40,074 nucleotides of DNA from a virus. The DNA lies in IMG/VR virus record IMGVR_UViG_3300048996_000039, positions 1 to 40,074 of that record; one strand, written 5' to 3'. Position 1 is the stretch's first letter. Every line of letters begins with the position of its first letter. The notes beneath the pieces were generated by a model. It did not search any database and had not been told where the DNA came from. It was given only the letters and a program-made list of their open reading frames with translations. A program made the position numbers and the translations under genes. Shown here in pieces: positions 1-40,074 of this stretch.

Positions 1-421
1 AGTTGTAGCCAGCGCGGGCAACGATGTCGCGCAAGGCGTCCTCCACCGTGCGCGGCACCGCGCCAGTTCCCGACTGCGCAACCCCAACGGTGGACGCGCC
101 GGACGGGGCAGCAAGGTCTGCGGCCAACACACCTTGGTACCCGACCGCGCCTACTACGTTGTCCACGGTGTACTGGGTCACGCCTGCCGAGTTCTTCAAC
201 ACAAACTTGTATGCGGCGACCGGATCGAGCCAGAGAGTGCATTCCCCGCGCGAATCGAGCTGAACAGGGTTCTGGTTCAGGGTGGTGAGATCGCGGTCCT
301 GCCAGGTGTTCGTGCGCGTGGTCGTCCCCGCCAGATACACGTCGACCAAGCCGCCCGCGAGGGGCCGTCCCACCGCATCACAGAACTGCTGCTTTGGGTT
401 CGCTGCTGCTACACCAGCCAT
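1..421 (-). CDS. Tail fibre/tailspike, N-terminal part (runs off window start)
   Basis: The reading frame starts at ATG 421 with a good ribosome site (AGGAG, 8 nt upstream) and stays open for 140 codons to the window edge. The first ~95 residues resemble the particle-binding head domain of podovirus tailspikes (segments such as YLAGTTTRTNTWQD, PVQLDSRGECTLW, AAYKFVLKNSAG). A linker with SGTGAVPRTVEDALRD follows, like the tailspike neck that joins the head domain to the distal part. Its place after the three ejection genes matches the P22 tailspike position. If the molecule is circular the C-terminal part is the gene at 38847-40074, but the two pieces are out of frame by one base across the window ends. 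Family assignment is by recognition of sequence pattern and gene order. Confidence 0.8.
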   Translation of the reverse strand, partial: MAGVAAANPKQQFCDAVGRPLAGGLVDVYLAGTTTRTNTWQDRDLTTLNQNPVQLDSRGECTLWLDPVAAYKFVLKNSAGVTQYTVDNVVGAVGYQGVLAADLAAPSGASTVGVAQSGTGAVPRTVEDALRDIVARAGYN

Positions 422-444
422 ATTTGGGACTCCTGAAATGCGAA

Positions 445-465
445 AGGCCCGCACGCGGCGGGCCT
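445..465 (-). terminator. Hairpin terminator between ejection genes and tail fibre
   Basis: A perfect 8-bp inverted repeat (aggcccgc / gcgggcct, 5-nt loop) is followed on the minus strand by TTTCGCATTTC. This gives a weak intrinsic terminator before the tail-fibre start. The T tract is imperfect, so partial termination is likely. Confidence 0.5.
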
Positions 466-468
466 AGA

Positions 469-573
469 ATGGGTGGGATGGAACTCTCGGACTACACGCT
501 GTTCATGCTGGCCAAGGCAGGCGTCCTGATGGTCGGCGCCTTCATTGCCGGCTTCATGGGTTGGCTTCGGTAG
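469..573 (+). CDS. Possible 34-residue single-pass membrane peptide, opposite strand
   Basis: This short frame runs against the late operon, starting at ATG 469 (or in-frame ATG 478) and stopping at 571-573. The peptide is mostly one hydrophobic helix (LFMLAKAGVLMVGAFIAGFM) with a charged start and a WLR end. Nearly all third codon positions are G or C, as in the real genes here, which is unusual for a chance frame. It overlaps the 3' end of the neighbouring minus gene by 20 bases. There is no convincing ribosome site and no recognised family, so the call is tentative. Confidence 0.3.
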   Translation: MGGMELSDYTLFMLAKAGVLMVGAFIAGFMGWLR

Positions 574-1984
574 CCACGATCCCGGTCGTGCGTAGCAGCG
601 GATTACTCGCCGCGCCTATCAGTCGCTGACCAGTAACACCCGCTGCAGGCGTTTCCGCATGGATCATCCGGGCGGCCAGCGCCTTGAACGCTGCACTGCG
701 GTCCGCAAGGAAGCCGGCCGCCGCCACTGGGTTGCTGGCCAAGGCCGTGAGCCCCACTGGGTTCTTGTTCAACTCCATGAGCGCGCGACGTTCTGCCACG
801 CCCAAGGTCGTCAGCAGCCGGGACTCCTCGGCGTTCAACGCCTGAACACCCGGCACTGCGGCGGAAATCTCCTCTTTCAGTCCCCGTGCCAGGCCCTTCT
901 GCGCCTCGGTTTCCGCGCTGCCAACTTCGCCGTACTTCTTCGACAACACGCGGTAGGTGCCCTGCTTCATCTCCTGCGCTTGCTGCACGGGAATCTGTGT
1001 CTGCGGTAGGGGAAAGCTCGGGTGGGCGGCGAAGTCGTCTGCGACGCCCCCGATGGCCCGCAGGTCACTGCCGGGGCTAACTTGATTGGTGAATTTCTGG
1101 CGCACGTCATCGAGCCGGTCGAGCACGCGCCCCTTGTCGACTGTGGCCGTGGAACTGCCAATCTTGGTGGAGATTTGCGTGTTCAGGTCATCGATCAGAA
1201 TCTTGAGCTTGTTCACGCCGGACTTCGTCGGGCTAATGCCGTACTGCAGCAACGTGTCCACCGCGGTGGCCGCATCGCCGGTGCGTAGCTGCGCGATCGT
1301 GGGCTTGATGGCGGACTGCATCAGCCGCCGCGATCCGCTGTCAGCGGCGCGGGACAGGGCGTTTCCGGCCGCCCCTGCGAGTTGGACACCACCAGGCAGC
1401 AAGCCGCCCGCCGCAGCGCCCATCCCGACCTCTTCCGGGTTGACGAGGCCCGCCGTGGCACCCCCGCTGATCGCGCCACCGGCAGCGCGCGTGAGCACAT
1501 TCCCCCCTCCAGAGAATCCACCGGACGCGATGGCATTCACCACTGGTGCCGAAGCGCCAAGCACGCGGGCACCGTTTGCCACGACACCGCCCGCCCCGGC
1601 CGTCCCGGCCACCTCACCGGCCAGTTTGCCAGTGCGGTACAGCAGCGAGTTGGGCTGCGCGCCCAGCGTTTCGAGGCCGCCATCAATGGCAGCGCGGCGC
1701 TGGCGGTTGGACTCAAGAGACAGCCCCTTACCGTCCAAGGCGTCCTTTGCCATGTCATAGGGGGCCAGGAGCGTTGCGCCGATGGAGCCCGCCCCACGAA
1801 CAGCACCCGCAACCAGGTTCCCTGCACCCTGACGCATGTCTTGCCGCAGCGTAGTGGACTCGGGCTGTGCGGGTTGATCGCCGCGCATCTTGCGAATCTC
1901 CGCCGCTAGTGCTCGTGCATCGTCGGCATTGCCCGCTGCGTCCGCCTTGACCAGGGCGGCGCTGAGTTGGTCGAGCGTTGCCAT
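554..1984 (-). CDS. Putative ejection (DNA transfer) virion protein, gp16-like position
   Basis: This 476-residue protein is the last of three consecutive genes between the tail needle and the tail fibre, the place P22 uses for ejection proteins gp7, gp20 and gp16. The first 30 residues form a charged helix (LVKADAAGNADDARALAAEI), and residues ~50-215 are alanine/glycine-rich with hydrophobic stretches suited to membrane insertion. The C-terminal half is helical and charged. The start overlaps the previous stop by one base (TAATG), so translation is coupled. Role as an internal protein delivered with DNA is inferred from position and composition. I see no catalytic motif. Confidence 0.6.
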   Translation of the reverse strand: MATLDQLSAALVKADAAGNADDARALAAEIRKMRGDQPAQPESTTLRQDMRQGAGNLVAGAVRGAGSIGATLLAPYDMAKDALDGKGLSLESNRQRRAAIDGGLETLGAQPNSLLYRTGKLAGEVAGTAGAGGVVANGARVLGASAPVVNAIASGGFSGGGNVLTRAAGGAISGGATAGLVNPEEVGMGAAAGGLLPGGVQLAGAAGNALSRAADSGSRRLMQSAIKPTIAQLRTGDAATAVDTLLQYGISPTKSGVNKLKILIDDLNTQISTKIGSSTATVDKGRVLDRLDDVRQKFTNQVSPGSDLRAIGGVADDFAAHPSFPLPQTQIPVQQAQEMKQGTYRVLSKKYGEVGSAETEAQKGLARGLKEEISAAVPGVQALNAEESRLLTTLGVAERRALMELNKNPVGLTALASNPVAAAGFLADRSAAFKALAARMIHAETPAAGVTGQRLIGAASNPLLRTTGIVATEANP

Positions 1985-3267
1985 TACTTGTACTTGTCTA
2001 GCAGACTGTCGATGTTTGGAGCCCCAGCGGGTGCGCCTCGCACTTTCGCCACTCGATTGTCCGAGTCCGGCACTTCGGCCAGGATGCCGCGTGTCGCCAC
2101 TTCACGGTTGCGCCGCTTCTGAGCGATCACACCAGGACTGTCGCCGATCTGCGGGAAATACTGCTTTTCGCCGTTATCGAACTCTTCCGGGCTGATGACA
2201 GCACCCGATTCGCGGCGCAACGTGGCATTTATGAAATCGCGCTTCGCTTGCTCCAGCTTCTGGTTCTTGTCGCCACTCATCGCAGTGATGGCTCCGCCAA
2301 CCACAGGAAGGCGCGAGCCGGGAACGGACTTCATGGTCCCTTGCGCGGCCAAGCTGTCGATCACCGAGCCGGACTCCTGCATCCGTGAGCCAAACAACAG
2401 AGCCTTACTTTGCGAGTCAGTCAGAGGTTTGCTGGCCCCCTGCTTTGGCAAGTAGCCCTGCACCGGCCGGATGTTGCCCTGCCTGTCCTGCTGCACCAGC
2501 ACCGGCCTGCCATCCTCGCCGGTGATCTCGAACGGCTTGGTGATCTGCGCGGCGGTGGTCTCTCGCGTGCGTGCGTCCGTCATGTCCTGGCCACGGACGG
2601 TAATGTCCTGCCCGCGTCGAGCCGTCGACGCCGAGATGTCCTGACCGCGGACCTGGATGCCTTCGGAGTTGCGGTTGTGCGTGGTTGTTTCGGCCAGCGT
2701 CAGCCGTTGGTGTTCGGCGGCCAAGCGCTGGGTGAGCGTCTGCCCTTGAGCGATGGTGGCGCTCACGAAGGCGGGGTCGAACTGCTCTGGCAGGTCAACG
2801 CCGTATTGGTTCTTCACGACCTGGCGCACCACGCCGTAGTTCGCGGGGTTTGCCTGCGAGAGGACCGATGCGACGTGCTCGGTCTTCTTGATCCCTGCTT
2901 CCAGTTCGGCCTTCTGCGTGTCGATCTTCGTCTTCTGGAGGTTCACGCCGGCAGTGTCGGTATCGAGAAACTTCTTCTGCAGGTCGGGGATTTTGGAGCC
3001 TTGCCCGCCGGTGGCCAGCGTGGAGAACAGCTTGTTCCGATCGAGCGCGCCATCAGGGCCGAGCGCACCCTTGTAGGCGTCGTTGACGGCATTGGTGTCC
3101 GTCACCCCGCGCTGCAACTCCTGGAACTTGAGCGCATTCACCTGCGAGCTTTGCTGCGCGTCCTTGATCTGCATCGCGCGCAGCAAAGAGTTCAGCCCAG
3201 CATCAGGGTTGGGCATCTGCAACTGCATCGGGTTGACGCCCATCGCGATCTGCGTATTCACCGGCAT
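1984..3267 (-). CDS. Putative ejection/internal virion protein, gp20-like position
   Basis: This 427-residue, glutamine-rich, mostly helical protein has a strong ribosome site (AAAGGAG) before ATG 3267. Residues ~100-200 look like coiled coil. Around residues 205-235 a short motif recurs (VRGQDIS, RRGQDIT, VRGQDMT), giving a three-fold RGQD repeat. The C-terminal part carries LRRESGAVISPEEF and ends with NIDSLLDKYK, a signature-like tail I associate with podophage internal proteins. It is flanked by two other ejection candidates in a tight operon. Assignment is by location and general resemblance, not by a catalytic feature. Confidence 0.6.
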   Translation of the reverse strand: MPVNTQIAMGVNPMQLQMPNPDAGLNSLLRAMQIKDAQQSSQVNALKFQELQRGVTDTNAVNDAYKGALGPDGALDRNKLFSTLATGGQGSKIPDLQKKFLDTDTAGVNLQKTKIDTQKAELEAGIKKTEHVASVLSQANPANYGVVRQVVKNQYGVDLPEQFDPAFVSATIAQGQTLTQRLAAEHQRLTLAETTTHNRNSEGIQVRGQDISASTARRGQDITVRGQDMTDARTRETTAAQITKPFEITGEDGRPVLVQQDRQGNIRPVQGYLPKQGASKPLTDSQSKALLFGSRMQESGSVIDSLAAQGTMKSVPGSRLPVVGGAITAMSGDKNQKLEQAKRDFINATLRRESGAVISPEEFDNGEKQYFPQIGDSPGVIAQKRRNREVATRGILAEVPDSDNRVAKVRGAPAGAPNIDSLLDKYK

Positions 3268-3268
3268 C

Positions 3269-4750
3269 TCAGGCTCCTTTCAGCAGCAGCGCATTCATCA
3301 GCGCGTTGTTCTGGCTCTGTTGCTGCTGGTTCGCGTACATGCTCCAGCCCTGCCCGATGGCTCCGGTCAGCGCGTTGGCTTGGCCCACCGTGCCGGCCGC
3401 CTTCGCGTTCCCGCCGTCCACGGTGTAGCCACCGATCGTGTTCGCCGCGGTCTGCCCCGCGCCCATCAAGGACTGCAGCGGGTTCAGTTTTGCCGTGCGG
3501 CTCACCTGGTTTCTGTTGAATGCCTGCTGATACTCCTGCGATGCGAGGCCGGAGTTATACGCCATGGCATCTTTCAGGTAGCCGCCGGATCCGAGCCCAC
3601 CACCCTTCCCAGTGGAGGCCGCGCGCTCCAGCCCTTTCTGCCCCTGCTCTTGTCGCCAAGCGTAGCCGGGGTCTTTGCCGGCTGCGAAGTCGGCCGCCGT
3701 GAAGTCCTTTTGCGCCGAGCCGTAGCCCTCGGATGTAGGGTTGCCGCCGATGCCGTTCAACTCCAGCAGGCGATTCATCGCCGCCATGCCGCCCTGACGG
3801 AAAGGCTCCTGCAGCGCTGCCGCCTCGCGCGTGGCTTGCAACTGCGCGTCAGCCGCGTTGCCGGCCGCGTTTGCGCCAGCGATGCCGCCGACTGCGCTGA
3901 GCGCCGGGCCGATCAGCGATCCCCAATTGAAGCCGCCAGCGCCGCCGGCGCCGCCCACAACGCCCATCGCATCCTGCATGGTGCTCCCAAAGGTAGAAGG
4001 TGCTCCGTAGCCGGGAGCGGTCGGGGGCGGGACACCTTCGAGCGCCGCACCGCCACCACCAGCACCGCCGCCGCCTGCACCCATGGCAGCAGCACCACCA
4101 CCGGCAGCAGCAGCACCAAGCGCCGCCTGACCCAGCCCGAGGCCAACAGTGGAGCCGTAGCCCGCCGCTCCGATGCCGCCCGCGCCAAGTTCAAGCCCGC
4201 CAAGTGTGCTGAGCCCGTAGCCGCCGCCGTAGCCAACAGTACCAAGCCCACCCGTGAGGCTGCTGGTCGCGCCCAGCCCGCCAGCCGCCGCACCGCCAGC
4301 ACCACCTGCCGCGCCGCCCACTGCACCGCCTGCCCCGGCACCAGCTCCTGCAGCCCCACCAGCCGCAGCCCCCGCAAGCGCCCCGCCGATCAGAGGACCG
4401 CCCAGCGCAACGCTCAGCATGCCGATTGCGTTACGTGTCGGGTTGTTGTCCGAGATGCCGCGCAGCTGCTGCTGTCCGATCACATTGCCCTGCGCATCCA
4501 CCACCTGCGCCATGGTGCCGTTCAGGGTAGACGCGTGGCCGGGCTCGGCTGGCTTGTAGACCAGGAAAGTTCCGTCGCCCTGCGGCGTGAGCGCGTAGCC
4601 GTCGTGAAAATACGAGCCAGAGCGGGAAAACGGCGTGTCGCTGAAGAACTGTTGGTTTTCGCCGTTGCCTTCTGTGTAGCCCCGACCGTCCCCGGAGCTT
4701 TGCGGATTCGCCGCGATGCGCGCGAGCGCCGCCTTCAGGTCGATGTCCAT
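3269..4750 (-). CDS. Putative DNA transfer/ejection protein, glycine-alanine rich
   Basis: This 493-residue protein has a clear ribosome site (AGAGGA) 7 nt before ATG 4750. The N-terminal 110 residues are a mixed domain. Residues ~115-260 are very rich in Gly and Ala (repeated GAGGAG, AAGGG), a likely membrane-active or flexible region. The C-terminal third contains the block KGLERAASTGKG, GGYLKDAM, ASQEYQQAFNRNQ and LNPLQSLMGAGQTAANT, a pattern found in podophage DNA-transfer proteins that lie beside the tail needle gene. Its place as the first of three ejection genes matches P22 gp7/gp14 position. Function is inferred from this pattern and gene order. Confidence 0.65.
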   Translation of the reverse strand: MDIDLKAALARIAANPQSSGDGRGYTEGNGENQQFFSDTPFSRSGSYFHDGYALTPQGDGTFLVYKPAEPGHASTLNGTMAQVVDAQGNVIGQQQLRGISDNNPTRNAIGMLSVALGGPLIGGALAGAAAGGAAGAGAGAGGAVGGAAGGAGGAAAGGLGATSSLTGGLGTVGYGGGYGLSTLGGLELGAGGIGAAGYGSTVGLGLGQAALGAAAAGGGAAAMGAGGGGAGGGGAALEGVPPPTAPGYGAPSTFGSTMQDAMGVVGGAGGAGGFNWGSLIGPALSAVGGIAGANAAGNAADAQLQATREAAALQEPFRQGGMAAMNRLLELNGIGGNPTSEGYGSAQKDFTAADFAAGKDPGYAWRQEQGQKGLERAASTGKGGGLGSGGYLKDAMAYNSGLASQEYQQAFNRNQVSRTAKLNPLQSLMGAGQTAANTIGGYTVDGGNAKAAGTVGQANALTGAIGQGWSMYANQQQQSQNNALMNALLLKGA

Positions 4751-4760
4751 TCGTGTCCTC

Positions 4761-5828
4761 TTATGCGTTGGCGGACTTGAAGACCGCGAATCCGATGACG
4801 ATGGCTTCGCTCAGGGAGCCGGCCGTGAGATTGCGCACCACCACCGTGGCACTTCCTGCCGCGGCTCGCGCATCCAGGTGATAGGCGCCGAACGTGCCCG
4901 CCGCAGCGTGGTTGATCACGATCCGGTCACCCGCGGCGATGGCGCTATTCGTCAGCGTGAACGTCACCGCGGCGCCGGCCGCCAGTGCTGCCGCATTCAT
5001 GGTGATCTCGCCGCAAATCTTGTTCAGCGTGACGCCGGTGGACTTGTCCGTGGTCTGCGTGACCGTGCCGCCATTGCCAGTCGCGTAGCCGATGGTGCCG
5101 GAAGCTAGAGCTACGTCACCGCTGGTCAGCGTCTTGTTCGTGAGCGTCTGCGCGTCTGTCGTGCCAACCACTGCTCCGGCCGGAGCCGCCTTGGTCGCCC
5201 ACGTGTCGAGATCCGCGTCCCACGCTTGTACGTCGATTCCGATGGCGAGACCCAGTGTCGACCGCTGGGCTGCTGCGTCGGCATCGTCGACCAGCGCCCT
5301 GCCCGCAGCCGTGAACGTGGCAAGAGCCGCAGTGCTCGCACCGGTGAAATACGGAAGCCGATCTGCTGCTGGGGTCAGCCCCGCCACTGTCCCCAGTACC
5401 GGCGAGAACGCCTGCACGTTCGTGCCGATCGCCAGCCCCAGGGTGCTCTGCATGGCCGCCGCGTCGATGTCGTCGAGCAAGGCCCGCGCGAACGCGGTGA
5501 ACGTCGTCAGGGCGAAGGTATCAGCCCCGGTCGCGTAGATCAGCCGATCAGCGGCCGTTGCCACTGCAGCCAGTGCCGACAGGGTCGCGTCCTTCGGCTG
5601 CTTGTCGAAGTCCAACTCTGCCAACGAGCCCTGGACGTCGGTCGCGGCAAGCCCGCCCGCCGGCACCGTCGTGATCGTGTCCGCGTAGATCACGCCAGCC
5701 TCTCCGCCGACACGCCGCTGCACGATCTGAAGCGCTTGCTGCGCTTCCCGCGTCAGGGTGCCGTCCGTATTGACGAACCGCACCCGCTCGAACGCGGCAA
5801 GGTTGAGGGCGAGGCGACCGGTGGCCAT
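4761..5828 (-). CDS. Tail needle-like protein (gp26 position) with knob-type C-terminus
   Basis: This 355-residue protein lies between the gp10-like plug gene and the ejection genes, exactly where P22 places the gp26 tail needle. Residues ~85-215 hold two copies of a ~60-residue repeat (compare DDIDAAAMQSTLGLAIG and DDADAAAQRSTLGLAIG), likely trimeric stalk. A linker with DAQTLTNKTLTSG follows, common in phage fibres. The last ~95 residues (STGVTLNKICGEITMNAA onward) resemble the beta-structured knob at the tip of Sf6/HK620-type needles and fibres. It would close the portal channel and contact the cell at infection. The start overlaps the upstream stop as ATGA. Confidence 0.65.
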   Translation of the reverse strand: MATGRLALNLAAFERVRFVNTDGTLTREAQQALQIVQRRVGGEAGVIYADTITTVPAGGLAATDVQGSLAELDFDKQPKDATLSALAAVATAADRLIYATGADTFALTTFTAFARALLDDIDAAAMQSTLGLAIGTNVQAFSPVLGTVAGLTPAADRLPYFTGASTAALATFTAAGRALVDDADAAAQRSTLGLAIGIDVQAWDADLDTWATKAAPAGAVVGTTDAQTLTNKTLTSGDVALASGTIGYATGNGGTVTQTTDKSTGVTLNKICGEITMNAAALAAGAAVTFTLTNSAIAAGDRIVINHAAAGTFGAYHLDARAAAGSATVVVRNLTAGSLSEAIVIGFAVFKSANA

Positions 5829-7255
5829 CAGGCTGCGCCCTTCTCAACACGTGCTGAGGCGCCGAAAACGGCGAACTTCACGGGGTCGGTCATGGACAGC
5901 TCCCACACCCGATGCCGGCCTGATCCAGTCGGTCCAAAGCGGATGCGCTTGCCGTATTCGCCAGGGCCGCCGAGATTGCACCGCCGCTCGTTGCTCCAGG
6001 TGTGCCCGCCGTCGTTCGAGAAGCGCAGTTGCACCTCCGGCTCGAACGCCTCGCCGTCGCCTTCGTAGCCGCCGACACCCGTCTCCATGTCGATCACTAC
6101 CTCAGTGAAGAAAAGGCGCTTGTTCTCCTCGCTCATGGTCTGCGTTCGACGCAGGCGCAGGATCGGGTCGCCTGCGTCCGTGTATGCGCCGAGATCGAGG
6201 CTGTAGACGTTGCCGTTCTCCCAGTCGCCCACCAGGTGCACGCCGTTGTTGAAAGCGCAGCACACCGACCGGTGCCTGTGCAGTTCGTTGGTCGCCGGGT
6301 CGCGCCAGAGCCATTCGATCCACTCACCCGTCGCCGCGTCATAGACCCACGTGGCATCCGCCGTCGGGAACGTCAGCACGTAGAAGCTGTGCCCCTCCAT
6401 CTGGAAGCAGTAGGAATAGGCGTCGCTGATGGTGCTGTAGCCAGCCATCGCGGTTTCCAGCGCGTGATTGGAGATCCGCACCGGCGAGTAGCCCTGCGCC
6501 TTGAACACGATGCCTTGGCCGGTCTTGTTAGCGCCGAGCCAGTAGACGGTGTTGTCCATCGCTGCCACCGTGTGGGCCGAAGCGGTTCCCTGCTCAATGA
6601 AGGTGTTGCCGGAGCGCTGGAAAAGGCTGGTCGCATCGCCGGTATTGATCCACACCTCGGCCGACTCAGCGCCGAACAGCCAGAGTTCGCGATGGTCGGA
6701 GATGTTGGCCTTGGTGTTATCCGGCGAACCCTCGGCCGAAGCGAAGTCAAGCCCATTCCACACGCTTCCCGTGTTGGGCGTCTCGTTCCAGTAGAACCGC
6801 GGCGAGTTGTCCCCGGTCACCAGGAAGTAGCCATCCTGAAACGTGGGGCTGCTCACCCCGTTGGGAAAGTCGGGGTCGGTGATCTGCGTGAGCGTGGCGC
6901 CGTTGGCGATGTAACCGGCGACCCCGTCCACGATCAGCACCTCGGCGCCATTCGTGGCCATGCCGACGCGGCCGGTCGACGTGTTGATCGTGCCGCACGT
7001 GTCGACCACGTAGGTCGTGCTGATGCGGTAGACGGTATTCCCGGCCACGAAGTACCAGTAGCCTCCAGACGCGATGCACCCGCGGCACGCGCCGGCACCG
7101 AGCGTGGCCCGCTGCACCAACCCCGGCATGCCGTACAGGGCCACTGGCGCCCGCGGGCTTCCCTGGTCCATCTCCAGGTAGCAGTTGACCGTCCGCTGCG
7201 CGTTCGCGCCCAGGCTGCGCGCCTGGTAGGTCGGCCCGACGAATGGAATCTTCAC
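5828..7255 (-). CDS. Packaged DNA stabilisation protein, P22 gp10-like
   Basis: This 475-residue tail-hub protein begins KIPFVGPTYQARSLGANAQR, the conserved N-terminus of the P22 gp10 family, followed by NCYLEMDQGSPRAPVALYG and GMPGLVQ blocks. I chose GTG 7255 because it precedes that conserved start and overlaps the upstream stop as GTGA. A longer in-frame TTG at 7297 would add a non-conserved arginine-rich leader. The central part is a WD/kelch-like beta-rich region (YVVDTCG, LIVDGVAGYI, LWLFGAESAEVW). In the virion it would bind below gp4 and help hold DNA in the head. It is followed by the needle gene with an ATGA overlap. Confidence 0.85.
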   Translation of the reverse strand: MKIPFVGPTYQARSLGANAQRTVNCYLEMDQGSPRAPVALYGMPGLVQRATLGAGACRGCIASGGYWYFVAGNTVYRISTTYVVDTCGTINTSTGRVGMATNGAEVLIVDGVAGYIANGATLTQITDPDFPNGVSSPTFQDGYFLVTGDNSPRFYWNETPNTGSVWNGLDFASAEGSPDNTKANISDHRELWLFGAESAEVWINTGDATSLFQRSGNTFIEQGTASAHTVAAMDNTVYWLGANKTGQGIVFKAQGYSPVRISNHALETAMAGYSTISDAYSYCFQMEGHSFYVLTFPTADATWVYDAATGEWIEWLWRDPATNELHRHRSVCCAFNNGVHLVGDWENGNVYSLDLGAYTDAGDPILRLRRTQTMSEENKRLFFTEVVIDMETGVGGYEGDGEAFEPEVQLRFSNDGGHTWSNERRCNLGGPGEYGKRIRFGPTGSGRHRVWELSMTDPVKFAVFGASARVEKGAA

Positions 7256-7590
7256 GGAGCCACCCAGTAGCCGTCGCAAGGGAAGCCGAAGGGCCAACCA
7301 CTGCCGAGCCCCTCGACGGTCAGGTAGCCGAATGCCAGCGTCGTCGTGACGCCGTCGACCTCGCCCACCAGGCGGTAGAACGAGCGGCCAACACGATCCT
7401 CGGACACGGTGAACTCTGTTCCATAGGCGAAGCCGCCCGACTCAGGCCAAGCGAAGCGGATGTCGGCGGGCGTGATCGGCTCGACGTCGCCATCCTCGGC
7501 GTAGACGACAGCAGTGATCGTGACCTCATCCCCCTGAAAGAGGGACAGGTCACGACGCTTGCTGCCGTCCAGGGCTACGCTGATTTGCAT
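7252..7590 (-). CDS. Hypothetical structural protein, Ig/beta-rich
   Basis: This 112-residue protein lies between the gp4-like and gp10-like genes and is translationally coupled to both (TGATG at its start, GTGA at its end). It is predicted to be mainly beta strand (QISVALDG, DEVTITAVVYAED, TLAFGYLTVEGLG) and ends in GYWVAP. Podophages of this kind often keep a small beta protein here, possibly a tail accessory or decoration factor. I do not recognise a specific family, so only a structural role by context is suggested. Confidence 0.6.
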   Translation of the reverse strand: MQISVALDGSKRRDLSLFQGDEVTITAVVYAEDGDVEPITPADIRFAWPESGGFAYGTEFTVSEDRVGRSFYRLVGEVDGVTTTLAFGYLTVEGLGSGWPFGFPCDGYWVAP

Positions 7591-7925
7591 CAGAAGTTCT
7601 CCACGTAGCTCGCGCCCGTGATGGGCACATGGACGAACGCCTGCACCATGCGCAGCCCGCGCAGCCAGAGATCCGGGGCCACTGGGGCGCCGTAATCTTC
7701 AGCCGCAAGGGATGCACCGCACAGGACATAGGCCTCCTGCACCTCAGGTGGAATGTCGGCGAGGGTCCAGCGCACCAGACCCTGCGCCCTCAGCGTGAAG
7801 TGCGCGGCCTGCAGCTTTTCAAGAGCTACGGCCAGATCGTCCGCGTCCGCCGCGTCCTGCGGGGCGCACACCTTGATCTTGCGAAGAATCCGCGTCGCCA
7901 GCTGTTCCTGCGTCTGCGTTGCCAT
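7590..7925 (-). CDS. Head-tail connector, P22 gp4-like (tail accessory factor)
   Basis: This 111-residue all-helical protein starts MATQTQEQLATRILRKIKV and carries a repeated hydrophobic-charged pattern plus LVRWTLADIPPEVQEAYV, consistent with the P22 gp4 tail accessory family that attaches under the portal. It is smaller than P22 gp4 (166 residues) and lacks any added muramidase-like extension. Gene order coat, decoration, gp4, gp10, needle supports it. Its start lies inside the 3' end of the upstream gene, overlapping by about 107 bases in another frame. Confidence 0.7.
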   Translation of the reverse strand: MATQTQEQLATRILRKIKVCAPQDAADADDLAVALEKLQAAHFTLRAQGLVRWTLADIPPEVQEAYVLCGASLAAEDYGAPVAPDLWLRGLRMVQAFVHVPITGASYVENF

Positions 7926-8352
7926 GGATGCCGCCCTTCAGTTCCAGTTCCTGGTATTCGGCCGCGGACTTGACCGTCTCGGGCATGTGGCCCGCGGCGG
8001 CGGCCGGCACCGACTCGTACCGGGCCTGGTAGTCCAGTGCCGACTTCAGAGGCTCGGGTGCAGGCGTGGGCGCCGGGGTCGGTGCAGGCTCAGGTGCCGG
8101 CGTCGGCGCTGGTGCTGCCGCTTCCTTCTCGGCCAGTGCTGCGGCAGCAGCAGCCGTGAACTCGCGCTTGATCTCCGCGTCTTCGACCTCGTCCTTGGGT
8201 TCGGCCGAGGTCGTGAAGTGCGGATGGTTGGCCAGCTTGCGCGCACCGAGCGGGCTGGAAACGGACACGGCTTTCCCCTTGGGGAAGACTTGACCGTACA
8301 TGTAGAGGGAGTCGTGCTCTTCGCCGGGCACGCCGTTGAATGTTGCCTTCAT
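7819..8352 (-). CDS. Hypothetical protein with Pro-Ala linker, between coat and gp4
   Basis: From ATG 8352 the frame runs 177 codons. Residues 1-70 form a compact domain (KATFNGVPGEEHDSLYMYG, GKAVSVSSPLGARKLANH). Residues ~80-115 are a low-complexity Ala/Pro linker (APTPAPEPAPTPAPTPAP), then a short domain with MPETVKSAAEYQELELKGG. The last ~35 codons overlap the gp4-like gene in a different frame and encode an Arg/Gly-rich tail with no recognisable fold. The two short domains look like tail-lattice or capsid accessory pieces, but I do not recognise the family. No good ribosome site is visible before the ATG. Confidence 0.55.
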   Translation of the reverse strand: MKATFNGVPGEEHDSLYMYGQVFPKGKAVSVSSPLGARKLANHPHFTTSAEPKDEVEDAEIKREFTAAAAAALAEKEAAAPAPTPAPEPAPTPAPTPAPEPLKSALDYQARYESVPAAAAGHMPETVKSAAEYQELELKGGIHGNADAGTAGDADSSQDQGVRPAGRGGRGRSGRSS

Positions 8353-8390
8353 GGTTTTGAACGGGCCGAGGTTTCCCCCGGCCCTTCCGA

Positions 8391-8807
8391 TCAGGCGTTG
8401 CGCGGCAGGAACCACACGATGATCGTGACGGTTCCCGTTGCGGAGGCGCCAGTGCCGGTCATGCGCACATCGATCGTGTCGTTGGTCGTCAGCACCAGCG
8501 GCTGGGCCGTCGCCGCCGACGAGCGGACCACACCGCCAGCAACAGCCGCAGCCGCCACAGCGAAGTAATCCGTATCCACCCCGTAGCCGACCTCGAAGGC
8601 GCCAGAAGCGCCGAAGCCGGAGTGGATGACCGTCACGTCGGTCACGACGGAGCCCGCCTGGATCAGCGGGCCTTGGATCACGTCGCCGGAAGCCGGCGCC
8701 GCAGTCCACGCATACGACGACGCGGCGCACTTCGCGCCCTGGCCGTCACCGACGCCCGGCATCTGCTCCGTGGAGCTCGAAACCTTGGTTGCTTGGAGAA
8801 TTGCCAT
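8391..8807 (-). CDS. Hypothetical head protein (possible decoration protein)
   Basis: This 138-residue protein directly follows the coat gene in transcription order and has a very good ribosome site (AAGGAG, 8 nt spacing). It is beta-rich and low in charge (VVTDVTVIHSGFG, GTVTIIVWFLPRNA), a composition seen in small capsid decoration proteins. No family signature is clear. High expression is suggested by the ribosome site and position right after coat, which supports a structural rather than regulatory role. Confidence 0.6.
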   Translation of the reverse strand: MAILQATKVSSSTEQMPGVGDGQGAKCAASSYAWTAAPASGDVIQGPLIQAGSVVTDVTVIHSGFGASGAFEVGYGVDTDYFAVAAAAVAGGVVRSSAATAQPLVLTTNDTIDVRMTGTGASATGTVTIIVWFLPRNA

Positions 8808-8819
8808 GTCGTGTGCTCC

Positions 8820-9968
8820 TTAGGCGTCGGCGACGGCCGAGGTGAAGATGGTCACGACGCCGTTCTGCACGAGGTTGCCGGTGTCGGTGGTGGTCGAGGT
8901 GCCGAACATCAGCTTCTCGATGCCGCGGATTTCCTGCACGCCCACGCCGTGGCGGAAGCCGTAGTCGCGGACGTCGGTGGTGGAGCGCAGGCGCTGCGCC
9001 CAAGCGGCGCCGAGGGCTTGCGCACCGCACAGGAAGTTGAAGCCCACATCGATGCCCGCGGTGCCGGCGCCGGCAACGATGCCGCCGTTGGTCGGCAGCC
9101 GGCCGGTGCTGGCAGCAATCGCCGCGTCCATCTCGGGGATCTCCCGGATGATCACGCCATCCCACACCAGCGAGCCGCCGGTGAACAGCGGGTTCGTTTC
9201 CACGCCACGGACACGGGCGTCACGATTGGCTTGCACCATCGTGGCGTCGTTGGCCAGGTCACGGAAGCTGCGCGGGTTGGCGAACAGCAGGTACCACTCT
9301 TCGTCCTCTTCCCGCGTGCGGGTCGGGGTGATACGCGGGCTCGCCGATTGCGCCATGCGCTTGGCCAGCGAGATCAGGCCCGGGGTGAGCTTGTCACTCG
9401 TGCTGTCCACGGTGGCCAGAGCCGTCGCGACGACACCAGACGAGCCGTTGGCCTTGGACGAGCCGAACAGCACGCGATCGGCGTTCGCCACCAGCCAGGC
9501 GTTGCGCTCGGCAGCCGTGGCGGTTTCCCACGGCACCATGACGCCGGCAGTGTTGGGCACCGACTTCAGCGCGCGGATCACGTCTTCGCGCATCTTCTCC
9601 TGCGCCCACATCTTCAGGCCGGGGCGGGCGGCTTCGCGGATGTCCAGCACGGACTTCTGCTCGTCCCACTCGGTCACCACCACCGCGTTGCGCAGCGGCG
9701 AGATTGCGACCGTCATCGAGCGGGCGTCCATCTCGGCCTCGTTGCCTTCCAGCACGGTGTTGCCCGTGACACCGCCGGTCAGCGCGCGAACGCTGGCGAA
9801 GGTGACGCGGTCGCCGGGCTTGCGGCTCAGGTCTTCCTTGACCTGGATGACGTTGGACGGCGAGGTACCCATGTAGCGCTTGAAGCGGTTGTCACGGATG
9901 TACTCGGTGAAGAACGTGTCGTCCCAGACCTGGGGGGTCAACCCGGGACGTGCGGTGGTTTCAGCCAT
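8820..9968 (-). CDS. Major capsid (coat) protein, N4-gp56/P22-like
   Basis: This 382-residue protein has the strongest ribosome site of the late operon (AGGAGG, 7 nt spacing). The sequence reads as the N4-gp56-type major capsid family: LTPQVWDDTFFTEYIRDNRF near the start, FASVRALTGGVTGNTVLEGN, PLRNAVVVTEWDEQKS, and near the end GAQALGAAWAQR and DYGFRHGVGVQEIRG. It would form the icosahedral shell with the HK97 fold. The scaffold gene lies immediately before it and small head genes follow. Length is normal for the family. Confidence 0.9.
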   Translation of the reverse strand: MAETTARPGLTPQVWDDTFFTEYIRDNRFKRYMGTSPSNVIQVKEDLSRKPGDRVTFASVRALTGGVTGNTVLEGNEAEMDARSMTVAISPLRNAVVVTEWDEQKSVLDIREAARPGLKMWAQEKMREDVIRALKSVPNTAGVMVPWETATAAERNAWLVANADRVLFGSSKANGSSGVVATALATVDSTSDKLTPGLISLAKRMAQSASPRITPTRTREEDEEWYLLFANPRSFRDLANDATMVQANRDARVRGVETNPLFTGGSLVWDGVIIREIPEMDAAIAASTGRLPTNGGIVAGAGTAGIDVGFNFLCGAQALGAAWAQRLRSTTDVRDYGFRHGVGVQEIRGIEKLMFGTSTTTDTGNLVQNGVVTIFTSAVADA

Positions 9969-9978
9969 TTATGGCCTC

Positions 9979-10665
9979 CTAATTGGGGAAAAGGGTGTCG
10001 ATCGGCGTCGGCCCGGTGAACGAGGTTCCTCGCGCACCGGCGCTGCGAGCGCCAGCCAGGGATTGCGGAATGCCAGGTGCTGCGGGCTGCTGGGACTGTT
10101 GGGTGGCGCCGCGAATCTCGGCCTCGATCTCGGCGCGCACCTTCTTGCGGTACGCCTCCGGGTCGTTGCCGATCTCGGCTGCAAACTTCAGCCGCTTCCC
10201 CTCGTCGTAAGCGAACTTCCACGGGTGGGGATGCGAATTCATCTGCGCGGCCAAGGCGGGGTTCTGCTTCGCGGCGGCAACGAACGTCTCAACCACCTCG
10301 TCCAGGTCGGCGTACTTGTCGCGCGCCAACATTTCGGAGGTGTTGAACCGTTCGTTGACGATCTGCTGCTGCATCGACGCCAGGGGGTCCTGGGGCTGCT
10401 GCGGCTGCTGGGGAGCTGCCTGCACCCGCTCGCGCAGTTGCTTGGCCTCCTCCTCGAAGCGGATTGCCTTCTCTTTCCAGTCTTTCCGTTCCGTGCGCAC
10501 TGCTTCCAGCGCTTCAAGCGGTACCTGTCTGCCCGTGCCTGCGGCTGGCGGCGCCGCGTCACCGGGTACGGCCTGCTCCGATTGCTGCGGCTGCAGCTCG
10601 GGCTGGTCGATCGGCGTTACGCCCTCGGATTCCTGGGGGGTCGGGTCTCCAAACACGTCATTCAT
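9979..10665 (-). CDS. Scaffolding protein
   Basis: This 228-residue acidic, Gln/Pro-rich protein lies directly upstream of coat, the usual place for a P22 gp8-like scaffold. It has a disordered N-terminus (PQESEGVTPIDQPELQPQQ), a central helix with coiled-coil pattern (ERKDWKEKAIRFEEEAKQL) and a basic-acidic helical C-terminal half (EAYRKKVRAEIEAEIRG), typical of proteins that guide shell assembly and then leave. A GAGGAAG ribosome site precedes ATG 10665. Assignment is by composition and position. Confidence 0.75.
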   Translation of the reverse strand: MNDVFGDPTPQESEGVTPIDQPELQPQQSEQAVPGDAAPPAAGTGRQVPLEALEAVRTERKDWKEKAIRFEEEAKQLRERVQAAPQQPQQPQDPLASMQQQIVNERFNTSEMLARDKYADLDEVVETFVAAAKQNPALAAQMNSHPHPWKFAYDEGKRLKFAAEIGNDPEAYRKKVRAEIEAEIRGATQQSQQPAAPGIPQSLAGARSAGARGTSFTGPTPIDTLFPN

Positions 10666-10736
10666 GGTTTCGCTTCCTCACGCCCGACAAGCCCGGCGGC
10701 GGCTTCGACGCCCGTGAATCCCCGGCGGCGGGACGC

Positions 10737-10767
10737 AAAAAAGGCCGCCTGGTTGCCCGGGCGGCCT
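10737..10767 (-). terminator. Intrinsic terminator upstream of scaffold gene
   Basis: An 8-bp perfect stem (aggccgcc / ggcggcct) with a 10-nt loop is followed on the minus strand by six T residues. This is a textbook Rho-independent terminator placed inside the late operon, between the 146-residue gene and the scaffold gene. Late transcription must read through it, or a further promoter must serve scaffold and coat. Confidence 0.75.
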
Positions 10768-10786
10768 GGTTCGCGAGTGATCTGTT

Positions 10787-11227
10787 TTAGTGGCGCGTCA
10801 TCGCGATACACACGGCGTCAATCACCGCGATCTCATCCTCATCCGCCTGCATCGCGGCTCGCATGAGCGCCAGCTGTCGTTCTGCTTCCTGTTCCTTGGC
10901 CTGGTACGCCATGCGTGCCAACGCGGCCATTTCGTCCCGGCCTTCGCGCAGTCGCGCCATGAGCGCATCAGCGTCAACGCGCGACAGGACGCGGTTTTCA
11001 ACTCGCGCCGGCTCTTGTGCTTCTGTTCTTGCCCTGGCCTCAGGAACCGCTCGGGCTTTCTTCTGCGGAGCGCTGTAACTCCATGCGGGCGTCGGTAGCG
11101 AGCCACGCCCGCCCACCGACCCACCCCCGCCGGTCGTGGTGCCAGGCGTAACCGGGGGCACGACCTGAACGATCGCAACCTGGAACGCGCTGCTTTGAAA
11201 CGCGCCTGACTGAAAGGCGGAAATCAC
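10787..11227 (-). CDS. Hypothetical protein following the tail-fibre chaperone
   Basis: This 146-residue protein starts at GTG 11227, overlapping the upstream stop as GTGA. The N-terminus repeats an FQxxAFQ pattern (AFQSGAFQSSAFQVA), then a Gly/Ser linker, and the C-terminal half is a charged helix (REGRDEMAALARMAYQAKEQEAER). Short AFQ-repeat proteins of this kind are seen next to phage structural genes, often as conserved hypotheticals. I do not recognise a function. It belongs to the adhesin insert rather than the core head genes, by operon position. Confidence 0.55.
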   Translation of the reverse strand: MISAFQSGAFQSSAFQVAIVQVVPPVTPGTTTGGGGSVGGRGSLPTPAWSYSAPQKKARAVPEARARTEAQEPARVENRVLSRVDADALMARLREGRDEMAALARMAYQAKEQEAERQLALMRAAMQADEDEIAVIDAVCIAMTRH

Positions 11228-11622
11228 TTGAACGCCGGCAGTTCTGCGATCAATTCAGCTTCGGCCGGAATGGGCCGCTTGCCGGCCTCGACATCCGCCA
11301 GGGCCTGATAGCAGTGCAGCCACACATCGTCACGCCAATCAATCAGCGCCTGAGCCTGCGCACCGAATACCTTGCTCGTGGCGTAGGTCGCGGCGCGCTC
11401 CATGCTGGTGTAGCCGAGGCCCTGAGCCGTGGTGTTGAGGTGCGATTCGACTGCAGCATCGAGGCCCGCCCGAGCGGCCTCAAGCATGAACGACTGAAGG
11501 CTGATCGTCGCCTGCTCGTCGGTGCAGTCGGCGCTGATGATGATGGCCGAGCCGTCATCGCAGGACAACAGACCGGGGGCCGTGCGGGTCCAGTTGCGCC
11601 CGAGTGTGTCAGTCGTCACCAT
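11224..11622 (-). CDS. Tail fibre assembly chaperone-like protein
   Basis: From ATG 11622, which overlaps the adhesin stop by 7 bases, this gives 132 residues. The C-terminal stretch AQALIDWRDDVWLHCYQAL followed by GKRPIPAEAELIAELPAF is the pattern of phage tail-fibre assembly proteins (DUF4376-like), where the final segment binds the fibre tip. The immediate coupling to a glycine-rich adhesin gene supports this. A longer start at 11640 would extend into the adhesin gene. The N-terminal half is not conserved as far as I can see. Confidence 0.55.
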   Translation of the reverse strand: MVTTDTLGRNWTRTAPGLLSCDDGSAIIISADCTDEQATISLQSFMLEAARAGLDAAVESHLNTTAQGLGYTSMERAATYATSKVFGAQAQALIDWRDDVWLHCYQALADVEAGKRPIPAEAELIAELPAFK

Positions 11623-12635
11623 TGGATCACCACCACGCATCCATCTGCACCGCTGCCACCAGCGCCGGACGCAAAGCCGTTGTCGCTCGCGCCACCGCCA
11701 CCTCCGCCACCTCCAGGCCAGCCGCCGTTTCCACCGTTGCCACCAGCAGCGCCGGGCTTGTAGAAGCCGCCACCGCCACCGGTCCCGGGGACCATCGACC
11801 CCACAGATGCGGAAACACCAGCCCCCCCGTTGGTGGATGACGATGCAATACCTGCAGCGCCGCCGGAAATCGTTGCGATGTTGATGCCGGATTGGTTGCC
11901 ACCTGGCCCAAAGATGTTGCCGCCCGCGCCGCCGTTGGCGTTTACGCCCGCCCCTGTCGCCGAGCCAGCACCGCCGCCGCCGCCTGTTGCAGCAAGACCA
12001 GTCGCGTTTGTGCCTGCCGTGCCCGCCCCTACGCCTCCTGCGCCGCCGGCAGTTCCGTTGGCGCTACCGCCTATTCCGCTGCCGCCGGCTCCGCCGCCCG
12101 CCGTCGAGCCGGTGCGCACCCCCGCTGCGCCGCCGGCTCCGCGGCCGACTTGCATGTAGGTTCCGAAGGTAGATGGTCCAGCGGCTCCGGATCCACCGGC
12201 GGCTCCATCTGTGTCGTCAATGGTGCGCGCAGGGCCTCCGCCTTGGCCGAGGCCAACCGTGACCGTGACTGAACTGCTTAGAGCACTCGCAAGAAAGTCA
12301 TATGCACCGTATGCACCCCCGCCGCCGCCGCCCCCGCCCGACCGCGCCGCAGTCGTCGCGCCCCTGGCACCGGAGCCGCCACCGGGTCCACCTCCCCAGG
12401 CGATCACGCGGACAACCTTGGCATTTGGGTCTTTGTTCCAGGTGTACGTGCCGGCAGCAGAGTAGATGTCCACTCGGACCGGAATAGGCGTGTACCCCAA
12501 TGCGGCAGAGACATCGGCCGCCTCTAACGTCACCGCATGCCCTGCATTCCAGTGGCTTGGCAACACCTGCCCCGCAGCCGCAGCCGTGGGGTCATCGGCT
12601 ATCGCGCAGTTAAAAACGTGAGTGACTGAAGCCAT
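11616..12635 (-). CDS. Glycine-rich adhesin/tail fibre protein
   Basis: This 339-residue protein begins with a short domain (ASVTHVFNCAIADD, QVLPSHWNAGHAVTLEAADV), then TYTWNKDPNAKVVRVIAWGGG, and from residue ~78 is dominated by glycine runs (GGGGGGGG, GTGGGGGFYKP, WPGGGGGGGG) up to a C-terminal GADGCVVVIQW. Long polyglycine segments framed by beta strands resemble the polyglycine-helix sandwich of Salmonella phage S16 gp38 and related receptor-binding proteins. A probable chaperone follows. It is unusual that the gene lies between portal and scaffold instead of with the tail genes. Confidence 0.65.
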   Translation of the reverse strand: MASVTHVFNCAIADDPTAAAAGQVLPSHWNAGHAVTLEAADVSAALGYTPIPVRVDIYSAAGTYTWNKDPNAKVVRVIAWGGGPGGGSGARGATTAARSGGGGGGGGAYGAYDFLASALSSSVTVTVGLGQGGGPARTIDDTDGAAGGSGAAGPSTFGTYMQVGRGAGGAAGVRTGSTAGGGAGGSGIGGSANGTAGGAGGVGAGTAGTNATGLAATGGGGGAGSATGAGVNANGGAGGNIFGPGGNQSGINIATISGGAAGIASSSTNGGAGVSASVGSMVPGTGGGGGFYKPGAAGGNGGNGGWPGGGGGGGGASDNGFASGAGGSGADGCVVVIQW

Positions 12636-14890
12636 TACTGGGCTACCACCTCAACTGATGCGACGATCCGCCCCGCCTCGTCCCGCTGGTGCACGATCTG
12701 CATCGGGGGCTTCGGCGCCATGGCCTGGGCCAGTAACGAAATCGCCGCCGTCTGCTCGGCCAATGCCTGCGCGGTCTGCTCGCCTTGCTGCTGGAGAGCC
12801 GAGGCGAACGTCTGGGCGACGTCCGCCACGCCCTGCACTGCGGCCTGGCTCTCCGGCGTCGTCACGGTGATCTGCTGTGGCTGCGGTGCCGCCGCCGGTG
12901 CTGCCGGTGCTGCGGCAGCCTGTTCCACTGGCTGCGGTGCATTGAGCGCCTGAAACTCGGCGAGCTTCTGCTCGCGCTCTTTGATGCTCAGCTCCCGCGC
13001 CTTGATCTGCAGTTCGCCGCCCTTGATCTGCATCTCGCCTTGCTTGTCCTTGAGCATGCGCTGCGCTTCGACCAGTTGCTGCTGCAACTCTTGCGCTGCT
13101 TGCTGCATCTGCTCGATCTGCTGCTTGGCCTGCATCAGCGCCGGGTTCTGATCGTCCTCTTCCCCGCGCATCTTCTTAAGGATCTGATCCTTGTTGCGCA
13201 GGCTGGAGGCTTCGACAATCGCGTCCGGCGGGATCGGCAGGCCCGCCTTCACCAGACCCGCCAGCGTCTCGAACTGCTCGGACTGAAGCGTGCTGATGTC
13301 CGGACCTTCCTCGATCTCGATGTCGACGTCCAGGCCAGAAACCTCGTTCTCGACTTCGATTACTTCCTTGAGTGCTGGGTCGTATGGGCTCTGAATGCCA
13401 AGCTGCTGCGCCATCGCCCGCGCTTCCTCGGGCTGCATCTGCTCCAGCTTGTCCTTCAGTGTGACCTGCTTGTTAAGGCCCACGAACTTGATATTGCGGT
13501 CGTCGTCGGTGACGCGTACCCAGGTCTCATCCGTCCAGAACTGGCGAATCCGCATCCATGCGGCCTCGTAGACCTCGCGGGTCCACTGGCGCAGCTCGTC
13601 GACCAGAGGCTCCATCTCGACCGAGCCGGCCTGCATCTGCGCTTCCAGCGCCCGGCCGGACTGCTGCCCTGGCGCCTTGCCGGCCATCGCAGCGTTTGGG
13701 CCGCTGGCCTGCATCTCGTTGATCGACAGGTGAAGCATCTCGGCGTGGCCCATCGCCATTTCGCCGGTTGGCACGACGCCGACATCCTTGCCCCACTGCG
13801 CCGCCTCATTCAGTTCGGCATGGCCATCCGGCTTCGCCATCTCGGTCTTGAACTTGGCCGCGTCCGTGACGCCGTTGCGGTTGCCATAAGTCTGCCGCGC
13901 GCTCAACAAGTGCAGCATCTTGCTGCGGCGCTTGTTGATCTCTTCCTGCGTGCTGATCCAGTCGCGCACCGCGCCGAACCGGTTGTTCTCCCGATCAACG
14001 TAGGCCGAGCGCATGATGAGCGAGCAGGCCGAGCGGCCATCACGGTCGACATAGGGGCTCACGACCGGCTCTTCGATGAACCCGGCCTTGGTGAACGTCG
14101 CCACCATCCACTCTCCCTCATGCAGGTAGTGGATTTGCACCACCCGGACGCGCGTGCGCTTGCTGTCCACCCATGCCGTCTTCGGGCGATCGTCGTAAGT
14201 CGTGCCTTCGGTGCGCAGCGTCTCACCTAGGACGTCCTGGTCGGTGCGCTTGGCGTCCTTCCAGATCACGATGCCCTTGTAGGTCGCGTCGCTGAAGTCG
14301 CTAGCCGAGCTGTGCGGGTCGAAGAACAGCCTATCCCACGGCACGCGCTTGATGCTGACCTTCTTCTCGCCGCGCGGCGTGTCCTCGATCACCACGTCCG
14401 CGCCGCCAAAGCCCTCGACCAGCATCTCCTCGTAGACCTTGGAGCGGACCACGTTGAACTTGTTCTGGTCGCCAACGAAGCGCAGGGCGTCTGTAGCCGC
14501 GGTGGCGGTTTGCTCGTCCTGAGGGTTGCGCGGGAAAGCCTTCGGGTCGCTGCGCATGCGCCGCTCGCCACCGCACAGCGTGGAGACCTTGCGCTTGATG
14601 TAGTTCGATGTGATCGCCGGCTGACCGCGCTTGTTCAGCAGGGCCTTTTCCTTGGCCGTCCAATGGTTGTCGTCGAAGTTGTCGTGATAGTCCCGGTCCC
14701 GCTCGGACAGTTCGCGCGCCCGTTGCGTCAGGTCTTCCGATTCCTCGAAGTACTTGACGAGCATGTTGAGGTGGTCGTCATAGTTCGGCAGGGGGGACGA
14801 CTCGGGCGCACCCGATACCGGCGACTGGAATGGCGTCGGCGCATCCGCCAGCGCCAGGCCGGCGTCGATCTTCGGGTTGGTGATTTGCAT
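12635..14890 (-). CDS. Portal protein, P22-like
   Basis: This 751-residue protein sits just downstream of the large terminase gene and matches P22-type portals in length and layout. The N-terminal wing has ERDRDYHDNFDDNHWT, KRGQPAITSNYIKRKV and GGERRMRSDPKAFPRN. The stem/wing region has DRENNRFGAVRDWISTQEEI and NRRSKML-like segments, then SGPNAAMAGKAPGQQSGRAL. From about residue 560 a long Gln-rich coiled coil (QQIEQMQQAAQELQQQLV) and a Pro/Ala tail resemble the C-terminal barrel of P22 gp1. It forms the dodecameric DNA channel at one head vertex. Stop and next start overlap as TAATG. Confidence 0.88.
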   Translation of the reverse strand: MQITNPKIDAGLALADAPTPFQSPVSGAPESSPLPNYDDHLNMLVKYFEESEDLTQRARELSERDRDYHDNFDDNHWTAKEKALLNKRGQPAITSNYIKRKVSTLCGGERRMRSDPKAFPRNPQDEQTATAATDALRFVGDQNKFNVVRSKVYEEMLVEGFGGADVVIEDTPRGEKKVSIKRVPWDRLFFDPHSSASDFSDATYKGIVIWKDAKRTDQDVLGETLRTEGTTYDDRPKTAWVDSKRTRVRVVQIHYLHEGEWMVATFTKAGFIEEPVVSPYVDRDGRSACSLIMRSAYVDRENNRFGAVRDWISTQEEINKRRSKMLHLLSARQTYGNRNGVTDAAKFKTEMAKPDGHAELNEAAQWGKDVGVVPTGEMAMGHAEMLHLSINEMQASGPNAAMAGKAPGQQSGRALEAQMQAGSVEMEPLVDELRQWTREVYEAAWMRIRQFWTDETWVRVTDDDRNIKFVGLNKQVTLKDKLEQMQPEEARAMAQQLGIQSPYDPALKEVIEVENEVSGLDVDIEIEEGPDISTLQSEQFETLAGLVKAGLPIPPDAIVEASSLRNKDQILKKMRGEEDDQNPALMQAKQQIEQMQQAAQELQQQLVEAQRMLKDKQGEMQIKGGELQIKARELSIKEREQKLAEFQALNAPQPVEQAAAAPAAPAAAPQPQQITVTTPESQAAVQGVADVAQTFASALQQQGEQTAQALAEQTAAISLLAQAMAPKPPMQIVHQRDEAGRIVASVEVVAQ

Positions 14891-14893
14891 GGT

Positions 14894-16318
14894 CTAGGCG
14901 GTCTTCCAGTCGTTGGTCTCGCTGTCCTCGTTGAATGCTTGGTCCCACCGGTCGACAAAGGGCTTCTGTTCCTTTACCGGGACGATGGCAGGGTGAGCCT
15001 CGTCCAGTGCGCGCCCCATGAGCGAGGCCGTGTCGACGTCGTCGTCGTTCTTGCCCGCCGGGAATCGCAGGAACTCGTCTATCTCGGCGCCGGCCTCGAA
15101 GTACACCCGGCCGCTTGCTGCCCGCGCCTGGAAGCCCCGGGCTCGGGTCGGCTTGTCGCTGATGCTCGGGAGCCATTCCATGCGGCAGTAGATGTTCCGC
15201 TCGCGCATCCGGCTCTTGAGCATGGGCTCGATCGCCTTCTGGATCACGCCAGACTCGCCGAACCACGCGAACGGCTTGTAACGCGCCATCAGGTCTAGCT
15301 TCTTGTCGATCCAGACGTCCGCCGTGGTCTGCCCGCGCCATCCGTCCAGCCGGTACAGGTCGCCCTGACTATCCACACCCCAGACCCGGTGCACGGTGAA
15401 GTCCCCTCCGCCATCCGTCACCGCGTAGTCGCTGGTGCCGTAGATGCTCAGGTGCTTCGGCTTTGTGTGCCAGGTCTTGAACCAGTCCCGCTGAAAGTAC
15501 GTCCCTTCGTCGGGCGTTGGCGCCTGCTGGTAGAGCGCTGACCAGTCGCGCTGCGGGAGAACTGCCTTGATGCGACTCAGCGCCTGCAGGTTGTACTGCT
15601 CCGGCCACAGAGGGGTGTCGCCATCCAGCGCCGGCAAGTTCAGGACATCCCAGCCCTCCGCCGCATGCTCCTTCAGCAGCCAGCCGGCCAAGTCATCTTC
15701 ATGCCAGCGGGTCTGAATCACCACGATTCGCCCACCAGGCATCAGTCTGGTGTAAGCGGTGCTCGTGTACCAGTCCTTGAGCTTCTTGCGCGTGATCTCA
15801 CTGTCCGCGTCTTCCCGGTTCTTGATCGGATCGTCGATCAGCATCAGATGGGCGCCGCGACCAGTCAGCGGGCCGCCGACACCTACTGCGTAATACGCCC
15901 CGCGCTGTGAGACCTGGTGCTCGATGCCGCCGTCGCTGCCGTTCACGTGGAACCGCTTAGAGCTCTTGCTGTCGTCCGCCAGGGTGACACCAGGGAAGAT
16001 CCCTTGATACAGCGGGTCAGACAGCTGGTTCTTCACCTTGCGGCCGAAATCGTCCGCCAGCTCCTGCCCGTAGGTCGCTGCCACTACATAGTGGTCAGGG
16101 TTGCGCCCCAGATACCAGGCTGGAAAGAACTCGCTGGCCAGCATACTTTTGCCGTGCCGCGGCGGCATGAAGATCATCAGCCGGTCAATCTCGCCCCGTT
16201 CGACCTGTTCCAGCTTCCGTGCAATCAGCCGGTGGTGCCGCGCGTCCCTGTAGCCTGGCCACTGGTAAGCGGCATAGGAGATCAGCCGGGTAAACGCGAA
16301 GTCTTCAGGTGTCGGCAC
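14894..16318 (-). CDS. terL: Terminase large subunit (ATPase-nuclease)
   Basis: This 474-residue packaging motor shows a Walker A motif (PPRHGKS, residues 52-58), Walker B LMLIDDP (158-164) and the coupling region VVIQTRWHEDDLAGW at ~199-213. The C-terminal RNase H-like nuclease begins near GTSDYAVTDGGGDFT (Asp297, Asp306 as likely metal ligands) and ends with an Asp cluster in GKNDDDVDTAS. The GTG start at 16318 overlaps the small-subunit stop by 14 bases. It cuts concatemeric DNA and pumps it through the portal. Length is normal for this family. Confidence 0.93.
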   Translation of the reverse strand: MPTPEDFAFTRLISYAAYQWPGYRDARHHRLIARKLEQVERGEIDRLMIFMPPRHGKSMLASEFFPAWYLGRNPDHYVVAATYGQELADDFGRKVKNQLSDPLYQGIFPGVTLADDSKSSKRFHVNGSDGGIEHQVSQRGAYYAVGVGGPLTGRGAHLMLIDDPIKNREDADSEITRKKLKDWYTSTAYTRLMPGGRIVVIQTRWHEDDLAGWLLKEHAAEGWDVLNLPALDGDTPLWPEQYNLQALSRIKAVLPQRDWSALYQQAPTPDEGTYFQRDWFKTWHTKPKHLSIYGTSDYAVTDGGGDFTVHRVWGVDSQGDLYRLDGWRGQTTADVWIDKKLDLMARYKPFAWFGESGVIQKAIEPMLKSRMRERNIYCRMEWLPSISDKPTRARGFQARAASGRVYFEAGAEIDEFLRFPAGKNDDDVDTASLMGRALDEAHPAIVPVKEQKPFVDRWDQAFNEDSETNDWKTA

Positions 16319-16640
16319 GCGTGGCCGCCATGACTGCGGCGTCTCGCTGGTCCTTTGTGGCGAACTCGATCGGCCCGCCGTCCCTGCCGGTCAGCGGTTG
16401 TTCCGGCTTGCCCCACCCGCGATCCAGCAGCACGTTGGCGGCAGACACTCGGGCCGAATCGCTGTTGCTGGTCTTCATCACCTTGGCGAGTGTTTCGACG
16501 GCCTCGGACGTGTAGACCCGCGCGAGCTCTCTGACGTGCTTCACATCCGGCGGCAGCTTCGGGCGCCCACCGGGGTTGCCTGTCTTCCCTTTCGGGAACG
16601 GTGTGCCTCGTGTTGCTTTTTTGCTGTTCTCAGCGGCCAT
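16305..16640 (-). CDS. terS: Terminase small subunit
   Basis: From ATG 16640 (AGGGG, 9 nt upstream) this gives 111 residues, the first gene of the late operon. It opens with a basic segment (KKATRGTPFPKGKTGNPGGR), the pattern of DUF5681-type small proteins ahead of phage terminases, then a helical part (ELARVYTSEAVETLAKV, SARVSAANVLLDRGWGKP). It likely recognises the packaging site and feeds DNA to the large subunit. A longer start at 16814 would run through the terminator hairpin and is not believable. Confidence 0.75.
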   Translation of the reverse strand: MAAENSKKATRGTPFPKGKTGNPGGRPKLPPDVKHVRELARVYTSEAVETLAKVMKTSNSDSARVSAANVLLDRGWGKPEQPLTGRDGGPIEFATKDQRDAAVMAATRADT

Positions 16641-16803
16641 GGTTGAGTTACCCCTTGCGGTGCGCACATCCGCCTTACCGGGTCTGCTCTGTCCCGGCTG
16701 CGCGCGTGCGGTTTGCACTCCCGCCCCTGCAATGCGAGTGCGACATCCAGAGACGGGGTGAAAGCCCGGCAGGGTTGATCTATTCGGCTGCACCAATGCA
16801 AAA

Positions 16804-16823
16804 AGCCCTCGCAATGGAGGGCT
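16804..16823 (-). terminator. Strong intrinsic terminator before late genes (tR'-like)
   Basis: A 7-bp stem (agccctc / gagggct) with a 6-nt loop is followed on the minus strand by five T residues. It lies after the last early gene and before the terminase genes, so it would stop early transcripts and transcripts from the candidate promoter at 16897-16926 unless an antiterminator acts. Confidence 0.75.
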
Positions 16824-16896
16824 CTACGCGAGCTTTACCGGCAACACCGCCTCCGAAATGGACGGGCGACACTTGCTATAGCTCAGTCGTTGGCGG

Positions 16897-16926
16897 ACTG
16901 TATCAGATCCCCCGGGGCTTGTGCAA
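16897..16926 (-). promoter_or_regulatory. Candidate late promoter (pR'-like)
   Basis: On the minus strand TTGCAC and TACAGT are 18 bp apart, with a TG one base upstream of the -10 (extended -10). It begins just after the stop of the Q-like gene and would start RNA ~65 bp before the terminator, giving a short leader as in lambda pR'-tR'. The -35 match is weak, so this is a candidate only. Confidence 0.35.
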
Positions 16927-16934
16927 GCTATTTT

Positions 16935-17303
16935 TCACACTCCGCGATTGAGCAACATGTCACGAGCGTCCACGATCAACTGCATCAGGTGCTCCTGCGT
17001 GCAACCGATGCGCTCCCTCGCCTTACGCGGGCTTCCGCCTTCGATGTAGTTCCAGCTGATGGCCTGGCGGTGTGGTGGCGGCAAGGCTGCAACCCCTTTG
17101 GCGATCTTGGCCGCATCGTGCGGGTCGACGGGGATGGTTGGCACCGCCCGCTCAAAGTTGTCCGGTCGGTAGAGGCGAAACATCGGCGAACACGCGGCAC
17201 CGCCCGGGCTGTGGCATGCCTGCGCCCAATTCTCCAGCCGCTTGTGGATCTCTTGGTGACGCTCGGCGACGTGAAAGAAGTCGATGAACCGATCTCGCTT
17301 CAA
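16935..17303 (-). CDS. Candidate late-gene regulator (Q-like antiterminator)
   Basis: This 122-residue protein is the last gene of the minus early operon. I chose TTG 17303: it has AGGAG 6 nt upstream and overlaps the previous stop as TTGA, the coupling used throughout this operon. The C-terminal half (LPPPHRQAISWNYIEGGS, PRKARERIGCTQEHLMQL) looks like a helix-turn-helix such as sigma region 4 or phage Q-type proteins. Direct proximity to a promoter-terminator pair ahead of the terminase genes is the classic place for Q. The functional call is therefore mainly from context plus the HTH pattern. It could also be a different DNA-binding regulator. Confidence 0.55.
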   Translation of the reverse strand: MKRDRFIDFFHVAERHQEIHKRLENWAQACHSPGGAACSPMFRLYRPDNFERAVPTIPVDPHDAAKIAKGVAALPPPHRQAISWNYIEGGSPRKARERIGCTQEHLMQLIVDARDMLLNRGV

Positions 17304-17638
17304 GCTGCGCTCCTGTGGTTGTCGTTCGTGGCTTCTTCGTTTTCCGCCTTGGTCGTCGCCGTCGGCTCCAAACCCATCGCGGCTCGGATCTCCTGCACGG
17401 TGACGTTCTGAGGCACCTTGCAATCGCGGTCGACACGGTATGCAACGCCGTTGCGGCGGTGCTGGTCTCGGACCTTCGACAAGAAACCGTTGTTCGCCAT
17501 GATCAGCACCGCGCGGGCGACGGCCTTGTGCTGGCGCCCCAGGTCTCGCGAAATCTGCAGGGCCGTTAGCTGGATCGCCGACTCCATCAGGTGGATCCAG
17601 ATGTCTTTCACTGCACCCGTTTGCGGTGTGTCGCTCAT
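17300..17638 (-). CDS. Winged-helix-like DNA-binding protein
   Basis: This 112-residue protein starts at ATG 17638, overlapping the YbcO-like stop as ATGA. Residues ~15-70 read as a winged helix (SAIQLTALQISRDLGRQHK, AVARAVLIMANNGFLSKV), followed by a short beta wing (GVAYRVDRDCKV). A small HTH of this kind close to the end of the operon may regulate timing. No named family is recognised. Confidence 0.6.
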   Translation of the reverse strand: MSDTPQTGAVKDIWIHLMESAIQLTALQISRDLGRQHKAVARAVLIMANNGFLSKVRDQHRRNGVAYRVDRDCKVPQNVTVQEIRAAMGLEPTATTKAENEEATNDNHRSAA

Positions 17639-18138
17639 GCGGTATTTCCTCGTCCATGCAGGTCGTCCAGCGCGCACCGCGCAGCCCAGCGAACGTTCTC
17701 GTGCTCGGTCTTGTCCAGCACGATCTCCTCCCACTCCTGCTCCTGCATCTGCATGGCAGCGGCGAAAACCTCGCGCTTGTAGGCTCGCGGCGCCGTTCCG
17801 GAGTCGTACCAGCTATGGCAGGCGTAGCAGGCCCACACGCTGCGGTTGTCGGGTGCCTTGATGCCCATCCCCTTGCCTTCGTTCTCGTGGGCAGCGACGG
17901 TGGTGTCCAGGCGGTGGTTGCACACGCCGGGGACCAGCAGCAGGCAGGGTCGGCCGCGGGCCATCTTGAGCAGCGCAGGATCGCGGTAGCTCGCCGGCTT
18001 GGTGTCGGCCTCGCCGCTGGTGCTGCCCCCATAACTGCCGCGGTGCAGGCTCCGGCTGAGCGCGCACAGGACCGCCAGGCGCGCGTCCTTCTCGGCCTGG
18101 CGCTGCTCGGGGGTGGGGATGGTGCGGGCGAAAGTCAT
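17635..18138 (-). CDS. YbcO/DUF1364-type recombination nuclease
   Basis: This 167-residue protein carries the DUF1364 (YbcO) core: RPCLLLVPGVCN with Cys65 and Cys73, a His at 84, GMGIKAPDN, and WACYACHSWYD with Cys104, Cys107 and His108, a zinc-binding HNH-like nuclease site. Phage members sit in the Nin-type region with RusA and DUF1367 proteins, as here, and are thought to act on recombination or replication intermediates. The N-terminus is longer than E. coli YbcO (96 residues) and there is an extra C-terminal helix. Coupled at both ends by ATGA overlaps. Confidence 0.75.
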   Translation of the reverse strand: MTFARTIPTPEQRQAEKDARLAVLCALSRSLHRGSYGGSTSGEADTKPASYRDPALLKMARGRPCLLLVPGVCNHRLDTTVAAHENEGKGMGIKAPDNRSVWACYACHSWYDSGTAPRAYKREVFAAAMQMQEQEWEEIVLDKTEHENVRWAARCALDDLHGRGNTA

Positions 18139-18656
18139 GCCACGAACTCCGACAGCAGCAGTTCGACCATTTCCGTGCGCGCCGGCGGCTTCAGGTGCGG
18201 CCAGAGCACGCCCCCCGCCCGCTCAGTGCGCAGGAATGCGACCATGTCATCGTGCACCTGGCGCATGTCGTCCTCTTCCAGCTTGTCGAAGGCGATCGAC
18301 CGCGGCACCGGGATTACGGCGCCCCGCGGGCCCGGAATCCAGTCGCAGAAGCCGGCACCGACCTTGAGCCAGTTGCGGAACTGCTCGAAGTGCTCGAACT
18401 TCTCCTGATGCTCGAACACCCGGGTTTCAATGACCATGTGCCTGCGGTGGAACTTACCGCTGCGGGCCTTGCGGGTCTTGATGTCGACCATCTCGCCCGG
18501 CTCGAGGCGCAGCAGGCCGTTGACGAACCGGCGCCACTGCTTCTTGCCGTGCTCGCCCAGGCCGTCGACGATGCCGAACAGCACCCGGCGGGCGGCCTCT
18601 TTCTCAGCGTCGCTGATCTCGACCGGCTGCTGGCGGACCAGGGTGATGTCGCTCAC
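18135..18656 (-). CDS. DUF1367 family phage protein
   Basis: From GTG 18656, overlapping the cupin stop as GTGA, the protein has 173 residues. It reads as the DUF1367 family: SDITLVRQQ start, SGKFHRRHMVIETRVFEHQ and FEQFRNWLKVGAGFCDW, RSIAFDKLEEDDM. Length fits. DUF1367 genes occur in lambdoid recombination/replication regions beside YbcO and RusA. Their biochemical role is not established to my knowledge. Confidence 0.75.
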   Translation of the reverse strand: MSDITLVRQQPVEISDAEKEAARRVLFGIVDGLGEHGKKQWRRFVNGLLRLEPGEMVDIKTRKARSGKFHRRHMVIETRVFEHQEKFEHFEQFRNWLKVGAGFCDWIPGPRGAVIPVPRSIAFDKLEEDDMRQVHDDMVAFLRTERAGGVLWPHLKPPARTEMVELLLSEFVA

Positions 18657-19222
18657 GGCTGCTGCTCCAGGCCCAGGTACTTGCGCCATGGCACCTTGGC
18701 GCCGTCGACGAGGAAGCCCCATGTACCCTGCTTCTTCCAGGTGATGAACAGGGTCCAGACACCGTCAGGAGGAACGGCGCTTACGCGGTGGTACTCGCCG
18801 AACAACAGACGGCCGGTGTACCCACGCTTCCGCCAGAAGCCGGCGCGCAACACTTCCCCATGCCACACCGGGTAAAACGAAACGCCGGTCGGGACGTCGT
18901 TCACCCTGCGCTGCTCCTCGTACCAGCCGCGCAGAATGACCGTGCGCGCGTTCCATGGGTGGTCGTGCAGATGGCGATCGGAGTCGGGCCGCCTGATGTG
19001 GTGAATGCGAATGCTTGGCATCCACTCCGCCCACTTCCGCCCTGCTCCGTCGCTGTGCGGCTGGTAAGGATTGAACAGCCACCAGCGGCCCATGTAGACG
19101 CTGCCGTCCTTGCCAGTGATGTGCAGGTACGGGGTGCGCTGAGCCCGCGCGATCAGCCACTCCGTGACGGCCGGGATGGTCGCGATGCGGGCGATGCCGC
19201 GCCAGATCAGTTCTGACTTCAT
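18653..19222 (-). CDS. Phage cupin-fold protein
   Basis: This 189-residue protein has the cupin-like beta-barrel metal signature: IRIHHIRRPDSDRHLHDHPW with HxHDHPW histidines, TVILRGWYEEQRR, then YPVWHGEVLRAGF and TLFITWKKQGTWGF. Such small cupins are frequent as conserved genes in tailed phages of Proteobacteria. Substrate is unknown. The N-terminal 45 residues are additional (WRGIARIATIPAVTEWLI). It is coupled by ATGA/GTGA to RusA before and DUF1367 after, so it belongs to the early replication operon. Confidence 0.65.
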   Translation of the reverse strand: MKSELIWRGIARIATIPAVTEWLIARAQRTPYLHITGKDGSVYMGRWWLFNPYQPHSDGAGRKWAEWMPSIRIHHIRRPDSDRHLHDHPWNARTVILRGWYEEQRRVNDVPTGVSFYPVWHGEVLRAGFWRKRGYTGRLLFGEYHRVSAVPPDGVWTLFITWKKQGTWGFLVDGAKVPWRKYLGLEQQP

Positions 19223-19794
19223 GCCATCTCCTCGATCCGCACGTACACCCCAGGCGCAGGCGCGTAGCTCTTGACGCAGTGCAGCGACACCACCTGAACG
19301 TCGTCCCTCCAGACCACCCCATTCAGCGCGTCGAATACGGCCTTCACCACGTTGTCCATGTCCGGCTTCGAAGTCGGCCGAAGGCGGCCGGCGAACGCCT
19401 CGGCCTGCTTCTTCTTCGACCAGCTCGCCGGCACGTCCAGGCGCATGTGCAGGACGGCTGCCACCGGGCCGAGCATCAGATCCCGGCCGGCCATCGCCTG
19501 CGCCGCGGTCCAGCCGACCAAGCCCTCGTAGCTCACGGTCTTTTCCGGGGTGAACATGCGGGCGTGGGCGCCGACGCGGCCGATGCGGGGACGTCCTTTC
19601 CCGACTGGCTTTCCGGGGACGTTGAAGCTGACCGCGCCTCCGCCATGAAGCGAGGTAGGTCCCGATACAGCGGGTCCGCCTTCAGCTGCTCCAGCCGGTG
19701 CGCCGCATGCCCAGCCTTCCCGCGCGTCAGCGGGTTGTCGGCCATCTGCACCAGCCATGCAGCCGTCTACCGAAGGTGTTGCTCCCACATTCAC
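19219..19794 (-). CDS. rusA: RusA-family Holliday junction resolvase
   Basis: The RusA core is clear: VSFNVPGKPVGKGRPR near the N-terminus of the fold, then RPTSKPDMDNVVKAVFDALN with the metal-binding aspartates and GVVWRDDVQVVSL. It resolves four-way DNA junctions made during phage recombination and replication. The start is uncertain. GTG 19794 overlaps the upstream stop as GTGA and has GGGAGGT close by, but this adds about 54 residues of low-complexity Gly/Ala sequence before the RusA fold. ATG 19758 is the only other start before the fold. A second open frame (19533-19745) overlaps this extension. Confidence 0.85.
   Translation of the reverse strand: MNVGATPSVDGCMAGADGRQPADAREGWACGAPAGAAEGGPAVSGPTSLHGGGAVSFNVPGKPVGKGRPRIGRVGAHARMFTPEKTVSYEGLVGWTAAQAMAGRDLMLGPVAAVLHMRLDVPASWSKKKQAEAFAGRLRPTSKPDMDNVVKAVFDALNGVVWRDDVQVVSLHCVKSYAPAPGVYVRIEEMA
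19533..19745 (-). CDS. Small overlapping frame ahead of RusA, doubtful
   Basis: This 70-codon frame starts at ATG 19745 and overlaps the RusA N-terminal extension in another frame. Its first 40 residues (NPLTRGKAGHAAHRLEQL, DPLYRDLPRFMAEARS) look more like a folded helical protein than the RusA extension does. After that it degrades to a Ser/Pro-rich tail. Upstream in the same frame, an ATG at 19790 is cut by a TAG after seven codons, as if an older gene had been broken. It may be a real small gene or a decayed one. Confidence 0.35.
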   Translation of the reverse strand: MADNPLTRGKAGHAAHRLEQLKADPLYRDLPRFMAEARSASTSPESQSGKDVPASAASAPTPACSPRKRP

Positions 19795-19970
19795 CGCACA
19801 CCTCCCACGCCCAAGGTGCGCAGGAACTGCGTGGGCCGGCCGCGGGCGGCACGGCGCAGGCAGCGCACGGCCCAGCGCCGCGCCGGCCAGCTGTGCTGCC
19901 GGCCGTCGGTCAGGATCGTGAAGGCGGCGGCGGTCAGGCGCTCTTCGATGTTCGGGGCCGGTGCGCTCAT
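19791..19970 (-). CDS. Small basic protein of unknown function
   Basis: This 59-residue frame (start SAPAPNIEERLTAAAFTIL, then QHSWPARRWAVRCLRRAARG) is coupled by ATGA to the gene before and GTGA to the RusA frame after. The middle is strongly basic and could contact nucleic acid. Length, coupling and GC-rich third positions support it as a real gene. No family recognised. Confidence 0.5.
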   Translation of the reverse strand: MSAPAPNIEERLTAAAFTILTDGRQHSWPARRWAVRCLRRAARGRPTQFLRTLGVGGVR

Positions 19971-20422
19971 GCTTCGACCTCCTCCTCGATGCGCGCGGTC
20001 GCTCGTTGCAGCACGTCCCGCGCCATGCGCAGCACCAACGGCGTCACCTTTTCGCCAGCGTCATGCCGCGCCACGATGCGATGCGCCCAACTCCGCGCGC
20101 CCGCCGTCTTAGGTTGGGCCGCTAGATCACGCAGCGCCGCGATGATCTGTATCTTTTCGGCGCGGGACATGGATCGCGCGGCGGGTGCGGGCTGGTGCTG
20201 CGCCCGATAGGCGCGGTCGACATGCGCGCTCTGCTGTGCCTGCGTGATCTGCGGCCACAGGTGCGGCGCAGACCATCCGTGCCAAGAGCACAGCCTGCCG
20301 GAGCCAGCATCGACGCTCCAGAGGTTCGGACAACCCTGCGCCGCGCACATCAGGTCACGCTGCGAATCCATGTCGTTGGCGACCCGCTCGTCGCTGCGGT
20401 TGCGGAAGTTGCTGAGGCTCAT
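19967..20422 (-). CDS. Hypothetical zinc-finger-like early protein
   Basis: From ATG 20422 (ATGA overlap with the replication gene stop) this gives 151 residues. Residues ~25-48 contain CAAQGCPNLWSV and GRLCSWHGW, a Cys/His cluster (C-x4-C ... C-x2-H) that could bind one zinc. The rest is helical (MSRAEKIQIIAALRDLAA, RMARDVLQRATARIEEE). Similar proteins follow replication initiators in several betaproteobacterial phages, as a primosome-associated or hypothetical gene. Function not established. Confidence 0.55.
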   Translation of the reverse strand: MSLSNFRNRSDERVANDMDSQRDLMCAAQGCPNLWSVDAGSGRLCSWHGWSAPHLWPQITQAQQSAHVDRAYRAQHQPAPAARSMSRAEKIQIIAALRDLAAQPKTAGARSWAHRIVARHDAGEKVTPLVLRMARDVLQRATARIEEEVEA

Positions 20423-21282
20423 GCTGCTGCCCTGTGGTAACGACGTTCGATGACCTTGGCGAAGTTCTTGGGGCCGATCAGCCACTCGAAGTCAGCCAGG
20501 AACGGCTCATCCCCCGGCTTGGGCTTGGCCCGGCCGGTGAGGAATTTGGATTCCGCGACGAAGGTGAAATAGTCCCGCCACCACTCCAACGCATGCGGGG
20601 CGTCGAACTTCTCGGTCGTGCAGACCTCGCGCCACCGCTGACGCAACATCCCGCGTCGGGAGTCGTTCAGCACCTCGCACCGCGGGAGGGTTGGGCAGTG
20701 CTCGTGGTACAGGTCGACGATCTGCGTGTGCGGGCAGTCGGGAACCTCGTAGCGTTTCGCCGGGACATCGTTCGCCGCAGGCGGACAAGCACCGTAAGGT
20801 GCTATAGATTCCTGTTTCTGTTTCTGTTCCTGTTCCTGGTTAGGAAAGGGTTCGGGAACGGTTTCAGAAGGGTTGGCAGTCTGAGGTGGGTCGATGCCCA
20901 GCGCAGGGCCGCACTCCCCAATGAACCGGGCCTTCCAGCAGCAGGAATCAGGGATGCCCATGGCCACCTTGGCGGCTGCCTTGCGCTGGTTCGGGTTCTC
21001 GGGCGGGTTCCACTCCAGGAACTTGGTCACCCAAACCCACTTTGAAGCCTCGCAGCGGGTTGCGAAACCCTTTGCATGGAGGTTCGCGAACCCTTCCGAA
21101 ACCCTTTCGACGGACCACTGCAGGTCCTCGCACGCATACCCATCCGGCACGCGGAAGACGCCCGCGATCGTCCCGTGCTGGCAGGTCAGCAGGTACAGCA
21201 CCAAGGCGCGGCCGTCCTCGGACAACGACCGGAAATCGGCGCTTTCCCAGATGCGGCTGTAGACCTTGCCGTAGTCACGCAT
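20419..21282 (-). CDS. Replication initiator/replisome organiser
   Basis: From ATG 21282 (GGAGG, 6 nt upstream) the protein has 287 residues. The N-terminal ~120 residues form a winged-helix-type domain (DYGKVYSRIWESADFRSL, GRALVLYLLTCQH, VERVSEGFANLHAKG, WVWVTKFLEWNPPENPNQ) typical of phage replication organisers. A disordered Gln/Glu linker follows (NQEQEQKQKQES), and the C-terminal part is a DnaT/lambda-O-tail-like domain (MLRQRWREVCTTEKF, GDEPFLADFEWLIGPKNFAKVIERRY). It would bind the origin and recruit the host helicase. The gene contains repeated AAGGGTT motifs on both strands, as lambda O contains ori. Confidence 0.75.
   Translation of the reverse strand: MRDYGKVYSRIWESADFRSLSEDGRALVLYLLTCQHGTIAGVFRVPDGYACEDLQWSVERVSEGFANLHAKGFATRCEASKWVWVTKFLEWNPPENPNQRKAAAKVAMGIPDSCCWKARFIGECGPALGIDPPQTANPSETVPEPFPNQEQEQKQKQESIAPYGACPPAANDVPAKRYEVPDCPHTQIVDLYHEHCPTLPRCEVLNDSRRGMLRQRWREVCTTEKFDAPHALEWWRDYFTFVAESKFLTGRAKPKPGDEPFLADFEWLIGPKNFAKVIERRYHRAAA
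20811..21106. repeat. Candidate replication origin: AAGGGTT repeats inside initiator gene
   Basis: AAGGGTT occurs on the plus strand at 20846-20852 and 20868-20874, and on the minus strand at 21066-21072, 21089-21095 and 21100-21106. The two groups are therefore inverted about ~20976. Next to the first group lies an AT-richer run of TGTTTC/TGTTCC hexamers (20811-20838). Clustered iterons beside an easily melted run, inside the initiator gene, are the lambda-type origin arrangement. The hexamers also encode the Gln/Lys/Glu linker, so part of the pattern could reflect coding. Confidence 0.4.
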
Positions 21283-21586
21283 GCGCGCCCTCCAGCAGGC
21301 TCGCCTGCGCATCCCGCGGCAGCCGCAGCAGCGCCTGACTCTTGCCGGTGCTCGGATCGCGGCGCGTGCCGCACTCCTCCAGGGCACCCTTCGTCACCAG
21401 GGAATTGACACGGCCGCAAACCCCATGCAGCGGCATCGGCGCGAGCTCGGCGATCTGTTGGCGCGTGAGCTTCACCTCGGGCCCGGTGAACAGCGCCATG
21501 ACGGCGCGCTCCTTGGGCTGGAGGTAGTCGGCTACCGGCAGGCTGTGGAAGGCGTCCAGCGAAGTGCTGGCCATCGCGGTTTTCAT
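21275..21586 (-). CDS. Winged-helix-like early protein
   Basis: From ATG 21586 (ATGA overlap) this gives 103 residues. Residues ~22-75 read as a winged helix (LQPKERAVMALFTGPEVKL, RQQIAELAPMPLHGVCGRV, NSLVTKGALEECG), then SQALLRLPRD. It precedes the replication initiator and overlaps it by 8 bases. A DNA-binding accessory role is likely. No specific family recognised. Confidence 0.6.
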   Translation of the reverse strand: MKTAMASTSLDAFHSLPVADYLQPKERAVMALFTGPEVKLTRQQIAELAPMPLHGVCGRVNSLVTKGALEECGTRRDPSTGKSQALLRLPRDAQASLLEGAHA

Positions 21587-21954
21587 GCGACCGCCTTCTC
21601 CTTCTTCAGCTCCACCACTTCGACGCGCAACCAGCCAGCCTTCGCGGCGAGCGCCTTGCACTCCTGCGCTGCCTGCGGGATGGCGAACGGCTTGCCGCGC
21701 ACGGGCTTGCGCTTCGCGTTCATCAGCCAGTTTTCATCGTTGAACGGCGGCAGCGGTTTGCCGCCAGCCTTCTCGTTCAACGCAGCCAGTCGCGCGTTCT
21801 CGTCGCGCGCTTCTTGCAGGGCTCCTGGCGGAATGCCCTGCACCCTCCAGCCGTTGTGATAGCCCTCCCCGCGCTCGCGCTTCACCTTGGGTTTGGCGTG
21901 TAGCTCGGGATCGAGCGAAACGGCCTCGCCGCGGAAATTCGCATAGCCATTCAT
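21583..21954 (-). CDS. Hypothetical basic early protein
   Basis: This 123-residue protein lies between the CII-like and winged-helix genes, coupled downstream by ATGA. It is rich in Lys/Arg with aromatic residues (NGYANFRGEAVSLDPE, GEGYHNGWRVQGIPP) and ends in a charged helix (WLRVEVVELKKEKAVA). No domain is recognised. Third codon positions are GC-rich like the neighbouring genes. Confidence 0.55.
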   Translation of the reverse strand: MNGYANFRGEAVSLDPELHAKPKVKRERGEGYHNGWRVQGIPPGALQEARDENARLAALNEKAGGKPLPPFNDENWLMNAKRKPVRGKPFAIPQAAQECKALAAKAGWLRVEVVELKKEKAVA

Positions 21955-21968
21955 GGTGCTTCCTTCGG

Positions 21969-22364
21969 TTAAGCCACTGCTCGCAGTTCACGGAACAGCC
22001 GACGTTCGACTTCCCGCTCCTGCCGCTCCTGGGCGAGCTGCTCTTGGGCGATGCGCAGCGCCTTCTCAGTTTCCGATTCGCGTTTGCGCACGCTGGTGAT
22101 CTCGTAGCCGCGGGCGTGCAGCATCCACAGCAGCGGGGCATCGTTCCCGCACAGGTCCATCAGCGCGGCGAGCTTTGCCCAGGTGATGCCCTCCTTGTCG
22201 TCTGTCCAGCGCGAGAACTGCGCCCGATCGGCCTTGAGTGCGTCCTGCACTTCCTTGGGCGCCAGGCCGGCGGCCTTCGCACAGAGGGAGATAGCGCCAC
22301 CGAGTGAGGCTTCGCGGCCCACCTCTTGGACGGTGACTTCGACGGGGATTCCGAGTTGGGACAC
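21969..22364 (-). CDS. CII-like regulatory protein
   Basis: From GTG 22364 the protein has 131 residues. Residues ~20-75 are a helix-turn-helix (GGAISLCAKAAGLAPKEVQ, RAQFSRWTDDKEGITWAKL, LMDLCGNDAPLLWMLHARGY), the pattern of phage regulators located just after cro. A long C-terminal coiled coil follows (ETEKALRIAQEQLAQERQER), suited to oligomer formation. An in-frame ATG at 22415 would add 17 codons, but those show low GC at third positions and no ribosome site, whereas GTG 22364 has GAGG 4 nt upstream. By position it would be a lysis-lysogeny or early-operon activator. Start and exact role are uncertain. Confidence 0.65.
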   Translation of the reverse strand: MSQLGIPVEVTVQEVGREASLGGAISLCAKAAGLAPKEVQDALKADRAQFSRWTDDKEGITWAKLAALMDLCGNDAPLLWMLHARGYEITSVRKRESETEKALRIAQEQLAQERQEREVERRLFRELRAVA

Positions 22365-22575
22365 AGCGCCTCGCAAATCAGTTGAGTGGTGTTGAGCGGC
22401 TCGCGTGGACAACATGAAGGGCATGCAGAGCCAGAAACGAAAAGCACCCGAACACGTCGCCCACGCCGCTATCCGCGGCCTGGTGGAGATGTGGGGTGGC
22501 GTGGAGGTGCATGCCTGCCGCTGCCGCGCAGGGCATTGCGAGTTGGGCACCTGGGCGTATTGCGAGCGACGGCAC

Positions 22576-22842
22576 TCAGGCGGCCGCTTTCTGCTCGGGC
22601 TCGCCGGCCTGCATGCGCAGGACGTCCCAAGCAACGTCGGGGCGGAGGTCTTCGCACAGGACCACGCCACCGGTGGCGCGCTCAATCAGGGGGCAGTACT
22701 CGGCCGGGACGCGGTTGCGAGCCCACGACTGCACGGTCTGGTACCGCTCGACACCCAGCCGCTCAGCTGCTCGGACAGGGCCGCCCAGCAGTCGAATCGC
22801 TCTGGCGACTGGTGATTCGTTGGCGTCGACGTGTTGCTCCAT
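22576..22842 (-). CDS. Cro-like repressor (YdaS/Cro-type HTH)
   Basis: This 88-residue protein is the first gene of the minus early operon. Residues 10-55 form a Cro/YdaS-type helix-turn-helix (ARAIRLLGGPVRAAERLGV, VQSWARNRVPAEYCPLIE), then DLRPDVAWDVLR, a common ending in this family. TAGGA lies 7 nt before ATG 22842. The start is only ~20 nt from the predicted start of the promoter that overlaps operator 22854-22886, so it would be made first and could counter the lysogenic repressor, as lambda Cro does. The role is from family and position. Confidence 0.75.
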   Translation of the reverse strand: MEQHVDANESPVARAIRLLGGPVRAAERLGVERYQTVQSWARNRVPAEYCPLIERATGGVVLCEDLRPDVAWDVLRMQAGEPEQKAAA

Positions 22843-22853
22843 GACTGTCCTAT

Positions 22854-22886
22854 GCAAGATTCTCTAGTAATACTAGATGATCTTGC
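22854..22886. promoter_or_regulatory. Operator-like 33-bp palindrome (OR-type)
   Basis: The site is a large imperfect palindrome centred on 22870: outer arms gcaagat / atcttgc and a perfect inner CTAGTAATACTAG. It lies between the divergent cro-like gene and the HTH gene at 22924. A second copy at 24629-24661 matches 26 of 33 bases in the same orientation. Two copies flanking the immunity genes strongly suggest binding by a phage repressor. Confidence 0.7.
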
Positions 22887-22898
22887 GTTTCTCCGCAA
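22870..22898 (-). promoter_or_regulatory. Candidate early promoter for cro-replication operon (pR-type)
   Basis: On the minus strand TTGCGG and TAGTAT are separated by 17 bp, and the -10 box lies inside the operator palindrome, so a bound repressor would block it. RNA would start near 22862, about 20 nt before the cro-like ATG. Box matches are moderate (3/6 and 4/6). The overlap with the operator raises confidence. Confidence 0.45.
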
Positions 22899-22923
22899 GG
22901 CTGCACATGAAAAACTTGCATGG

Positions 22924-23409
22924 ATGGACATTCACGAGCAGATCAAGGCCGGCCGAGAGCGCCGGAAGTGGTCTATGGAGCGGCTCGCCAAAGAGATCAG
23001 TGACGCGGAACAGCTGACGAAGCCGCTGGCGTGGCAGACGGTTCAACAGTGGGAAAACGGTACTTCCGCGCCGAAGCGCACCCGCATGGCGCTAGTCCGT
23101 CGTCTCTTGCGTTTGGATGAGCCGACCGCTCAAGAACCCAAAGGCGCTTTGTTTGAGAAGGTCATGCCGGAGGAGTGGGAGATGCTGCAGAACTACCGCA
23201 AGCTTCTGGATAAGGACCGCAAGGCGGTGGACGCGGAGATCGCCGCAAAGGCGGAGGAGCGCCAGGCAGAGGCGGACGAGCTTTTCGCTCGATACGGTGT
23301 CGCCAAAGCGGCGGCCCGAACTAATGCAAGGGGCAGACGGCCAGCAACTACCACTGCAGATCCGGCCGACCCTGCCCATAAACAGCGTCCACTTCCGGGC
23401 ATCAAGTGA
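22924..23409 (+). CDS. HTH repressor candidate of the immunity region
   Basis: The 161-residue protein starts at ATG 22924, where the fold begins. Residues 3-62 are an XRE-type helix-turn-helix (DIHEQIKAGRERRKWSMERL, WQTVQQWENGTSAPKRTRM). The rest is a charged helix (LDKDRKAVDAEIAAKAEERQ) and a disordered basic tail. There is no LexA/CI peptidase domain, so RecA-driven self-cleavage is not expected. No ribosome site precedes the start, so it may be translated from a leaderless message, as lambda cI is from PRM. It is transcribed away from the operator, together with the small membrane genes, and is the best candidate for the lysogenic repressor. Confidence 0.65.
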   Translation: MDIHEQIKAGRERRKWSMERLAKEISDAEQLTKPLAWQTVQQWENGTSAPKRTRMALVRRLLRLDEPTAQEPKGALFEKVMPEEWEMLQNYRKLLDKDRKAVDAEIAAKAEERQAEADELFARYGVAKAAARTNARGRRPATTTADPADPAHKQRPLPGIK

Positions 23410-23561
23410 GCGCTTGGCTGATCGCGCTGGTCGGCGTGATCTATGCCTGGGTCGCCGCCGATCTGGCGTGGCGTGGCAGCTGGTGGCAGGCCCTGATCTT
23501 CTTCGGCTACGCCGTGAGCAACATCGGGCTATGGAAGCTGGCGACCGAGGGAATGAAGTGA
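23406..23561 (+). CDS. Small two-helix membrane protein
   Basis: The 51-residue frame starts at GTG 23406, overlapping the repressor stop as GTGA. It has two hydrophobic segments (AWLIALVGVIYAWVAADLAW and WWQALIFFGYAVSNIGLW) joined by an RGSW turn, and ends in a short hydrophilic tail. Cotranscribed with the repressor in the immunity region, it would be made in lysogens. Small inner-membrane proteins in this place are often involved in superinfection exclusion. No named family is recognised. Confidence 0.6.
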   Translation: MSAWLIALVGVIYAWVAADLAWRGSWWQALIFFGYAVSNIGLWKLATEGMK

Positions 23562-23568
23562 TTCGCAC

Positions 23569-23862
23569 ATGACCAAGCTGATCGTGGCCGGCCTCTGCGC
23601 GGCAGTTTTCTACTGGCTTGAGCCGGACAATCAGCGTGTCGCCGTAATCCTCGCGGCTATTGCGCTTGGCGTGTGGTCGATCGAAGAGGCGATTAGAAAA
23701 CTAGCGGGCGCCGCGGGCCATGATATTGATGAAATCAAGGCGCGGCTCAAGGCGCTAGAGGAGCACCCGCTGAACACTGCTTACATCGCCAAGGGCGTCG
23801 AGGGGCTTGTGGATGAACACAACGCGCGCAATCGTGGTCCTGATCGTGACCACGCTCCTTAG
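23569..23862 (+). CDS. Membrane protein with cytoplasmic coiled coil
   Basis: This 97-residue protein has two N-terminal membrane segments (KLIVAGLCAAVFYWLE and RVAVILAAIALGVWSIEEAI) and a hydrophilic helical C-terminus (DEIKARLKALEEHPLN) of coiled-coil type. It follows the 51-residue membrane protein after 7 bases and overlaps the secreted HNH gene by 50 bases. It probably acts at the inner membrane together with its neighbours. No family recognised. Confidence 0.6.
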   Translation: MTKLIVAGLCAAVFYWLEPDNQRVAVILAAIALGVWSIEEAIRKLAGAAGHDIDEIKARLKALEEHPLNTAYIAKGVEGLVDEHNARNRGPDRDHAP

Positions 23863-24133
23863 CGCATCTCAAGCAGGGGTGCGTTCTGCTGCCGAGCGCC
23901 TGGCCTTCATCCGCGAGAGCCCATGCCCTGCCACTGGCCTGCGCCTCGGCGCGTGTCCAGGCTATGTCGTCGACCACGTGCACCCGCTCTGCGCTGGCGG
24001 GCCTGACCACCGCAGAAACATGCAGTGGCAGGCGGTTGAAGAGGCGAAGGTGAAGGACCGGTGGGAGCGGAAGCTGTGCAGGCGCTCTACAGCCCCCCGG
24101 GCCAGTCGGCCTCGGCCGCTTCCCTCTCCCTGA
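23813..24133 (+). CDS. Secreted HNH endonuclease
   Basis: From ATG 23813 the protein has 106 residues with a typical N-terminal signal segment (NTTRAIVVLIVTTLLSASQA). The HNH site follows: CPATG and GACPGYVVDHVHPLCAGG (Cys38, Cys48, Asp54-His55), Asn69 in RRNMQWQAV and the EEAKVKDRWE helix. This is the ‘CPxTGxxxGACPGYxVDHxxPL’ pattern of small proteobacterial HNH nucleases with export signals. Acting in the periplasm, it could cut incoming DNA. It sits at the end of the repressor transcript and converges with the minus-strand HTH gene, overlapping it by 47 bases. Confidence 0.75.
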   Translation: MNTTRAIVVLIVTTLLSASQAGVRSAAERLAFIRESPCPATGLRLGACPGYVVDHVHPLCAGGPDHRRNMQWQAVEEAKVKDRWERKLCRRSTAPRASRPRPLPSP

Positions 24134-24398
24134 ATATCTCGTGCAGGGATGCTGAGCCTATGGGCTCGGTCTTGATCCCCAGCGCAAGCCAGTCGAGCGA
24201 CTCGCCATAGAGCATCGCCAACTGGCGCAGCACCGACACAGTGGGCTCTGCGCCCTGCTCCAACCTGGACACAGCCTGTCGGGACTTCGGAGGCCGAAGC
24301 GCTCTCCCGACTTCGCGCTGATTCATTTTGTTGGCCAACCGTGCCGCCTTCAACCTGGCGCCAGTCTCGCGCTGAAGCGCTTTTTCCAGTCGATCCAC
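24087..24398 (-). CDS. XRE-family HTH regulator, second immunity-region repressor candidate
   Basis: I chose GTG 24398, which has AAGG 6 nt upstream and places the helix-turn-helix at residues ~13-73 of 103 (GARLKAARLANKMNQREVG, KSRQAVSRLEQGAEPTVSV, LAMLYGESLDWLALG). The same frame stays open upstream to ATG 24590 (and TTG 24632), but that part has low GC at third positions and no recognisable domain, so I treat it as leader. The protein lacks a peptidase domain. It is transcribed away from the second operator at 24629-24661. It may be the repressor or an antirepressor-type partner of the gene at 22924. Confidence 0.6.
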   Translation of the reverse strand: MDRLEKALQRETGARLKAARLANKMNQREVGRALRPPKSRQAVSRLEQGAEPTVSVLRQLAMLYGESLDWLALGIKTEPIGSASLHEIFREREAAEADWPGGL

Positions 24399-24628
24399 AT
24401 CAGACCTTAGTTCTTTTTCATTCGCCAGCCGGCGGGTGGAAAACAGGCCAAAAAGGCCAATGCTCGCGTGGTGATACAGAGGGTAAACGCGCACGCAAAG
24501 CCGCCCTGTCGGACGCTGACAGGGAATTCCCTTCCATTCGGGTGAGGTGATCACCACTAATTCACTATCAGCCCCACTGTCGACCCGCATTACGTATCCG
24601 CATAGGTAGTTGCTGCCAGGCTGCTGAT
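24399..24628. promoter_or_regulatory. AT-richer leader of the second regulator
   Basis: This 230-bp stretch is less GC-rich than its surroundings and holds a perfect 10-bp palindrome GGTGATCACC (24546-24555). It probably contains the promoter and leader of the minus-strand HTH gene. An open frame crosses it (start ATG 24590), so an N-terminal extension of that gene cannot be excluded. Confidence 0.35.
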
Positions 24629-24661
24629 GCAAGTTTCTCTTGTATTACTAGTTTCTCTTGT
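24629..24661. promoter_or_regulatory. Operator-like 33-bp site (OL-type), second copy
   Basis: This site matches 22854-22886 at 26 of 33 bases in the same orientation, including gcaag and the core tactag. It also holds a 12-base direct repeat agtttctcttgt (24632-24643 and 24650-24661, 18-bp period). It lies between the minus HTH gene and the first gene of the plus-strand early operon, 43 bp before its ATG. It is the natural place for control of the second divergent operon. Confidence 0.65.
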
Positions 24662-24704
24662 GCAGAATAACTCCACGCCACCAAACACGGCGAGGAGCTG
24701 AAAG

Positions 24705-24902
24705 ATGGAGCAGGCAAGGCAAGTACAGGTAGAGGCGGCCGAGAAGGACCTGAGAGATCAACTCCGCGAAGCAGAGGACGACCTCGACTTCGTGCAGCGG
24801 ATGCACATCCAGTACCGCATTCCGCAAAGAGTGTGCGATGCACTTCTGAAGGTCGCACACCTCCGCGCTGCCGTCGCTGCGGCCACGGGAGCCCGCGCAT
24901 GA
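24705..24902 (+). CDS. Small coiled-coil protein, first gene of plus early operon
   Basis: This 65-residue acidic-helical protein (EAAEKDLRDQLREAEDDLDF) has a strong ribosome site (GAGGAG, 7 nt) and directly follows the second operator, so it is the first product of the plus early operon. It ends in an ATGA overlap with the next gene. By position it compares with lambda N, but it is acidic and lacks an arginine-rich RNA-binding start, so no such role is claimed. Confidence 0.6.
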   Translation: MEQARQVQVEAAEKDLRDQLREAEDDLDFVQRMHIQYRIPQRVCDALLKVAHLRAAVAAATGARA

Positions 24903-25444
24903 CCACCTCACCAAAGCCCACGGGGCAAGTACAGGTAGCGGCGGAGCACACGCATCCCATGCGGCCAGAAGTGACCGTCAGTGGCCGCCGGGTCACGGTC
25001 TCTTTCGATATGCCCTTCATGGCTGGCGATGAGTGCATCACGCCGAACCACTACGAAAAGACGACCGTTAGCTTCGTCCCCGAAGTGGGCATCCGGCTGC
25101 ACAACAACTTCGAGCGAATCGAAATTCACTGCAACGGCGCGTGGTACACGGCCAGCCACTCTCAACTGCACGGGCCCGCGCAATTCTTGCCAGACAAGGA
25201 AGCGTTTTTGACGTACTGGCTGGGACAGAAGGACCGCACTACGTTTGAGTCCCATCTCCCAAGCTTGCAGCGCATGTTCTCCGATCAGCCCGAATCCCTA
25301 TCACGGCTACGCAGTCGTCACGTCGAAATGCTCCAGCAGGAAGCCGACACAGCAAAGGCCGCGCTCGGAGCTTCCATCGTTGCCAGCACGCGGCAAATCA
25401 TGGGGCTGGAGATGGCCATCGCAAAAGTCACGGGTGTCGCATGA
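24899..25444 (+). CDS. Hypothetical early protein
   Basis: This 181-residue protein starts at ATG 24899 in an ATGA overlap. The first 100 residues are beta-rich (PEVTVSGRRVTVSFDMPF, EKTTVSFVPEVGIRLHNNF, IEIHCNGAWYTA). The C-terminal half is helical with a coiled-coil pattern (HVEMLQQEADTAKAALGAS). I recognise no family. The N-terminus shares a short GQVQVAAE stretch with the RQVQVEAAE of the preceding gene, encoded by identical DNA (caagtacaggtag), hinting at local duplication. Confidence 0.5.
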   Translation: MTTSPKPTGQVQVAAEHTHPMRPEVTVSGRRVTVSFDMPFMAGDECITPNHYEKTTVSFVPEVGIRLHNNFERIEIHCNGAWYTASHSQLHGPAQFLPDKEAFLTYWLGQKDRTTFESHLPSLQRMFSDQPESLSRLRSRHVEMLQQEADTAKAALGASIVASTRQIMGLEMAIAKVTGVA

Positions 25445-25500
25445 CCATCCACCGCATACCCACCCAGCGGGCGAACCACGAACAGGGAGAGCAGGCATGA
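25441..25500 (+). CDS. Tiny 19-codon frame in coupled chain
   Basis: This frame (TIHRIPTQRANHEQGEQA) begins in an ATGA overlap with the gene before and ends in one with the gene after. It ends in GEQA, as does the next gene, through a shared junction sequence. It may be a remnant that keeps translation coupled rather than a functional peptide. Confidence 0.35.
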   Translation: MTIHRIPTQRANHEQGEQA

Positions 25501-25760
25501 GCGAAGCAAAGCCAACGCGACCCCGCTTCAGCAAGGCGCTTGCGCTGCAAGTGTTGGACGCGAAGGTTGCCGCCATTGCCAAGCGTGAAGGATTCGACAG
25601 GGGCAACGGCACTGCGCAACTCTCACCCAAGGATCGCGCCTTCGATGCCGATATTGCTCGCGCAGTGGAGTACGGCCGCATGCGCGCCTTTGAGCAGTTC
25701 GCGGAGTCCATCGAAGAAGGATTCATCTTTGAAGCCGTTGCCACGGGAGAGCAAGCATGA
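25497..25760 (+). CDS. Hypothetical early protein
   Basis: This 87-residue protein (PRFSKALALQVLDAKVAAIA, SPKDRAFDADIARAVEYGRM) is helical and charged, starts at ATG 25497 with GGGAGAG 6 nt upstream, and ends in GEQA with an ATGA overlap. No domain recognised. Confidence 0.55.
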   Translation: MSEAKPTRPRFSKALALQVLDAKVAAIAKREGFDRGNGTAQLSPKDRAFDADIARAVEYGRMRAFEQFAESIEEGFIFEAVATGEQA

Positions 25761-26077
25761 CCGCCCAAACCTGGAGCGAGCGCTCTGTCGTCAAGGACGT
25801 TGCCAGCGTCTTTGATGCGGCAGTGCCTTCGTGCCGCTTGCGCTCGATGGACGGTTTCTTCCGCACCATCGACCTCGACGGATTGGTCATCGATTACGTC
25901 GTTGACGAGGGCCAGCCCATGACTTGGGAGCAGCCCTACATTGCGCCGCGCGTCATCTTCAAGCGCATCGAGTCGCCCAAGAAGCGCGGCGTCGACATCC
26001 TGTGGCTATTCAGCGAAGACGACCTGCGCGCCTTCAGCAACGACATCCTGTGCGGAGAGGAGGACTGTGATGGCTGA
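25757..26077 (+). CDS. Hypothetical early protein
   Basis: This 106-residue acidic protein has alternating strands and helices (SRLRSM-like SCRLRSMDGFFRTIDLDGL, RVIFKRIESPKKRGVDILW, FSEDDLRAFSNDIL). It begins in an ATGA overlap and overlaps the zinc-finger gene by 8 bases. No family recognised. Confidence 0.55.
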   Translation: MTAQTWSERSVVKDVASVFDAAVPSCRLRSMDGFFRTIDLDGLVIDYVVDEGQPMTWEQPYIAPRVIFKRIESPKKRGVDILWLFSEDDLRAFSNDILCGEEDCDG

Positions 26078-26369
26078 AGCGAAGCACACGCCAGCGGAAC
26101 TTCTCCCTTGCCCGATGTGCGGCCACCGCTCCCCCTGGGAATACGTCGGCCAGTCGGCGGCCGTGATCCGATGCAAGTGCGGCGTAGCGCTCGGCGGATC
26201 TGAGGTCCGCACCATGTACCGGCCGGATGAAGTGCCGCTCGCGCTGCAGCGGTACGTGTCTGCGCCGCCGGCGCTGCAGGAGATCGGCTACGTGTGGGTG
26301 CCTCCCACCGACTCCTTCCTTGTGCTGGGCCATACCGCCCGTTGGAATACACGAAGGGCCTCAGCATGA
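26070..26369 (+). CDS. Lar-like zinc-ribbon protein
   Basis: This 99-residue protein has a zinc ribbon (ELLPCPMCGHRSPWEY and VIRCKCGVALGGS: C-x2-C ... C-x-C) and ends with HTARWNTRRAS. The ‘LLPCPxCG ... WN.R’ pattern is that of the Lar restriction-alleviation family and related small phage proteins. Lar of Rac prophage reduces type I restriction. Whether this protein does so is inference only, as many look-alikes have no known function. Confidence 0.5.
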   Translation: MAEAKHTPAELLPCPMCGHRSPWEYVGQSAAVIRCKCGVALGGSEVRTMYRPDEVPLALQRYVSAPPALQEIGYVWVPPTDSFLVLGHTARWNTRRASA

Positions 26370-26602
26370 CTGACGATCTGCGCGCGAAGTTTGAAGCGTG
26401 GAAAGTGACACGCGCCTATGGCGAAGAGGGCGAATTCTGCGCCTTCCAAGCCGCAGCCTCCCTGTACGCCAAGGATGCGGAGAGGCTCAGGGAAGCGCTG
26501 TCGCTGCTGTACCGATATGTCGCTCAGGACCGCATCGCCGGACAGACTGATAACAACCTGCACCGGTCCGCCTGCGCTGTACTGAAAGGAGAGCCCAAGT
26601 GA
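26366..26602 (+). CDS. Hypothetical early protein
   Basis: This 78-residue helical protein (DDLRAKFEAWKVTRAYGE, ERLREALSLLYRYVAQDR) begins at ATG 26366 in an ATGA overlap and ends overlapping the next GTG start. The pattern ‘RAKFEAW...FCAFQAAASLY’ is common among small accessory phage proteins of unknown function. Confidence 0.55.
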   Translation: MTDDLRAKFEAWKVTRAYGEEGEFCAFQAAASLYAKDAERLREALSLLYRYVAQDRIAGQTDNNLHRSACAVLKGEPK

Positions 26603-26775
26603 ACCCGCTGCGCTCCCTCTGCCGCGAAGTGGCCATCTTCTACTACGAATGGGCGCTCAAGGAAATCGATCCGCAGCACGACGACGTGCCCGCGATCGTG
26701 ATTCGCCTGCGCCACCTGCTCAATGAGCGTCATGCAAAACCCTGTTTCCTTCGGAGGGCGATTCAATGGCTTTGA
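26599..26775 (+). CDS. Small hypothetical protein
   Basis: This 58-residue frame starts at GTG 26599 (GTGA overlap, GGAGAG upstream) and shows an ordered helical sequence (CREVAIFYYEWALKEIDPQH, IVIRLRHLLNE). It ends overlapping the next gene by 10 bases. Third positions are GC-rich, which supports it. No family recognised. Confidence 0.5.
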   Translation: MNPLRSLCREVAIFYYEWALKEIDPQHDDVPAIVIRLRHLLNERHAKPCFLRRAIQWL

Positions 26776-27020
26776 ATTCTCATCGTCTGAACTGCTGCGA
26801 CTTTCATGGCGATTGCCGCCAGGGCCGCGACTGCCCGCACCGCGTCAAGCACGACCTGTCCGAGGTGCTGCACGACGCCCTCGCCTACCTGAGCGCCTAT
26901 GTGCACTGGCGCTGGCACCACGAAGGCCACCGCGCGGCCAAGCGCTTCGCCCGCTCGGAACGAATCATCGCCCGCAAGCAGCGCGCCGAGCGCGCCGGCC
27001 TGCGCGGCACGCACACCTAA
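26766..27020 (+). CDS. Cys/His-rich hypothetical protein
   Basis: This 84-residue protein opens with a metal-site-like cluster (NCCDFHGDCRQGRDCPHR) and continues with a basic helical part (SAYVHWRWHHEGHRAAKRF, RSERIIARKQRAERAG). It precedes the recombination genes by 9 bases. It may bind nucleic acid. No family recognised. Confidence 0.55.
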   Translation: MALNSHRLNCCDFHGDCRQGRDCPHRVKHDLSEVLHDALAYLSAYVHWRWHHEGHRAAKRFARSERIIARKQRAERAGLRGTHT

Positions 27021-27029
27021 AGGAAGAAC

Positions 27030-27566
27030 ATGAACGACAAGACGCACTATCGCAAGGCGTTCGATTCGCCTTACCTCGCCAGCGCAGACATCGTGGAGCC
27101 CACCACGTTGACGGTGAAGTACGTCCGCCTTGAGGCTGACCGCACCAAGAAGACGAAGGACAAGTTCAACACGGCGTATTTCGCGGAGAAGGAGATTCGG
27201 CCTGGCGAACCGCTCAAGCCGATGATCCTGAACGCCACGAACAGCAAGACGATGAAGGGCTTGACGGGTTCAGCCTTCATTGACGACTGGAACGATGTTC
27301 GGATCACGGTCTACGTCGATCACGCGGTCAAGTTCGGCAAGGACATGGTGGAGGGCCTGCGCATCAGCCCGGAAGCGCCAGCGGCCCGCAAGGTGCTCGC
27401 GCCGACCGCAACGAAGGCATGGGCACGCGCCAAGGAGGCTTACAAGCGCGACGGCAATCTCGACAACGTGCTCGCCTTCGCCGATATGTCCGACGAGCAC
27501 CAGAAGCAACTGATCGCGGAATGCACTCTACCGGCAGAACGCACGGAGGAAGTAACCCATGACTGA
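27030..27566 (+). CDS. Recombination-module protein paired with exonuclease
   Basis: This 178-residue protein has SPYLASADIVEPTTLTVKY, KDKFNTAYFAEKEIRPGE, LKPMILNATNSKTMKGLTG and AFIDDWNDVRITVYVDHAV, a set of blocks I associate with a conserved phage protein found beside YqaJ-type exonuclease genes. By that linkage it may be a single-strand-binding or annealing partner, but I cannot confirm that. AAGGAAG lies before ATG 27030. It overlaps the next gene by 8 bases. Confidence 0.6.
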   Translation: MNDKTHYRKAFDSPYLASADIVEPTTLTVKYVRLEADRTKKTKDKFNTAYFAEKEIRPGEPLKPMILNATNSKTMKGLTGSAFIDDWNDVRITVYVDHAVKFGKDMVEGLRISPEAPAARKVLAPTATKAWARAKEAYKRDGNLDNVLAFADMSDEHQKQLIAECTLPAERTEEVTHD

Positions 27567-27783
27567 AGCCGCCGTTTCCATGCTGAAGAAGCTGGCGAGA
27601 GAGGCTGAGCTGCAGATCATCGAGAAGCCCGGCGGGCATTTCATGATCGTTGGAGGTCTCGTCACGGTGCACTGGTGGCCCCTGAGCCGCCGCCTCACTG
27701 CTTACGTCGATGGCGCTCCGAGCGGACGTCATCACTCCACCGCAAAGAACGTCGTCAACCTCGCCACGAAGGGGATGCCATGA
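27559..27783 (+). CDS. Small hypothetical protein before the exonuclease
   Basis: This 74-residue basic protein has a beta-hairpin-like centre (KPGGHFMIVGGLVTVHWWPL) and a C-terminal helix. It is coupled by ATGA to the exonuclease gene. Its place inside the recombination pair suggests a role there, but no family is recognised. Confidence 0.5.
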   Translation: MTEAAVSMLKKLAREAELQIIEKPGGHFMIVGGLVTVHWWPLSRRLTAYVDGAPSGRHHSTAKNVVNLATKGMP

Positions 27784-28409
27784 AGTTCCACGATGTAGAG
27801 CAGAACACGGACGAGTGGCAGGCGCTGCGTCTGGGCAAGGCCACCGCCTCGCAATTCGGCTGCTTCATGGCGAACTATGGCAACGCCTTCGGTGAGCCAG
27901 CCAAGCGCTACGCCCTCCAGATTGCATTGGAGCGGCTGACCGGCAAGAAGGCTGAATTCAGCTTCTCCAACGAACACATGGAGCGCGGCCACGAGCAAGA
28001 GCCCGTCGCCCGGATGCTCTATGCCGAAGAGCACTTCTGCGAGGTGCAGAACGGGGGCTTCTTCGATTGGGGCCAGTGGGGTGATTCGCCGGACGGGCTT
28101 GTCGGCAAGAAGGGTGTCACCGAGTTCAAGAGCGTGATCGCGCCCATCCACTACGCGAACATCCAACGCGGCAGCTACGACCCGGCCTACAAGTGGCAGC
28201 TCGTTGGGCACCTGGATTGCACGGGCCGCGAGTGGGTGGACTTCGCCTCCTACTGCTCGGACTTCCCGGAGGAATCGCGCCTGTGTGTCTACCGGCTGCA
28301 CCGCGAGGAATGCGAGGACGAGTTACGCATGCTGAACGAGCGCCGCGCGGAGTTCCTGCAGCTTGTCGTGAAGACCATGAATCAGATTCAACTGAGGCAA
28401 GCCGCATGA
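27780..28409 (+). CDS. YqaJ/lambda-exonuclease-like recombinase nuclease
   Basis: This 209-residue protein has the YqaJ nuclease motifs: NTDEWQALRLGKATAS near the start, the ERGHEQEPVARMLYAEE helix, GDSPDGLVG (Asp105) and TEFKS (Glu115, Lys117) as the PD-ExK-type catalytic core, followed by YKWQLVGHLDCTGREWVDF. It would degrade one strand of double-stranded DNA ends to make 3' tails for annealing in phage recombination. Length is typical. The neighbour at 27030 is a likely partner. Confidence 0.85.
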   Translation: MKFHDVEQNTDEWQALRLGKATASQFGCFMANYGNAFGEPAKRYALQIALERLTGKKAEFSFSNEHMERGHEQEPVARMLYAEEHFCEVQNGGFFDWGQWGDSPDGLVGKKGVTEFKSVIAPIHYANIQRGSYDPAYKWQLVGHLDCTGREWVDFASYCSDFPEESRLCVYRLHREECEDELRMLNERRAEFLQLVVKTMNQIQLRQAA

Positions 28410-28465
28410 ACGACTCCTCCCACATCGAGGCGCAGCACCAGCTGCAGGCGGAGGTGGCGGCGTGA
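28406..28465 (+). CDS. Tiny 19-codon frame in coupled chain
   Basis: This frame (NDSSHIEAQHQLQAEVAA) starts in an ATGA overlap with the exonuclease stop and ends overlapping the next GTG start. Like the frame at 25441 it may serve only to carry ribosomes between genes. Confidence 0.35.
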   Translation: MNDSSHIEAQHQLQAEVAA

Positions 28466-29247
28466 AAGAACGCCCGATCCTCTTCCAAGGAGCCATGGTG
28501 CGCGCGATCCTGGCCGGCACGAAGACGCAGACGCGGCGGGCGGCGAAGCTGGACACGATCCCGCAGCACGCCGAGTTTTCGGGCTGGCAGGACCACCGCG
28601 GGCGGCCGGCCGCGATGTTCTCATGGCCTGGTGAAGATCGTGACCAGCAGGGGCGTGTGACGTCGACCTTCAGAGGCGGGCTGTGCTGCCCCTACGGCCA
28701 GCCCGGCGACCGGCTGTGGGTGCGCGAGACCTACTTCGCCTTCGGCCGCTGGGAGACGCGGTTCAGCGCGAAGAAATGGCGCGACGAATGGCATTTCGTG
28801 GACATGACGCTCGAGTGCGATCGCGCCTACCAATACGACGCTGACGGCGCGCCGCAGATGCCAGTGCAGCAGAGGCGCAATGCTGGCGTGACGCCAGGAT
28901 GGTGGAAGCGGCCCGCGATCTTCATGCCGCGCGCCGCCAGCCGCATCACGCTGGAGGTCACCGGCGTGCGCGTGGAGCGGCTGCAGGAAATCAGCGAGGC
29001 TGATGCGATCGCCGAGGGTATCGAGCCCAACTGGCTGGGCGATCTCGCGGTGGGCAACAACGGCTTTGGCGGGCAAGGCTGGACGCCTGACAACGGGTGG
29101 AAGCACTACACGAACAGCATCGACGGCGACCCGGCCTTCACCCCTGAGGAGTCCTATCGCTCGCTGTGGGAGAGCATCAACGGCGCCGGCAGCTGGGACG
29201 CGAACCCCTGGGTGTGGGTTGTCGAATTTCGGAAGGACCACGCATGA
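28462..29247 (+). CDS. ASCH-like phage protein
   Basis: This 261-residue protein starts KERPILFQGAMVRAILAGTK, TQTRRA, the recognisable opening of a widespread phage ASCH/PUA-like family, continues with YGQPGDRLWVRETYFAFG and RAASRITLEVTGVRVERLQ, and ends SYRSLWESINGAGSWDANPW. ASCH domains are RNA-binding or nucleoside-amidohydrolase folds. Its role in phage is unknown to me. It starts at GTG 28462 and ends in an ATGA overlap with the next gene. Confidence 0.65.
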   Translation: MKERPILFQGAMVRAILAGTKTQTRRAAKLDTIPQHAEFSGWQDHRGRPAAMFSWPGEDRDQQGRVTSTFRGGLCCPYGQPGDRLWVRETYFAFGRWETRFSAKKWRDEWHFVDMTLECDRAYQYDADGAPQMPVQQRRNAGVTPGWWKRPAIFMPRAASRITLEVTGVRVERLQEISEADAIAEGIEPNWLGDLAVGNNGFGGQGWTPDNGWKHYTNSIDGDPAFTPEESYRSLWESINGAGSWDANPWVWVVEFRKDHA

Positions 29248-30824
29248 CCGAATCCCCCCGCGCCACCCCCGATCAGGGAAGCGCAGAACTGAGCGATGAG
29301 CGAATCAAAGAAATCGCTGAGGCCCAAGGCTCTTGGGGTGCCAGCTTCGGCTACACGAAGGAAAGCGACTTCGAGAAGCCGTTTATCCCGTCGCACGCTT
29401 ACTCGTTCGCCCGCGCCATCCTTGCCACCGCCACTCGGGGCGAACCCAGCGCGGAACCGGCGGGCTACATGGAGGCTTTCTACGAAATGGCCGCGATGCT
29501 TGGCGTTGAAGGAGCGCAAGCAGCTACGCCGGAGCAGGTCTACGCGGAACAGGTGAAGCCTGCGCTGGAGCGGCTGCAGCAGCGCGCGGAAGCCAACGAG
29601 GAGGCTTACCTGAACATGCGCGACTGGGCCAAGATGAACGGGCTGGATACGACCGCGTACAACGCCACTCAGCCCGCACCCGGCGCGGAACCGGAACTGC
29701 CGCCGTTGCCGCTGATCGCCATGGAGGACTGCCTGCCCTACGACGCGATTGGCGTTCCCGGCTATCCCGTGAGCTACGTGCGGGAGTACGCGACGAACTA
29801 CGCCAAGACAGCACTCGCAGCCCGTGTCACCGCCACTCAGGGCGCACCAACCCCAGCACAGCCGGCCTGTGACCGCAAGCGCATGGAGTTGCTGTTGTCG
29901 GACTACCGGCACGCACTTCTAAGCACCGACCACGACCGCTACCAGCGAGCAGGGGTCGCATACGCGGCATTGCTTTCTATGGCCGCCACTGGCATCCACC
30001 CCACTCCACCCCAGGCACAGGGCAGCGAAGAAAACAGCGCTGGGGCAGTGCGTGCGTGTCGCTACACCAACAAGCCCGGCGGCGCGTGCTGGCGCAAGGG
30101 CAAAGCTGTTGAGCTGTGCACTTGTCATGGCATGACCGATGAACAGGTCGACGCCGTTGTAGCCAAGAATTGCCCACCTACCCCAGCACAGGCGGTTGAG
30201 CGCGTGCAGATTGGCGGCGTAGTGCTGCCCGGCATCAGTGGCGAGGAATACGACGAGCCCGAATTCGTGGAGCGACCCGGCGCGCTGGAGCTTTTGCAGG
30301 AGCGGCTGGTGCGCAACGGCAAGGACCGTCACTTGGCCGTGTTCGTGGAAGTGCCTGGCACCGCAGTTGATGCAGGAAAGACGGGGGAGTCTGCCGCCTC
30401 CAGCGTATACGAAGTGCTGCGCGAACTGTACGAAGCGGTAAGCGCTCCTTTTCCGCCTGGAAAGCAGGGAGCGGCTGCCCAGAATGATTGGTCTGAGCGT
30501 AAAGCCGCCGCACTGGAAAGCGCCCGCTCCCTCATCGAATCTGGAGTGTCTGCCGCATCCAGCGCAATGGGGGATGACGGGTGGAAGCCGATGGACAGTG
30601 CACCTCTGTCCGGCGAGTTCCTGGCGGCCATAGAGGTGAGGCACGGCGGCGGTAAAGGGCCAATCCTCTGGCACCAACACGTCCTAATGATCGATGACGA
30701 GACAGGCGGGGTGCACCACGACTACGAGCAAGGCTGGGACTTGGAGGACTACGCTGGCTGGCGGCCGCTCCTTCCGTCTCCCGCTGCCGCATCCCAGTCG
30801 AACAAGAGTGAGGACAAGCGATGA
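29244..30824 (+). CDS. Large mosaic accessory protein with DUF551-like C-terminus
   Basis: This 526-residue protein is long for this operon and looks assembled from several short modules joined by Ala/Pro-rich linkers (ATRGEPSAEPAGYM, TQPAPGAEPELPPLP, ATQGAPTPAQP). An N-terminal module has AEAQGSWGASFGYTKESDF, the centre has small Cys/His-containing segments (ACRYTNKPGGACWRKGKA, VELCTCHGM), and the last ~80 residues (DGWKPMDSAPLSGEFLAAIE ... YAGWRPLLPSP) match the DUF551 pattern also seen in the gene at 36402. No enzyme motif is visible. It may have grown by fusion of neighbouring small accessory genes. Confidence 0.6.
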   Translation: MTESPRATPDQGSAELSDERIKEIAEAQGSWGASFGYTKESDFEKPFIPSHAYSFARAILATATRGEPSAEPAGYMEAFYEMAAMLGVEGAQAATPEQVYAEQVKPALERLQQRAEANEEAYLNMRDWAKMNGLDTTAYNATQPAPGAEPELPPLPLIAMEDCLPYDAIGVPGYPVSYVREYATNYAKTALAARVTATQGAPTPAQPACDRKRMELLLSDYRHALLSTDHDRYQRAGVAYAALLSMAATGIHPTPPQAQGSEENSAGAVRACRYTNKPGGACWRKGKAVELCTCHGMTDEQVDAVVAKNCPPTPAQAVERVQIGGVVLPGISGEEYDEPEFVERPGALELLQERLVRNGKDRHLAVFVEVPGTAVDAGKTGESAASSVYEVLRELYEAVSAPFPPGKQGAAAQNDWSERKAAALESARSLIESGVSAASSAMGDDGWKPMDSAPLSGEFLAAIEVRHGGGKGPILWHQHVLMIDDETGGVHHDYEQGWDLEDYAGWRPLLPSPAAASQSNKSEDKR

Positions 30825-31336
30825 CACAGTTCCGAACCTTCACCGACGCCGAGCGAGCGGCGCTGAAGTTGCATGGGTTAGACACCCACCGGCCCAGCCA
30901 ACTCTCGGACGCGTTCGTGCTCGGCATGCGCTACGCGACCACCCCCATCAACGAAGGAACGGTGCCTGCCGCAGTACCGGCAGACCAAGTGCAGCGGCTG
31001 CTGTTCGACATTCGTGGCGCCATGCTGCGCTACGGAGTCGCCTTCAAGATCGAGGATGAAGATGGGATCCGCACCGCGACCACGGAGGCGTGCGAGTTGC
31101 TGGATCGACTCGCCGCCATCTCCACCTCTGCACCTTCTCCTGTAGAAGCGACCGCTATCACAGAAGCGATGGTCAACGCTGGCGCACTCGTTCTCTGCGG
31201 TGCGGAAGCGTTCGCAGATCCGGGCACTGCAGCATGGGGCCGCCGGTGCGCGCGATCAGTGCTGAAAGCTGCGCTCGCCGCCACCCACCCCAAGGAGCCG
31301 ACAGAAGCGCCGGCACAGCAGAAGGAAGGTGCGTGA
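30821..31336 (+). CDS. Hypothetical accessory protein
   Basis: This 171-residue helical protein (FRTFTDAERAALKLHG, DQVQRLLFDIRGAMLRYG, TEAMVNAGALVLCG) is coupled at both ends (ATGA, TGATG). Its C-terminal DNA contains a 19-base stretch (31291-31309) repeated near the end of the next gene (31788-31806), encoding KEPTEA in both. Such tails recur in small phage accessory proteins. No function recognised. Confidence 0.55.
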   Translation: MTQFRTFTDAERAALKLHGLDTHRPSQLSDAFVLGMRYATTPINEGTVPAAVPADQVQRLLFDIRGAMLRYGVAFKIEDEDGIRTATTEACELLDRLAAISTSAPSPVEATAITEAMVNAGALVLCGAEAFADPGTAAWGRRCARSVLKAALAATHPKEPTEAPAQQKEGA

Positions 31337-31857
31337 TGGCGCACATCGAGGACATCGCCGGGAAAGAAGACCTCCGTACCACGCTTATGGCGATGGACCA
31401 GCCGGAGCTGATGGCGCAGCAGATCACGCAGCAGGGCGCCATGCACGCGCTCGAAACGCTGCTGATGCACGGCTGCACCGAGCGAACCGCGAATGACATG
31501 CTGGCGAGCTTGCGCAGCAACATGCTGGTGATCGAGGCCGTCGCACGAGACAAAGGCTTCACACCGTTGTTCGCCAATGATGATGAGGCGCAGCGCGTGC
31601 AGAGTCCGGCGGAGCAGTTTCACGAAGCGGTGCTCGCCATCGTGGGAGAACTGATGCGCGGCGATCCGTCGATGGAATCAGCCGATGGCCGACTGCTCGT
31701 CAATCTGGCGGATGCCGTCGAGGCCTACGAGAAAGTCGTCTACCCGATGCCGTCGGATGGTGCCGCAGAAACGTCTGGCACACAGGTCAAGGAGCCGACA
31801 GAAGCGAGAGAGGCCAGCGCCCAGGGTGCGGCATTGCCTGATGGGGGTCAGCAGTGA
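31336..31857 (+). CDS. Hypothetical accessory protein
   Basis: This 173-residue helical protein (IEDIAGKEDLRTTLMAMD, LASLRSNMLVIEAVARDKGF, AEQFHEAVLAIVGELMRGD) overlaps the previous stop (TGATG) and the methyltransferase start in the same way. Its tail shares the repeated KEPTEA-encoding DNA with the previous gene. No family recognised. Confidence 0.55.
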   Translation: MAHIEDIAGKEDLRTTLMAMDQPELMAQQITQQGAMHALETLLMHGCTERTANDMLASLRSNMLVIEAVARDKGFTPLFANDDEAQRVQSPAEQFHEAVLAIVGELMRGDPSMESADGRLLVNLADAVEAYEKVVYPMPSDGAAETSGTQVKEPTEAREASAQGAALPDGGQQ

Positions 31858-32486
31858 TGGACCAACTGCCGCTCGTTTTAGACCCTTGCTGTGGAAGCCG
31901 CATGTGGTGGTTCGACCGTCAGCATCCGGCGGCACTGTACGGCGACCGCAGACAGGAACAACACATCCTTTGCGATGGTCGCACGTTGCGCATCGAGCCA
32001 GATCAGATCATGGATTTCCGGGCGCTGCCGTTCGCCGACGGAACCTTCAAGCTGGTCGCATTCGATCCGCCGCATTTAAAGGTTGCCGGGCCAAAAAGCT
32101 GGATGGCAGCGAAGTACGGGAAGTTGTCAGAAGACTGGCGCAATGACCTTCGCCAAGGTTTCGCCGAATGCTTCCGCGTGCTGGATAGGCACGGCGTGCT
32201 CGTGTTCAAGTGGAACGAAGTTCAGATCCCGATCAAGGAAATCCTGGCACTAACTCCTCATCAGCCGCTATTCGGCAACACGTCCGGTAAACGAGCAGGG
32301 CAGACGCACTTCATGGTGTTCCTGAAGACTCCAGCTCCGGTCTGCGGCCGTTGTCACGGAACCGGCTACATCCGTTCCGGGTATGTGACGCCAACGGGAA
32401 AGCACGTCAATTCGGAGGAGCCGTGCGTTTGCGCTGCCCCTGGAATGGTGGAAGAACCCAGCAGCAAGGGGAACGACCGTGGCTGA
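31857..32486 (+). CDS. Putative DNA methyltransferase with C-terminal zinc-ribbon-like tail
   Basis: This 209-residue protein opens with LVLDPCCGSRMWWFD, a SAM-binding motif, and has FDPPHL (Asp-Pro-Pro-His) as the catalytic motif of class I amino-methyltransferases, then RVLDRHGVLVFKWNEVQIP. The last ~45 residues contain CGRCHGTGYIRSGYV and EEPCVCAAP, a possible zinc site. Phages use such enzymes to modify DNA against restriction. The target and whether it is DNA are unproven, since there is no separate specificity domain in this short protein. ATG 31857 overlaps the previous stop. Confidence 0.7.
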   Translation: MDQLPLVLDPCCGSRMWWFDRQHPAALYGDRRQEQHILCDGRTLRIEPDQIMDFRALPFADGTFKLVAFDPPHLKVAGPKSWMAAKYGKLSEDWRNDLRQGFAECFRVLDRHGVLVFKWNEVQIPIKEILALTPHQPLFGNTSGKRAGQTHFMVFLKTPAPVCGRCHGTGYIRSGYVTPTGKHVNSEEPCVCAAPGMVEEPSSKGNDRG

Positions 32487-32886
32487 CCTTCGCACACACG
32501 GAGCCTCCGTGAACGCGGACGTGCTTGACCTTACCGAGGAGCGTCACCGCAACGCGCTGTTCGTGCTGGATGTTCTGGTGCGCACCTACGTGCCGAAGAA
32601 CACCAACGACTGGCACCAAGGACTGGAGGCTTTGTACCTGCTGCGCGGCGCCCCTGGCGTGGCATTGGGTGACGGTGCCGAGCGGCGCGTCGAGCAGCAC
32701 GTTGCCGCAGCCCGCGGGGAGGTCCTGCAGCACGTGACGAAGGAGAACGGCGACTGCGTGCATTGGTGCAAGGCCTGCCACGCGGAGGAACGGGAGCGCA
32801 ATGCCCGCATCGCCACCGCTGGCGTAACGAAGCCAGTCCATGAAGGGGTACGCCCTCCCACTGCTGAATCGGGCGGTAAGGCATGA
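32479..32886 (+). CDS. Hypothetical accessory protein
   Basis: This 135-residue protein starts at GTG 32479, overlapping the methyltransferase by 8 bases. A hydrophobic helix (RHRNALFVLDVLVRTYVP) is followed by WHQGLEALYLLRGAPG, and a CVHWCKACHAEERERNA segment (C-x3-C-x2-C-H) may bind metal. It ends in an ATGA overlap. No family recognised. Confidence 0.5.
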   Translation: MADLRTHGASVNADVLDLTEERHRNALFVLDVLVRTYVPKNTNDWHQGLEALYLLRGAPGVALGDGAERRVEQHVAAARGEVLQHVTKENGDCVHWCKACHAEERERNARIATAGVTKPVHEGVRPPTAESGGKA

Positions 32887-32951
32887 CCGACACCCTTCCC
32901 GCAGAAGAGATACAGCGCCTGACAGGGTGCGAGCGACAGGATCTGCAATGA
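32883..32951 (+). CDS. Short DUF4224-like fragment
   Basis: The 22-residue frame (TDTLPAEEIQRLTGCERQ) resembles the ‘LxxEEIxxLTGxxRxxxQ’ opening of DUF4224 proteins, which lie ahead of many prophage integrases, but it stops after the motif. It is coupled by ATGA at both ends and may be a truncated copy. Confidence 0.4.
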   Translation: MTDTLPAEEIQRLTGCERQDLQ

Positions 32952-33565
32952 CGACCGAAGCGTATCCCCTGCAGTGGCCGCCAGGCCGCAAGCGCACAGA
33001 CAACTGGAACCGCGAGAACGCGAAGTTCGAGGTGACTTTCGCGCGCGCCCGGGACAACATCGTGGCGGAGGTAACGCGGCTGGCTGGCAAGTGGCCGGAT
33101 CCGCAGATCGTGATCAGCACGAACATCGCCCTGCGTCGCGACGGCTTGCCGCTCGCCGGCCAGCGCCAGCCCGACGATCCCGGCGTGGCGGTCTACTTCC
33201 TCTACAAGAAGCGGCAGATGTCCTTCGCATGCGACCGCTGGCGAAAGATCGAGCACAACATGCAGGCAATCGCCAAGACGATCGAGGCGCTGCGCGGCAT
33301 CGCGCGCTGGGGCACCGGGGACATGCTGGAGGCGGCATTCACCGGCTTCACTGCCCTGCCCCCGCCGCCGGTTGCCGGTCCTGGCGCTGCGCCGGCGCCG
33401 CGCACATGGCGGGATGTGTTCGGCACCGGGGTGCACAACCGACAGCAGCTGCAAGAAGTCTGGCGGCGGCTGGCCGGCGCCTACCACCCAGACCGCGGCG
33501 GCGATCCCGCCAAGATGGCCGAACTAAACGCGGCGCGCGATGCGGCGCTGCGGGAGCTGCCGTGA
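32948..33565 (+). CDS. Phage protein with C-terminal J-domain-like motif
   Basis: This 205-residue protein has an N-terminal region (YPLQWPPGRKRTDNWNREN, AKFEVTFARARDNIVAEV, VAVYFLYKKRQMSFACDRW) seen in phage proteins annotated as hypothetical or DnaJ-like. The C-terminus (QLQEVWRRLAGAYHPDRGG, DPAKMAELNAARDAAL) carries the HPD motif at residues 180-182 between two helices, the hallmark of J domains that stimulate Hsp70 ATPase. The protein would then act on the host DnaK. The N-terminal part reads as a separate domain, so this is a fusion. It overlaps the GIY-YIG start as GTGA. Confidence 0.7.
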   Translation: MTTEAYPLQWPPGRKRTDNWNRENAKFEVTFARARDNIVAEVTRLAGKWPDPQIVISTNIALRRDGLPLAGQRQPDDPGVAVYFLYKKRQMSFACDRWRKIEHNMQAIAKTIEALRGIARWGTGDMLEAAFTGFTALPPPPVAGPGAAPAPRTWRDVFGTGVHNRQQLQEVWRRLAGAYHPDRGGDPAKMAELNAARDAALRELP

Positions 33566-34077
33566 CCCTATGGCTGTCCGATGCCGAGCTGATCGACGCG
33601 ACCAGGCGCAAGCAAACAATGACCAACGACACCATGCCGGAAGACTGGCTCCGACCCTCGCAAGCTGAGCTGGCGGTCATGCGCCGCGCTTGGCAGTCGG
33701 CAACGCCGCTTGAGTGGGGCGGGATGCTTCTGCGGCCTGGACGAAAGCGATACCCGCGAGACGGGACACACGAGGCCGACGCCATGCCAGGCATCTATTC
33801 GCTGTCCATGGCTGACGGTGGCATCGTCTACGTGGGCAAGTCGTCCAACCTGAGCTCCCGGCTCAACGACCACTTCTACGCCTCCCGCATGGGCCGCGCC
33901 GAGTGGTTCGATTTCTTCACCTTCATGTACCTGCCGGACTTCGCCGTCAGGGATGTTGAGGTGGCGCACATTCACGCCATGAGGCCGGAGCGCAATGCGC
34001 TGTACGAGCCCGTCCGGTGGGCGGGACACCCGGCCATGGTCACAGCATTGCGGACGATCTGGAGGATTGCATGTTGA
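33562..34077 (+). CDS. GIY-YIG nuclease-domain protein
   Basis: This 171-residue protein starts with LWLSDAELIDATRRKQ, a DUF4224-like opening, then a linker. The GIY-YIG core spans residues ~77-165: GIYSL (77-81), IVYVGKSSNLSSRL (Tyr90, Gly92, Arg100) and AHIHAMRPERNALYEP near the end with the catalytic Glu/Asn region. Single-domain GIY-YIG proteins occur in phages as repair or anti-defence nucleases or as homing-type remnants. Start GTG 33562 overlaps the J-domain gene. The stop overlaps the excisionase ATG. Confidence 0.75.
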   Translation: MTLWLSDAELIDATRRKQTMTNDTMPEDWLRPSQAELAVMRRAWQSATPLEWGGMLLRPGRKRYPRDGTHEADAMPGIYSLSMADGGIVYVGKSSNLSSRLNDHFYASRMGRAEWFDFFTFMYLPDFAVRDVEVAHIHAMRPERNALYEPVRWAGHPAMVTALRTIWRIAC

Positions 34078-34415
34078 CCGCCAAGCAAGCCGCGCCCCTG
34101 CTGGGCATCTCTCCCCGGTCGGTGTACGCTTTGGCCCAATCCGGCAAGCTGGCCTGCCACCGCATGGGCGTCGGCGATGCTGCCGTCCGCTTTGAACTTG
34201 CCGACATAGAGGCTTACAAGCAGTCATGCCGATTACCCGCCACCACTCGGGAGCCCCGCTCTTCCAGTTTGACCGCGTCATCGCCGGTCAGCGAATCCGG
34301 GCTAACAGAGTACTTCCGAAAGGCTGGACGCGAGCCCAGGCGCAAGCCTACGACCAGCGCGAAACAGCGCGGCTCTACGCCCTTGCAACTGGTGGCGAGC
34401 ACGCAGAACCCCTGA
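34071..34415 (+). CDS. Excisionase-like HTH protein
   Basis: This 114-residue protein begins LTAKQAAPLLGISPRSVYAL, AQSGKLACHRMGVGD, VRFELADIEAYK, a MerR/excisionase-type winged HTH (HTH_17) occupying residues 1-48. The remaining 65 residues are a Ser/Pro/Arg-rich tail that overlaps the integrase gene by 190 bases in another frame. Directly ahead of an integrase, it likely directs excision by bending attachment-site DNA. The HTH core alone would have the usual length, so the tail may be non-functional read-through of the integrase 5' end. Confidence 0.7.
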   Translation: MLTAKQAAPLLGISPRSVYALAQSGKLACHRMGVGDAAVRFELADIEAYKQSCRLPATTREPRSSSLTASSPVSESGLTEYFRKAGREPRRKPTTSAKQRGSTPLQLVASTQNP

Positions 34416-35242
34416 TCGACGATGCCGTGCTGGTGTACCTGACCGACCACGCACCCTCCCTGAAGAACTACAGGGACATCGAGGGCGCGCTCGCCATCAT
34501 CCAGCCGGAGTACATGGGTAAGCCGTTCTCAGCGCTGCCTGACATCGCGCAGGAGTACGCGAAAACCGCTGTCAAGGAGGGGTTGAGCCTCGCCACCGCC
34601 AAGAACCGCCTGGCCTACCTGCGAGCCGCCTGCCGCTGGGCATGGAAGAACCGGAATGGGTACGGGAAGCACGACCCGGCCGAGCGGATGGTGCTGCCCA
34701 AGGTAAAAAACGCCCGCCATGTCTACCTGTCACGCGCGCAAGCTGTGGCCGTGTTCAGGGCAATGGGGCTGTCGTGGTCCCGTGATGCCGCGCGGGTGGC
34801 GTTTTATACGGGTTGGAGAATTGGGGAAGTCCTGGCGGCTCAGGCCGTAGAGACCCCTGCCGGCTGGGTGCTGACCATCCCCGACACGAAGAACGGGGAG
34901 CCGCGGATTGTTCCGGTCCATCACCGAATCGTCCACTTGGTGCGTGACCACTGGCCGCCGCAGGTCCATAAATGCACCGTGAGCGACAAGGCGAAGGCCG
35001 CGCTCAAGGAATGCGGGTTGGGACATGCCCGCCTGCACGATCTGAGGCACTCTGCCGCCTCTGAAATGATAAATGCCGGCATCGACCTGTACACGGTCGG
35101 CGGGGTGCTTGGGCACAAGAGCGCCGTGAGCACTGCCCGCTACGCCCATTTGGCTACCGAACGGCTGCGGTTGGCGGTGGGCAAGATCGGTGGCCGTGCT
35201 GCCAAAATCTCCCAACCTGGGCCGGAGGCGAAAGCAGCATGA
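34226..35242 (+). CDS. int: Tyrosine-type integrase
   Basis: This 338-residue site-specific recombinase has an N-terminal arm/core-binding part (residues ~1-160: SLATAKNRLAYLRAACRWAW) and the catalytic domain with Arg198 (TGWRIGEVL), Lys222, His271-x2-Arg274 (LHDLRHSAASEM), His297 (LGHKSAVST) and the nucleophile Tyr306 (ARYAHLA). All six conserved residues are present. The ATG at 34226 lies inside the excisionase frame, and no strong ribosome site is visible, so translation may be coupled. Its stop is 16 bp from a tRNA-Lys segment, the expected attachment site. Confidence 0.9.
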   Translation: MPITRHHSGAPLFQFDRVIAGQRIRANRVLPKGWTRAQAQAYDQRETARLYALATGGEHAEPLIDDAVLVYLTDHAPSLKNYRDIEGALAIIQPEYMGKPFSALPDIAQEYAKTAVKEGLSLATAKNRLAYLRAACRWAWKNRNGYGKHDPAERMVLPKVKNARHVYLSRAQAVAVFRAMGLSWSRDAARVAFYTGWRIGEVLAAQAVETPAGWVLTIPDTKNGEPRIVPVHHRIVHLVRDHWPPQVHKCTVSDKAKAALKECGLGHARLHDLRHSAASEMINAGIDLYTVGGVLGHKSAVSTARYAHLATERLRLAVGKIGGRAAKISQPGPEAKAA

Positions 35243-35407
35243 CCGAGCAGATTCTATTGGTGGGACGTGCGGGGGTCGAACCCACGACAAACGGATTAAA
35301 AGTACGGTGTGCACTCCCTGCTCAGAGCGGTTTCCCTCTGTGCGCCGTTGGCATAGCTCGCCCAAAAGTGCCGTTTTTGCCTGCTTTGTGCCAAAAATCC
35401 CCAACCT
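35201..35407. repeat. Imperfect direct repeats flanking the attachment core (arm-type sites?)
   Basis: gccaaaatctcccaacct at 35201-35218 (inside the integrase 3' end) and gccaaaaatccccaacct at 35390-35407 match at 16 of 18 bases in direct orientation. They lie on either side of the tRNA-Lys segment, 40 and 88 bp from it. This is where integrase arm-binding sites are expected. Confidence 0.45.
35258..35302 (-). other. Attachment site attP: 3' half of a tRNA-Lys(UUU) gene
   Basis: On the minus strand the sequence gives the anticodon loop CTTTTAA (anticodon UUU, Lys), the 3' anticodon stem TCCGT, variable region, T arm (GTGGG TTCGACC CCCGC) and acceptor end ACGTCCC-A-CCA. Upstream of the anticodon loop the pairing half of the tRNA is missing, so this is not a complete gene. 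Phages that integrate into tRNA genes carry just such a 3' copy to restore the gene. The adjacent integrase supports this. Phage genes on both sides indicate attP in a free phage genome and not an integrated copy. Confidence 0.8.
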
Positions 35408-35468
35408 AAGTCAGCCCGGCTCTCATTGGGGAGCCGTTTCTTGGTTAGAAGCCTTTTGGAGGTGAGCG

Positions 35469-35672
35469 ATGAAGGTTCGTAGCCTCCGAAAGAGGACGTA
35501 CAGGAAGGCTGGCGGTCCTCGTCGCATTGGGCTGAGATGCAAGGAATATTGCGCCGGGTGCATTGTCTGCGAGTGCTACCGCTTTCTTGACGATTTCGGG
35601 CGCTTCCCTTCGTTTGACGAAGCAATGCGGCGAGGCGAGGCTGCCGTATTGGCTGAGGAGGTCCTCCCCTGA
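35469..35672 (+). CDS. Hypothetical Cys-rich small protein
   Basis: This 67-residue protein has an excellent ribosome site (GGAGGT, 5 nt) and begins KVRSLRKRTYRKAGGPRR, strongly basic, followed by CKEYCAGCIVCECYRF (five Cys in 13 residues, a likely metal site) and FPSFDEAMRRGEAAVLA. It is the first gene after the attachment site. No family recognised. Confidence 0.6.
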   Translation: MKVRSLRKRTYRKAGGPRRIGLRCKEYCAGCIVCECYRFLDDFGRFPSFDEAMRRGEAAVLAEEVLP

Positions 35673-35752
35673 TGTCTCCGCGAGTGCCACTCGGAGAGAA
35701 TCGCCGGAAACGGCAAAGCTCGGTGTTGCGCCGAGGAATGGAGATGCGATGA
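35672..35752 (+). CDS. Tiny 26-codon frame
   Basis: This basic frame (SPRVPLGENRRKRQSSVLRR) starts in TGATG overlap and ends in an ATGA overlap with the next gene. It could be only a coupling bridge. Confidence 0.3.
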   Translation: MSPRVPLGENRRKRQSSVLRRGMEMR

Positions 35753-36063
35753 CGAATCGAGACGTTTTCCGGCCGCGACATGAGCCTGCTCTGACCATAT
35801 ACGACGCCTTCCAGGCCGAGGCCAAGCACCGCAAAGGCCGCACTTTTGATGAGTGGGCTAGCGCCGAACGCTTGGCCGTATGGCGGGCCGCATCCGAGTA
35901 CGCGCGGCAGCATGGCCTACGCGAGCCGCTGATGGCGGAGGTGGAGCGTGCCGAGAGTTACGCCATGGGCAGCGTGGACTACGGGGCGAAGTGGGCGTAC
36001 CAGATCGAGCGCAGTATGCGCCCTGCTGCCCTAGCCCCTCAAGGAGTGACAGAGAATGAGTGA
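35749..36063 (+). CDS. Hypothetical accessory protein
   Basis: From ATG 35749 the 104-residue protein has MTNRDVFRPRHEPAL, YDAFQAEAKHRKGRTFDEW and QIERSMRPAALAPQGVT. The last codons lie in the repeated junction gcccctcaaggagtg, which also provides the ribosome site of the next gene. Accessory proteins of this shape are common in phage left arms. Function unknown. Confidence 0.55.
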   Translation: MTNRDVFRPRHEPALTIYDAFQAEAKHRKGRTFDEWASAERLAVWRAASEYARQHGLREPLMAEVERAESYAMGSVDYGAKWAYQIERSMRPAALAPQGVTENE

Positions 36064-36409
36064 ACCAGACGACCAAGTAATCGATGCTATTGCGCGGGCG
36101 GCTCTGCTGGATGCGTCAAGCTTTGTGTACGGCGAGCCTGCGGATGATGGGCCGCGCTATGTGTTCACGCGAAAAGCGGTTCGCGCTCTGTACTTGAAGG
36201 CGGCGGCACTTGAGCGGGACGCGGTTATTTCCGCACTTCGCGCCGAAATTGACCACTGTGCCGCCAACGATCTGCGGATGGCTGCACGTGTCGGTCGATC
36301 TGTTGGTGATCCGGGTGTGCCCGCCGGTTATGTCGAAGCGGTCATAGAGCGTTTCAGCCGTCGTGCCGCCCTTCCTCCGGCCCCTCAAGGAGTGACGGAA
36401 CATGAGTGA
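36056..36409 (+). CDS. Hypothetical accessory protein
   Basis: This 117-residue protein (SEPDDQVIDAIARAALLDAS, AVRALYLKAAALERDAVIS) is helical, overlaps the previous gene by 8 bases and ends LPPAPQGVTEHE through the same junction repeat as its neighbours. Function unknown. Confidence 0.55.
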   Translation: MSEPDDQVIDAIARAALLDASSFVYGEPADDGPRYVFTRKAVRALYLKAAALERDAVISALRAEIDHCAANDLRMAARVGRSVGDPGVPAGYVEAVIERFSRRAALPPAPQGVTEHE

Positions 36410-36623
36410 ATGGATGCCGATTGAGACAGCGCCGAAGGACGGCACGGAATTCTTGGCTTGGTGGCCTCATCTGGAGAGGCAGGCCGTGACATATTGGGCG
36501 AAAAGTACTCGATGGGGTGCAAATTGGTTCGCTTACGTGTGCAAGTCATCAGCTCCCCGAAACATGAGTGCAAAGCCGTCGCACTGGATGCCCCTTCCTC
36601 CGGCCCCTCAAGGAGTGGAATGA
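36402..36623 (+). CDS. DUF551-like small protein
   Basis: This 73-residue protein starts SEWMPIETAPKDGTEFLAWW and ends SHWMPLPPAPQGVE, the DUF551 pattern (W-x-P start, W-x-P-L-P end). The C-terminal part of the 526-residue protein at 29244 has the same layout. Role unknown. It is made from a junction-repeat ribosome site. Confidence 0.65.
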   Translation: MSEWMPIETAPKDGTEFLAWWPHLERQAVTYWAKSTRWGANWFAYVCKSSAPRNMSAKPSHWMPLPPAPQGVE

Positions 36624-36811
36624 TGGAACCGCCAGACGACTACCACGCCCACGAAGCGCTACACGTAGCTCACGTCCTGCAAAACATGGTCGAGCATGAA
36701 CTGGATGGGCACCCGTTCGTCTCGGCGCATCCAGACATTAGCCAGCTGGTCGAGGACATTCAAAGCGCCTTGGGCAGGCTCTACCAAGCTATCGGAGAAA
36801 AGAGGCCATGA
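36620..36811 (+). CDS. Small hypothetical protein
   Basis: This 63-residue acidic helical protein (EPPDDYHAHEALHVAHVLQ, ISQLVEDIQSALGRLYQAI) starts at ATG 36620, overlapping the DUF551-like stop. The next ATG (36623) is in the same frame and equally possible. No family recognised. Confidence 0.55.
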   Translation: MMEPPDDYHAHEALHVAHVLQNMVEHELDGHPFVSAHPDISQLVEDIQSALGRLYQAIGEKRP

Positions 36812-36885
36812 CCGACAAGCCCTGGCTCCCGCCACTCGTCCCCCTTCGAGCGGGTGTGAACTGCATCACCACCCAGCCGCGCTGA
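36808..36885 (+). CDS. Tiny 25-codon frame, last of plus operon
   Basis: The frame (TDKPWLPPLVPLRAGVNC) starts in an ATGA overlap and is the last open frame before the terminator. No function can be proposed. Confidence 0.3.
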   Translation: MTDKPWLPPLVPLRAGVNCITTQPR

Positions 36886-36939
36886 CCTGCGGATAATCAC
36901 CACCGGCCCGACGTTCTCCCCCTGTGGGCCGCGACACTT

Positions 36940-36970
36940 CCGGCCGCCATCGTGCGGCCGGCTTTCTTTC
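36940..36970 (+). terminator. Terminator of plus-strand accessory operon
   Basis: A perfect 8-bp stem ccggccgc / gcggccgg with a 6-nt loop is followed by ctttctttc. This ends plus-strand transcription before the oppositely directed lysis genes. Confidence 0.7.
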
Positions 36971-36980
36971 AGCCCATGAG

Positions 36981-37010
36981 AAAAGCCCCCGAGCCGTGAG
37001 GCCCGGGGGT
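36981..37010 (-). terminator. Terminator of minus-strand late/lysis operon
   Basis: On the minus strand a GC-rich stem (cccccg / cgggggc, with one G-U closing pair) is followed by TTTT. It lies just past the last lysis-operon gene and faces the plus-strand terminator. Confidence 0.6.
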
Positions 37011-37048
37011 GGAAGATGCCCGCTGCGAAGCGGACAGGAGACAAGGTT

Positions 37049-37258
37049 TCAGCCGGCGTGCAGCTCGCCGCGCAGCTTGGCGATGCGGCCATTCAGCTCC
37101 GCCCACTCCTCGGGCGTCGGGTCCCGCCCCTGGGCGTTCAGTTCCGCGAGCTTCTGGGTGGCGCTGGTGACGGTGCTGGTGATCTCCACGCCCGCCTGGA
37201 TCAGGCTCGGGAGTGCGGAAAGCAGCTGCAGGGCATAGCCCACGGTGGTCGGGTTCAT
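37049..37258 (-). CDS. Small hypothetical protein at end of lysis operon
   Basis: This 69-residue protein starts at ATG 37258, overlapping the lipoprotein stop as ATGA (NPTTVGYALQLLSALPSLIQ, then EEWAELNGRIAKLRGE). A hydrophobic N-terminal helix and charged end resemble small proteins that close phage lysis cassettes. Function unknown. Confidence 0.5.
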   Translation of the reverse strand: MNPTTVGYALQLLSALPSLIQAGVEITSTVTSATQKLAELNAQGRDPTPEEWAELNGRIAKLRGELHAG

Positions 37259-37632
37259 TGCGTCACTCCCATGTTCGTGATCAGGCTGGTCATGGCGGCC
37301 AGGGCTGCCTGCGCCGCCTGGACGGCCCGGCCGGTGGCGGACGGGCTCACCAGCGGGGTGCGCGCGGCGGCCTCGGCGGCGTCCAGGGACGCTGCCGCGA
37401 CGGTGTCCGCCTTCCGCAGCTGGGCGACCAGGTCCGGGTGAGAGCACGGCGCCGGCCGGGTGGCGGAGCACGTCGGGAGATTCTTGTACGCCACCGCGGC
37501 GGTCAGCGCCGTCTCGTAGGCGCTCTTGGCGGCGTAGACGGCCTGCTGCGGCGTGTCTGGCACGCTGGGTGCGCTGGCGCAGCCGGCTAGGCCCGCTGCC
37601 AGGACAGCGGCGATGATCAGGGAGCGCTTCAT
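37255..37632 (-). CDS. Putative lipoprotein of the lysis operon
   Basis: From ATG 37632 (ATGA overlap with the holin stop) this gives 125 residues with a lipoprotein signal: KRSLIIAAVLAAGLAGC, lipobox LAGC with Cys18. The mature part is Ala-rich and helical (AVYAAKSAYETALTAAVAY, ADTVAAASLDAAEAAART). Right after holin this could be an outer-membrane spanin-type component, but it is long for Rz1 and has no proline-rich linker, and no separate inner-membrane Rz partner is seen. Lipid modification is well supported. The lysis role is inferred. Confidence 0.55.
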   Translation of the reverse strand: MKRSLIIAAVLAAGLAGCASAPSVPDTPQQAVYAAKSAYETALTAAVAYKNLPTCSATRPAPCSHPDLVAQLRKADTVAAASLDAAEAAARTPLVSPSATGRAVQAAQAALAAMTSLITNMGVTQ

Positions 37633-37892
37633 GGGGTTCCTTTCGGGGTGGTGGAGTCGGGTTGCTTGCCGCTCAGGGACTGCTGCTGCCAGACGCGGGC
37701 CAGCGGAATGACGAAGAACAGGACGGCCGCGCGGATCCAGTTCTTCTGCTCCACGGACAGCACCTGCGCCGACTCGTCGGAGGCGAGCCACTTGAGTACG
37801 AGATCGGGCAGTTCGGGCAGCAGCGCGCCGAGCACGCCGACCCAGACAACGGCGGCCTTCCTGAGCACTTCTTTCCAGTTTTCGACCAGCAT
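37629..37892 (-). CDS. Putative holin
   Basis: This 87-residue protein starts at ATG 37892, overlapping the endolysin stop (TGATG). It has two hydrophobic segments (AAVVWVGVLGALLPELPDLV and WIRAAVLFFVIPLARVW) and a charged C-terminal tail, a class II holin-like layout. Position next to the endolysin gene is the main evidence. It would open the inner membrane at lysis. Confidence 0.65.
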   Translation of the reverse strand: MLVENWKEVLRKAAVVWVGVLGALLPELPDLVLKWLASDESAQVLSVEQKNWIRAAVLFFVIPLARVWQQQSLSGKQPDSTTPKGTP

Positions 37893-38398
37893 CACAGCTC
37901 CTTTTCCATGACGAACTTCAGCGCCTGCGCGTAGAACGCTGGCCAAGTTTCAGGGTGCGGCTTCCCTGGTCTCCACGTGCGCAGGTACAGATCCCAGCCG
38001 CCGGCAGCGTCACCCAGCCTGGGCAGGCGCAACGTGTCCGTCCACAGCAGCAGGCGCGCGAAGGCCGCGGCAAGAACATCGTCGTCCTCGATCGCGTTCC
38101 AGACCGCCGGCGAGGTGGGCTCAACGCCGCGCGCTTTGCAGACGTTCTGCGCGTGAAACTTGGACGACGTATGCGTCAGCACGCCCAGCACGCCACCGCC
38201 TCGCTCCATCTGCCAGTAGCTTTTGGCCGGTCCCTTGATGTAGGGGTTGCCGGCCACCTTCTGGAAGCGGTAGACGAACCGGCTTTCCTGCAGCCCGATC
38301 GCCAGCATCATCACGCGAGCCTGCGGGCTGTCCATCGCCACCGGCAGCAATAAGAAAGCGGGGTCGATGCCGCGCTTGGTGATGTCGTCGAGCGTCAT
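37892..38398 (-). CDS. Endolysin, lysozyme/transglycosylase-like
   Basis: The 168-residue protein has an N-terminal helical part (LDDITKRGIDPAFLLLPVAM) and the core MMLAIGLQESRF with the likely catalytic Glu, followed by GNPYIKGPAKSYWQMERGG, matching lysozyme-like glycosidases used as phage endolysins. The C-terminus has WDLYLRTWRPGKPHPETWP and ALKFVMEKEL. It has no signal peptide, so it needs the neighbouring holin to reach the wall. Coupled at both ends. Confidence 0.7.
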   Translation of the reverse strand: MTLDDITKRGIDPAFLLLPVAMDSPQARVMMLAIGLQESRFVYRFQKVAGNPYIKGPAKSYWQMERGGGVLGVLTHTSSKFHAQNVCKARGVEPTSPAVWNAIEDDDVLAAAFARLLLWTDTLRLPRLGDAAGGWDLYLRTWRPGKPHPETWPAFYAQALKFVMEKEL

Positions 38399-38826
38399 GG
38401 CGTGCCCCTGTAACGTGCAGCCTTCAATGCGGCTATCTCGGCGTCTATCGTCGCCATGCGAAACTTCTGCACGGCGAGCTCTTCGCGCACCGCACTGGCG
38501 CTCGCATCGTTGGCGCGCAGCATGACCTTGACCTCGCGCATGTCACTGGAGAGCACTTGCAATGTGTAGTACATGCCGACCAGCGTGCCGACGCCCATCG
38601 TCAACGCCACCACGATGTGCCACACCGGCACGCGCATATCAACCACTCGGCTAAGGCCGCTCGCTGTCTTCATGTCGGCCTCTAGTTGAGGATCGTTCGG
38701 TGGAGCGCCGCTTTGCAGCCGCTCCTTGATGATGTCGTCCGCATCGGACGCGCGGCGGTGGGTGTCCTTGCGCGGCGCCATGTCGAGCCTTTTAAACAGC
38801 GGTTGCAGTGATGCCGTGGCGAACAT
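38395..38826 (-). CDS. Single-pass membrane protein before endolysin
   Basis: This 143-residue protein has a charged N-terminus (APRKDTHRRASDADDIIKE), one membrane segment (VWHIVVALTMGVGTLVGMYY) and a C-terminal coiled coil (AVREELAVQKFRMATIDAEI). It lies between the tail fibre and endolysin and is coupled by ATGA. It could be a lysis accessory or inner-membrane spanin-type protein, but the topology differs from Rz, which has its membrane segment at the N-terminus. Function not established. Confidence 0.5.
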   Translation of the reverse strand: MFATASLQPLFKRLDMAPRKDTHRRASDADDIIKERLQSGAPPNDPQLEADMKTASGLSRVVDMRVPVWHIVVALTMGVGTLVGMYYTLQVLSSDMREVKVMLRANDASASAVREELAVQKFRMATIDAEIAALKAARYRGTP

Positions 38827-38846
38827 GTCTACCTTTCAGCATGGTC

Positions 38847-40074
38847 TTACGGCAGCTTCGCCTTAAGCGCCCGCACTTCGGCGGAGAGCTCCTGCACCGC
38901 CTTGATCAGCGGCCCCACCAGTTCGTCGTAGCCGATCGAGAGCACGTCGCTGCCGCCCGCTATGCTGTGATCCTGGTAGCCTCCGAAGTCAACGCCCATA
39001 GCGTCGGCGGCTGCCTTCAGTTCTTGGGCGATCAGCCCATGGTGGTAGCGGCCCCGCTTCTTGCTGCCGTCCTTCTCGCCCCAGCCGTAGTCCTCGCGGT
39101 AGTCCCAACGGAAGTCGACCGGGCGCAACGCCGTGATGAAGTCCAGGCCGAGCGCAGTGTCGCGCACGTCCGCCTTGTCTCGTGCGTCCGAGCGGTTCTG
39201 CACAGCACCGTAGGCGTAGGTCGTGGTCGAAGCATCACCGAGCTGGACCTGATTGCTCCCCGTGACAGCGGTGTTCGCGCCGAGGAAAGTGCAGTTCGAG
39301 TTGGTGGTGTTGGTCGCGCCCGCTGCGCGCCCTATGGCGGTGTTGGTGGAGACCGTGTTGTCGCGTAGCGCCTCGTAACCAACTGCTGTATTGAAGCTCT
39401 GGTTGGCGACGCCGTTCATAGAAGACGCGCCCACGCTGGTGTTGCCAGAGCCAGTACCCGGTGCGAACATTGCGGATTTTCCAACCGCAGTGTTATTGCT
39501 TCCGCTGCTGGCATTGATGCCTGCATCCATGCCCACGCCGGTATTGTTGCTGCCGGTCGCGTTGGTGAACGCCTCGTAGCCAACGGCCGTGTTGTTCAGT
39601 CCAGTGACGTTGTACTGCAGCGCCGTGACGCCAACGCCGGTGTTGCCGCTGCCGGAATCGTTGGCGAAGCACGCCTTGAAGCCGAGGCCGGTGTTGTTGC
39701 TGCCGGTCGTGTTTGTGACCACCGCACTGACACCCACGCCGGTGTTTCCGCTTCCCGAGGTGTTGAACTCCAGAGCGACGACACCCACGGCCGTGTTGTT
39801 GGAGCCGTCAGCGTTGAAACGCAGCGTCGACCGGCCCAGCGCTGTATTGTTGTATCCAACCGTGTTGGCATTGAGCGATTCGTAGCCGATGGCCAGCAGA
39901 CTGTAGCCAGTCGTGTTTGCCGTAAGTGAGCTCTTTCCCCACCGCTGGTTCTGCGCGACGGAGCTGGCGTTTCCATCGTTGGGGCCGTTGCCGATAGGAA
40001 AGCCGTTGATGAAACTGTCGGCACCGGTTTCAATGCCACCGTTTGCAAGCAGGCCCAGGTGCCCGACTTTCGCC
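38847..40074 (-). CDS. Tail fibre, C-terminal part with S74 chaperone domain (runs off window end)
   Basis: The frame is open for about 408 codons from the window edge. It carries many NTAVG/NTGVG-type repeats (NNTGVGMDAG, NNTAVGKSAM, NTSVGASSM, NTAVGYEAL) that form a beta-roll stalk. At ~residue 290 of the visible part lies the S74 domain: NRSDARDKADVRDT with the conserved Ser-Asp, GLDFITALRPVDFRWD, HHGLIAQEL and DELVGPLIKAVQELSAE. This intramolecular chaperone helps the trimer fold and then cuts itself off. The N-terminal part is probably the gene at 1-421, if the molecule is circular. Confidence 0.85.
   Translation of the reverse strand, partial: AKVGHLGLLANGGIETGADSFINGFPIGNGPNDGNASSVAQNQRWGKSSLTANTTGYSLLAIGYESLNANTVGYNNTALGRSTLRFNADGSNNTAVGVVALEFNTSGSGNTGVGVSAVVTNTTGSNNTGLGFKACFANDSGSGNTGVGVTALQYNVTGLNNTAVGYEAFTNATGSNNTGVGMDAGINASSGSNNTAVGKSAMFAPGTGSGNTSVGASSMNGVANQSFNTAVGYEALRDNTVSTNTAIGRAAGATNTTNSNCTFLGANTAVTGSNQVQLGDASTTTYAYGAVQNRSDARDKADVRDTALGLDFITALRPVDFRWDYREDYGWGEKDGSKKRGRYHHGLIAQELKAAADAMGVDFGGYQDHSIAGGSDVLSIGYDELVGPLIKAVQELSAEVRALKAKLP

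What the first reader, a model, noticed from the sequence alone, without database searches (positions are those of the whole stretch)
22924..24133. Immunity-region cassette: repressor, two small membrane proteins and a secreted HNH nuclease
Seen: four plus-strand genes directly follow the operator between the two divergent early operons. They encode an HTH protein, a two-helix membrane protein, a membrane protein with a cytoplasmic coiled coil, and an HNH nuclease with an N-terminal export signal. Known: genes cotranscribed with the repressor in temperate phages often exclude other phages (lambda rex, P22 sieA-type genes, HK97 gp15). Inference: this may be a superinfection-exclusion set in which a periplasmic nuclease cuts incoming DNA and the membrane proteins localise or restrain it. 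I do not know of a described system with this make-up.
Basis: partly seen in the sequence, partly recalled or inferred. Interest (0 to 1): 0.65.

Follow-up and report, generated by a model that had tools for sequence, protein, structure and literature searches.

The report
Exported prophage nuclease beside the repressor
A dormant bacterial virus carries, right behind the gene that keeps it dormant, a small DNA-cutting enzyme built for export to the cell envelope plus two small membrane proteins; the same kind of set turns up in many unrelated dormant viruses and probably protects the host cell against incoming DNA, most likely that of rival viruses.

Summary
The four genes are real. They lie between two related operators (22852-22886; 24627-24660, 28/34 identical), the place of cI-rexAB in lambda, in a phage with an integrase. 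The HTH gene is a RacR-like repressor: 58 of 60 relatives lie divergent from a YdaS-like gene. The HNH protein (ATG 23813) has a signal peptide, covarying cysteines and an HNH fold; its third His is replaced by an Ala/Asp arrangement that covaries across the family.

The exact trio is not conserved: the 97-aa protein has no relatives found, and the 51-aa protein belongs to a phage family that sits elsewhere. The architecture recurs, though. In 41 of 117 distinct loci the exported HNH follows a repressor on the same strand, and 35 of 50 intervening genes encode envelope proteins (90 of 709 elsewhere). Partners are mostly unrelated to each other. In two loci the partner belongs to PF14373, the superinfection-immunity family of T4 Imm, one of them between repressor and HNH.

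Best reading: a lysogen-expressed exclusion module; small membrane proteins stall DNA entry and an exported nuclease destroys the DNA. Activity, expression and phenotype are untested. Blocking natural transformation, as the Campylobacter prophage Dns does, is the main rival.

The parts
22576..22842 (-). YdaS/Cro-like regulator, first gene of the leftward early operon, divergent from the repressor
   Evidence: PF15943 YdaS_toxin E 8.9e-19, P22_Cro E 6.6e-5 (alternative TTG start at 22857)
22852..22886 (.). Operator region 1 (oR-like), inverted repeat GCAAGATTCTCTAGTA/TACTAGATGATCTTGC
   Evidence: matches operator 2 at 28 of 34 bases, maximum in 60 shuffles 25
22924..23409 (+). RacR-like HTH repressor, 161 aa, no peptidase domain
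   Evidence: HTH_3 21.5 bits (cut-off 23), PHROG 3 transcriptional repressor 6e-5; 58 of 60 relatives L151-L210 lie divergent from a YdaS-like gene
23406..23561 (+). 51-aa two-TM protein, GTG start overlapping the repressor stop; member of a phage small-membrane-protein family
   Evidence: coding score 22.5
23569..23862 (+). 97-aa protein, two short hydrophobic N-terminal stretches then a charged helical region; no relatives found
23813..24133 (+). Exported HNH nuclease, 106 aa; signal peptide about 1-21 (SQA|G), D54 H55 N69 D82, Cys 38/48/60/89
24087..24632 (-). Convergent HTH regulator overlapping the HNH 3' end; true start uncertain
   Evidence: PF01381 HTH_3 E 3.7e-11
24627..24660 (.). Operator region 2 (oL-like) in front of the rightward early operon
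34226..35242 (+). Tyrosine integrase; shows a temperate phage (context)
   Evidence: PF00589 E 5.4e-16

Best explanation
This is a lysogen-expressed exclusion cassette in the position of lambda rex. The RacR-like repressor gene is followed by genes for two small inner-membrane proteins and an exported HNH nuclease. In the lysogen, the membrane proteins would sit where incoming DNA must cross the inner membrane and slow or divert it. The disulphide-stabilised HNH nuclease, secreted by Sec into the periplasm, would cut the stranded DNA. Shown from sequence: gene order, operators, export signal, fold, covarying active-site and cysteine positions, and recurrence of the architecture with interchangeable membrane partners. 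Inferred: expression in the lysogen, nuclease activity, disulphide bonding, cooperation of the proteins, and the exclusion phenotype.
For: Operators bracket the cassette. The repressor belongs to the RacR/YdaS type. HNH relatives follow a same-strand repressor in 41 of 117 distinct loci, 29 of 64 viral; Fisher p 1e-7 against other genes of the same loci. In a second, partly overlapping sample (351 genomes of one bacterial family plus a few others) 9 of 28 HNH loci have a repressor upstream, all 9 among the 15 best-scoring ones fetched as L282-L296. Genes between repressor and HNH: 35 of 50 envelope, against 90 of 709 others and 16 of 57 in repressor operons not selected for HNH. Partners are mostly unrelated to each other. 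Partners of L020 and L094/L041 are PF14373 superinfection immunity proteins (E 2e-14, 3e-17), the only two above cut-off in 50 HNH-bearing viral records and both next to the HNH. In L329 a two-TM zinc-ribbon relative sits between repressor and HNH.
Against: The window's own membrane proteins match neither PF14373 nor any known exclusion protein. About two thirds of HNH loci show no repressor upstream by the models used, and their contexts are diverse. Secreted HNH relatives also exist in chromosomal settings. Nine of 44 repressor-linked loci have no gene between repressor and HNH, so partners are not always required. The TM/signal classification and gene calls are home-made and the loci are not fully independent. 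No expression or phenotype data exist.
Confidence: 0.5

Rival explanations
1. The exported HNH acts alone as a DNase against naked DNA. It blocks natural transformation of the lysogen, which protects the prophage from being replaced by recombination, and the membrane genes are separate morons.
For: Direct precedent: Campylobacter prophage dns genes encode an exported DNase linked to loss of transformation, and strains with broken dns transform (PMC10893306). Nine of 44 repressor-linked loci have no gene between repressor and HNH. The exact trio is not conserved.
Against: Envelope genes between repressor and HNH are strongly enriched, and in two loci the neighbour belongs to a phage superinfection-immunity family. 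The host of this phage, and whether it is competent, are unknown.
Confidence: 0.22
2. A general lysogenic-conversion moron: the nuclease degrades extracellular DNA for nutrients or biofilm remodelling and happens to sit in the repressor operon because that operon is expressed in the lysogen.
For: The family occurs in many contexts and also in bacterial chromosomes with export signals; repressor operons are a general slot for lysogen-expressed genes, 16 of 57 of which code for envelope proteins even without selection for HNH.
Against: Enrichment of membrane partners specifically with HNH (35/50 against 16/57, p 2e-5) and the PF14373 partners are not predicted by it.
Confidence: 0.18
3. The HNH is an ordinary phage DNA-metabolism, packaging or homing nuclease, and the hydrophobic N-terminus has nothing to do with export.
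For: HNH proteins in phages are commonly packaging or homing enzymes (general knowledge); one relative (MW202512) lies between portal and capsid genes near an annotated homing endonuclease.
Against: Signal-like N-terminus in 103 of 113 relatives and AXA-like site in 101 of 110; covarying loop and tail cysteines; position behind the repressor, away from the terminase.
Confidence: 0.05

Closest known systems
T4 Imm and the PF14373 superinfection immunity family
   Same: Small two-TM inner-membrane protein acting on DNA entry; PF14373 members are the direct partner of the exported HNH in L020 and L094/L041.
   Different: The window's 51-aa and 97-aa proteins do not match PF14373. T4 carries no nuclease of its own in this role; from general knowledge, the host's periplasmic endonuclease I degrades excluded DNA.
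Lambda rexAB and P22 sieA, prophage-expressed exclusion
   Same: Position between the operators behind the repressor (rex) and small inner-membrane proteins (SieA, PMC10883804).
   Different: No Pfam match to Rex or Sie proteins; an exported nuclease is part of the set.
Campylobacter prophage Dns DNases
   Same: Prophage-encoded exported DNase affecting incoming DNA (PMC10893306).
   Different: No Pfam match to another DNase family; here the gene sits in the repressor operon with membrane partners.
RacR-YdaS immunity region of the Rac prophage
   Same: Repressor divergent from a YdaS-like gene (PMC5700373).
   Different: The genes behind the repressor differ even among close relatives of this repressor.
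HNH nucleases (McrA, Cas8f-HNH, pyocin and colicin DNases)
   Same: beta-beta-alpha core with DH and N motifs.
   Different: Exported, cysteine-rich, third His replaced by an Ala/Asp arrangement; no Pfam, NCBIfam or PADLOC family matched above cut-off.

Membership tests
Prophage superinfection-exclusion system | Gene positioned for expression in the lysogen (repressor operon) | tested here: met
   Cassette follows the repressor between two operators; expression itself not measured
Prophage superinfection-exclusion system | Reduces infection by other phages | not testable with these tools
   Needs plating and injection assays
HNH (beta-beta-alpha metal) nuclease | beta-beta-alpha fold with DH and N motifs | tested here: met
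   D54 H55 N69 conserved; E51-55, E70-74, H75-93 in a model of pLDDT 89.5; HNH proteins lead the structural matches, though no PDB match reaches E 0.001
HNH (beta-beta-alpha metal) nuclease | Third His of the HNH triad | tested here: not met
   Ala78; in the family non-His at this position goes with Asp four residues later (97 of 107) and His with Thr (29 of 30), suggesting a ligand swap
HNH (beta-beta-alpha metal) nuclease | Nuclease activity | not testable with these tools
   Needs purified protein
Sec-exported protein | Signal peptide with signal peptidase I site | tested here: met
   Hydrophobic core then SQA before G22; family-wide 103/113 and 101/110, by hydropathy and motif only
PF14373 Imm_superinfect (T4 Imm) | Match of the window's membrane proteins to PF14373 | tested here: not met
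   No match of the 51-aa or 97-aa protein
Lambda RexA/RexB | Sequence match to RexA or RexB | tested here: not met
   No such Pfam or PHROGs match; only the position is shared
Campylobacter prophage Dns | Sequence homology to Dns | tested here: inconclusive
   No DNase family in the Pfam result; Dns sequences were not compared directly
RacR-YdaS immunity region | HTH repressor gene divergent from a YdaS gene | tested here: met
   Window; 58 of 60 relatives

The most novel reading that the evidence does not exclude
A widespread, undescribed class of prophage exclusion module: an exported, disulphide-stabilised HNH nuclease co-encoded with the repressor and paired with interchangeable, mostly unrelated small membrane proteins (T4-Imm-like in some phages, orphan types as in this window). 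The membrane protein stalls incoming DNA in the periplasm and the nuclease destroys it there.
Probability: 0.4. Interest if true: 0.8.

Novelty: new variant of a known kind. Interest (0 to 1): 0.6.

Why it matters
Exclusion proteins such as Imm, SieA and HK97 gp15 block DNA entry, but what destroys the stranded DNA is usually left to host enzymes. A prophage module that carries both a membrane block and its own periplasmic nuclease would be a self-contained entry barrier. Its recurrence with swapped partners would give a way to find new entry-blocking membrane proteins by looking upstream of the nuclease gene. If the rival reading is right, it would be a common means by which prophages stop transformation.

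Tried and rejected
Conserved trio: rejected; the 97-aa protein has no relatives in viral contigs by peptide patterns, phage records, or 369 genomes of one class, and the 51-aa relatives examined lie elsewhere.

51-aa or 97-aa protein as distant T4-Imm members: profile comparison gave no support (probability about 1% or less).

97-aa protein as relative of the 64- and 66-aa two-TM partners in L289 and L291: 28-31% identity over the hydrophobic part, not significant; a scan for more of that type found none.

Apparent HNH beside PF14373 in L319: a chance match between hydrophobic segments.

Phylogeny of the HNH: too few columns for resolution (7 of 132 inner branches well supported); 30 context changes on the tree, not relied on.

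Sigma-70 promoter scan: nothing above chance.

Host assignment: the terminase search gave only distant phages (Pseudanabaena phage Pam1, 62%), so the host stays unknown.

No literature describing such a system was found in the held library.

Full report
Observation. The window is a 40,074-base virus record, GC 64%, with a tyrosine integrase, RusA and a terminase, so a temperate phage. An inverted-repeat operator precedes them and a related operator lies 1.77 kb away at 24627-24660 in front of the rightward early genes; the two match at 28 of 34 bases while 60 shuffles never exceeded 25. A YdaS/Cro-like gene diverges on the left and a second HTH gene converges on the HNH from the right. The layout resembles lambda's cI-rex segment between its operators.

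The repressor. The HTH protein scores just under Pfam's HTH_3 cut-off. Sixty relatives in viral contigs were fetched; in 58 of them a YdaS-like gene lies divergent, directly upstream (L186 and L190 gave no such match). This is the RacR-YdaS type of immunity region (PMC5700373 and PMC5700377, abstracts). What follows the repressor differs even among close relatives: a secreted 165-aa protein in L151 (70% identity), an 87-aa hydrophobic protein in L152 (65%), and a lipoprotein, a secreted protein and an HNH in L153, which is the same contig as L010.

The nuclease. The HNH protein matches no Pfam, NCBIfam or PADLOC model and only weakly PHROG 333. An AlphaFold2 model (pLDDT 89.5, 60 sequences) shows a signal-like helix 3-20, a helix 26-35 and the beta-beta-alpha core; sequence-profile and structural matches are led by HNH nucleases, though no PDB structural match reaches E 0.001. 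In 138 distinct loci the N-terminus is signal-like in 103 of 113 parseable cases and an AXA-like site precedes the conserved Arg in 101 of 110. Two covariations stand out (tests). The third His is present with Thr four residues on (29 of 30) or replaced by a small residue with Asp four residues on (97 of 107); the window is of the second kind, and in the model both positions lie on one helix (75-93), one turn apart, so a metal-ligand swap is likely (inference). A cysteine in the loop after the DH motif and one in the C-terminal tail occur together (118), are both absent (15), or disagree (4), as a disulphide would (inference).

Context of the nuclease. Repressor-like genes were found with profile models built here from seed repressors of these loci. 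Of 117 distinct loci with at least 1.5 kb upstream, 41 have a same-strand repressor-like gene ending within 1.3 kb upstream, 29 of 64 among viral contigs, against 191 of 1334 other genes in the same loci (p 1e-7). The repressors are of different kinds: S24-type cI in L002 and L003, a short repressor in L004, whose contig carries a large transposase-like gene by eye. In a second sample (351 genomes of the family of one prophage host, plus a few from its class) 9 of 28 HNH loci have a repressor upstream, all among the 15 best-scoring family loci fetched as L282-L296. The remaining contexts are diverse: late activators, integrases, recombinases, DNA ligase, chromosomal genes.

Partners. Between repressor and HNH, 35 of 50 genes encode predicted membrane or secreted proteins, against 90 of 709 other genes in these loci (p 1e-18) and 16 of 57 in repressor operons not selected for HNH (p 2e-5). 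These partners are mostly unrelated to each other; only a few small similarity groups appear among 50. Many are small two-TM proteins directly abutting the HNH. Two of them, in L020 and L094/L041, are above cut-off for PF14373, Superinfection immunity protein, the family to which T4 Imm belongs (general knowledge). In 50 HNH-bearing viral records these are the only PF14373 genes above cut-off, and both sit beside the HNH; in 351 bacterial genomes the family is rare, 9 genes in 8 genomes. In L020 the order is HTH repressor, PF14373 gene, HNH. In L329 a two-TM zinc-ribbon protein lies between repressor and HNH. No repressor was detected in the L094/L041 locus.

The window's own partners. The 51-aa protein belongs to a phage family (29 relatives fetched); those examined lie near portal, terminase, primase or polymerase genes. 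The 97-aa protein has no relative in any search made; its resemblance to the 64/66-aa partners of L289 and L291 (28-31% over the hydrophobic part) is not significant.

Mechanism. The best-supported reading is an exclusion module expressed with the repressor: membrane proteins act at the inner membrane on incoming DNA, and the exported nuclease cuts it in the periplasm. [quoted passage not shown] The main rival is that the nuclease protects the lysogen from transforming DNA, as the Campylobacter prophage Dns does (PMC10893306). Nothing here measures expression, nuclease activity or any phenotype.

Limits. Gene calls, hydropathy-based TM and signal calls and the repressor models are home-made; loci are related to an unknown degree; the control for repressor association uses genes from the same loci; the HNH tree is unresolved; collections differ in coverage. 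The literature search covered open-access papers only and found no description of such a module.

Noticed in passing
window 24087-24632: A minus-strand HTH gene converges on and overlaps the HNH gene; L028 and L049 show a minus-strand HTH gene in the same place.
   Followed up: partly
HNH family, alignment A4: Two active-site classes: His at N+9 with Thr at N+13, or a small residue at N+9 with Asp at N+13, nearly without exceptions.
   Followed up: yes
L331, L333, L335, L336: Small TM proteins ending in a zinc ribbon (CPDCRELVLK.A.VCKHCGCKL) directly follow phage repressors, also without an HNH; possibly a separate family of immunity-region proteins.
   Followed up: partly
L211-L239: The 51-aa family (MSAWLIAL...GYA..N[IV]GL) is a strongly conserved small two-TM protein in phage contigs, beside portal, terminase or polymerase genes where examined.
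   Followed up: partly
L300, L301, L302, L309: Chromosomal relatives of the HNH that lack the DH motif, possibly decayed or repurposed.
   Followed up: no
L104, L108, L113, L125, L127, L129, L134, L148: Relatives in Acidobacteria, Myxococcales and others with long Ser/His/Gly-rich N-termini before the HNH core.
   Followed up: no
window 38847-39788: Minus-strand 313-aa protein with repeats of the NTG/NTAVG type, like a trimeric adhesin head.
   Followed up: no
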